Positions 1-39,992 of a stretch of DNA of 39,992 nt are shown one piece after another (positions within the stretch are counted from its first letter, which is position 1; each line of letters opens with the position of its first letter). Origin of the DNA: Gammaproteobacteria bacterium (GTDB lineage: Bacteria > Pseudomonadota > Gammaproteobacteria > Pseudomonadales > Pseudomonadaceae). The DNA lies in NCBI GenBank assembly GCA_018816095.1, contig JAHIWP010000019.1, positions 1 through 39,992 on the forward strand, read 5' to 3'. Under the pieces are notes generated by a model. The model saw only the letters and a program-made list of their open reading frames with translations. It was not told the DNA's origin and made no database searches. The position numbers and the translations under genes are program-made.

Positions 1-1612
1 GAAAGTCCTGGGCGCGCAGTTCAACCGCGACGGCCACCAGATCGTTGACCACTTCACCTACGCCTTCCTCGGCGACGGTTGCATGATGGAAGGCATCAGC
101 CATGAAGTCTGCTCGCTGGCCGGCACCCTGGGCCTGGGCAAGCTGGTTGCCTTCTACGATGACAACGGCATCTCCATCGACGGCGAAGTCGAAGGCTGGT
201 TCACCGATGACACCCCGGCGCGCTTCGAAGCTTACGGCTGGCAGGTGATTCGCAATGTCGACGGTCACGACGCCGACGAGATCAAGATGGCCATCGAGAC
301 TGCGCGTAAAACCGACGACCGTCCGACCCTGATCTGCTGCAAAACCACCATCGGCTTCGGTTCGCCAAACAAAGGTGGCAAGGAAGATTGTCACGGTGCG
401 CCACTGGGCCTCGAAGAAATCGCCCTGACCCGCGCCACCCTGGGCTGGAACCACGGCCCGTTCGAAATTCCGGCTGATATCTACGCCGAGTGGGACGCCA
501 AGCAGGCTGGCGCCGCGGCTGAAACCGAGTGGGATCAGCGTTTCGCCGCCTATGCGGCTGCCTTCCCCGAGTTGGCCAGCGAGTTCAAGCGCCGTGTCGC
601 CGGTGAGCTGCCCGCCGACTTCGCCGAGAAAACCGCTGCCTATATTCAGGAAGTGGCCGCCAAAGGTGAAACCATCGCCAGCCGCAAGGCCAGCCAGAAC
701 ACCCTGAACGCCTTTGGCCCGCTGCTGCCGGAATTCCTCGGCGGTTCCGCTGACCTGGCTGGCTCCAACCTGACCCTGTGGAAAGGCTGCAAGGGCGTAT
801 CGGCTGACGACGCGTCTGGCAACTACATGTTCTACGGCGTGCGCGAATTCGGTATGAGCGCGATCATGAACGGCGTGGCTCTGCATGGCGGTTTCGTGCC
901 GTACGGCGCGACCTTCCTGATCTTTATGGAATACGCGCGCAACGCCGTGCGCATGGCCTCGCTGATGAAGCAGCGCGTGCTGTTTGTGTTCACCCACGAC
1001 TCCATCGGTCTCGGTGAAGACGGCCCAACGCACCAGCCGATCGAGCAGCTGGCCAGCCTGCGTGGCACGCCGAACCTCGACACCTGGCGCCCATGCGATG
1101 CCGTGGAATCGGCGGTGGCCTGGAAGTACGCGATTGAGCGTAATGACGGCCCAAGCGCGCTGATCTTCAGCCGACAAAACCTGCCGCACCAGAACCGCGA
1201 TGCCCAGCAACTGGCTGACGTAGCCCGTGGTGGTTATGTGCTGAAAGACTGCGCTGGCGAGCCTGAGCTGATCCTGATTTCCACTGGTTCGGAAATCGGC
1301 CTGACGGTCGCGGCGTTTGACAAGCTGACTGCCGAAGGCCGCAAGGTACGCGTGGTGTCCATGCCGTCCACCAGCGTGTTCGACCAGCAGGACGCCGGCT
1401 ACAAGCAGGCCGTACTGCCGGTGCAGGTCGGTGCTCGGATCGCCATCGAAGCCTCGCATGCGGACTACTGGTACAAGTACGTGGGCCTGGAAGGCCGCAT
1501 CATCGGCATGACCACCTTTGGTGAGTCGGCCCCAGCCCCGGCGCTGTTCGAGGAGTTCGGCTTCACCGTCGAAAACGTCCTGGAAACCGCTGCCGAGCTG
1601 CTGGACGCCTAA
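1..1612 (+). CDS. tkt: Transketolase, 5' end outside window
   Basis: Thiamine diphosphate enzyme that moves two-carbon ketol units between sugar phosphates in the non-oxidative pentose phosphate pathway. The reading frame is open from base 2, so the gene starts before the window. About 536 codons are visible, and compared with the usual length of about 660-665 residues some 125-130 N-terminal residues are missing. The ThDP/Mg-binding signature starts at GDGCMMEG (around base 75) and continues to the [10 protein letters not shown] stretch. The central Pyr domain carries [11 protein letters not shown] and [17 protein letters not shown], and the C-terminal domain follows. It ends with TAA at 1610-1612, only 3 nt before a palindromic repeat that separates it from epd. 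Transketolase next to epd-pgk-fba is the usual Pseudomonas order. The identity is certain; the start cannot be given. Confidence 0.97.
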
Positions 1613-1615
1613 GCA

Positions 1616-1694
1616 CGTAGGGTGGGTTGAGGCGCGTAGTGCCGATACCCACCGCTGTGCAGCATGGGTATCGCTGCGCTCAACCCATCCTACG
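1616..1694. repeat. 79-bp palindromic intergenic repeat
   Basis: Outer arms CGTAGGGTGGGTTGA (1616-1630) and TCAACCCATCCTACG (1680-1694) are reverse complements with one mismatch. Inner arms CGATACCCA and TGGGTATCG pair perfectly around a 13-nt loop. The whole unit can fold into one long hairpin between the tkt stop and the epd start. I recall similar GTAGGGTGGGTTGA palindromes scattered in Pseudomonas and other gammaproteobacterial genomes, but the copy number here was not checked. It may act as a transcript-stabilising or terminating hairpin. Confidence 0.75.
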
Positions 1695-1717
1695 GTTGTT
1701 TTTTCAATGAGATCGCC

Positions 1718-2773
1718 ATGTCCAAGCGTCCCTATCGAATTGCCCTCAACGGTTACGGCCGCATTGGCCGCTGCGTGCTGCGTGCGTTGCATGAGCGCGG
1801 TACAGGGGCGCAGCTGGAGATCGTTGCACTGAATGACCTGGCCGATCAGGCCAGCATCGAATACCTGACGCGCTTCGACTCCACCCACGGGCGTTTTCCC
1901 GGCGAGGTGCGCGTCGATGGCGATTATCTGCATATTAACGGCGACTGCGTGAAGGTGCTGCGCCAGGCGACCCCGGATGGTGTCGACTGGGCGGCGCTGG
2001 AGATTGACCTGCTGCTGGAATGCTCCGGTCAATACATCACGCGTGCTGCTGCACAGCGATTTATTGACGCCGGCGCACCGCGGGTGTTGCTCTCGCAGCC
2101 GATGGCCAGCGAAGCGGATATCGACGCCACGGTGGTCTACGGGGTCAATCAGGCCAACCTGACAGGCCACGAACAACTGGTGTCGAACGCCTCCTGCACC
2201 ACCAACTGTGGTGTGCCGCTGCTCAAATTGCTGAATGAAACGGTGGGGATCGAGTACGTGTCGATCACCACCATCCATTCGGCGATGAACGATCAGCCGG
2301 TAATCGACGCCTATCACCACGAAGACCTGCGCCGCACGCGCTCGGCTTTCCAGTCGGTGATTCCGGTATCAACCGGCCTGGCCCGTGGTATCGAGCGTTT
2401 GATGCCGGAACTGAGTGGGCGCATTCAGGCCAAAGCTATTCGCGTACCGACGGTCAACGTGTCGTGCCTAGACATCACCCTGCAGACTGCTCGCGACACT
2501 TCGGCAGCGGAGATTAACGCCGTGCTACGCCAGGCGGCTGAAAGCGGCCCACTTAAGGGCTTACTGGCGTATACCGAACTGCCGCACGCCAGCTGTGATT
2601 TCAACCATGACCCGCATTCGGCCATCGTCGACGGCAGCCAAACGCGTGTATCCGGCCCGCGCCTGGTCAATCTATTGGCCTGGTTCGACAACGAGTGGGG
2701 TTTTGCCAACCGCATGCTCGATGTTGCCGAACATTTCCTTTCCCTGACTACTCCAGCCCCCGTGAAGGACTGA
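1718..2773 (+). CDS. epd: D-erythrose-4-phosphate dehydrogenase
   Basis: A GAPDH-fold, NAD-dependent enzyme of 351 residues that oxidises erythrose 4-phosphate to 4-phosphoerythronate, the first step of DXP-independent pyridoxal phosphate synthesis. The Rossmann motif NGYGRIGR is at residues 11-18. The catalytic cysteine is C160 in [10 protein letters not shown], with the partner histidine H187 in [18 protein letters not shown] near the C terminus is typical of the family. An in-frame ATG at 1664 lies inside the palindromic repeat and would add 18 unrelated residues, so the start at 1718 ([14 protein letters not shown]) is chosen; the ribosome site before it is weak (GAG at 1709-1711). It ends 2 nt before pgk, so the two genes are cotranscribed. 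An ordinary Gap paralogue is the alternative, but the epd-pgk-fba context and sequence favour Epd. Confidence 0.9.
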
Positions 2774-2775
2774 CC

Positions 2776-3939
2776 ATGACTGTTTTGAAGATGACCGACC
2801 TCGACCTCGCCGGTAAGCGCGTGCTGATCCGCGAAGACCTCAACGTGCCGGTAAAAGACGGTGTGGTGAAGAGCGACGCGCGCATCCTCGCGTCCCTGCC
2901 GACCATCAAGCTGGCGCTGGAGAAGGGCGCTGCGGTGATGGTCTGCTCGCACCTGGGTCGCCCGACTGAAGGCGAGTTCAGCGAAGAGAACAGCCTCAAG
3001 CCAGTCGCCGACTACCTGAGCAAGGCCCTGGGTCGTGACGTGCCGCTGGTTGCCGACTACCTGGGCGGCGTCGAAGTCGCTGCTGGCGAGATCGTGCTGT
3101 TCGAAAACGTGCGCTTCAACAAGGGCGAGAAAAAGAATGCTGACGAGCTGGCCCAGCAATACGCCGCCCTGTGCGACGTATTCGTGATGGACGCCTTCGG
3201 CACCGCGCATCGCGCCGAGGGCTCGACCCACGGCGTAGCCAAGTTCGCCAAGGTGGCTTGCGCCGGCCCGTTGTTGGCGGCCGAGCTGGACGCACTGGGC
3301 AAAGCGCTGGGTAACCCGGCTAAGCCAATGGCCGCGATTGTTGCCGGCTCCAAGGTGTCGACCAAGCTGGACGTGCTGAATAGCCTGAGCCAGATCTGCG
3401 ACCAGCTGATCGTTGGCGGCGGTATTGCCAACACCTTCCTCGCGGCGGCTGGTTTCCCAGTCGGTAAATCGCTGTACGAAGCGGATCTGGTCGAAACTGC
3501 CAAGGCCATCGCGGCCAAGGTCAGCGTGCCGTTGCCGGTTGACGTGGTCGTCGCGAAAGCCTTTGCCGAAGACGCTGAAGCCACGGTCAAACTGGTCGCC
3601 GATGTAGCTGAAGACGACATGATTCTGGATATCGGCCCGCAGACTGCCGCGCAGTTCGCCGAGCTGCTCAAATCTTCGAAAACCATTCTGTGGAACGGTC
3701 CGGTGGGTGTGTTCGAGTTCGACCAATTCGGCAACGGCACCAAGGTACTAGCTCAGGCCATTGCCGAAAGCCCGGCGTTCTCGATTGCCGGTGGTGGCGA
3801 CACCCTGGCGGCCATCGACAAGTACGGCATTGGCGCGCAGATCAGCTATATCTCCACCGGCGGCGGCGCGTTCCTTGAGTTCGTCGAAGGCAAGGTACTG
3901 CCGGCCGTAGACATGCTGGAACAACGCGCCAATGGCTAA
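2776..3939 (+). CDS. pgk: Phosphoglycerate kinase
   Basis: Cytosolic glycolytic/gluconeogenic kinase that interconverts 1,3-bisphosphoglycerate + ADP and 3-phosphoglycerate + ATP. The protein has 387 residues, normal for bacterial Pgk. Visible motifs are REDLNVP (residues 19-25, substrate loop), CSHLGRP, the [13 protein letters not shown] segment, and the nucleotide-binding GGGDTLAA and STGGGAFLE near the C terminus. The ATG at 2776 is 2 nt after the epd stop and has AAGGA at 2764-2768. The frame is open further upstream, but those codons overlap epd and read as nonsense. The last 8 nt overlap the start of the small lipoprotein gene, suggesting translational coupling. Confidence 0.98.
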
Positions 3940-4252
3940 GCCGATCAGTCTGCTGGCGTTGCTCAGCCTGCTTGGCGCCTGCGCCAGTCAGCCGGCACCG
4001 TCGGATAACTGGACACGCTGGGTCTGCGACAGCCAGGCCGAAGTGCTCTGGCGCTTCGCCGACAGCAGTCGCGAGTCGGTTGATGTACGTCTGGGTGGCG
4101 GCGATATCGTCTATCGCTTGAAGCAGCAGGTATCAGGTTCGGGCGCGCTGTACAGCGACGGTTTGCTGTCCTTTCATACCAAGGGTGAGGAAGGGCTGGT
4201 TTACTGGACGGCCAACGATGACCTGATTGGCCGTGGCTGCAAGGCACCTTAG
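3932..4252 (+). CDS. MliC/PliC-like lysozyme inhibitor lipoprotein
   Basis: Small predicted outer-membrane or periplasmic lipoprotein of 106 residues. A short signal sequence ends in the lipobox LLGAC with the lipidated cysteine at residue 17. The mature part resembles the C-type lysozyme inhibitor (MliC) fold: an early WVC cysteine, a central [10 protein letters not shown] segment, [11 protein letters not shown], and a cysteine near the C terminus (GRGC) that could pair with the first. In characterised members the conserved Ser/Lys positions block the lysozyme active site; that function is inferred here. The ATG lies inside the last codons of pgk (8-nt overlap), so it is probably translated from the glycolytic transcript. 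The family call comes from motif recognition only; an uncharacterised COG3895-like lipoprotein is the fallback. Confidence 0.68.
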
Positions 4253-4362
4253 CAACGAATTGAATACAGGCCAGGCTTACCCCTGATCTGAATGACTTGA
4301 ATAGCGCCTGCCCCTGCGGCAGGCTTGCACGATTAACGAGCCCCACCGGGAGAAAGAACACC

Positions 4363-5427
4363 ATGGCACTTATCAGCATGCGCCAGATGCTCGACCACGC
4401 CGCCGAATTCGGCTACGGCGTGCCGGCCTTCAACGTCAATAACCTCGAGCAGATGCGCGCGATCATGGAAGCGGCCGACAAGACCGATTCCCCGGTGATC
4501 GTGCAGGCGTCTGCCGGTGCGCGTAAATACGCCGGCGCGCCGTTCCTGCGCCACCTGATCCTGGCCGCCATCGAAGAATTCCCGCATATCCCGGTGTGCA
4601 TGCACCAGGACCACGGCACCAGCCCAGACGTCTGCCAGCGTTCGATCCAGCTGGGCTTCAGCTCGGTGATGATGGACGGCTCGCTGAAAGAAGACGGTAA
4701 GACTCCGGCCGACTACGACTACAACGTCCGTGTCACTCAGCAGACTGTCGCCTTTGCTCACGCCTGCGGCGTGTCGGTGGAAGGTGAGCTGGGTTGCCTA
4801 GGTAGCCTGGAAACTGGCATGGCCGGCGAAGAAGACGGCGTTGGCGCAGAAGGCGTGCTTGATCACAGCCAGATGCTGACCGACCCGGAAGAGGCGGCTG
4901 ACTTCGTTAAGCAGACTCAGGTGGATGCCCTGGCCATCGCCATCGGCACCAGCCACGGCGCGTACAAGTTCACCAAGCCGCCTACTGGCGACATCCTCGC
5001 TATCGATCGCATCAAGGCGATCCATGCGCGCATCCCCAACACTCACCTAGTGATGCACGGCTCCAGCTCTGTACCGCAAGAGTGGCTGGCGATCATCAAC
5101 CAGTACGGCGGCGACATCAAAGAAACCTACGGCGTGCCGGTTGAAGAAATCGTCGAAGGCATCAAGCACGGCGTGCGCAAGGTCAACATCGACACCGACC
5201 TGCGCCTGGCGTCTACCGGTGCCATGCGCCGCATGATGGCTGAGCACCCAAGCGAGTTCGACCCGCGTAAGTTCTTCTCCGCGACCGTGACGGCGATGCG
5301 TGATATCTGCATCGCCCGTTACGAAGCCTTCGGCACTGCCGGCAACGCGTCGAAGATCAAACCGATGAACCTGGAAGCCATGTTCCAGCGTTATGCCAAG
5401 GGTGAGCTGGCCGCCAAGGTCAACTAA
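4363..5427 (+). CDS. fbaA: Fructose-bisphosphate aldolase, class II
   Basis: Zinc-dependent aldolase that reversibly cleaves fructose 1,6-bisphosphate to DHAP and glyceraldehyde 3-phosphate (called fda or fba in pseudomonads). At 354 residues it matches the family subclass with a long C terminus. The metal-site motif [11 protein letters not shown] has H81, D83 and H84. VEGELGCLG and [13 protein letters not shown] carry further metal and phosphate contacts, and [11 protein letters not shown] is the conserved C-terminal substrate loop. The start at 4363 ([15 protein letters not shown]) has GGGAG at 4348-4352; an earlier in-frame ATG at 4297 adds residues unlike the family. The 110-nt gap from the lipoprotein gene contains a 7-bp hairpin (4306-4324) and may hold its own promoter. 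A strong terminator follows. Confidence 0.97.
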
Positions 5428-5445
5428 GCCTGTTGCTGTGCCGAG

Positions 5446-5469
5446 AGCCCCGCCGATGCGGGGCTTTTT
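5446..5469 (+). terminator. Rho-independent terminator after fbaA
   Basis: Perfect 8-bp stem AGCCCCGC (5446-5453) / GCGGGGCT (5458-5465) with a CGAT loop, running into five T residues. It closes the tkt-epd-pgk-fba cluster. Confidence 0.92.
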
Positions 5470-5633
5470 GTTATGGGCGCGGTAAGTACGGCGTGGCCTT
5501 GGGTGTGATCAACACTGATCGAGCAGGGCGCACCGAGGCGGGTGCTTGGTAAAACCATGTAAAACACCCAGCGTATGCCGCTCCGCGTGCTGGTCCATAC
5601 TCGGGCCACTGTCGTTTCTGGATACCCGTCTGC

Positions 5634-6089
5634 ATGCCGAGCAAATCGCGCACCTTGCTGTACTTTCTTTTCGCTGTGCTACTCACGAGTGTGTTGGGGG
5701 CTGTGCTGCAGACGCAGTTCAATCTGGCCAGCCTGCAAGCACTCGGTGCGCCAGTGCCACTGACGGTACGCTTGCACACCACCGGCCTGGATTTACTGGG
5801 CTTTAGCCCGACTTTCGCGGTGCTGGTGATCCTCGGCTTTATCTGCGCGCTGCCAGTGGCGAGTCGATTCGCGCGTGCCTGGCCGAGTGGCCGCTGGCTG
5901 GTGTTTGCCCTGGCTGGCGCGCTGGCAGTGTGGTCAGCGCTGTCGCTGGCCAATGCGCTGTTGCCGATGCCGACGCTGATTGCGGCTAATCGCAGCCTGG
6001 GCGGCACCGCTGGGCTAATGGCCTGCGGCAGCCTGGGGGCGTTGTTGTTTGCGCTGCTGTGGCAGCGTGCGGCGCCTGCCCAACCCTGA
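5634..6089 (+). CDS. Small four-helix membrane protein, function unknown
   Basis: I do not recognise a named family. The 151-residue protein is very hydrophobic, with likely membrane helices at about residues 7-25, 56-76, 86-108 and 122-144 and a short basic N terminus (MPSKSR). A 30-residue polar loop between the first two helices (residues 26-55) probably faces the periplasm. No catalytic motif is visible. It begins 206 nt after the aldolase stop, behind a terminator, so it needs its own promoter. It ends 31 nt before the PQQ-type dehydrogenase gene and is likely cotranscribed with it. The start at 5634 has no clear Shine-Dalgarno sequence. An accessory role for the neighbouring periplasmic dehydrogenase is only a guess. 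Confidence 0.75.
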   Translation: MPSKSRTLLYFLFAVLLTSVLGAVLQTQFNLASLQALGAPVPLTVRLHTTGLDLLGFSPTFAVLVILGFICALPVASRFARAWPSGRWLVFALAGALAVWSALSLANALLPMPTLIAANRSLGGTAGLMACGSLGALLFALLWQRAAPAQP

Positions 6090-6120
6090 CTTGTTTACCT
6101 TCGAGCAAAAGGCCCGTGCC

Positions 6121-7224
6121 ATGTTGAAGACATCCCGCGCTCTGTTATTCCTCGGTCTGCTGGGCAGCAGCCTGGCGCAGGCCATGGACTACCGCATTGA
6201 AACCGTGACCGGTGGCCTGGAGCATCCCTGGTCGCTGGCCTTTCTCCCAGACGGGCGCATGTTGGTGACCGAGCGGGTGGGGCGCCTGCGCATCATCGAG
6301 GCGGATGGCCGCCTTAACCCGCAGCCAGTTGGCGGCGTGCCAGAGGGGTTTGTCGCTGCGCAGGCGGGGTTGATGGAGGTCATGCTTGATCCGCAATTCG
6401 CCAGCAATCAGCAGCTCTACCTGAGTTACGCCTACGGTACCGCCCAGGCCAACAACACCCGTTTGGCCAAGGCGCGGCTGGTCGACGGGCAGTTGCAGGA
6501 GGTCCAGGTGCTGTTCAGTGCGCTGCCGGCCAAAGCCGGGGCCGCGCATTACGGCGGGCGCATGGCCTTTCTTGCGGACAACACCCTGGTGCTGACCCTC
6601 GGCGATGGCTTTGACCTGCGCGAGCAGGCGCAAAACACCGGCAACCATCTGGGCAAAATAGTCCGGCTTAATCGCGACGGCAGCATCCCTCAAGACAATC
6701 CACTAGTCGGGCAAGCCGGTGTTGCCGAGGAGATTTACAGCCTGGGCCATCGCAATGTGCAGGGCATCGTCTATGACGCCGAACGGCAGCGCCTGTACAG
6801 CCACGAGCACGGCCCGCGTGGCGGCGACGAGCTGAACCTGATTAAACCGGGCAACAACTATGGTTGGCCGCTGATCACCTACGGTATCGACTACAGCGGC
6901 GCGCAGATTTCCCCTTACACCGAACTACCGGGCTTGCAGCAGCCGCTGCTGCACTGGACGCCATCGGTGGCGCCGTCGAGCCTGGCGCTGTACCGCGGCG
7001 CGTTGTTCCCGCAGTGGCAGGGCGACCTGTTCGCCTCGACCCTGGCCGAGCGCAGCGTGCGACGTATTCGTTTGCACAACGGCAAGCTGGCGGGGCAGGA
7101 GGTGCTGTTTGAAGAACTGGGCGAGCGCATCCGGGATGTGCGCAGCGGTCCGGATGGCGCGCTCTACCTGCTCACCGACAACGCCGACGGGCGCTTGCTG
7201 CGCGTTGTGCCGGCTGCCGAATAA
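6121..7224 (+). CDS. Periplasmic PQQ-dependent sugar dehydrogenase-like protein
   Basis: Secreted beta-propeller of the soluble glucose/sorbosone dehydrogenase family (E. coli YliI/Asd type), which oxidises aldose sugars using PQQ. The 367-residue protein has a signal peptide ending around SLAQA (residue 21). Family segments follow: HPWSLAFLPDGRMLVTER, AGLMEVMLDP, GGRMAFLADNTLVLTLGDG, GHRNVQGIVYD and HEHGPRGGDELNLI with GNNYGWP. The last two form the catalytic and Ca/PQQ-binding region in known members. ATG 6121 is chosen because it starts a clean signal peptide; the frame is open upstream but overlaps the preceding gene. Substrate is unknown. Confidence 0.9.
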   Translation: MLKTSRALLFLGLLGSSLAQAMDYRIETVTGGLEHPWSLAFLPDGRMLVTERVGRLRIIEADGRLNPQPVGGVPEGFVAAQAGLMEVMLDPQFASNQQLYLSYAYGTAQANNTRLAKARLVDGQLQEVQVLFSALPAKAGAAHYGGRMAFLADNTLVLTLGDGFDLREQAQNTGNHLGKIVRLNRDGSIPQDNPLVGQAGVAEEIYSLGHRNVQGIVYDAERQRLYSHEHGPRGGDELNLIKPGNNYGWPLITYGIDYSGAQISPYTELPGLQQPLLHWTPSVAPSSLALYRGALFPQWQGDLFASTLAERSVRRIRLHNGKLAGQEVLFEELGERIRDVRSGPDGALYLLTDNADGRLLRVVPAAE

Positions 7225-7299
7225 CGCTAAAAGCCACCCCATGTAGCGGGCGGCTTGCGGCATAATCGCCGGCCTTACTGTGCCCTCACCACTTCGCCC

Positions 7300-7824
7300 A
7301 TGACCCCGCTTAAATACCTGCAAGGCTACCCAACTGCGCTGCAAGAGAAGATTCGTCAGCTGATTGCCGAGCAGCGCTTGGGCGATTATCTGGCGCGGTC
7401 CTACAGTGGCAAGCACGCGATTCAGAGCGATAAGGCGCTGTACGCCTATATCCAGGGCCTCAAGCAGGAGCACCTGCGCAATGCGCCGGCCATCGACAAG
7501 GTGCTTTACGACAATCGCCTCGATTTGACCCATCGCGCGCTCGGTCTGCACACGGCGATCTCGCGGGTGCAGGGCGGCAAGCTCAAGGCGAAGAAGGAAA
7601 TCCGCGTGGCCTCGTTGTTTCGCGAGGCGGCGCCGGAGTTTCTGCAGATGATCGTGGTGCACGAGCTGGCTCACTTGAAGGAGGCTGAGCACAACAAAGC
7701 CTTCTACAAGCTCTGCGAGTACATGCTGCCTGGCTACCATCAGCTGGAATTCGACCTGCGGGTTTACCTGACCTGGCGCGAGCTGGTGGGTGCAACTGGC
7801 ACGTTGTCAGCCCCGCAGCAGTAG
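7300..7824 (+). CDS. YgjP-like zinc metallopeptidase (M48/WLM-type)
   Basis: Cytosolic zincin of 174 residues in the YgjP/DUF45-like group. The zinc motif HELAH is at residues 121-125 with a following H131 (AEHNKAFY), the HExxH...H arrangement of this group. The rest is a helical N terminus and a short conserved C terminus (LPGYHQLEFDLRVYL). The start at 7300 (MTPLKYLQGYP) is preferred; the earlier in-frame ATG at 7255 adds 15 residues with no similarity that I recognise. The substrate is unknown. The last 18 nt overlap, in antiparallel, the end of the DUF2789 gene. Confidence 0.85.
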   Translation: MTPLKYLQGYPTALQEKIRQLIAEQRLGDYLARSYSGKHAIQSDKALYAYIQGLKQEHLRNAPAIDKVLYDNRLDLTHRALGLHTAISRVQGGKLKAKKEIRVASLFREAAPEFLQMIVVHELAHLKEAEHNKAFYKLCEYMLPGYHQLEFDLRVYLTWRELVGATGTLSAPQQ

Positions 7825-8040
7825 GTTGAGCTGGTCGACAACTTCGGCCCAGTCGGCATCTTCACGAATCTCTTCACGCAAAAAAGCCGCCTGAGCGTTG
7901 TCCCAGAAGGGCGCGTCGGCGAGTTTGCAGTCTTCAGCCAGGGGCGAATGTTGCTCGATAAACCGCTCAATGGCGGCGTCGTCATTGGGCAGGCCGAGTT
8001 GCTTGAAGAGGCTGGCAAGGTCGTGTGTCTGCGGGTACAT
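7807..8040 (-). CDS. DUF2789 family protein
   Basis: Small acidic protein of 77 residues, matching what I remember of the DUF2789 family of pseudomonads. Typical features are HDLASLFKQLGLP near the N terminus, DDAAIERFIEQHSPL, and a C-terminal DAPFWDNAQAAFLREEI followed by EDADWAEVVDQLN. No signal peptide or membrane segment is present and no function is known. It converges on the YgjP-like gene with an 18-bp 3' overlap, leaving no room for a terminator between them. It lies 48 nt downstream of the GreA/GreB-family gene on the same strand and may share its transcript. Confidence 0.83.
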   Translation of the reverse strand: MYPQTHDLASLFKQLGLPNDDAAIERFIEQHSPLAEDCKLADAPFWDNAQAAFLREEIREDADWAEVVDQLNLLLRG

Positions 8041-8088
8041 GGCGGTCTCCTGAGACTGTGCGGAGTGGTCTTTCAGTTATAGCTGCTA

Positions 8089-8571
8089 TCAGTCGACCGA
8101 GAGAATCTCCAACAGTTGCACGCCGCCGGCCACCCGCAGGGTGACTTCGTCGCCGACGCCCTTGCCGAGCAAGAGTTGCCCCAGCGGCGCTTGCGGGCCA
8201 ATCACCTGCACCGTCTGGCCGTCCTGCTGCAGCTTCATGGCCGCGCCGTCTGGGCCGAGGAACAAGCATTGACGCCGATCCTCGTCGTCGCTCAGCGCGA
8301 TCAGGGCGCCGAGCTGAATCCCCAGCTGTGGGTCAAAACTGCGCAGCACCAGCTGTTTCCAGTTCGCCAGAGTTTGGCGAATGGCTGCCGCCCGCCGCGC
8401 TTGGCCGGTTGCCAGGTACGAGGCTTCCAGGCCGAGGGTGTCGTATTTGTTCTCGGCGATGTTCTCTTTGGCGGTGGCGGTTTCGTAGGCGGTTAATGCC
8501 GCCTGCTGGGCTTGCAGGTGGTCATCTTCAAGGCGCTTGAGCACCTGTTGCAGCAGTTCAGTCTTGTTCAT
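8089..8571 (-). CDS. GreA/GreB-family transcription factor
   Basis: Protein of 160 residues with the two-part layout of the Gre family: an N-terminal helical coiled coil (KTELLQQVLKRLEDDHLQAQQAAL onward) and a C-terminal FKBP-like domain with GIQLGALIAL, PLGQLLLGKGVGDEV and a final beta strand. True GreA/GreB enter the RNA polymerase secondary channel and stimulate transcript cleavage. This shorter divergent paralogue is common in Pseudomonas, and its activity is not established. The ATG at 8571 is used; an in-frame GTG three codons upstream is the alternative, and neither has a good Shine-Dalgarno sequence. Confidence 0.8.
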   Translation of the reverse strand: MNKTELLQQVLKRLEDDHLQAQQAALTAYETATAKENIAENKYDTLGLEASYLATGQARRAAAIRQTLANWKQLVLRSFDPQLGIQLGALIALSDDEDRRQCLFLGPDGAAMKLQQDGQTVQVIGPQAPLGQLLLGKGVGDEVTLRVAGGVQLLEILSVD

Positions 8572-8651
8572 GGCGGGCACTGTGTGGGCAGCTGTGCAGG
8601 GTAGCGGAAAAGCGTCAGGGTCGTGATCCCGCGCGAGGCGGCCTTGACGGT

Positions 8652-10832
8652 TTAATCTCGACCCTGGCCCCTGAGCAGGTGCGCGGCGAGGGTGCGCAGT
8701 GGCCCGAGTTGCCGGCAGATCAGTGCCAACTGGGTCTGTAGCAGCCGATGCGGGTCATCCAGCTCGTCGCTGAGTGTTTCCAGCTCGCTGGCGAGCTGCT
8801 CTTCCGCATCGCTGTGAATCGCCACCGGGCGCTCGTCATGCAGGCAGCTGGCAATCTCATCCAGGCTGGCGGCTAACTGGCTGGCGCTGGCCAGAAGTGG
8901 GTGGTCGCTGCCGCTCAGGCTCGCCTCACCGCGGTGCGCGCCGAGGCCCGAGAGGTAGCTTAAGAGGGTGTGCGAGAGCACCAGAAAGCGAAAGCCGACA
9001 TCGGCTTGCTTACGAAAATGCCCCGGCTCCATCAGCATATTGCCGAGCGCGGTCGACAGCGTGGCATCGGCGTTGTGGGCGTTGCGCCGGGCCAGGCGAT
9101 AGCTCAGGTCGTCACGCTTGCCTCTGGCGTACTGCTGGATGATCTGCTGCAGGTAACGGCTGTTGCAGCTCAGGGTATTGGCCAGCAGGCGATTGAGGCG
9201 GCGGCCTTGCCAGTCCGGCAGGATTAACAGCACCGCCAAACCGGCGATCAGGCTGCCCAGCAGGGTGTCGACCAGGCGCGGAATAAACAGCCCATAGCCA
9301 TTGCCCACCTGATTGAAGCAGAACAGCACCAGAAGGGTGATCGCCGCCGTGGCCAGGGTGTAGCGGCTGCTGCGCAGGGCAAAGAACACCACGCCGGCGA
9401 CGACCGCAAACAGTGCCTGCACCAGCTGATTGGGAAACAGGTCAAACAGCGCCCAGCCCAATAACAGGCCGAGCACGGTGCCGCTGATGCGCTGCACCAG
9501 CTTGCGCCGGGTGGCGCCGTAGTTCGGCTGGCAGACGAATAGTGTGGTCAGCAGAATCCAGTAACCCTGGGTCGGGTGAATCCAGTGCAGCACGCCGTAG
9601 CCGGCGGCTAGGGCGATGGACAGGCGCAGGGCGTGGCGAAACAGCAGCGAGGTGGGCGTCAGCTGCAGGCGCAGGCGTTCCCAGACATCCTTGAGTGACT
9701 GCGGCTCGCGGTCGAGCAGGCTGCTGTCCTGTTGTTCGGCCATGGCGTCGGGGTTGCTGGCGTTGCCCAGTAGCGTATCCAGGCTGCGCAGGTTGCCGGC
9801 CAGGGCGCCTAGTGAGCGCAGCAGGTGACGCCAGGCGGGGTTGCTCTGCAGGCGCAAGTGTTCGAGGGAGTCGTGGAGGTCGGTCAGCGCCTGGCGGCAT
9901 AGCTCGCGGTATTCAAACGGTTGACGCAGTTCGATGGCCTGGGCCAAACGCTGGCAGGCCTCGCCATGCAAATGCAGCAGGCGTTGGCAGCGAAACATCA
10001 CATCGCTATGGAAGAAGGCTTCGGCCAGCTCGTTGTAAGGGTAGTGCGAGGAGCTGGCGCGCTCGTGGATATCCTGGGCGAGGAAGTACAGCTTGAGGTA
10101 GCGGCTGACTTTGGGCCCCGGCCGGCCATTGCCTACGCGGTGCAGGATGATTTCCTTGGCCGCATTCAGCGCTGCGACCACACGCCCGTTTTGTTTGGCC
10201 AGGGCCAGGCGTCGCTCTTCTACATCTAGTTGGCGCAGCGGCTCGAACAGCGCGGCCTTGAGCTTGAGGTACTGGCCCAGCTCGCGAAACAGCCGTGCCA
10301 GGCTGTGCTGCACCGGTTGGTTGGCGAACAGCGCATTCCACAGCACCGACAGCACGCCGTACCAGGCGGCGCCGGCGACCAGCAGCAAGGGTTCCTGCCA
10401 TAGACCGGCAGCACCGCCGCGCTGCTCCACGCCGATCATGCTGTACACCGCGAGAATCAAAGTCGCCGAGCCGAGGGTGGCGTAGCGCTCGCCGAGTGCG
10501 CCGAGCATGGTCAGGGTAAAGCTGGACAGCGCCAGACCGATAACGAACAGCCAGGGGTAGGGGAACAGGAACTCCACCGCATAGGCCGCCACGCTGAAGC
10601 AACCGAGGGTCACCAGCAGCGCCACCAAACGGCCCTGCCAGCTGTCGTCGGTTTCCGCCAGGGCGCTGGCGATCACCCCGAGAAACAGCGGTATCAGCGC
10701 CTGCATCCAGCCTTGCGACCAGCACAGCAGCAGGACACCGCTGAGGGCGATAAACACCCGCAGGCTATAGCTGAATTTGTCCTGCGCCCAGAGGCGACGC
10801 AGCGAATGGCGCAGTGAAGGTGACGACATCAA
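8652..10832 (-). CDS. yccS: YccS-type FUSC inner-membrane protein
   Basis: Integral membrane protein of 726 residues in the YccS/YhfK branch of the FUSC (fusaric acid resistance/aromatic acid exporter) superfamily. It has the duplicated layout of the family. An N-terminal membrane bundle (about residues 24-170) is followed by a large cytosolic helical region, a second bundle (about 395-530, including LRLSIALAAGYGVLHW and TQGYWILLTTLFVCQPNYG), and a C-terminal cytosolic tail rich in leucine heptads. YGATRRKLVQRISGTVLG is the characteristic FUSC segment. Transport substrate is unknown; no periplasmic adaptor or outer-membrane partner is encoded nearby, unlike AaeB-type efflux pumps. The first two codons are both ATG, and either may be used. 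Confidence 0.9.
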   Translation of the reverse strand: MMSSPSLRHSLRRLWAQDKFSYSLRVFIALSGVLLLCWSQGWMQALIPLFLGVIASALAETDDSWQGRLVALLVTLGCFSVAAYAVEFLFPYPWLFVIGLALSSFTLTMLGALGERYATLGSATLILAVYSMIGVEQRGGAAGLWQEPLLLVAGAAWYGVLSVLWNALFANQPVQHSLARLFRELGQYLKLKAALFEPLRQLDVEERRLALAKQNGRVVAALNAAKEIILHRVGNGRPGPKVSRYLKLYFLAQDIHERASSSHYPYNELAEAFFHSDVMFRCQRLLHLHGEACQRLAQAIELRQPFEYRELCRQALTDLHDSLEHLRLQSNPAWRHLLRSLGALAGNLRSLDTLLGNASNPDAMAEQQDSSLLDREPQSLKDVWERLRLQLTPTSLLFRHALRLSIALAAGYGVLHWIHPTQGYWILLTTLFVCQPNYGATRRKLVQRISGTVLGLLLGWALFDLFPNQLVQALFAVVAGVVFFALRSSRYTLATAAITLLVLFCFNQVGNGYGLFIPRLVDTLLGSLIAGLAVLLILPDWQGRRLNRLLANTLSCNSRYLQQIIQQYARGKRDDLSYRLARRNAHNADATLSTALGNMLMEPGHFRKQADVGFRFLVLSHTLLSYLSGLGAHRGEASLSGSDHPLLASASQLAASLDEIASCLHDERPVAIHSDAEEQLASELETLSDELDDPHRLLQTQLALICRQLGPLRTLAAHLLRGQGRD

Positions 10833-10913
10833 GCAGGGGCCTTGGACATGAGACGTGCGCTCAGACTAATGCAATAGCCTGCCCGGCGGCACGCCCTGTC
10901 GTCATTGATACAC

Positions 10914-10968
10914 GCCAACCGCTAAAGCGTTTGGCTTAACAAATACGGACGCTGCGCTAAACCAGCGC
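10914..10968. other. Paired small hairpins between permease and yccS genes
   Basis: The 150-nt gap between the permease stop and the yccS start contains two small inverted repeats: 10914-10935 (GCCAA.CGC arms around TAAA, one mismatch) and 10954-10968 (GCGCT/AGCGC). Neither is followed by a T-run on the minus strand, so intrinsic termination is doubtful. The gap probably also contains the yccS promoter, which I could not place. Confidence 0.35.
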
Positions 10969-10982
10969 CCGCACTTTATTCA

Positions 10983-12809
10983 TCACAGCGGCCAGACCAG
11001 CAGCAACAGCGGCACGCTGACCAGCACCACGAGTATTTCCATCGGCAGGCCGAGGCGCCAATAGTCGCCGAAGCGAAAGCCACCTGGGCTGAGAATCAAG
11101 GTGTTGTTCTGGTGACCAATCGGGGTGAGGAATGAGCAGGAAGCGCCGATTGCCACCGCCATCAACAACGCGTCCGGGCTGACCCCAAGTTGGCTGGCCG
11201 CGCTTAAGGCGATCTGGCACATCACCGCGGCGGTGGCGGCATTGTTCATAAAATCCGAGAGGGTCATGGTCACCACCAGGATCAGCGTCAGCACCACCAC
11301 CGGATTGCCTTGTGCGACATGCTCCATCAGCAGGTGCGCCAGCAGGTCGGCCGCGCCGGTTGCAGACATGGCTCCGGCCACGGGAATCATTGCCCCCAGC
11401 AGGACGATCACCGACCAATCGATGGACTGATAGAGCAGGCGCAGCGGCACGATGCGCGCCACCATAAACACCAGCACACCGACGGCGAAGGCCACGGCTG
11501 CCGAGAGTACGCCGAACGCGGCGAGGATCACTGCCAGCAGCATCACGCCGGCGGCGAAGCCGGCTTGGGCCGGGTTAGGAATGCTGATGGCACGGTCGGC
11601 CAGCGGCACGCAGGCATAGTCGCTGGCAAAGTCGTTGATGTCCGCCGAATCGCCTTGCATCAGCAGTACATCACCGCGCTCAAACAGGGTCGAGCGCAGG
11701 CGTTTGATCGAACGATGACTTTGCTTTGAGATCGCCAGCAGGTTGATGTTGTAGCGGTGGCGCAGGCGAATATTGCTGGCCGATCGACCAATCAGCTGGG
11801 AGTCCGGGCGGACCAGCAGTTCCTGCAGCACCCTGTCGTCATTGCTGCTGTCCTTCTTTTCTTCGGTCTTGCTCTCGGCTGCCGCCTTGTCGTTTTTCTC
11901 GTCCTCATCCGCTGCCGACTTCTGCTCGGCTTCCAGCTGCAACCCCAGCTTGCTGAGCACTTCGCCGAGGGCTTCAGGCTCGGCTTCGATCACCAATACG
12001 TCATCGGCCTGGAGGATGCGCCGTGGGTTGGGGGCCGACAGGCGCAGTTTGTTGCGCACCATGCCCACCACTTGGGCGTCGGCTTCTTCGAGCAGTTGTT
12101 CGACTTCGCGCAGGCTCTTGCCGTCGGCCTTGGCGCCCTCTTTTACGCGGGCCTCGGTGATGTAAGTGCCGGTGTCAAAGCTGGCGACGCCGACCACTTC
12201 CCGGCGCGGCACCAGTCGCCAGCCAATCAGGGTAATAAACAGCACACCGGTCAGCGCCACGGCGACGCCCACCGGGCTGAAATCGAACATGGCGAACGGC
12301 CCCGCGCCGCTTTGCGCGCGGAAGCTGGAGACGATCAGGTTAGGCGGCGTACCGATCAGCGTGGTCATGCCGCCGAGAATGGTGCCGAAGGCCAGCGGCA
12401 TCAGCAAACGCCCCGGCGGCAGCTCTTGTTTGCTGGCGATCTTCAGGGCAATCGGCATGAGCAGGGCGAGTGCGCCAACGTTGTTCATAAAGGCCGACAA
12501 CAGCGCGCCAAGGCCGGTCAGGGCGGCAATCGACAGCATGGGGCCGGCATTGGCGGGTAATAGCCGTTGCGCCATGGCGTCCACCGCGCCGGTTCGCTGC
12601 AAGCCGAAGCTGAGCACCAGTACGCAGGCTACGGTAATGACTGCCGGATGGCCGAAGCCGGCAAAGGCCTCCTGGTCTGGCACCAGGCCGGTGATGACGC
12701 AGGCCAGTAGGGCGCCGAGCGCGACAATGTCATGCCGCCAGCGGCCCCAGAGAAACAGCCCCATGGTGGCGGCAAGGATGGCGAAGATCAGGCCTTGGTC
12801 TTGGGTCAT
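10983..12809 (-). CDS. SLC13-family permease with two RCK-C domains
   Basis: Inner-membrane divalent-anion:sodium symporter-type permease of 608 residues, similar in layout to E. coli YfbS. The N-terminal membrane half has FMNNVGALALLMP (about 108-120) and the GTPPNL motif (153-158). Two TrkA-C/RCK-C regulatory domains follow at about 208-290 and 326-405. The C-terminal membrane half has the symmetric DFMNNAATAAVM (about 519-530) and GHQNNT (565-570). The two RCK-C domains are joined by an unusually charged Glu/Lys/Asp/Ala-rich linker (about 292-325). Substrate cannot be told from sequence; sulfate, dicarboxylates and other anions are known for relatives. The ATG has AAGGATGG about 11 nt upstream. 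Confidence 0.88.
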   Translation of the reverse strand: MTQDQGLIFAILAATMGLFLWGRWRHDIVALGALLACVITGLVPDQEAFAGFGHPAVITVACVLVLSFGLQRTGAVDAMAQRLLPANAGPMLSIAALTGLGALLSAFMNNVGALALLMPIALKIASKQELPPGRLLMPLAFGTILGGMTTLIGTPPNLIVSSFRAQSGAGPFAMFDFSPVGVAVALTGVLFITLIGWRLVPRREVVGVASFDTGTYITEARVKEGAKADGKSLREVEQLLEEADAQVVGMVRNKLRLSAPNPRRILQADDVLVIEAEPEALGEVLSKLGLQLEAEQKSAADEDEKNDKAAAESKTEEKKDSSNDDRVLQELLVRPDSQLIGRSASNIRLRHRYNINLLAISKQSHRSIKRLRSTLFERGDVLLMQGDSADINDFASDYACVPLADRAISIPNPAQAGFAAGVMLLAVILAAFGVLSAAVAFAVGVLVFMVARIVPLRLLYQSIDWSVIVLLGAMIPVAGAMSATGAADLLAHLLMEHVAQGNPVVVLTLILVVTMTLSDFMNNAATAAVMCQIALSAASQLGVSPDALLMAVAIGASCSFLTPIGHQNNTLILSPGGFRFGDYWRLGLPMEILVVLVSVPLLLLVWPL

Positions 12810-12897
12810 GCGGGTAAACCATCCTTAGAGTTGGGGCGGGGGACGCCGCTTAGCCGTGCACAGATCTCATGCTGGCGTCGCACAGGCGCACACCCGC

Positions 12898-14082
12898 TTA
12901 AACATACTGCGCTGCTGCGTAGCCCGATGCCCAGGCCCATTGAAAGTTAAAGCCGCCCAGGTGGCCGCTGACATCGAGTACTTCACCGACAAAATACAGC
13001 CCCGGTGATTTCAACGACTCCATGGTTTTCGACGACACTTCGCGGGTGTCGACCCCGCCCAGAGTGACTTCGGCGGTGCGGTAGCCTTCGGTGCCCGCCG
13101 GCACCAGTTGCCAGTCGCCGAGCTGCTCGGCAATCGCCTTGAGCTCGGCATGGGTGTACTGCTTCATCGGTTTGGAGGCGAACCAGTTATCCGCCAGCAG
13201 CCCGGCCATTTTTTTGGTGAACAGCTCGGCCAGCAGGGTTTTCAGCTCGCTGTTGGGCCGCTCGCGTTGCTGCTGCTCCAGCCACTCGGGCAGGTCGATA
13301 TGCGGCAGCAGGTTGATGCTGATGGCGTCCCCAGGTTGCCAGAATGAGGAAATCTGCAAAATTGCCGGGCCGCTAAGGCCGCGGTGGGTAAACAGGATGT
13401 TTTCCTTGAAGCTCTGGCCGTTGCAGCTCACCACGCAGTCTTCCACCGAGGTGCCGGACAGCTCAGTGCACAGCGCTTTGAGCTGCGGGTCGGTAATGGT
13501 GAAGGGCACCAAGCCGGCGCGGGTCGGCAGCAGCTCGTGGCCGAATTGCTTGGCCACCTGATAGCCAAAACCTGTAGCGCCGAGGGTGGGAATCGACAGC
13601 CCGCCAGTGGCGATCACCAAGGACTCGCAGCGCACTGTGCCGGCGCTGGTTTGCAGCTGGTAGCCGCTATCCAGTTTGCTGAGCTCGCTCACCGAGGTAT
13701 CCAGGCGCAGCTCGACGCCCGCTTCATCGCACTCGCTGAGCAGCATATTAAGAATGTCGCTGGCCTTGTTGTCGCAAAACAGCTGACCGAGCTTCTTCTC
13801 GTGATACGCCACGCCGTGCTTGGCCACCAGACCGATAAAATCCCACTGGGTGTAGCGCGCCAGGGCGGATTTGCAGAAATGCGGGTTCTGCGAGAGGAAA
13901 TTGCTCGGTTCACAGTACATGTTGGTGAAATTGCAGCGGCCACCGCCGGACATCAGGATTTTCTTGCCGGCCTTGTTGGCGTGATCCAGCAGCAGCACCT
14001 GACGGCCGCGCGCGGCAGCCGTCAATGCGCACATAAGCCCGGCGGCGCCGGCTCCAATAATCACGACCTGGGGTGTCAGCAC
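12898..14082 (-). CDS. HI0933/YhiN-family FAD-dependent flavoprotein
   Basis: Predicted soluble flavoprotein of 394 residues in the HI0933/YhiN (BaiN-like) family. The N-terminal FAD-binding motif GAGAAGLMCALTAAARG is at residues 9-25. Next comes the family hallmark KILMSGGGRCNFTN (about 41-54), and the C terminus closes the FAD site with GLYFVGEVLDVSGHLGGFNFQWAWASG. The physiological substrate in Pseudomonas is unknown. The start is a GTG at 14080-14082, supported by AGGAA about 6 nt upstream. It is divergent from the binding-protein gene across a 135-nt gap, and 88 nt upstream of the permease gene in the same direction. Confidence 0.9.
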   Translation of the reverse strand: MLTPQVVIIGAGAAGLMCALTAAARGRQVLLLDHANKAGKKILMSGGGRCNFTNMYCEPSNFLSQNPHFCKSALARYTQWDFIGLVAKHGVAYHEKKLGQLFCDNKASDILNMLLSECDEAGVELRLDTSVSELSKLDSGYQLQTSAGTVRCESLVIATGGLSIPTLGATGFGYQVAKQFGHELLPTRAGLVPFTITDPQLKALCTELSGTSVEDCVVSCNGQSFKENILFTHRGLSGPAILQISSFWQPGDAISINLLPHIDLPEWLEQQQRERPNSELKTLLAELFTKKMAGLLADNWFASKPMKQYTHAELKAIAEQLGDWQLVPAGTEGYRTAEVTLGGVDTREVSSKTMESLKSPGLYFVGEVLDVSGHLGGFNFQWAWASGYAAAQYV

Positions 14083-14217
14083 AGCAATTTCCTCAACCTA
14101 CGACATGCGCCAAGGCTGGCGCAAAACAGCGCATATTAACTGATGGCTGGATGGGTGTGACCGGGCCGGTGGTCGACTAGGCTAAGGGCTCTGTTCTCCT
14201 TGAAGGAGCCACCGTTA

Positions 14218-14955
14218 ATGGATGGACTGCGTGCAGGCCTGCTCTCGTTAGCGCTGCTGATGCCGCTGTATGGCGGCGCGGCTGACGCATTGCGTCTGGT
14301 CGCCGACCCTTGGCCGCCCTTCACTGACAAGACGCTGCTGAACAACGGCCTGGCTTCCGATCTGGTGGTCACCGCCCTGAGCCGTGCCGGTTACGCCAGC
14401 CATTACGCGCAGGTGCCTTGGGAGCGTGCGGTGCGTGGTTTGCAGCAAGACACCTACGATGTGCTGATCAACGCCTGGTACACCGATGAGCGCGCGACGT
14501 TTGGCTATTACTCGCAGCCCTACTTGATCAACCGTATCCGCTTTTTGCAGCGCAAGGGCAGTCAGATTGAGTTCCGCCAATTATCGGATTTGTATCCCTA
14601 CAGCATTGCCGTGGTGCGCGGTTATGCCTATTCCAGCGCGTTTGATCAGGACAGCCGCCTGAGCAAAGTGGGAGTGCTCAGTTTTGCCGTGGGCGTGCGC
14701 ATGTTGCAGGCGCAGCGAGTGCAATTGGCCCTGGAGGATGAGCTGGTGGCGCGCTTTCACCTGGGCCGGCACTTGACCGGCATCCGTGATCAGCTGGAAT
14801 TTTTACCGCAGCCGTTAAGTGAGAACGGCCTGCATATTCTGGTTAGCCGTCGGCACCCGCAGCATCAGCAGATTGCCGATGCCTTCAACAAGGCGATTGA
14901 GGCGATGCGTGCCGATGGCAGCTATGAGCAGATTTTTCAGCGCCACGGTTTGTAA
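14218..14955 (+). CDS. Orphan periplasmic solute-binding protein, family 3 type
   Basis: Secreted protein of 245 residues in the SBP_bac_3 (amino-acid-binding type) fold. A signal peptide ends near YGGAADA (about residue 24). The mature part opens with LRLVADPWPPFTD, a typical family-3 beginning, followed by YAQVPWERAVRGLQ, DVLINAWYTDERA and a C-terminal FNKAIEAMRADGSYEQIF. The frame can start at a TTG at 14200, but that codon lies before the Shine-Dalgarno AAGGAG (14203-14208), so the ATG at 14218 is the real start. No permease or ATPase gene is adjacent. Proteins of this kind in pseudomonads often act without a cognate transporter, possibly as sensors; the ligand is unknown. Confidence 0.85.
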   Translation: MDGLRAGLLSLALLMPLYGGAADALRLVADPWPPFTDKTLLNNGLASDLVVTALSRAGYASHYAQVPWERAVRGLQQDTYDVLINAWYTDERATFGYYSQPYLINRIRFLQRKGSQIEFRQLSDLYPYSIAVVRGYAYSSAFDQDSRLSKVGVLSFAVGVRMLQAQRVQLALEDELVARFHLGRHLTGIRDQLEFLPQPLSENGLHILVSRRHPQHQQIADAFNKAIEAMRADGSYEQIFQRHGL

Positions 14956-14964
14956 TGGCTGATC

Positions 14965-14985
14965 GCGGCCGCATTGCGCGGCCGC
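14965..14985. other. GC-rich hairpin between convergent genes
   Basis: GCGGCCGC (14965-14972) and an identical, self-complementary GCGGCCGC (14978-14985) flank a 5-nt loop, between the convergent binding-protein and dbpA genes. There is no T-run on either side, so it is at best a weak or factor-dependent termination structure. Confidence 0.4.
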
Positions 14986-14997
14986 TGCCTGAGGCAT

Positions 14998-16377
14998 TTA
15001 CAGCGAGCGTACGCGTAGCGAGCGGCCTTTGATTTTGCCTTCGCTGAGGCAGTTGAGCGCCTTCAGGGCCAGGCTGCGCTCAACCGCGACATAGGCTTGG
15101 AAGTCGAAGATGGCGATCTTGCCGACCTGCGCGCCAGGGATGCCGCCTTCACCCGTGAGGGCACCGAGAATATCGCCGGGGCGTAGTTTGTCTTTGCGCC
15201 CCGCGCCGATGCACAGGGTGATCATCGGCGGCTGCAGCGGCGCGCCGCCCTGATTCTTCAAGCTGCTCAGTGGGTGCCAGTTGAGCGGCGCCCTTTGCAG
15301 GGTTTCGATGGCCTGGGCGCGATGGCCTTCTGCCGGTGCCACCAGGCTCATGGCTAGACCCTTTTCACCAGCACGCCCGGTACGGCCGACGCGGTGAATG
15401 TGAATTTCCGAGTCGCGCGCCAGTTCGACGTTGATCACCATGTCCAGCGCATCGATATCCAGGCCGCGCGCGGCGACATCGGTGGCCACCAGTACCGACA
15501 GGCTGCGGTTGGCAAACATCGCCAACACTTGATCACGGTCACGTTGCTCCAGGTCACCGTTCAGCGCAGCGGCCGAGATGCCTTTGGCGGTGAGGTGGTC
15601 GACAACTTCCTGACACTGCTGCTTGGTAAAGCAGAAGGCCACGCAGGACTGCGGGCGGTAGCAGTTGAGCAGCTTGACCACGGCGTCCATGCGCTCTTCC
15701 GGGGCGATCTCGTAGAAGCGCTGCTCGATCTGCGTATCGTCGTGCAGCGCGTCGGCTTTAACCTGTTGCGGGTCGCGCATAAAGGTCGCGGACAGCTGCT
15801 TGATGCCGCTCGGGTAGGTGGCGGAGAACAGCAGGGTCTGCCGGCGGCTCGGGATCTGGCTGATGATCTCGGCGATGCTGTCGTAGAAACCCATATCGAG
15901 CATGCGGTCGGCTTCATCCAGCACCAAGGTATTCAGGCCGTCGAGTTTCAGTGTGCCTTTGCTCAGATGCTGCTGAATGCGCCCCGGGGTGCCGACGATG
16001 ATCTGCGCGCCATGCTCCAGCGAGGCGATCTGCGGGCCGAAGGGCACGCCGCCGCACAGGGTCAGAATCTTGATGTTGTCCGCTGAGCGCGCCAGGCGGC
16101 GCAGTTCTTTGGCCACCTGGTCAGCCAGCTCGCGCGTCGGGCAGATCACCAGTGCCTGGCAGCCAAAGTAGCGCGGGTTAAGCGGGTTGAGCAGGCCGAT
16201 GCCGAAGGCGGCGGTCTTGCCGCTGCCGGTTTTGGCCTGGGCAATCAGGTCCATGCCCTTGAGCATTACCGGCAGGCTCTGCGCCTGAATCGGGGTCATC
16301 TCGCTGTAACCGAGGGACTCGAGGTTCGCCAGCATGGCGGCGGAAAGCGGCAGAGAAGAGAAAGCGGTGTTGGTCAC
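14998..16377 (-). CDS. dbpA: ATP-dependent RNA helicase DbpA
   Basis: DEAD-box helicase of 459 residues that in E. coli binds hairpin 92 of 23S rRNA and acts in late 50S subunit assembly. The helicase core shows the Q motif (TPIQAQSLP), Walker A AKTGSGKT, PTRELADQ, DEAD, SAT, VATDVAARGLD and HRVGRTGRAG. The last ~75 residues form the DbpA-type RNA-binding domain, with KDKLRPGDILGAL and a basic end (KIKGRSLRVRSL). The start is GTG (16375-16377) with AGG about 9 nt upstream. The upstream region is taken up by a short hairpin and the MITE-like element next to priA, so its promoter environment may have been altered. Confidence 0.93.
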   Translation of the reverse strand: MTNTAFSSLPLSAAMLANLESLGYSEMTPIQAQSLPVMLKGMDLIAQAKTGSGKTAAFGIGLLNPLNPRYFGCQALVICPTRELADQVAKELRRLARSADNIKILTLCGGVPFGPQIASLEHGAQIIVGTPGRIQQHLSKGTLKLDGLNTLVLDEADRMLDMGFYDSIAEIISQIPSRRQTLLFSATYPSGIKQLSATFMRDPQQVKADALHDDTQIEQRFYEIAPEERMDAVVKLLNCYRPQSCVAFCFTKQQCQEVVDHLTAKGISAAALNGDLEQRDRDQVLAMFANRSLSVLVATDVAARGLDIDALDMVINVELARDSEIHIHRVGRTGRAGEKGLAMSLVAPAEGHRAQAIETLQRAPLNWHPLSSLKNQGGAPLQPPMITLCIGAGRKDKLRPGDILGALTGEGGIPGAQVGKIAIFDFQAYVAVERSLALKALNCLSEGKIKGRSLRVRSL

Positions 16378-16448
16378 GGTACAGGCCTGCTAAACGAAAT
16401 GGCGTGCAGTGTAACAGGCTGCGCCCTACGCCCTGACGTTAACAGGCA

Positions 16449-16465
16449 GCCGGTCGTGGACCGGC
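16449..16465. other. Short perfect hairpin next to MITE
   Basis: GCCGGTC (16449-16455) and GACCGGC (16459-16465) pair around a GTG loop, 7 nt from the left end of the MITE-like element. With no T-run it is not a clear intrinsic terminator. It may be what remains of the sequence that followed priA before the insertion. Confidence 0.4.
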
Positions 16466-16471
16466 GCGGCT

Positions 16472-16614
16472 TAGAACCTTATTTACGATCTCGCGAGCTA
16501 GAGCCATGCAAGGCAAAAACAGGCGAGGAAGCGGAGTTTACTGGTGTAAATGAGCATTACGAGCCTGTTTTTAACGCAGCAGGGCCGACGCGCAGCAGAT
16601 CGTAAAAGGTTCTA
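16472..16614. mobile_element. MITE-like element at priA stop codon
   Basis: Noncoding 143-bp unit. Its left end, 16472-16491, reads TAGAACCTT-AT-TTACGATCT. Its right end, 16597-16614, is the exact reverse complement apart from the extra AT on the left. Inner arms AAAAACAGGC (16515-16524) and GCCTGTTTTT (16563-16572) are also perfect complements, and a central TTTAC-TGGT-GTAAA hairpin lies between them, so the unit folds end to end. A TA flanks GAACC...GGTTC on both sides (16472-16473 and 16613-16614), the duplication left by IS630/Tc1-mariner-type transposition. There is no coding capacity, so it would depend on a transposase elsewhere. I recall near-identical repeats in other Pseudomonas genomes but could not check. 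Confidence 0.75.
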
Positions 16615-18831
16615 GAAGAGGTCTATCGGGTCTACGTCTAACGACCAGCGCACCGCGCGGCCGCTGGGCATCTGTTCCAGGGCGTGCATCCAGGTGTTGA
16701 GCAGTCGATGCAGCGGCGCGCGGGCGTTAGCTTGCACCAGCAGCTGGGCACGGTAGCGGCCGGCGCGGCGTTCCATCGGCGCGGGGATCGGGCCGAGCAG
16801 TTCGATGCCGCTGAGTTTCAGCTCGTCCAGCAGCAGCTCGGCTTCCGCGCAGGCGTCGTCGAGAAAGCCTTCGGCCTGGCCCGGTTTGTGTGCCTCGGCG
16901 CGCAGCAGGGCGAGGTGGCAGAACGGCGGCAGGCCGGCGCTACGGCGTTCGCTTAGGGCTTGCTCGGCGAAGGCGAAGTAGCCTTGCTCGGTCAGTTGCA
17001 CCAATAAAGGATGGTCGGCCAGGTGGCTTTGGATAATCACCTTCCCTGGCTCTTCGGCGCGCCCGGCACGCCCGGCTACCTGCACAATCAACTGAGCCAT
17101 GCGTTCGCTGGCGCGGAAATCCGCGGAAAACAGGCCGCCATCGGCATCGAGAATCGCCACCAGGGTCACGCGGGGGAAGTGATGGCCCTTGGCGAGCATC
17201 TGGGTGCCGACCAGGATGCACGGCTCGCCGCGTTGCACGGTGTTGAACAGGGTGGTCATGGCTTCTTTGCGCGAGGTGCTGTCGCGGTCCACGCGCAACA
17301 CAGGTACATCGGGGAAGAGAATCTCCAGACGTTCTTCCGCACGCTCGGTGCCAGCACCCACTGGGCGCAGGTCGACGTTGTTGCATTTCGGGCAGTTACT
17401 CGGCTGGCGCTCGGCATGCCCGCAGTGGTGGCAGCGCAACTCGCGCGAGCGCTGGTGCACGGTCATCCGCGCGTCGCAACGCGGGCATTCCGACAGCCAG
17501 CCGCAGTCATGGCACAGCAGCGTAGGAGCGAAGCCGCGACGGTTAAGGAAGACCAGCACCTGCTGACCGGCCTGCAAGGTCTGCGCGATGGCTTGTTGCA
17601 TGGGCCCTGATATCCCTGAATCCAGCGGCCTACTTTTTACATCCAGGCGCAGAAAACGCGGCTGCTTGGCGCCGCCGGCGCGCTCACGCAGATGCAGCAG
17701 GGCGTAGCGGCCGCTGTGGGCGTTGTGCAGGCTTTCCAGCGAGGGCGTGGCCGAGCCGAGGACAATCGGGATGTTTTCCTGATGCGCACGTACCACGGCC
17801 AGATCGCGCGCGTGATAGCGCAAGCCTTCCTGCTGTTTATAAGAGGCGTCGTGTTCTTCATCGATGATGATCAGCCCCGGGCGCTGCATTGGGGTAAACA
17901 GTGCCGAGCGGGTACCGATGATGATGTCGGCCTCGCCGTCGCGCGCCGCCAGCCAGGCGTCCAGGCGCTCGCGGTCATTGACTGCCGAGTGCAGCAAGGC
18001 AATGCGCGCATTGAAGCGCTGCTCAAAGCGCGCCAGGGTCTGCGGGCCGAGGTTGATTTCCGGGATCAGCACCAGCGCCTGCTTGCCAGCCTCCAGGGTT
18101 TCGCGGATCAGCTGCAGGTAGACCTCGGTCTTGCCGCTGCCGGTAACGCCCGCCAGGAGATAGGTATTGAAGCTGTCGAAGCCTGAGCGGATGGCCTCGG
18201 AGGCCGCGCGTTGCTCGGCATTCAGCGGCAATTCTGGCTGCGCGAGCCAGTTAGCGTGGCGCTTGCTCGGGGCGTGCCGGCGCACTTCCACCTGGACCAG
18301 GCCTTTTTCCAGCAACAGGTCGAGGCTGTCTTTGTTCAGCTGCAGCTTGCTCAGCAATTGATTGGCAACGCCATGCGGGTGCTGGGCCAGGGTCTTCAGG
18401 GCATCACGCTGGCGCGGTGCGCGGCTCAAACGTGGGTCGTCCAGCTGCGCGCCATCGCTGATCGACCAGAAGCGCTCCTGGCGCGCTTCTGCCGGCTCGC
18501 CCTGGCGCAGCAGCACCGGCAGCGCCCAGCTTATGGTGTCGCCAAGGCTGTGCTGGTAATACTGGGCGGTCCATAGGCACAGCTTAAAAAACGCCGGCGG
18601 TAGAGGTGACTGCGCGTCGAGCAGTTGCAGGGCCGGCTTGAGCTTGTCTGCGGGCACCTCGCTGTGATCCGTCACCTCAATCAAGATGCCGATCATTTCC
18701 CGTCGACCAAACGGCACGCGCAGCCGTGCGCCGGGCTGCAAGGCGCTGCGCGGCACACCGGCGGGGGCGCGGTAGTCGAACAGGCGGCGCAGCGGCGAGG
18801 GCAGGGCGAGGCGCAAAATGACGTCGGACAA
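16612..18831 (-). CDS. priA: Primosomal helicase PriA
   Basis: 3'-to-5' helicase of 739 residues that recognises stalled replication forks and starts replisome reloading. In order it has the DNA-binding N terminus (RLALPSPLRRLFDYRAP), Walker A GVTGSGKTEVYLQ, the DEEHD box, GSATPSLES, and a zinc-binding region with eight cysteines (CHDCGWLSECPRC... through CPKCNN). The helicase C motifs LVGTQMLAKGHHFP and QVAGRAGRAEEPG follow. The start appears to be TTG (18829-18831): GGGAG lies 7 nt upstream (18839-18843) and the protein then begins SDVILRLALPSP, as expected. The stop codon is TAG, and its G is contributed by the MITE-like element; the sequence beyond the element implies an original TAA. The protein itself is intact. 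Confidence 0.95.
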   Translation of the reverse strand: MSDVILRLALPSPLRRLFDYRAPAGVPRSALQPGARLRVPFGRREMIGILIEVTDHSEVPADKLKPALQLLDAQSPLPPAFFKLCLWTAQYYQHSLGDTISWALPVLLRQGEPAEARQERFWSISDGAQLDDPRLSRAPRQRDALKTLAQHPHGVANQLLSKLQLNKDSLDLLLEKGLVQVEVRRHAPSKRHANWLAQPELPLNAEQRAASEAIRSGFDSFNTYLLAGVTGSGKTEVYLQLIRETLEAGKQALVLIPEINLGPQTLARFEQRFNARIALLHSAVNDRERLDAWLAARDGEADIIIGTRSALFTPMQRPGLIIIDEEHDASYKQQEGLRYHARDLAVVRAHQENIPIVLGSATPSLESLHNAHSGRYALLHLRERAGGAKQPRFLRLDVKSRPLDSGISGPMQQAIAQTLQAGQQVLVFLNRRGFAPTLLCHDCGWLSECPRCDARMTVHQRSRELRCHHCGHAERQPSNCPKCNNVDLRPVGAGTERAEERLEILFPDVPVLRVDRDSTSRKEAMTTLFNTVQRGEPCILVGTQMLAKGHHFPRVTLVAILDADGGLFSADFRASERMAQLIVQVAGRAGRAEEPGKVIIQSHLADHPLLVQLTEQGYFAFAEQALSERRSAGLPPFCHLALLRAEAHKPGQAEGFLDDACAEAELLLDELKLSGIELLGPIPAPMERRAGRYRAQLLVQANARAPLHRLLNTWMHALEQMPSGRAVRWSLDVDPIDLF

Positions 18832-18901
18832 ACAGTGGCTCCCGTGATCAGCCGCGGTCGGCGAGGCGCGATCTTAGCATGCAGCCAGTCGACGGCCGGC
18901 C

Positions 18902-18929
18902 TTGCGTCGCTGCGGTGCTCTGGTATTAT
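18902..18929 (+). promoter_or_regulatory. Putative sigma-70 promoter for rpmE
   Basis: TTGCGT (18902-18907), a 16-nt spacer and TATTAT (18924-18929) lie about 70 nt before the rpmE start, in the gap divergent from priA. Prediction by eye. Confidence 0.45.
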
Positions 18930-18999
18930 CGCCGGCCTAATTCCGTGCGGTACCTGACAATAGTGTTTGGTGGCGGCGCGACAGTCCTGAGGAATCACC

Positions 19000-19215
19000 A
19001 TGAAAGCCGATATCCACCCGAACTATGTAGCCATCACCGCCACTTGCAGCTGTGGCAACGTGATCGAAACTCGCTCCACCCTGGGCAAAGCGCTGCCTCT
19101 GGACGTGTGCAACGAGTGTCACCCGTTCTACACCGGTAAGCAGAAAATGCTGGATACCGGCGGCCGTGTTGATCGCTTCAAGCAGCGTTTCGGCATGTTC
19201 GGCGCCAAGCAGTAA
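19000..19215 (+). CDS. rpmE: 50S ribosomal protein L31, zinc-binding form
   Basis: Ribosomal protein of 71 residues that contributes to an intersubunit bridge between the 50S and 30S subunits. It is the C+ (zinc-binding) type: C16 and C18 in TCSCGN, then C37 and C40 in [12 protein letters not shown] and the basic C terminus ([16 protein letters not shown]) are standard. The ATG has GAGGA at 18989-18993. The gene is divergent from priA, as in P. aeruginosa. Its terminator lies about 48 nt downstream, inside the 5' coding region of the following nuclease gene. No zinc-free L31 paralogue is present in the window. Confidence 0.97.
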
Positions 19216-19241
19216 GCTTGCGCGCAGCGTCGCAAACCCTA

Positions 19242-20042
19242 ATGGGTTGTACCGCGCTACTGAAAAAGGCGTCCCTTGTGGGCGCCTTTTTCGTTTTCGG
19301 CTTTTACGCAGGCGCCGCGCTGGCGTTCTGCCCGGCCCCGGGCAAGCTGCCCAGCGTGAAGGTGCAGCGTGTGGTCGACGGCGACACCCTGCGCCTGGTG
19401 GATGGGCGTAGCGTGCGTTTGATTGGCCTGAATACACCGGAGATCGGTCGCCAGGGGCGTGCCAGCGAGCCCTTGGCCGACGCCGCTCGCCGGCACTTAC
19501 AGGGGTTGGTGGCGGCCAGCGATGGACGCATCGCCTTGCAGGTCGGTCGGCAGCCCAAGGATCACTACGGTCGCACCCTGGCACATGCCTACGACAGTCG
19601 CGGGCGTAATCTAGAAGCCCAGTTACTCAGTGAGGGGTTGGGCTACCAAGTGGCAGTTGCGCCCAATCTGGCCTTGGTGCGCTGCCAGCAGGCGGCCGAG
19701 CGCAGTGCACGGCAGGCCCGTGTCGGGCTGTGGCAGCGTTCGCCGGTTAAGTCCCCAGCGCAGCTGAAACAGGGCGGGTTTGCTCTGCTCCGGGGGCGCG
19801 TCGAGCATGTCGAACGTAATGCCGGCGGGGTCTGGGTGGAAATGGCTGATGACTTGGTGCTGCATATCGCCCCGCGCGCGCTGGCTAATTTCGACCTGCA
19901 CGCTGTCCAAGGGCTTGAAGGGCGTAAGGTCGAGGCACGAGGATGGGTGATTGATCGCGCCAAGCGTGGCGGCTTGCGAAAGGGGCAGGCGCGCTGGATG
20001 CTGCCGTTGACCGATAAGGCCATGTTGGAGGTGCTGCCATGA
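19242..20042 (+). CDS. Secreted SNase-family thermonuclease
   Basis: Exported staphylococcal-nuclease-like protein of 266 residues. The signal peptide runs to about A28 (GFYAGAALA). The SNase core has VVDGDTLRLVDG, VRLIGLNTPEIG and HYGRTLAHAYD, which carry the Ca-binding aspartates and the Arg/Glu/Arg catalytic set known for the family. The C-terminal third (about 170-266) is an extra domain with no motif I recognise. ATG 19242 is chosen over the upstream TTG at 19218. Codons 8-17 lie in a perfect terminator hairpin, so either expression is attenuated or the true start is lower, for example GTG 19278. The stop overlaps the next ATG (ATGA), indicating translational coupling with the M48 gene. 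Confidence 0.85.
   Translation: MGCTALLKKASLVGAFFVFGFYAGAALAFCPAPGKLPSVKVQRVVDGDTLRLVDGRSVRLIGLNTPEIGRQGRASEPLADAARRHLQGLVAASDGRIALQVGRQPKDHYGRTLAHAYDSRGRNLEAQLLSEGLGYQVAVAPNLALVRCQQAAERSARQARVGLWQRSPVKSPAQLKQGGFALLRGRVEHVERNAGGVWVEMADDLVLHIAPRALANFDLHAVQGLEGRKVEARGWVIDRAKRGGLRKGQARWMLPLTDKAMLEVLP
19263..19291 (+). terminator. rpmE terminator inside nuclease 5' coding region
   Basis: AAAAAGGCG (19263-19271) pairs perfectly with CGCCTTTTT (19283-19291). The inner TCC/GGG pairs extend the stem to 12 bp around a CTTGT loop, and a T-run ends it. This is a textbook intrinsic terminator about 48 nt after the rpmE stop, but it lies within the apparent signal-peptide codons of the next gene. Confidence 0.85.
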
Positions 20043-21475
20043 TTGTGCGTGTCCTGCTATTGCTGATGCTGTTGCAACTGACGGCTTGCGCGGTCAATCC
20101 GGCCACCGGGCGCAGCAACTTCGTGATGATGAGCGAGCAGCAAGAGCTAGACCTCGGCCGTCGTTACAACCAGCAGATCCTTAAGGAAAACCCGCGCTAC
20201 GCCGATGAGAAGCTGCAGGCTTACGTGCAGCAGGTCGGTGAGCGCGTGGCCAAGAGCAGTCACCGAGCACAGCTGGCCTATCAGTTCACGGTGGTCGACA
20301 GCCCTGATATCAATGCCTTTGCCTTGCCGGGTGGCTATATCTACATCCATCGCGGGCTGCTGGCGTACCTCAGTTCTGAAGCCGAGCTGGCTGCGGTGCT
20401 CGGCCATGAAGTGGGTCACGTGACGGCGCGCCACAGTGTGCAGCAACAAAGTCAGTCAACCGCTTGGGGCTTGCTGGGCCAGGCTGTGGCGATTGGTACG
20501 GGTGTCGGCGCGGCCGCCGATGTCACCGGTGTAGTGGGTAACGCTTTTGTCCGTGGTTATGGCCGCGACATGGAGCTTGAGGCTGATGGCCTGGGCGCTC
20601 AATACCTGGCGCGCAGCGGTTACGACCCGCAGGCGATGATCGAAGTGGTCAAGGTGCTGAAGAATCAGGAAGACTTCTCCCGCGACCAAGCGGCTGCGCG
20701 CGGAGAAGCGCAACCTGCTGGCGGCTACCACGGGTTGTTCGATACCCATCCGGATAACGACCGGCGCTTGCAGCAGGTGCTGGGCCCGGCGCGTGCGCTG
20801 GCCACAGGCCGGCAGGAGGTCAATCGCGAAGTCTTTCTCAAGCGCTTGGAGGGGCTACCCTTCGGTGACTCTGCCGAGACTGGGGTGCGCCGCGGTCAGC
20901 GCTTCTACCATGCGGATTTGAATTTCACCCTGACGTTCCCCAAGGGCTGGAGCCTGCTCAATCGAGCGGATGCGTTGATTGGCCACACCGAGGATCAGCA
21001 AGCTTTTATTGCGATGACGCTGGAGGACAATCCGCAACAATTGTCGCCAGCTGAACTGCTGCGCCAGCGCGTTGGTGGCCAGCGCCTGGTGGCTGGCGTC
21101 GAGTTGCAGCAGGCTGGCCTCAAGGGTTATAGCGCGGTGATCCCCGGCAATGCTGCCAAGCGCGTGGCGCTGATTCAGCATGGTCCGCAGGTTTATTTGT
21201 TTGTGGCGGCGGTGCGTGGTCGGGCCTCGTTGGAAAGTCAGGACGAGCAGTTTTTGAGCGTGATCAAAAGCTTTCGGCCGATGACCCGCGCCGAGCGCAA
21301 AGAGGCGCAGCCCTTGCGCTTGCACATGGTCAAGGTCAAACCGGGGCAGACCATTGAAGCGCTGGCCAAGGGCAGCAAATTACCAGGTGATGCGCTGAAG
21401 ACCTTACGTTTGCTCAATAACCTCTACCCGTCGGGGCAGCCGCGTGCTGGTGATTGGCTGAAGGTCGTGCGCTAG
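20039..21475 (+). CDS. M48-family metalloprotease lipoprotein
   Basis: Cell-envelope zinc peptidase of 478 residues, similar to the BepA/LoiP group that removes misfolded outer-membrane proteins. The signal sequence ends in the lipobox LTAC with C17 as lipidation site. The zinc motif HEVGH sits in ELAAVLGHEVGHVTARHS, and the third ligand glutamate is in MELEADGLGAQYL. The long C-terminal part lacks obvious TPR repeats; it has a beta-rich region and ends in a LysM-like segment (VKPGQTIEALAKGSKL to GDWLKVV), which may bind peptidoglycan. The ATG overlaps the nuclease stop by 4 nt. It is not certain that it is a true BepA orthologue. Confidence 0.87.
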   Translation: MIVRVLLLLMLLQLTACAVNPATGRSNFVMMSEQQELDLGRRYNQQILKENPRYADEKLQAYVQQVGERVAKSSHRAQLAYQFTVVDSPDINAFALPGGYIYIHRGLLAYLSSEAELAAVLGHEVGHVTARHSVQQQSQSTAWGLLGQAVAIGTGVGAAADVTGVVGNAFVRGYGRDMELEADGLGAQYLARSGYDPQAMIEVVKVLKNQEDFSRDQAAARGEAQPAGGYHGLFDTHPDNDRRLQQVLGPARALATGRQEVNREVFLKRLEGLPFGDSAETGVRRGQRFYHADLNFTLTFPKGWSLLNRADALIGHTEDQQAFIAMTLEDNPQQLSPAELLRQRVGGQRLVAGVELQQAGLKGYSAVIPGNAAKRVALIQHGPQVYLFVAAVRGRASLESQDEQFLSVIKSFRPMTRAERKEAQPLRLHMVKVKPGQTIEALAKGSKLPGDALKTLRLLNNLYPSGQPRAGDWLKVVR

Positions 21476-21505
21476 GGCTTGCGTGCGTATACCGACTCGT
21501 CAGTC

Positions 21506-21535
21506 TTGTGCAGTTGTATACAACTTGCGTATCCT
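21506..21535 (+). promoter_or_regulatory. maeB promoter with GntR-like operator
   Basis: AGTTGTATACAACT (21512-21525) is a perfect 14-bp palindrome whose core TTGTATACAA fits the GntR-family operator pattern (GT-N-TAC). It lies between a possible -35 (TTGTGC, 21506-21511) and -10 (TATCCT, 21530-21535), 52 nt before the maeB start. Binding there would block the promoter. No GntR gene is in the window. Confidence 0.5.
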
Positions 21536-21577
21536 CGGCCGCCTGCCTGTTCAACAGCCCAAAGCGGAAATGCCCAT

Positions 21578-22846
21578 ATGTCTGATTTGAAAACAGCCGC
21601 TCTCGATTATCACGCCAATCCCCGTCCGGGTAAGCTGAGTGTCGAGCTCACTAAGCCAACCGCAACCGCCCGCGACCTAGCTCTGGCCTATAGCCCGGGT
21701 GTCGCCGAGCCTGTGCGCGAAATCGCGCGTGATCCGGAGTTGGCGTATCGCTACACCGGCAAAGGCAACCTGGTGGCAGTGATCTCTGACGGTACCGCTA
21801 TTCTCGGTCTTGGCGACCTCGGTCCGTTGGCTTCCAAGCCGGTTATGGAAGGTAAGGGTGTACTGTTCAAGCGCTTTGCCGGTATCGACGTATTCGACAT
21901 CGAAGTCGAGTCCGAGAGCCCGCAGGCCTTTATCGACACCGTACGCCGTATCTCCATCACGTTCGGCGGCATCAACCTGGAAGACATCAAGGCACCTGAG
22001 TGCTTTGAAATCGAACGCACGCTGATCGAACAGTGCGACATTCCGGTATTCCATGATGACCAGCACGGCACTGCGATCGTGACGGCGGCGGGCATGCTCA
22101 ACGCCCTGGAAATCGCCGGCAAGACTCTGCCTGAAGCCAAGATTGTGTGCCTGGGCGCTGGCGCTGCCGCGATCTCCTGCATGCGCTTGCTGGTGAGCAT
22201 GGGTGCCAAGGTTGAGAACATCTTCATGGTCGACCGCAAAGGCGTGATCCACGCTGGCCGCGATGACCTGAACCAGTACAAGGCGGTCTTCGCCAGCGAA
22301 ACGGACAAGCGCACCCTGTCGGACGCGCTTGACGGTGCTGACGTATTTGTTGGTTTGTCTGGTGCTAACCTGCTGGCCCCTGAAGACCTCAAGCGCATGG
22401 CGGCAAGCCCGATCGTGTTCGCCTGCTCCAACCCGGATCCGGAAATTCAGCCAGAGCTGGCCCATCAAGTGCGCGATGACGTGATCATGGCCACCGGTCG
22501 TTCCGACTACCCGAACCAGGTCAACAACGTACTGGGCTTCCCGTTCATTTTCCGTGGTGCTCTGGACGTTCGCGCGACCCGCATCAACGAAGAGATGAAA
22601 ATCGCCGCTGCTCTGGCGCTGCGTGACCTGGCCAAGTTGCCGGTGCCACAGGAAGTCTGTGATGCCTACGGTGGCATTGCCCTGTCGTTTGGTCGCGAGT
22701 ACATCATTCCGAAGCCAATGGACCCACGTCTGATCACCTTGGTCTGCGACGCGGTAGCCAAGGCTGCGATTGAAAGCGGTGTAGCGACTCTGCCCTATCC
22801 GAAGCATTACCCGTTGCAGTCGGTTAACGATGTGTTCAACGGCTAA
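21578..22846 (+). CDS. maeB: Malic enzyme
   Basis: Oxidative decarboxylating malate dehydrogenase that makes pyruvate, CO2 and reduced nicotinamide (probably NADPH), linking the TCA cycle to gluconeogenic and biosynthetic carbon flow. At 422 residues it is the short form without the phosphotransacetylase-like C-terminal domain of E. coli MaeB. Motifs include YSPGVAEPVREI, SDGTAILGLGDLGP, HDDQHGTAIV (metal and substrate site) and the nucleotide-binding LGAGAAAISCMRLL. ATG 21578 (MSDLKTAALDYH) is the start; upstream in-frame codons cover the promoter and palindromic operator. A strong bidirectional terminator follows. Confidence 0.95.
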   Translation: MSDLKTAALDYHANPRPGKLSVELTKPTATARDLALAYSPGVAEPVREIARDPELAYRYTGKGNLVAVISDGTAILGLGDLGPLASKPVMEGKGVLFKRFAGIDVFDIEVESESPQAFIDTVRRISITFGGINLEDIKAPECFEIERTLIEQCDIPVFHDDQHGTAIVTAAGMLNALEIAGKTLPEAKIVCLGAGAAAISCMRLLVSMGAKVENIFMVDRKGVIHAGRDDLNQYKAVFASETDKRTLSDALDGADVFVGLSGANLLAPEDLKRMAASPIVFACSNPDPEIQPELAHQVRDDVIMATGRSDYPNQVNNVLGFPFIFRGALDVRATRINEEMKIAAALALRDLAKLPVPQEVCDAYGGIALSFGREYIIPKPMDPRLITLVCDAVAKAAIESGVATLPYPKHYPLQSVNDVFNG

Positions 22847-22866
22847 GCGCTTAGCTTAAACGCAAT

Positions 22867-22892
22867 AAAAAACCCGCTTCGGCGGGTTTTTT
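22867..22892. terminator. Bidirectional terminator between maeB and ponA
   Basis: Perfect 11-bp stem AAAAAACCCGC (22867-22877) / GCGGGTTTTTT (22882-22892) closed by a TTCG tetraloop. The A-run on one side and the T-run on the other let it serve the convergent maeB and ponA transcripts alike. Confidence 0.95.
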
Positions 22893-22943
22893 ATTGGTCG
22901 CTATTTCGGCTGTATAAAGCGGATACGCTTGCTGTTAGTGGCT

Positions 22944-25358
22944 TTAGAACAGGTCTATCGGCGCAACTTCATCAGCGGGTAGCGGGCTGCCTGGGATGTA
23001 GGTGCCCGGCTCGAACTCACCTATGGGCGGCGGGGAGTCTTCGCTCTTGAAGAGTTCGAAGTAAGCGTTCGGGGTGTCCGGGGAGGCCGCGCGACCGCTG
23101 TGTGGGTCGATGCGCAGGGTCAGTATGCCTTTAGGCTCGGGCAGCACATGGCTGGGTTTGTCCTTCAGTGCCGCGCCCATGTAGCTCATCCAGATCGGCA
23201 GGGCCACGGTGCCGCCATATTCATTGCGGCCGAGGCTTTCCGGTTGGTCGAAACCGGCCCAGACCGTGGTGATGTAGTCCGCGTTATAGCCGGAAAACCA
23301 GCTGTCTTTCGACTCGTTGGTGGTGCCGGTCTTGCCTGCCAAGTCGTCACGACCGAGTGCCAGCGCGCGGCGGCCGGTGCCGCGCTTGATCACATCCTGG
23401 AGCAGGCTGGTCATGATGTAGGCCGTGCGTTCATCGATGACTTGCTCGGCAAGCACTGGCTCAACTGGCGGCTGTGTGTCGCCTGTGCTGAGTTGTGCCG
23501 CATTGCCCTGCTCGGTGCGCAGGGCAATACCCGCTGGCGACTGGGCTGGGTTAGCGTTGAACAGTCGCTTGCCATCACGGCCTTCAATCCGCTCAATCAA
23601 ATACGGCTCGGTTTTGTAGCCGCCACTGGCGAAAACACTCCAGCCCTCGGCGATTTCCATGGGCGTGAGGCTTGCCGTGCCCAGGGCCAGGGAAAGATTG
23701 GGCGGTAGATCCTTTTTCTCAAAACCGAAGCGCTCGATGTAGTTCAGGGTGCTGTCGATGCCGAGGTCTTGCAGTAGGCGAATAGAGACCAAGTTGCGTG
23801 AGCGGTACAACGCTTCACGCAGGCGGATCGGGCCGAGGAAGGTGTTGTTGTCGTTCTTCGGGCGCCAGGTCTGCGAGCGAGGGTCGTCGGCAAGCACGAT
23901 CGGCGCATCGTTGATCAGGGAAGCTGCGGTGTAACCGTTATCCAGCGCGGCGCTGTAAACAAATGGCTTAAAGCTTGAGCCTGGTTGGCGTTTGGCCTGG
24001 GCAGCGCGGTTGTAATTGCTCTGCTCGAAAGAGAAACCGCCGACCAGGGCGCGAATTGCGCCGCTGTTAGGGTCTAACGAGACCAGAGCACTCTGCGCCG
24101 CAGGGAGTTGAACGAAGCGCAGGCTATCGTCTTCTTGGCGCTGCACGCGGATCAGGTCGCCGATCTGGCTAACATCCGCTGGCTGCTGTGGGCGCGGCCC
24201 GAGGCTGTTGGTATTAAGGAAGGGGCGTGCCCATTTCATGCTGTCCCAGGTCACGACGTGTTCTTCGCCGTTACGCAGCAGGACCATGATGCCGCTCTTC
24301 TCGACGCTTGTAACAATGGCTGGGTCTAGGCCGCCGAGTGATGACTGCTTGTTTAGTTCGCTCAACCAATGCTCTTTGGTCATGCCTGGCAGGCGGCTTT
24401 CTGGGCCGCGATAACCGTGGCGTTGATCGTAACTAATCAGCCCTTCACGGACTGCGCTATTGGCGGCCTGCTGCAGGTCGCTGGGCACCGTGGTGGTGAC
24501 GTTAAACCCCTCGGTGTATGCCTCGCTACCATAGCGGCCGACCATTTCAGCGCGCGCCATTTCAGCAATATAGGGTGCTGCCAGTTCGGGTGTAGCTACG
24601 TGGTAGCTAACATTGATCGGCTCAGCCAGCGCCTCTTCATAGCGCTGCTTGTCGATGCGCCCCAGGCTGTACATGCGCCCGAGAATCCAGTCGCGGCGCT
24701 CCATTGAGCGGGCCGGATTGACCAGCGGATTGAAGCGTGAAGGGGCTTTTGGCAGGCCGGCAATCATTGCCATTTGCGCAAGGCTGGTCTCGCGAATGGA
24801 TTTTCCGTAATAAACCTGTGCGGCCGCTTCGATACCGTAGGCACGGTTACCCAAGTAAATCTTGTTCACATAAAGTTCAAGGATTTCGTTTTTACTGAGC
24901 TCCCGCTCAATTTGTAGCGCAAGAAGTATCTCGTTGATCTTGCGTGAAAAACTTTTCTCACTGGTGAGGAAAAAGTTCTTCGCCACCTGCATGGTAATGG
25001 TGCTTCCGCCCGATTGAATCTGTCCGCTTTTCAAGATTTGCGTTGCAGCGCGCATCAGGCTGCTAAGGTCGACGCCATAATGGTTGGCAAAATTGTCGTC
25101 TTCGGCTGACAGCAATGCGCCGATGAAGTCTGGTGGGATATCAGCGAAGGCTATAGGTGAACGACGCATTTCACCGAATTCGGCAATCAGTTTGGCGTCG
25201 CTGCTGTAAATACGCAGGGGAATCTGCAGTTGAATGCTGCGCAACGATTCGACGGACGGTAGGCTGGGGCTAAGATAGAGGAAGGCCCCGCTGAAACTGA
25301 GTACCACCCCACAAAAAACGGCGAGGCAAGACCAGCAAAAAAAACGCAAAAGACGCAT
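22944..25358 (-). CDS. ponA: Penicillin-binding protein 1A
   Basis: Bifunctional class A PBP of 804 residues that polymerises glycan strands and crosslinks peptidoglycan. It has one N-terminal membrane anchor (about residues 5-28), then the GT51 glycosyltransferase domain with LLSAEDDNFANHYGVD, GGSTITMQVAKNFFL, INEILLALQIE and YLGNRAYGIEAAA. A linker/OB-like region follows, and then the transpeptidase domain with the SSFK nucleophile box (QPGSSFKPFVYSAAL), the SRN-type box (YRSRNLVSIRL) and KTGTT. The ATG at 25358 is preferred; a TTG directly before it is also in frame. It is divergent from pilM across a 184-nt AT-rich gap, as in P. aeruginosa. Confidence 0.96.
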   Translation of the reverse strand: MRLLRFFCWSCLAVFCGVVLSFSGAFLYLSPSLPSVESLRSIQLQIPLRIYSSDAKLIAEFGEMRRSPIAFADIPPDFIGALLSAEDDNFANHYGVDLSSLMRAATQILKSGQIQSGGSTITMQVAKNFFLTSEKSFSRKINEILLALQIERELSKNEILELYVNKIYLGNRAYGIEAAAQVYYGKSIRETSLAQMAMIAGLPKAPSRFNPLVNPARSMERRDWILGRMYSLGRIDKQRYEEALAEPINVSYHVATPELAAPYIAEMARAEMVGRYGSEAYTEGFNVTTTVPSDLQQAANSAVREGLISYDQRHGYRGPESRLPGMTKEHWLSELNKQSSLGGLDPAIVTSVEKSGIMVLLRNGEEHVVTWDSMKWARPFLNTNSLGPRPQQPADVSQIGDLIRVQRQEDDSLRFVQLPAAQSALVSLDPNSGAIRALVGGFSFEQSNYNRAAQAKRQPGSSFKPFVYSAALDNGYTAASLINDAPIVLADDPRSQTWRPKNDNNTFLGPIRLREALYRSRNLVSIRLLQDLGIDSTLNYIERFGFEKKDLPPNLSLALGTASLTPMEIAEGWSVFASGGYKTEPYLIERIEGRDGKRLFNANPAQSPAGIALRTEQGNAAQLSTGDTQPPVEPVLAEQVIDERTAYIMTSLLQDVIKRGTGRRALALGRDDLAGKTGTTNESKDSWFSGYNADYITTVWAGFDQPESLGRNEYGGTVALPIWMSYMGAALKDKPSHVLPEPKGILTLRIDPHSGRAASPDTPNAYFELFKSEDSPPPIGEFEPGTYIPGSPLPADEVAPIDLF

Positions 25359-25430
25359 CAAGATTTTTGGATTTCCAGATAAAAGAACGAGTTAAGCGAA
25401 ACATAAGGTTAAAAGAGAAAAACTGATCAC

Positions 25431-25436
25431 ATTATA
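25431..25436 (-). promoter_or_regulatory. Putative ponA -10 box
   Basis: On the minus strand this reads TATAAT, a perfect sigma-70 -10, about 73 nt before the ponA ATG. The best -35 with a spacer of 17-18 nt is weak (TGGCTA), so an activator or a poor -35 is likely. Confidence 0.45.
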
Positions 25437-25461
25437 AGCGGTTTTTTTGCCGGGTAGCCAT

Positions 25462-25490
25462 TTGCGCTTCTGTCAAGACTGTTATTTAAT
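25462..25490 (+). promoter_or_regulatory. Putative pilM operon promoter
   Basis: TTGCGC (25462-25467), a 17-nt spacer and TTTAAT (25485-25490) lie 53 nt before the pilM GTG in the gap shared with ponA. Prediction by eye; it would drive pilMNOPQ and possibly aroKB. Confidence 0.4.
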
Positions 25491-25515
25491 GTGAAAAAAC
25501 ATAAATAGTCCGTAA

Positions 25516-26606
<1,091 letters not shown>

Positions 26607-26607
<1 letters not shown>

Positions 26608-27179
26608 TGGCGCGGATTAACTTACTCCCATGGCGCGAGCAATTACGTGAAGAGCGTAAACAGCGCTTTTTAGTAACGCTCGCTGGTGTGTTCATTGTTG
26701 CGGCCGGCGCTGTGTTTCTGGGTGATCAATACCTAAACAGTGCTATCGAGCAACAAACAGCTCGAAATGAATTCGTGCGCAAAGAAATTGCGGTTCTGGA
26801 TGCGCGGATCAAAGAAATCAGTGAGCTGAAAACCCGTCGGCAGCAGCTTCTAGAGCGAATGAAGATTATTCAGGATCTTCAGGGTAATCGACCGATTATC
26901 GGTCGTGTGTTTGATCAGTTGGTTCGAACGTTGCCAGATGGTGTGCATTTTACTGGCGTGAAAATGACAGCGAAAAATATCGCTATCGTGGGCGCTGCCG
27001 AATCAAACAATCGTGTATCAAATTTGATGCGTAATTTAGATGCGTCGGAGTGGTTGACTGCGCCAAACCTAACTGAGGTTAAATCTGTCACGGCAGGGGC
27101 GATTGATCAGGCTAATGTCTTTCAATTGAGTGTTCAGCAGACCCAGCCTGCGCTCGCAGCAGAGGAGGCTAAGCAATGA
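26607..27179 (+). CDS. pilN: Type IV pilus assembly protein PilN
   Basis: Inner-membrane protein of 190 residues. The short cytoplasmic N terminus carries the conserved INLLPWREQ (residues 4-12), which inserts into PilM. A single membrane helix follows at about 22-42, then a coiled coil (about 45-95) and a ferredoxin-like periplasmic domain that pairs with PilO. The start overlaps the pilM stop (TAATG) and its stop overlaps the pilO start (ATGA), so translation is coupled. The base composition is clearly more AT-rich than the flanking metabolic genes. Confidence 0.96.
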
Positions 27180-27799
27180 GTCTTAATGATTCCTTAGAAA
27201 GCCTGCGCCAGATTGATTTGAATGATCTTGACTTCAATAACGTTGGCTCATGGCCTGCTGCGGTAAAATTTATCGCAGGTGCGTTGTTGTTGGTGGTTGT
27301 CGTAGCCTTAGGCTACAACTTTCACCTTAAAGACTTGCAAGCCAGCCTAGAGAGTAAGCAGGCTGAAGAGCTTGTCCTGAAAGAGCAGTTTTCAAGTAAA
27401 GCGTTCCAGGCTGCAAACCTAGACGCTTATAAAGAGCAGATGCAAGAAATGGAGGTTTCATTTGGCGCGCTTTTGAAGCAGTTACCAAGTGATACGGAAG
27501 TTCCTGGTTTGCTTGAAGACATAACGCGCACAGGCTTGGGGAGCGGTCTGGAATTTGAAGAGATCAAGCTTTTGCCCGAGGCGGCCCAGCAATTTTATAT
27601 AGAACTCCCAATACAAATCACTGTTGTGGGTGCCTATCACGACCTAGCTACCTTCGTCAGTGGTGTTGCGAGCCTTCCACGAATTGTTACGCTGCATGAC
27701 TTTGATCTTGTCCCGGCTAACGACAGTGGCTCATCTAAGTTGCGCATGAGCATATTGGCCAAGACTTATCGTTATAACGATAAGGGGGGAGTGCAGTGA
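27176..27799 (+). CDS. pilO: Type IV pilus assembly protein PilO
   Basis: Inner-membrane protein of 207 residues that forms the heterodimer with PilN and interacts with PilP. It has a cytoplasmic N terminus (about 1-28) with the NDLDFNNVGSWP segment, one membrane helix at about 31-48, a coiled coil (about 50-90), and a periplasmic ferredoxin-like domain with FYIELPIQITVVGAYHDLATF. The ATGA overlap with pilN and the GTGA overlap with pilP mark a tightly coupled operon. AT-rich composition: I count 21 G+C in 60 nt at 27181-27240. Confidence 0.96.
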   Translation: MSLNDSLESLRQIDLNDLDFNNVGSWPAAVKFIAGALLLVVVVALGYNFHLKDLQASLESKQAEELVLKEQFSSKAFQAANLDAYKEQMQEMEVSFGALLKQLPSDTEVPGLLEDITRTGLGSGLEFEEIKLLPEAAQQFYIELPIQITVVGAYHDLATFVSGVASLPRIVTLHDFDLVPANDSGSSKLRMSILAKTYRYNDKGGVQ

Positions 27800-28320
27800 G
27801 GTTTCTTAAGCCTGTATTGGCCTTGTCATTTCTGATCGTCTCTGGCTGTGACAGCCACGGCAATTTTTCTGATCTTCAAGCTTACATGGATGAAGTGCGT
27901 GCTCGTCCTAAGGGCGAGATTGAGCCATTACCCACATTTCAACCCTATGAAAGTTTTACCTATAGCGCTGCTGCCTTAAGAAGTCCGTTTCAACCCCCAG
28001 TTAAGCTGGAAATGGCTGAGAGGCAAAAGGGTTCCAAGGATGTGAAACCTGATGAGGCACGCACAAAACAGTTTCTTGAAGGCTTTAATATAGAAACTTT
28101 TATTATGGTCGGTACCTTAGCGAATGATTCAGGCGCTTTTGCCCTCGTGAGTGGTGCAGGTGGCGTTCATCGGGTTCGAGTCGGTGATTATCTGGGTCGT
28201 AACCATGGGCGAATAATTGCCATAGACGAATCAAGAGTTGATGTAATTGAAATCGTTCCGGATGGCGAGGGTGGTTGGTTAGAGCGGCCGCGCAGCTTGT
28301 CCCTTAAGGAGCGCTCTTAA
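27796..28320 (+). CDS. pilP: Type IV pilus assembly lipoprotein PilP
   Basis: Inner-membrane lipoprotein of 174 residues that bridges PilNO to the PilQ secretin. The signal sequence ends in the lipobox IVSGC with the lipidated cysteine at residue 18. An unstructured linker with LRSPFQPP follows, the segment that contacts PilNO in other species. The C-terminal beta-domain includes FIMVGTLANDSGAFALV, HRVRVGDYLGRNHGRI and VDVIEIVPDG. The start is a GTG overlapping the pilO stop (GTGA), with GGGGGGAG 5 nt upstream. Confidence 0.95.
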   Translation: MRFLKPVLALSFLIVSGCDSHGNFSDLQAYMDEVRARPKGEIEPLPTFQPYESFTYSAAALRSPFQPPVKLEMAERQKGSKDVKPDEARTKQFLEGFNIETFIMVGTLANDSGAFALVSGAGGVHRVRVGDYLGRNHGRIIAIDESRVDVIEIVPDGEGGWLERPRSLSLKERS

Positions 28321-28336
28321 ACAGAGCGGAGTGACT

Positions 28337-30484
28337 ATGAAAAAAAATAACCGATCTGCTCAGTGGAATATGATCATGAACATATCCCCCTCTTTTTTAG
28401 GGCTTTCACTCTTGGCGGCACTTTTTTCGCCATCCTTAATGGCTGCTGATCTGCAAGCGCTTGATGTTTCTGCTTTGCCAGGTGATCGCGTCGAATTAAA
28501 GCTGACATTTGACGAGCCTGTGCTCGCTCCGCGAGGTTATACCATCGAGCAGCCAGCGCGTATTGCGCTTGATTTGCCGGGGGTTTCTAACAAGCTAGGT
28601 GCAAAGACCAGAGAGCTCGGCGTAGGTAATGCGCGAAGTGTCACTGTTGTTGAGGCAAAAGACCGAACGCGACTGATCATAAACCTGACCAGCCTGTCTC
28701 CATATAGCACCCGTTCAGAGGGGAGCAGCATTTTTGTGGTGGTGGGGGAAGGGAGTGTTAATGCCGCGCCTAATGCTCAGCCGGTGCCGACTGCACCAGT
28801 TGCGACGGCTAAAAAATATGTGCCTCAGTCCAACACTATTAGCAATATTGACTTTCAACGTGGAGAACTAGGCGAGGGTAATGTTGTTATTACCTTATCC
28901 GATGCCTCTGTCAGTCCTGATATACAAGACCAAGGCGGGAAAATCCGCTTGGATTTTGCCGGTACGCAATTACCTGAGTCGCTCAGGGTAAAACTAGATG
29001 TGAAAGATTTTGCAACTCCCGTTCAGTTCGTTAGTGCGACAGGTACCGCCAATAAGGCAAGTATTCTTATTGAGCCGTCGGGCGTCTATGACTACCTAGC
29101 TTACCAGGCGGATAATAAGCTCACTATCAGTGTGAAGCCATTGACCCAAGAGCAAGCTGAGCAGCGTAAGGCGGATAGTTTCTCTTACACGGGTGAAAAG
29201 CTTTCTCTTAACTTCCAAGATATCGATGTTCGTTCTGTCTTGCAGTTGATTGCAGACTTTACCGACCTGAATTTGGTTGCCAGTGACACGGTTGCAGGAA
29301 ATATTACCTTGCGCCTGCAAAACGTACCGTGGGATCAGGCTCTCGACCTTGTGCTCAAAACCAAAGGTCTGGATAAGCGGAAAGTCGGTAATGTCCTGCT
29401 AGTTGCGCCGGCTGACGAGATAGCCGCACGTGAGCGTCAAGAGCTTGAATCAAAGAAGCAGGTTGCAGAGCTTGCACCTTTGCGCCGTGAGCTTATTCAA
29501 GTGAATTACGCCAAAGCCTCTGATATGGCTCAGCTTTTCCAGTCCGTAACCAGTGCCGATGGTGCTGTGGCTGATCGTGGTTCAGTGACTGTTGATGACC
29601 GGACCAACAGTATTATTGCTTACCAAACCCAAGAGCGACTTGATGAGCTGCGTCGCATCATTGCGCAGCTTGATGTGGCTGTGCGCCAGGTCATGATCGA
29701 GGCGCGGATTGTTGAGGCGAACGTCGATTACGACAAAGCCTTGGGTGTGCGCTGGGGTGGTGCGGCCACGCGTGGGAACTGGAGTGCATACGGTAAAGAT
29801 GGAGCCCAATCGTTTAATGATGATGGGCAGCGGCTTTTGCCAGGTACGGATACTGTCGGTGGGTTCACTCTTGAGGATGGCGTAGCACCTGTTCCATTTG
29901 TAGATATGGGCGTGTTGGGGAGCACATCGGGTATAGGTATTGGCTTCTTGACCGATAATATTGTTCTAGATCTTCAGCTGTCTGCGATGGAGAAAACTGG
30001 TAACGGCGAGATTATTTCGCAGCCGAAAGTTGTGACCTCTGACAAGGAAACGGCGAAGATCCTCAAGGGCTCCGAGATTCCTTATCAACAGGCAAGCTCC
30101 AGCGGTGCAAGCACAACTTCATTTAAAGAGGCGGCCCTGTCCCTAGAAGTTACGCCACAAATTACCCCGGATAATCGAATCATCATGGAAGTTAAGGTCA
30201 CCAAAGATGCGCCGGACTTTGCCCGTGCGCTGAATGGTGTGCCGCCGATTAACAAGAACGAAGTTAACGCCAAGGTTCTCGTGAGCGATGGCGAAACAAT
30301 TGTTCTTGGTGGCGTGTTCTCAAATACCCAAACTAAAGGAGTCGAGAAGGTGCCTTTCCTCGGTGATCTGCCTTACTTGGGCCGTCTGTTCCGTCGCGAT
30401 ATTGTTCAGGATAATAAATCTGAACTCTTGGTGTTCCTCACACCGCGCATCATGAACAACCAAGCAATTGCGGTGAGTCGTTGA
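28337..30484 (+). CDS. pilQ: Type IV pilus secretin PilQ
   Basis: Outer-membrane secretin of 715 residues that forms the channel through which the pilus passes. It has a signal peptide ending near SLMAA, two N-terminal AMIN-type domains that bind peptidoglycan (about residues 40-260), and an STN/N0 domain ([25 protein letters not shown]). An N1 domain follows ([17 protein letters not shown]), and the C-terminal secretin core has [41 protein letters not shown] and [15 protein letters not shown]. The ATG at 28337 with GGAG (28328-28331) is chosen over the in-frame GTG at 28331, which overlaps that Shine-Dalgarno sequence. The aroK start follows 4 nt after the stop. Confidence 0.97.
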
Positions 30485-30488
30485 TCTG

Positions 30489-31007
30489 GTGCGTAATTTG
30501 ATCCTCGTTGGCCCGATGGGTGCTGGTAAAAGCACCATCGGGCGCTTGCTTGCCAAAGAGTTGCGCTTGCCGTTCAAAGACTCTGATAAAGAGATTGAGC
30601 AGCGTACGGGTGCGGATATTCCCTGGATTTTTGATGTGGAAGGCGAACAGGGTTTTCGTGAGCGTGAGCAGGCGGTAATCGAAGAGCTTTGTGATGTAGA
30701 GGGTATGGTTTTGGCAACGGGAGGCGGGGCGGTAATGCGCGCCGAAAATCGCGCTGCCTTGAGGCGGGGTGGTCATGTGGTTTATCTGCATGCTTCTGTT
30801 GAACAGCAGGTAGACCGAACCTCGCGTGACCGTAATCGTCCGCTACTGCGCGCTGCAGATCCCGGCAAAATATTAGCTGAGCTGTTCGCGCTGCGTGATC
30901 CGCTTTACCGAGAAATTGCCGATGTGGTGGTCGAGACTGACGAGCGTCCGCCGCGGCTGGTGGTGCAAGAGATCCTTGAGCGTCTCGAGGCGCTTTCTCC
31001 CCGTTAA
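30489..31007 (+). CDS. aroK: Shikimate kinase
   Basis: Small P-loop kinase of 172 residues that phosphorylates shikimate to shikimate 3-phosphate in aromatic amino acid synthesis. Walker A is GPMGAGKS (8-15). Next come [32 protein letters not shown] (shikimate-binding region with the conserved Asp and Arg), the GGGAVM loop, and the lid with [10 protein letters not shown]. The start is GTG, 4 nt after the pilQ stop, so it is probably cotranscribed with the pilus genes, a linkage conserved across gammaproteobacteria. Confidence 0.97.
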
Positions 31008-31058
31008 AGCGCAGGCTGAACTGCGCTATTCTAGGTCCCTTTATAGCTTGGGGGCTTT

Positions 31059-32162
31059 ATGCAGACTCTTCATGTCGATCTTGGTGAACGCAGCTACCCG
31101 ATCTATATCGGGGCTGAGATGTTGGCTCGTGGTGATTTGCTGGCAGCGCACATCATTGGTCGGCAAGTTGCGATAGTCACGAATGAGACCGTTGCTCCTT
31201 TGTATCTGGCTGCACTTGAGCGTTCGCTCGCCGATCGCGTGATTGCCACGGTGGTTTTGCCCGATGGTGAAAGCTATAAAACTTGGGAAACCCTGCAGCT
31301 AATTTTTGATGGCTTGCTGGGCGCGCGGCATGATCGAGGTACTACGGTAATTGCCTTGGGTGGCGGTGTAATTGGCGATATGGCGGGGTTTGCGGCTGCT
31401 TGCTACCAGCGCGGCGTTAACTTTATCCAAGTGCCCACCACGCTGTTATCGCAGGTCGACTCATCCGTGGGAGGTAAAACCGGCATTAACCATCCGCTGG
31501 GCAAAAATATGGTGGGAGCTTTCTACCAGCCTCAAGCGGTGTTGATCGACACCAATACCCTGACCACCTTGCCTGCTCGCGAGCTGTCTGCGGGATTAGC
31601 TGAGGTGATCAAGTACGGCTTGATCTGCGACGAATCATTCTTGTCCTGGCTAGAGGTGCATATGCCTGACCTGCGTGCCCTTGATCAGGCGGCGCTGACT
31701 ACGGCGATTGCCCATTCGTGCGCTGCAAAAGCGCGCGTTGTGGCGGCTGATGAGCGTGAGTCTGGGGTGCGTGCGACATTGAATCTGGGGCATACCTTTG
31801 GTCATGCCATTGAGACGCACCAGGGGTATGGTGTCTGGCTGCATGGTGAGGCGGTTGCGGCGGGTACAGTGATGGCGCTGGATATGTCCGAGCGCCTGGG
31901 CTGGATTACACAGGCCGAACGTGAGCGTGCCGTTCGCTTGTTTATCGCTGCGGGCTTGCCGGTTGTTCCGCCTGAGGATATGACTCCTGAGGACTTTATG
32001 GCGCATATGGCGGTCGACAAGAAGGTGCTTGATGGCAAGTTGCGGTTGGTCCTATTGCGCGGCTTGGGGCAGGCGACTGTGACGGGTGATTTCCCCCGCG
32101 AAATTTTGAATGCCACGCTGAATGCAGACTATGCGGCGCAGCTGGCTCAGCTTAAAAAATAA
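31059..32162 (+). CDS. aroB: 3-dehydroquinate synthase
   Basis: NAD- and divalent-metal-dependent enzyme of 367 residues that cyclises DAHP to 3-dehydroquinate, the second step of the shikimate pathway. Visible motifs are [12 protein letters not shown], the nucleotide loop [50 protein letters not shown], and the metal ligands in [12 protein letters not shown] and HGEAVAAG. The ATG lies 51 nt after aroK with a G-rich ribosome site (GGGGG). aroK-aroB-damX is the usual order. Confidence 0.97.
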
Positions 32163-32172
32163 CGAGTACCCC

Positions 32173-33678
32173 ATGACAAGTTTGCATGCTGACGAGGCGT
32201 TTCTCGACCATTACCAGTTCACTCACGATCCCTTTGCTTCGCGGGTTCCGGGGTTTAAGTTCTTTCCGGCGCAGCGTAAGCCTGTGCTGGGGCAGTTGCA
32301 CCATCTAGCACGCTACAGCCAGTTGTTGTTGGTGGTTAGCGGTCCGGAGGGCAGCGGTAAAACGCTGCTGCGCCAGGCGCTGGTCGCGAGCGCCAACAAG
32401 CAGACGGTGCAGAGTGTGGTGGTGTCTGCTAAGGGCGCGTCTGACCCCGCAAGCATTTTGCGTCAGGTCGCGCAGGGTATTCAGGTTCAGCGTCCGGAGT
32501 TGTCAGCCATTCTTGCCCAGGTTGGGCAGTTGGCGCTAACTGGGCAAGAAGTTTACGTACTGGTTGATGATGCTGAGGAGCTTAGCGATGCTGCGCTTAG
32601 CACTCTTTTAAGCCTCGCTGCGGGTAGCGCAGAGGGGCGTCCGCATGTGTTTTTGTTTGCCGAGACTCAGCTGTTGTCGCGTCTTGAGCCGTTGGCTGAA
32701 GGCGAAGAGTGTTTTCATGTCATTGAGTTGCAACCTTACAGCGAGGACGAAACGCGTGAGTATCTGGCTCAGCGCCTTGAAGGGGCGGCGCAGGGCATTG
32801 AAGTGCTCAGTGACGATCAGGTCGCTGAGATTTACGCGCAGTCTGAAGGTTGGCCAGGGTTAATCAATCAAGTCGCGCGGGAATCGTTGGTTGAGGCAAT
32901 GCTGGCGCAGCGCAGTGCCGCAAGCCGCGGTGGGTTTTCTTTCAGCTTGCCGCGCAAGCATCTGCTTGCTCTCTGTGTGGTTGCTATTGGGGTTCTGGCT
33001 GCTTGGTTTATGCAGGGGCGGGTCGATAAAGATGTTGCGGCGCCGACCATTGCGCAGTTGCCCCTCGGTGAGGCGGCACCTCCTGCGGTGGTTGCGCCGG
33101 CTGCGACTGATGCGGTTGCACCTGCGATCCAGTTCGAGGGCGCAAGTCAGCCATTGCCGCTGCCTCTGGTGGGCGAGGCGCAGCCTGTTATTCGTGAGCC
33201 TTTAGCGCAAGCTGCAGGCTTGAGTGGTGCGGAAGAGGCCGAGGGCGTTTCGGATACTGCGAGCATTGCAATGGAGCCTGCGCCTGTAGAAGTGGCGAGC
33301 GTTGCGGTTGCGCCTGTGGTTGCTGAAGTGGCGAAGGCTGCTCCGCCAGTGGCGCCACCTGCAGCGCCTGCAATCATCAAGCCGGTTGCCGCTGGTGGAT
33401 GGTATGCCACTCAGGCGGGCTCGCGTTTTACCTTGCAGATACTCGGCGCTCGTTCGGAAAGCGCTGCTCAAGCGTTTGTAAAAGCCAATGGTGCGGATTA
33501 CCACTATTTCAAGAAGCAGCATCAGGGTAAGCCGCTTTATGTGGTGACCTATGGCAGCTTCAGTAGCCGAGACGCGGCGCAGGCGGCCTTGCGCGCTTTG
33601 CCGGCCAAGGTTCAGGCGGGTAAGCCGTGGCCGCGCAACTTCGCCGGCATCCAGCAGGAGATTGCTCAGGCGCGTTGA
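32173..33678 (+). CDS. DamX-like AAA ATPase with SPOR domain
   Basis: Inner-membrane protein of 501 residues, counterpart of P. aeruginosa PA5037 and related in position and layout to DamX. An N-terminal ExeA/AAA-type ATPase domain carries Walker A GPEGSGKT (57-64) and a Walker B-like YVLVDDAEEL (128-137). One membrane helix lies at about 263-281, then a ~130-residue Ala/Pro/Val-rich periplasmic linker. A C-terminal SPOR domain (about 418-495; FTLQILGARSESAAQAFV, YVVTYGSFSSRDAAQAAL) in this family binds denuded glycan at the septum. It starts 10 nt after aroB. Enterobacterial DamX lacks an N-terminal ATPase of this kind as far as I recall, so DamX is used loosely. Confidence 0.85.
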   Translation: MTSLHADEAFLDHYQFTHDPFASRVPGFKFFPAQRKPVLGQLHHLARYSQLLLVVSGPEGSGKTLLRQALVASANKQTVQSVVVSAKGASDPASILRQVAQGIQVQRPELSAILAQVGQLALTGQEVYVLVDDAEELSDAALSTLLSLAAGSAEGRPHVFLFAETQLLSRLEPLAEGEECFHVIELQPYSEDETREYLAQRLEGAAQGIEVLSDDQVAEIYAQSEGWPGLINQVARESLVEAMLAQRSAASRGGFSFSLPRKHLLALCVVAIGVLAAWFMQGRVDKDVAAPTIAQLPLGEAAPPAVVAPAATDAVAPAIQFEGASQPLPLPLVGEAQPVIREPLAQAAGLSGAEEAEGVSDTASIAMEPAPVEVASVAVAPVVAEVAKAAPPVAPPAAPAIIKPVAAGGWYATQAGSRFTLQILGARSESAAQAFVKANGADYHYFKKQHQGKPLYVVTYGSFSSRDAAQAALRALPAKVQAGKPWPRNFAGIQQEIAQAR

Positions 33679-33768
33679 TATAGAGCTGACCCGCTGGTCG
33701 ATAGCACGACCTTGCAGTCTTATCCTTCGCTTTAGCGACATAAGCTTTCATATTTTCGCCAGCTGGGT

Positions 33769-33797
33769 TTGTGGCGGCCTGAGTGGATATGTACAAT
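33769..33797 (+). promoter_or_regulatory. Putative sigma-70 promoter for gltB
   Basis: TTGTGG (33769-33774), a 17-nt spacer and TACAAT (33792-33797, five of six consensus bases) lie about 107 nt before the gltB ATG in the 225-nt gap after the SPOR-protein gene. The gap shows no other clear structure to me. Confidence 0.55.
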
Positions 33798-33903
33798 GGC
33801 TGCCCTTTCGCCTGCGCAAAGCTGGTGCTTTGCCCTGCGCGCACGGTAAGTTATTGAATTAGAAAGTAATTGCCTTGCAAAAGGCCGTCTGGTGAGAGTC
33901 CCT

Positions 33904-36900
33904 ATGAAAGCAGGTTTGTACCGTCCTGATGAGTTCAAGGATAACTGCGGCTTCGGCCTAATCGCCCACATGCAGGGTGAGGCTAGCCATCACCTGCTGC
34001 AGACCGCGATTGAAGCCCTGACATGCATGACCCACCGTGGCGGCATCAATGCCGACGGTAAAACCGGTGACGGTTGCGGTCTGCTGATCCAGAAGCCTGA
34101 TGCTTTCCTGCGGGCCATGGCCAAGCAGCATTTTGCCGCCGAACTGCCCAAGCAGTACGCCGTCGGTATGGTGTTCCTCAACCAAGACCCGGTGAAAGCC
34201 GAGGCTGCACGCGAGAACATGAATCGCGAGATTCTCGCGGCCGGCCTGAGCCTGGTTGGCTGGCGCAAAGTGCCGATCGATACCAGCGTGCTCGGGCGGC
34301 TTGCCCTTGAGCGCCTGCCGCAGATCGAGCAGGTGTTTATCGGTGGCGAAGGCCTGTCTGACCAGGAATTTGCGATCAAGCTGTTCAGTGCCCGTCGTCG
34401 TTCGTCGGTGGCCAACGCCGCGGATAGCGATCACTACATCTGCAGCTTTTCGCACAAGACCATCATCTACAAAGGCCTGATGATGCCGGCCGATCTGCAG
34501 CAGTTTTACCCGGATCTGGGTGACGAGCGTCTGCAGACCGCCATTTGCGTATTCCACCAGCGCTTCTCGACCAATACCCTGCCGAAGTGGCCGCTGGCTC
34601 AGCCGTTCCGCTTTCTCGCGCACAACGGTGAAATCAACACCATCACCGGTAACCGCAACTGGGCGCAGGCGCGCCGCCTGAAGTTCGCCAACGATCAGAT
34701 CTTTGATCTGGACGATCTCGGCCCGCTGGTTAACCGCGTCGGTTCCGACTCTTCGAGCATGGACAACATGCTCGAACTGATGGTCACCGGTGGTATCGAC
34801 CTGTTCCGCGGCGTGCGCATGCTTATTCCGCCAGCCTGGCAGAACGTCGAGACCATGGACGCCGACCTGCGTGCGTTCTACGAATACAACTCCATGCACA
34901 TGGAGCCTTGGGATGGGCCGGCCGGTGTAGTACTCACCGACGGTCGTCATGCGGTCTGCCTGCTCGACCGTAACGGTCTGCGCCCGGCACGCTGGGTCAC
35001 CACCAAGAATGGCTACATCACCCTGGCCTCAGAAATCGGCGTGTGGAACTACCAGCCGGAAGACGTGCTGGCCAAAGGCCGCGTTGGTCCGGGGCAGATC
35101 CTCGCGGTGGACACTGAAACCGGGCAGATTCTCGGTAGCGATGACATCGACAACCGCTTGAAGTCGCGCCACCCCTACAAACAGTGGATGCGCAAAAGCG
35201 CTCAGCGCATTCGCGCGACCCTGGAAGACCGTGACCACGGCTCGGCGTTCTACGACCAGAACCAGCTCAAGCAGTACATGAAGATGTACCAGGTCACCTT
35301 TGAGGAGCGTGATCAGGTGCTGCGCCCGCTGGGTGAGCAAGGCCAGGAAGCAGTCGGTTCGATGGGTGATGACACGCCGATGGCAGTGCTCAGCCAGCGT
35401 GTGCGTTCGCCGTACGACTACTTCCGTCAGCAGTTCGCGCAGGTTACCAACCCGCCGATCGACCCGCTGCGTGAAGCCATCGTCATGTCGCTGGAGATCT
35501 GCCTCGGTGCCGAGCGCAATATCTTCGAAGAGTCGCCCGAGCACGCCGCACGGGTGATTCTCAGCAGCCCGGTGATCTCGCCGGCCAAGTGGCGCGCGTT
35601 GATGAACCTGGATCGTCCGGGCTTTGAGCGCCATTTGATCGACATGAACTACGACGAGTCGATGGGCCTGGAAGCCGCTGTGCGCAACATGGCCGATCAG
35701 GCTGAAGAAGCCGTGCGCGCCGGTAAGGTGCTGCTGGTCCTGTCTGATCGCCATATCGCGCCGGGCAAATTGCCGGCTCACGCCTCCCTGGTTACCGGTG
35801 CGATTCACCACCGCTTGACCGAGAAAGGTTTGCGTTGCGATTGCAACATCCTGGTCGAGACCGCCACTGCTCGCGACCCGCACCACTACGCGGTGCTGCT
35901 CGGCTTCGGCGCGTCAGCGGTCTACCCGTTCCTCGCCTACGAAGTGTTGGGTGATCTGATTCGCACCGGCGAAGTGCTGGGCGATCTGTATGAAGTCTTC
36001 AAGTATTACCGCAAAGGCATCTCCAAAGGCCTGCTGAAGATTCTCTCGAAGATGGGCATCTCCACGGTTGCCTCGTACCGCGGCGCGCAGCTGTTTGAGG
36101 CGGTCGGCCTGGCTGATGACGTCACCGAGCTGTGCTTCCGTGGTGTGGCCAGCCGCATCAAGGGCGCGCGCTTTGTCGATATCGAAGCCGAGCAGAAGTT
36201 GCTGGCGGTTGAAGCGTGGAATGCGCGCAAGTCGATCCAGCAAGGTGGTTTGCTCAAGTTCGTCTACGGTGGCGAGTACCACGCCTACAACCCGGATGTG
36301 GTGAACACCCTGCAGGCTGCTGTGCAGCAGGGCAGCTACGAGAAGTTCAAGGAATACACCACGCTGGTGGATACCCGTCCGGTGTCGATGCTGCGCGACT
36401 TGCTGCAACTGAAGCTGGCCGACCAGCCGTTGCCGCTGGAGCAGGTTGAGCCGCTGGGTGAGATTCTCAAGCGCTTCGACTCCGCCGGTATTTCTCTGGG
36501 CGCGCTGTCGCCGGAAGCCCACGAAGCCATTGCCGAAGCGATGAACCGCCTGGGTGCGCGTTCCAACTCCGGTGAGGGCGGTGAAGACCCAGCCCGTTAC
36601 GGCACCGTGCGCAGCTCGAAAATCAAGCAAGTGGCCACTGGTCGTTTCGGCGTCACGCCGGAATACCTGGTCAACGCTGAAGTGCTGCAGATCAAAGTGG
36701 CCCAGGGCGCCAAGCCTGGCGAGGGTGGTCAGCTTCCGGGTGGCAAGGTCAACGGCCTCATCGCCAAGCTGCGTTACGCGGTGCCGGGTGTGACCCTGAT
36801 TTCGCCGCCGCCGCACCACGATATCTATTCCATTGAAGACCTGGCGCAGCTGATCTATGACCTCAAGCAGGTCAATCCGCAGGCGCTGGTGTCGGTCAAG

Positions 36901-38352
36901 CTGGTAGCGGAAGCCGGTGTCGGCACTATCGCCGCCGGTGTGGCCAAGGCCTACGCTGACCTGATCACCATCTCCGGTTATGACGGCGGCACAGGCGCTT
37001 CGCCGCTGACCTCGATCAAGTACGCCGGTGCGCCGTGGGAACTCGGCCTGGCCGAAACCCACCAGACGCTGCGTGGCAACGACCTGCGCGGCAAGGTGCG
37101 GGTACAGACCGACGGCGGCCTGAAAACCGGCCTCGACGTGATCAAAGCCGCCATCCTTGGCGCCGAGAGCTTCGGTTTCGGTACTGCGCCGATGATTGCT
37201 CTGGGTTGTAAGTACCTGCGCATCTGTCACCTGAACAACTGCGCCACCGGCGTTGCGACGCAGAACGACAAGCTGCGCAAGGATCACTTCATCGGCACCG
37301 TCGAAATGGTGATGAACTTCTTCACCTACGTCGCCGAAGAAACCCGCGAGTGGCTGGCCAAGCTCGGTGTGCGCAGCCTGGAAGAGCTGATCGGGCGTAC
37401 CGATCTGCTCGACATGCTGCCGGGTGAAACCGACAAGCAGCAGCATCTGGACCTCACGCCGCTGCTGGGTAGCGATCACATTCCAGCGGACAAGCCACAG
37501 TTCTGCCTGGTTGACCGCAACCCACCCTTCGACGAAGGCCTGCTGGCCGAGAAGATGGTTGAGATGGCTAAGCCGGCGATTGATGCCGCGAGCGGCGCCG
37601 AGTTCGATCTGGACATCTGCAACTGCGACCGTTCCATTGGTGCCCGCGTATCTGGGGAAATCGCCCGCGTACACGGCAACCAGGGCATGGCTAAAGCGCC
37701 GATCACCTTCCGCTTCAAGGGCACTGCGGGCCAGAGCTTCGGTGTATGGAACGCCGGTGGTCTGAACCTCTATCTGGAAGGCGATGCCAACGACTACGTC
37801 GGCAAGGGCATGACTGGCGGCAAACTGGTGATCACCCCGCCGCAAGGCAGCCCGTTCAAGACCCAGGACAGCGCCATTATCGGCAACACCTGCCTGTACG
37901 GCGCCACTGGCGGCAAGCTGTTTGCGGCCGGTACTGCAGGCGAGCGTTTCGCCGTGCGTAACTCCGGTGCGCACACCGTTGTTGAAGGCACCGGTGACCA
38001 CTGCTGCGAATACATGACCGGCGGCTTTGTCTGCGTGCTGGGCAAGACCGGCTACAACTTCGGTTCGGGTATGACCGGTGGTTTCGCCTATGTGCTTGAC
38101 CAAGACAACAGCTTCTACGACCGGGTGAACCACGAGCTGGTGGAGATTCAGCGGATCAGTAACGAGGCGATGGAAGCCTACCGCACTCACCTGCAGCAGG
38201 TGCTGACGGAGTATGTGCAAGAAACATCGAGCGAGTGGGGCATCAACTTGCTGGAAAACCTGGACGACTACCTGCGCAAGTTCTGGCTGGTCAAGCCGAA
38301 GGCGGCAAGCCTGAAGTCGTTGCTCTCCAGCACCCGTGCCAACCCGCAATAA
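33904..38352 (+). CDS. gltB: Glutamate synthase (NADPH), large subunit
   Basis: Iron-sulfur flavoprotein of 1482 residues that transfers the glutamine amide nitrogen to 2-oxoglutarate, working with GltD. Maturation should expose C15 (KDNCGFG) as the N-terminal nucleophile of the class II amidotransferase domain after removal of a short propeptide. The central domain follows, then the FMN-binding synthase domain ([35 protein letters not shown]) with the 3Fe-4S cysteines in [15 protein letters not shown]. The C-terminal GXGXG beta-helix repeats follow ([33 protein letters not shown]). The ATG at 33904 matches the known P. aeruginosa start; a GTG four codons earlier is also in frame. gltD follows 34 nt downstream. 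Confidence 0.97.
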
Positions 38353-38377
38353 GAATGCGCCTGAAGTGGTTTGATGA

Positions 38378-39805
<1,428 letters not shown>

Positions 39806-39831
39806 TTACCGAGCAGTGAGGTTGCAATAAA

Positions 39832-39862
39832 CAAAGCCAGCCTTAGGGCTGGCTTTGTCGTT
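39832..39862 (+). terminator. gltBD terminator, tail interrupted by intron
   Basis: CAAAGCCAGCC (39832-39842) pairs perfectly with GGCTGGCTTTG (39847-39857) around a TTAG loop, followed by TCGTT. The expected T-run appears cut short where the group II intron begins at 39863. Confidence 0.88.
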
Positions 39863-39992
39863 GTGCGCCAGGCATGGCGCGTTGCGCGCAAGCGCAACCA
39901 GCTTGGCTGTGGTGGCCTCGCTGGTGACTTGGAGGTGAAAGTCCTCTACACACCCGGCAAGGGGAAGTGTTAGCCAGAGGCAAGGGTGTCGC
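39863..39992 (+). mobile_element. 5' end of group II intron, probably class C, cut by window
   Basis: The sequence begins GTGCG, the conserved 5' boundary of group II introns, and folds at once into helices. GCGCC (39865-39869) pairs with GGCGC (39876-39880). GTTGCGC (39881-39887) pairs with GCGCAAC (39892-39898) around a GCAA tetraloop. GAGG (39932-39935) pairs with CCTC (39943-39946) around TGAAAGT. ACACCC (39950-39955) can close with GGGTGT (39984-39989). The GAGGTGAAAGTCCTC stretch is one I recognise from domain I of bacterial group II introns. It begins 5 nt after a terminator stem and points the same way as gltD, the insertion habit of class C introns. The intron-encoded reverse transcriptase/maturase would lie beyond the window. 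Confidence 0.82.

Follow-up and report, generated by a model that had tools for sequence, protein, structure and literature searches.

We analysed a window of 39,992 nucleotides, the whole of contig C1 in an assembly of 87 contigs (3.53 Mb, completeness 87.13%). At its 3' end the window carries gltD, an intrinsic terminator and the first part of an intron, within which the contig stops (Table 1). The terminator folds as a perfect stem with a UUAG loop at -22.5 kcal/mol (z -5.97), which none of 200 shuffles equalled, and 429 of 462 bases (93%) of the gltD and terminator stretch are identical in the relative G108. The original prediction had called this stem perfect, which it is, and 11 bp long, where we measured 12 bp. 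It had placed TCGTT before GTGCG, and this is how the junction reads: the terminator tail runs as ...TTTGTCGTT up to 39862, GTGCGCC begins at 39863, and the letters from there to the contig end are GTGCGCCAGG... The GTGCG start, the 5' GUGYG hallmark of group II introns, also begins the other 24 five-prime halves of this genome. The GNRA-type loop and the sequence element that had been noted in the intron start were both recovered, as GCAA and GAGGTGAAAGTCCTC, respectively.

Table 1. Features at the 3' end of the window.
Feature	Position	Strand	Basis
gltD, glutamate synthase small subunit	38387..39805	+	TIGR01318, 785.6 bits vs cut-off 482.95
Intrinsic terminator hairpin 3' of gltD, 12-bp stem, loop 39843-39846	39831..39858	+	Fold; conserved in G108
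IBS1 TCGTT, final 5 nt of the 5' exon, T-rich tail end	39858..39862	+	Pairing with relatives' EBS1 AATGA
Group IIC intron, 5' 130 nt, domain I start (class assigned through relatives)	39863..39992	+	24 other copies in the same genome; 100% match to RT-followed introns
GNRA tetraloop GCAA, hairpin 39881-39898	39888..39891	+	Fold
GAGGTGAAAGTCCTC hairpin element, intron 5' part	39932..39946	+	Fold; sequence

Folded alone, the 130 nucleotides of the intron gave a z of -1.29, with 23 of 200 shuffles equally good, which is not unusual. The Rfam check that had been proposed failed on window positions 35000-39992, where there was no match up to E 1, and succeeded on the full-length relative L038, which matched RF02001, RF01998 and RF00029. 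Rfam is silent on the window end because the first L038 match starts at intron nucleotide 127 and domain V lies on another contig. Given the ordinary folding energy and the lack of an Rfam match, the structure alone is therefore suggestive and no proof of an intron; the identity of the element is established by its recurrence at 24 other contig-end places, by 25 domain V halves and by an empty site in a relative.

The genome contains 24 five-prime halves, that of the window included. Contig C55 ends in a 25th, for which only 25 bases aligned in the genome search and whose intron letters reach the contig end. The halves are 79-100% identical and all reach contig ends; the GAGGTGAAAGTCCTC element is present in the 24, while the C55 piece ends before it. 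Domain V (RF00029) was matched 25 times above the cut-off, beside contig ends, C21 included, and the 50 halves (25 + 25) take up 50 of the 174 contig ends. No complete intron copy was found in the assembly, an RVT_1 search of it gave no match, and a relative's RT used as query recovered just C-terminal RT pieces at seven contig ends. The repeat was likely collapsed and lost during assembly, which would explain why the window stops at 39992. In practical terms, such introns break assemblies. Most of the listed domain V copies of genome G142 lie close to a contig start, at a distance of some 50-60 bases, and intron-broken assemblies thus recur in the genus. A domain V-like match of different sequence on contig C74 (2995-3071, L087; 39 bits, below the cut-off) was left uncounted and possibly belongs to another group II intron lineage in this genome.

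The intron start was found in 77 of 298 genus genomes, the present one included. Among 72,556 plasmid records it matched 320; the match extended across 80% or more of the query in 95 of these, and identity reached 100%. For 56 of the 62 located introns both ends were found; these 56 measure 1,916-1,924 nt, start with GTGCG and end in ...TACTCGAT or TACCCGAT. In L037 the RT contains RVT_1 and GIIM only, without a recognised endonuclease domain, and scored 409.2 bits against the RT/maturase model TIGR04416 (415.5 bits for L038). Its best PDB match was the GsI-IIC RT (457.6 bits, E 4.5e-136, residues 55-462); further matches were 7uim (346.4 bits), LtrA (146.3 bits) and 6me0 (126.8 bits). Judged by this best match and by the endonuclease-less RT of its relatives, the intron is of group IIC, the class that had been predicted; the RT body and the EBS1 of the gltD copy are taken from those relatives and are not in the assembly. 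GsI-IIC, the best solved relative of the RT, comes from a different host group, its host being Geobacillus stearothermophilus.

Both plasmid copies inspected carry ltrA. The copies on plasmids H1-H3 and H6-H8, from Citrobacter, Enterobacter and Leclercia, show 100% identity across 97-98% of the query. Plasmid H7 was typed as conjugative, and a conjugative plasmid is a possible vehicle of intron spread. A Paraburkholderia terricola record (L206) has a copy that shares both its TTTGT tail and its EBS1 loop with the family of Pseudomonas putida 31753, and this suggests transfer between orders, or contamination.

Pairing between intron and exon was followed in a set of 78 introns, made up of 62 of the 73 loci L162-L234 (11 of the 73 are without an intron start) and 16 others, with 47 distinct rows; loci L235-L240 were left out. 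EBS1 was located as a 5-nt loop in the 5' domain, some 220 nt from the intron start (first base at nucleotide 219-224, alignment columns 226-230 counted from 0), and its covariation with IBS1 was observed in these relatives. It paired with the last five exon bases at a fraction of 0.906 over the 47 rows and 0.869 over the 32 distinct combinations, against a mean of 0.506 (sd 0.037, maximum 0.6375) in 5000 shuffles, none of which reached 0.869; relatedness among the rows and the choice of the segment by a scan mean that this comparison does not yield a strict probability. From exon position -5 to -1 the paired fraction was 0.66, 0.81, 0.91, 0.97 and 1.00. Among 388 five-base windows of the intron's 5' domain that of EBS1 had the highest pairwise difference (0.51 vs a median of 0.097) and, with 16 distinct 5-mers, was tied for the most. 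It was the top window listed at offset 0 (16 variants). Twelve windows outscored it, all at exon offset 4 and with 1 to 5 intron variants, and these were rejected as near-constant stretches against the T-run. A GACGAACAGG loop was also dropped as EBS1, the same letters being in the family consensus (L038 Rfam). A scan for EBS3-IBS3 gave column 274, which fits 86.2% of 29 rows and with which two other columns tie.

Introns that match the window copy at 100% over 130 nt carry AATGA, GTGTT, AAGCA or CTCAA as EBS1. The AATGA loop was found in L018, L019 and L096, each identical to the window copy over the first 130 nt. The copies of the genome fall into three 5' families, A, B and C, and with the exons of family A (seven copies, the one at gltD among them) AATGA pairs at all 35 positions if G-U is counted as a pair, and CATAA at 21 of 35. 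With the exons of family C, CATAA pairs at 73 of 75 positions and AATGA at 58 of 75; relatives with CATAA are 100% identical to this family over 128 nt, and the TATTG tail at C57 pairs poorly with CATAA. With those of family B, CATAA pairs at 15 of 15 positions and AATGA at 12 of 15, and the nearest relatives (94-96% identical) mostly carry other loops, so the EBS1 assignment of this family is a guess. A variable EBS1 on introns that are identical over their first 130 nt gives the impression that the introns were retargeted repeatedly, each time to terminators.

The original prediction had proposed a comparison with strains lacking the insert; in the close relative G108 the gltD site is empty. 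Its tail ...GGCTTTGTTGTT runs straight into TCTGCTGCTG (TCTGCT...), the 5' exon of our gltD aligns with G108 up to its final base, and contig C21, which carries hemE, has TCTGCTTGCC immediately 3' of the intron end. Both flanks meet in G108, and the insertion was therefore precise, at the T-rich tail end and without target duplication; this upholds the sense orientation and the gltD terminator as target. The tail itself is TCGTT in our genome and TTGTT in G108, and in G108 no domain V match was obtained among 150 of 216 first-look candidates scored. By this alignment C21 holds the other half of the gltD copy. An RT/maturase gene and domain V had been expected downstream: domain V is there, at the C21 end, whereas the contig ends before anything downstream can be read and the RT body is absent from the assembly. 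Likewise, hemE is found past the intron on C21, but as the second feature and not directly next, with about 1 kb and in it a convergent interrupted gene in between. This gene (L130 2250-3011) lies directly behind the intron and is split by a stop in our genome (131 + 121 aa), compared with a single 256-aa frame in G108 (L131 1264-2034).

Beyond gltD, 23 of the 25 five-prime flanks match a presumably orthologous place in G108 with 77-94% identity, and in 19 of these 23 no more than 3 nt separate the alignment from the junction. C75, whose G108 match is non-orthologous (58%), and C57, which has none, were left out of the empty-site counts. Sixteen of the 25 three-prime halves map to places in G108 to which a five-prime half maps as well; 11 of these start no more than about 120 nt from the junction, and five lie further off or give a short match only. 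Within these places, family A always went with 3' type ii (five pairs), B with type i (two) and C with type iii (nine). The family sizes are unequal (A, 7 vs ii, 6; B, 3 vs i, 4), so at least one copy must be of mixed pairing.

These halves bear on whether gltD holds a full intron or a shortened, dead copy, for example one that lost sequence between its two halves. A review describes the majority of intron copies in bacteria as truncated or inactivated (PMC4424553, accessible parts), and the assembly is without RT; yet the contig breaks inside the repeat here just as it does for the other copies, the 3' flank on C21 has an above-cut-off domain V together with the intron end, and the 25 five-prime and 25 three-prime halves balance; we regard a dead copy as unlikely. 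It is more improbable still that the C21 half is foreign to the gltD site, as might be thought from C1 and C21 being unjoined in the assembly: in G108 the gltD and C21 flanks adjoin, with the 5' side aligned to the last base and TCTGCT next in both, and the family combination is constant over the 16 shared places. A full intron with its 3' half on C21 is the reading retained here.

All 25 five-prime exons end, by eye, in a hairpin and a T-rich tail. With a score for this arrangement, 23 of 25 flanks passed compared with 148 of 20,000 random window positions on both strands, at a cut-off of 20 that was set after the real scores were seen; the stem is interrupted or short in the two that failed, C19 and C55. 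This score replaced a first criterion, based on RNAfold, in which the stem had to end at a distance of 4-12 nt from the junction; it was passed by 13 of 25 real and 170 of 4000 random positions and did poorly because A and T tracts lengthen stems. The last five exon bases were TTATG in 14 cases, TCGTT in six, TTGTG in three, and TCATT and TATTG in one each, the TCGTT and TCATT tails being those of family A. At 11 of 19 comparable sites (C59, C61, C69e, C8, C40, C42, C69s, C65, C38, C19 and C55) these five bases are identical in the empty G108 site; they differ at eight, gltD among them, and the pre-insertion tails are thus not known letter for letter everywhere. Such differences, and the near uniformity of the family C tails, speak for 5' tails that travelled with the intron instead of being chosen. 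This is untenable at the 11 sites, and pairing with the assigned EBS1 would hold at 87 of 95 positions for the G108 tails of the 19 sites, so that tails travelling with the intron seem very improbable as a general account. As the tails already match, the intron selects its tail in most cases. An ordinary intergenic or REP-like repeat 3' of gltD, which the unremarkable fold and the silence of Rfam might have suggested, can hardly be maintained when the identical sequence heads RT-encoding introns, the G108 site is empty and a domain V lies on the contig with the other flank.

We conclude that a mobile intron of group IIC, about 1.92 kb in length, almost certainly inserted at the gltD terminator. 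The intron would encode an RT/maturase without a recognisable endonuclease domain; its RNA would be reverse-spliced into the sense strand at the T-rich tail end of the terminator and then copied to DNA, presumably with priming at the replication fork. The target would be recognised as a hairpin, by a step we infer, plus about five bases (IBS1) that pair with the EBS1 loop, and splicing would probably occur from read-through transcripts, where it might restore the terminator tail as had been proposed. The chosen sites are places where an intron probably does little harm.

Insertion of IIC introns after intrinsic terminators is established, and B.h.I1 and its relatives are terminator-inserting IIC introns of this kind (Robart et al. 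2007, as cited in the accessible parts of PMC4424553 and PMC8919778). The present introns share with the B.h.I1 type, as far as those sources go, a target of hairpin and short tail, the sense orientation, an endonuclease-less RT and the reported preference for a lagging-strand template. Nothing fundamental differs; the present host is of Pseudomonas type, as judged from named relatives, and its one genome has three families along with two kinds of tail. The IIC-attC introns of integrons have the class and a hairpin target in common with them (PMC4424553, accessible parts), but the 25 exons here are terminator-like by eye. In Thermosynechococcus elongatus, the accessible text of PMC2882425 describes EBS divergence as a means of proliferation among 28 introns. 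The retargeting of EBS1 seen here looks similar, by analogy, although those introns are of class IIB with EBS1, 2 and 3, whereas the present ones differ in a 5-nt EBS1 and, as far as seen, still target terminators.

The kind of element is already known; what is new are well-resolved members and the series of EBS1 variants and their pairing. Turnover of EBS1 among Pseudomonas IIC introns that target terminators was not found in the literature covered (titles and abstract openings, few subscription journals), which hints that it may be new. That EBS1 is a fast-changing guide cassette, whose loop near-identical introns repeatedly swap, each swap opening terminators with other tails, is a proposal to which we give even weight; if true, several families could share one genome without competing for sites. 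A contig-edge fragment has become a well-resolved retroelement case with 25 sites, and its EBS1-IBS1 pairs form a natural series with which one can test directly if a change of the 5-nt loop suffices to lead a IIC intron to new terminators.

Agreement with the direction of replication was observed in relatives, the fork direction being defined by dnaA and a dif pattern. The domain V matches agreed with the dnaA-to-dif direction in 19 of 21 cases in G046, 15 of 15 in G012 and three of four in G005 (one match each in the G046 and G005 sets is below the cut-off); genes themselves are usually biased toward the fork direction. A search for dif in G124 gave no match. The accessible parts of PMC8919778 report a preference of IIC introns for the template of lagging-strand synthesis.

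With 29 candidates scored per genome, which makes the counts lower bounds, domain V was matched at least 26 times (25 above the cut-off) in our genome, the most among 149 genus genomes sampled; the next highest had at least 21, 17, 15 and 15, and at least 51 of the 149, our own included, had any match. Bacterial genomes with such introns have a mean of 5.3 and a maximum of 101 copies (PMC8919778, accessible parts), so the 25 copies here are high, not unique. Genomes G046, G142, G012 and G081 each have 15-21 domain V copies as lower bounds, and many copies were also found in Pseudomonas putida 31753 and Stutzerimonas chloritidismutans AW-1.

Follow-up and report, generated by a model that had tools for sequence, protein, structure and literature searches.

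A very probable terminator-targeting group IIC intron behind gltBD at a contig end of a Pseudomonadaceae genome bin

The gltBD locus and the adjoining intron start

The stretch of DNA analysed here (the window, 39,992 nt) spans all of contig C1 in a 3.53-Mb draft genome bin of 87 contigs, estimated to be 87% complete. Close to its end lie two open reading frames for the large and small subunits of glutamate synthase, which we take to be gltB and gltD, in line with the preliminary description of this sequence. They are followed by an intrinsic terminator hairpin and, up to the last base of the contig, by the first part of what is very probably a group IIC (class C) intron (Table 1). The arms of the terminator stem, ACAAAGCCAGCC (39831-39842) and GGCTGGCTTTGT (39847-39858), enclose a TTAG loop, and T-rich tails flank the hairpin on both strands. 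The preliminary description had reported a perfect stem of 11 bp; the stem is indeed perfect, but its length is 12 bp. The succession of a short tail and GTGCG that it gave is what the sequence reads, with CGTT at 39859-39862 directly after the stem and GTGCG from 39863. The stretch 39400-39862, which includes the 3′ part of gltD and runs to the tail, finds matches in 396 of the 398 sampled genomes of the genus, the own genome counted. Elsewhere in the window, the model of asponA (RF02812), annotated as an antisense RNA to ponA, is matched over its full length by positions 25089-25382 of the forward strand (154.8 bits).

Table 1 Features at the gltBD end of the window
Feature	Position	Strand	Basis or remark
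gltB-like large-subunit glutamate synthase ORF, 1486 aa	33892..38352	+	open reading frame
gltD-like small-subunit glutamate synthase ORF, 472 aa	38387..39805	+	open reading frame
gltBD intrinsic terminator hairpin	39831..39858	.	12-bp perfect stem, sequence and fold
Tail TGTCGTT, probable IBS1, intron -7 to -1	39856..39862	+	pairs with loop AATGACA of relatives
Group IIC intron (very probable), first 130 nt, 5′ end GTGCG	39863..39992	+	cut by the contig end, remainder outside

The element begins with GTGCG, a form of the GUGYG 5′ end, as do all 25 intron 5′ ends of the bin. Folding of the 173 nt from 39820 yields −84.2 kcal/mol against a mean of −68.3 for shuffled sequences (z −3.47; 1 of 200 shuffles as stable), and the predicted fold includes a GCAA loop of the GNRA type and a GAGG...CCTC helix, which bears out the nested helices and GNRA-type loop noticed earlier. 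Since the identical sequence (129-130 nt, 100% identity) recurs at six other contig ends of the same genome, its presence in the window is not due to chance. With the 161 nt from 39832 to 39992 as query, matches at E ≤ 0.001 were obtained in 115 of the 398 sampled genomes, own counted, a figure in which some weaker matches span the terminator alone or short pieces; two places were scored per genome, so that copy numbers from this search are lower bounds. A scan with the Rfam group II models, suggested in the preliminary description, is silent on the window alone, relaxed threshold included, because the window holds only 130 nt of the intron and the domain I-IV model (RF02001), as judged from the full-length relative L091, sets in at intron nt 127; a model of the set (RF00029) does match the partner contig described below.

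The partner contig and the empty site

The preliminary description had expected a domain V/VI followed by hemE beyond the intron, and both are found on a second contig of the bin, C21, which carries hemE and, at its opposite end, a type-2 intron 3′ end (see below). This end comprises a domain V/VI (RF00029, 50.7 bits; cut-off 40) with maturase-like C-terminal codons beside it, and it closes with ...CTCGAT. Its expected order did not hold entirely, since a convergent gene precedes hemE, here and in the relative G108. It is synteny with G108, rather than the assembly, that links the gltD contig to C21. Over the gltD stretch, G108 is the closest relative among the 398 sampled genomes (93% identity), and in it gltD and the same hairpin are followed, without interruption, by the flank known from C21 (an alignment of 1.34 kb with 82% identity that starts 59 nt into the flank). 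The first six bases past the junction are identical in C21 and G108.

The empty site in G108 reads ...TTTGTTGTT/TCTGCT (also written ...GGCTGGCTTTGTTGTT/TCTGCT), with the stroke marking the insertion point, and the filled site reads ...TTTGTCGTT/intron/TCTGCT (also written ...GGCTGGCTTTGTCGTT/intron/TCTGCT). Because G108 carries the uninterrupted site, the insertion is, as judged from the aligned junctions, exact, and the terminator tail is split. A relative lacking the insert provides the comparison that had been proposed, and its junctions agree with the earlier view that the intron split the tail. The domain V search in G108, in which 150 of 216 candidates were scored, returned no match.

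The gene adjoining the junction on C21 is oriented towards gltD and lies between the intron and hemE. The same arrangement is found in G108, where the gene is an intact ORF of 257 aa, with 43 nt between its end and the insertion point. Owing to the T-rich tails on both strands of the hairpin, gltD and this convergent gene probably used one hairpin, and the gltBD terminator is probably bidirectional and common to both. The intron now separates the convergent gene from the terminator hairpin, and the transcript of this gene would run antisense through the intron. In the bin, the convergent gene (L015/C21, about 49-822 of the flank after the intron) contains an in-frame stop, either as a pseudogene or through an assembly error.

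Copies in the bin and their targets

A search of the bin with 39832-39992 returned 26 rows: one is a reverse match of the hairpin, and the other 25 are intron 5′ ends. All 25 of these 5′ ends start with GTGCGCCAGGCATGGCGCG and lie no more than 138 nt from a contig end, and the 24 other starts are 81-100% identical to that of the window, in the case of L080 over 25 nt only. RF00029 likewise gave 26 rows, 25 of them above the family cut-off and all 25 near contig ends. The remaining match, in the interior of contig C74 (L034 1501-1577, minus strand, 39 bits; cut-off 40), may be left over from a different group II intron. Every one of the 25 3′ ends terminates in ...CCTCCTAC(T/C)CGAT, and three types can be distinguished (n = 4, 6 and 15). 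Over 129-130 nt the seven 5′ ends of family A (defined below) do not differ, and the last 60 nt are exactly alike in all six type-2 3′ ends.

Profile searches of the bin with RF02001 and with RVT_1 (PF00078) returned no match, as expected if the interior of a collapsed repeat was omitted, rather than a sign that the reverse transcriptase (RT) is absent. A survey based on RT genes would count zero introns in this genome, because the bin has neither an RT match nor a domain I-IV match. Contig C7 nevertheless has, within its first 246 nt, 57 in-frame codons resembling the C-terminus of the relatives' RT, and two translated examples of the other 3′-end types keep the same frame over about 20 codons.

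In the window and at its 24 sibling sites, the intron is inserted in the sense orientation behind a terminator hairpin. The upstream fold is below −13 kcal/mol at 24 of the 25 sites (L080, −10.8), compared with 10.8% of 3000 random window 40-mers; a threshold of −8 kcal/mol, passed by 51% of random windows, was discarded. The association extends to 67 stretches of named records that were selected solely by the intron start and a TCRTT tail, from Pseudomonas, Stutzerimonas, Halopseudomonas, Halomonas, Chromohalobacter, Rhizobium, Ensifer and other hosts: 65 of them are below −13 kcal/mol upstream, against 11.6% of the 509 TCRTT sites without an intron at the same loci.

The tails divide the introns of the bin into three families. 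Family A (n = 7, the window included) has TCGTT or TCATT throughout (TCRTT, 7/7), family B (n = 3) has TTATG, and family C (n = 15) has TTATG in 11, TTGTG in 3 and TATTG in one case, so that the T-rich tails of B and C end in ATG, GTG or TTG at 18 of 18 sites. We compared the EBS1 loop, which starts near intron nt 220, with the final five bases of the tail in 24 distinct relatives and found pairing at 107 of 120 positions and none at the other 13. Shuffling (n = 2000), which takes the introns as unrelated, gave a mean of 61.7 (sd 5.7) and a maximum of 79, and nine other loop offsets produced no pairing excess. This set was obtained after removal of 17 of 41 rows (10 were duplicates, and 7 were of insufficient length or had N upstream), and it includes twelve distinct loop sequences.

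One of these loops, AATGACA (intron nt 221-227), pairs with the window tail TGTCGTT with one G-U. It is carried by the copy in G138 and by two copies of P. borbori (L124 and L183; = G081), all of which have TCRTT tails and share their first 130 nt with the window copy at 100% identity. Other copies equally identical at the 5′ end have ATGC tails and the loop GTGTT (L087). As copies with the same 5′ end carry either AATGACA or GTGTT, the EBS1 loop evolves more quickly than the sequence around it. In the window copy, EBS1 lies beyond the contig end; from the tail of this copy, we infer that its own loop pairs in the same manner.

The base following the intron is T in 6/6 type-2 and C in 14/15 type-3 3′ ends, as expected of IBS3, and is inconsistent after type-1 ends (2 C, 1 G, 1 T). 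According to a longest-ORF and GC3 heuristic rather than annotation, the gene downstream of the intron is convergent in 12 of the 25 cases (two of them weak) and on the same strand in 13, and the stop codon of seven convergent neighbours lies within about 60 nt of the intron. Taken together, these data lead us to suggest, tentatively and at somewhat less than even chances, that related introns in one genome divided the terminators among themselves through changes of the EBS1 loop and, by inserting in terminators shared by convergent genes, cut these neighbours off, so that their transcripts would run antisense through the intron. With 25 natural sites and three families in one bin, the loop-to-tail rule is testable there.

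Relatives, replication and the reading of the element

Full-length relatives measure about 1.92 kb and were recovered from plasmid NZ_CP083747 (L091) and from the chromosomes of G164 (L088) and G170 (L089). All three carry RF02001, RF01998 and RF00029, and RF02001 is present in 8/8 related loci scanned. The open frames of L091 and L088 comprise 469 codons each, counted from the preceding stop, and match RVT_1 and GIIM but no endonuclease domain, and both exceed the cut-off of TIGR04416; the best solved relative of the L091 RT is the GsI-IIC RT. Reduced copies also occur: that of G138 aligns only to intron nt ~793, that of G005 only to nt ~1240, and that of G382 has an internal deletion with the C-terminal codons kept. 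Two introns of G276 located behind hairpins (L085 903-1577 and L086 3121-2447) are ORF-less class C introns of 675 nt, in which about 216 nt, not alignable with the full-length form, occupy the place of the RT. Copies of ~690 nt in G046 were considered as ORF-less and rejected, given that the one examined (L083) has exactly 100 N in its gap; for this reason G046 is a gapped scaffold despite its single contig.

We determined the orientation of the introns relative to the replication fork in 18 single-chromosome relatives, with dnaA as the origin marker, the point opposite dnaA as the terminus and nine chromosome lengths rounded to 0.1 Mb. Of the 53 hits that span 114 nt or more, 50 are co-directional with the fork and three run against it; for all kept hits the figures are 54 and five of 59. 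G046 contributes 17/17 and G012 12/12 of the longer hits (13/13 of all). Binomial probabilities for 50/53 are 1.3e-5 and 2.5e-4 at assumed backgrounds of 70% and 75%, values to be read with the non-independence of copies from the same genome and the gapped state of the G046 scaffold in mind. Nine of 68 rows were left out of the count, namely those of the multi-contig assemblies G343 (1), G348 (1), G363 (2) and G366 (3), and two of G298 shorter than 32 nt; the G343 row is apparently head-on. In the seven relatives where gltD and dnaA are both listed, gltD, read by hand, is co-directional with the fork (7/7). A bias towards the lagging-strand template is a strong tendency among the relatives, judged against an assumed terminator-orientation background, and would apply to the window through the orientation of gltD only.

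The introns B.h.I1 and GsI-IIC have terminators as their targets, and Robart et al. 2007 is reportedly the original paper on terminator targeting. The intron described here resembles this class in its GTGCG start, its sense insertion a few nucleotides behind a terminator and its probable short EBS1-IBS1 pairing, as do the relatives in the RT without an endonuclease domain (two full-length copies) and the lagging-template bias. It differs from B.h.I1 and GsI-IIC in that 25 5′ ends occur in one bin and that family A has TCRTT tails; in the class C literature searched, this host and the gltBD site were not found, and among the matches listed for class C introns in Pseudomonas no title concerned this intron family.

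Other described systems share some of these features. According to passages of PMC2882425, the introns of Thermosynechococcus elongatus, like those described here, form many copies per genome in families (six) with different targets, and EBS-diverged families are presented as a route of proliferation; they are, however, IIB introns, whereas those of the bin lie behind terminators and are of the class C type. Di.ze.I1 and So.gl.I1 of Enterobacteriales, according to sections of PMC3522654, are class C introns with IBS1/IBS3 behind terminators, as here, but occupy 2 and 3 sites, respectively, in contrast to the 25 5′ ends and three families of the bin. Excerpts of PMC8914252 attribute to RmInt1 of Sinorhizobium an RT without an endonuclease domain and a lagging-template preference, as in our relatives, although its target is the insertion sequence ISRm2011-2 and not a terminator. 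Passages of three publications (PMC4424553, PMC3522654, PMC8919778) describe the insertion of class C introns behind intrinsic terminators, and a passage of the last (PMC8919778) describes their preference for the lagging template; the gltBD intron therefore belongs to a known kind. We accordingly dropped fork orientation as a new observation, that bias being already published for class C introns. What is particular here is the copy number, the family-specific tails and the cut through a probably bidirectional terminator.

Mechanistically, a ribonucleoprotein of the intron lariat and a class C RT would recognise the single-stranded DNA form of the terminator hairpin on the template of the lagging strand, the EBS1 loop would pair with 5-7 nt of the tail, and the intron would reverse-splice into the DNA and be copied from a nascent lagging-strand primer. 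Once resident, it would be transcribed mainly through read-through past the gltBD terminator, yielding the intron RNA, and splicing would restore the terminator tail, as the preliminary description had also envisaged. We propose that harm to the host is small, because transcription would occur mainly by read-through and splicing would restore the tail. Class C introns are seldom transcribed, as stated in portions of two reports (PMC3522654, PMC8919778).

The domain V/VI on C21 and the empty site in G108 substantiate the earlier claim of a class C intron that took the gltBD terminator as its target in the sense orientation, and we are highly confident that the feature is the 5′ end of such an intron. 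The window copy itself may have a whole RT, be ORF-less or be damaged, its interior (EBS1, the rest of domains I-IV and most of any RT frame) being absent from the bin. It could accordingly be a ribozyme that is complete but lacks a functional RT gene and was mobilised in trans by an RT from another locus of the genome. The ORF-less pair of G276, the missing RT interior and the persistence of C-terminal codons in some deleted forms such as that of G382 are compatible with such a copy; on the other hand, C7, another copy of the same genome, retains its 57 in-frame maturase codons, the translated examples of the other two 3′-end types keep their frame, and assemblers drop long repeats with or without an RT, which together make this rather unlikely. 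We consider it considerably less probable still that a 5′ fragment alone, a dead remnant, lies behind gltD and that the 3′ end on C21 stems from another insertion. The contig does end inside the element, and 5′ fragments and internally deleted copies exist in relatives, but the C21 flank is collinear with the post-gltD region of G108, both junctions match the empty site, and the identity among the family-A 5′ ends and among the type-2 3′ ends is that of recent intact copies. An integron attC hairpin as the target, used by a smaller share of IIC introns according to the portion of PMC4424553 consulted, is hardly credible for a 12-bp perfect stem with a T-rich tail directly behind gltD; in G108 this hairpin occupies the same position, intron-free, in an ordinary gltD 3′ region. 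That the sequence is ordinary conserved intergenic DNA, the finding that would have spoken against the preliminary description, can be dismissed for the loci examined, as the intron start GTGCGCCAGGC, searched anywhere in the locus, occurs in 0/29 gltD loci of relatives and related starts lie at 24 other contig ends of the same genome.

With the very probable class C intron repeated in this way, intron ends make up 50 of the 174 contig ends of the bin, and the case shows how such bins break. The domain V search of relatives scored up to 150 candidates per genome, so that its counts are lower bounds; G317, of the same genus (3.3 Mb, 280 contigs, 87% complete), gave at least 17 domain V matches, at least 15 of them above the cut-off, and is a second intron-rich genome of the genus. 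In P. oleovorans DSM 1045, the intron start with TCRTT was found on ten contigs (L126, L129, L136, L141, L145, L149, L151, L157, L173 and L189), nine times less than 180 nt from a contig end and once at 596 nt; since the starts sit near contig ends, this draft was probably fragmented by such introns as well.
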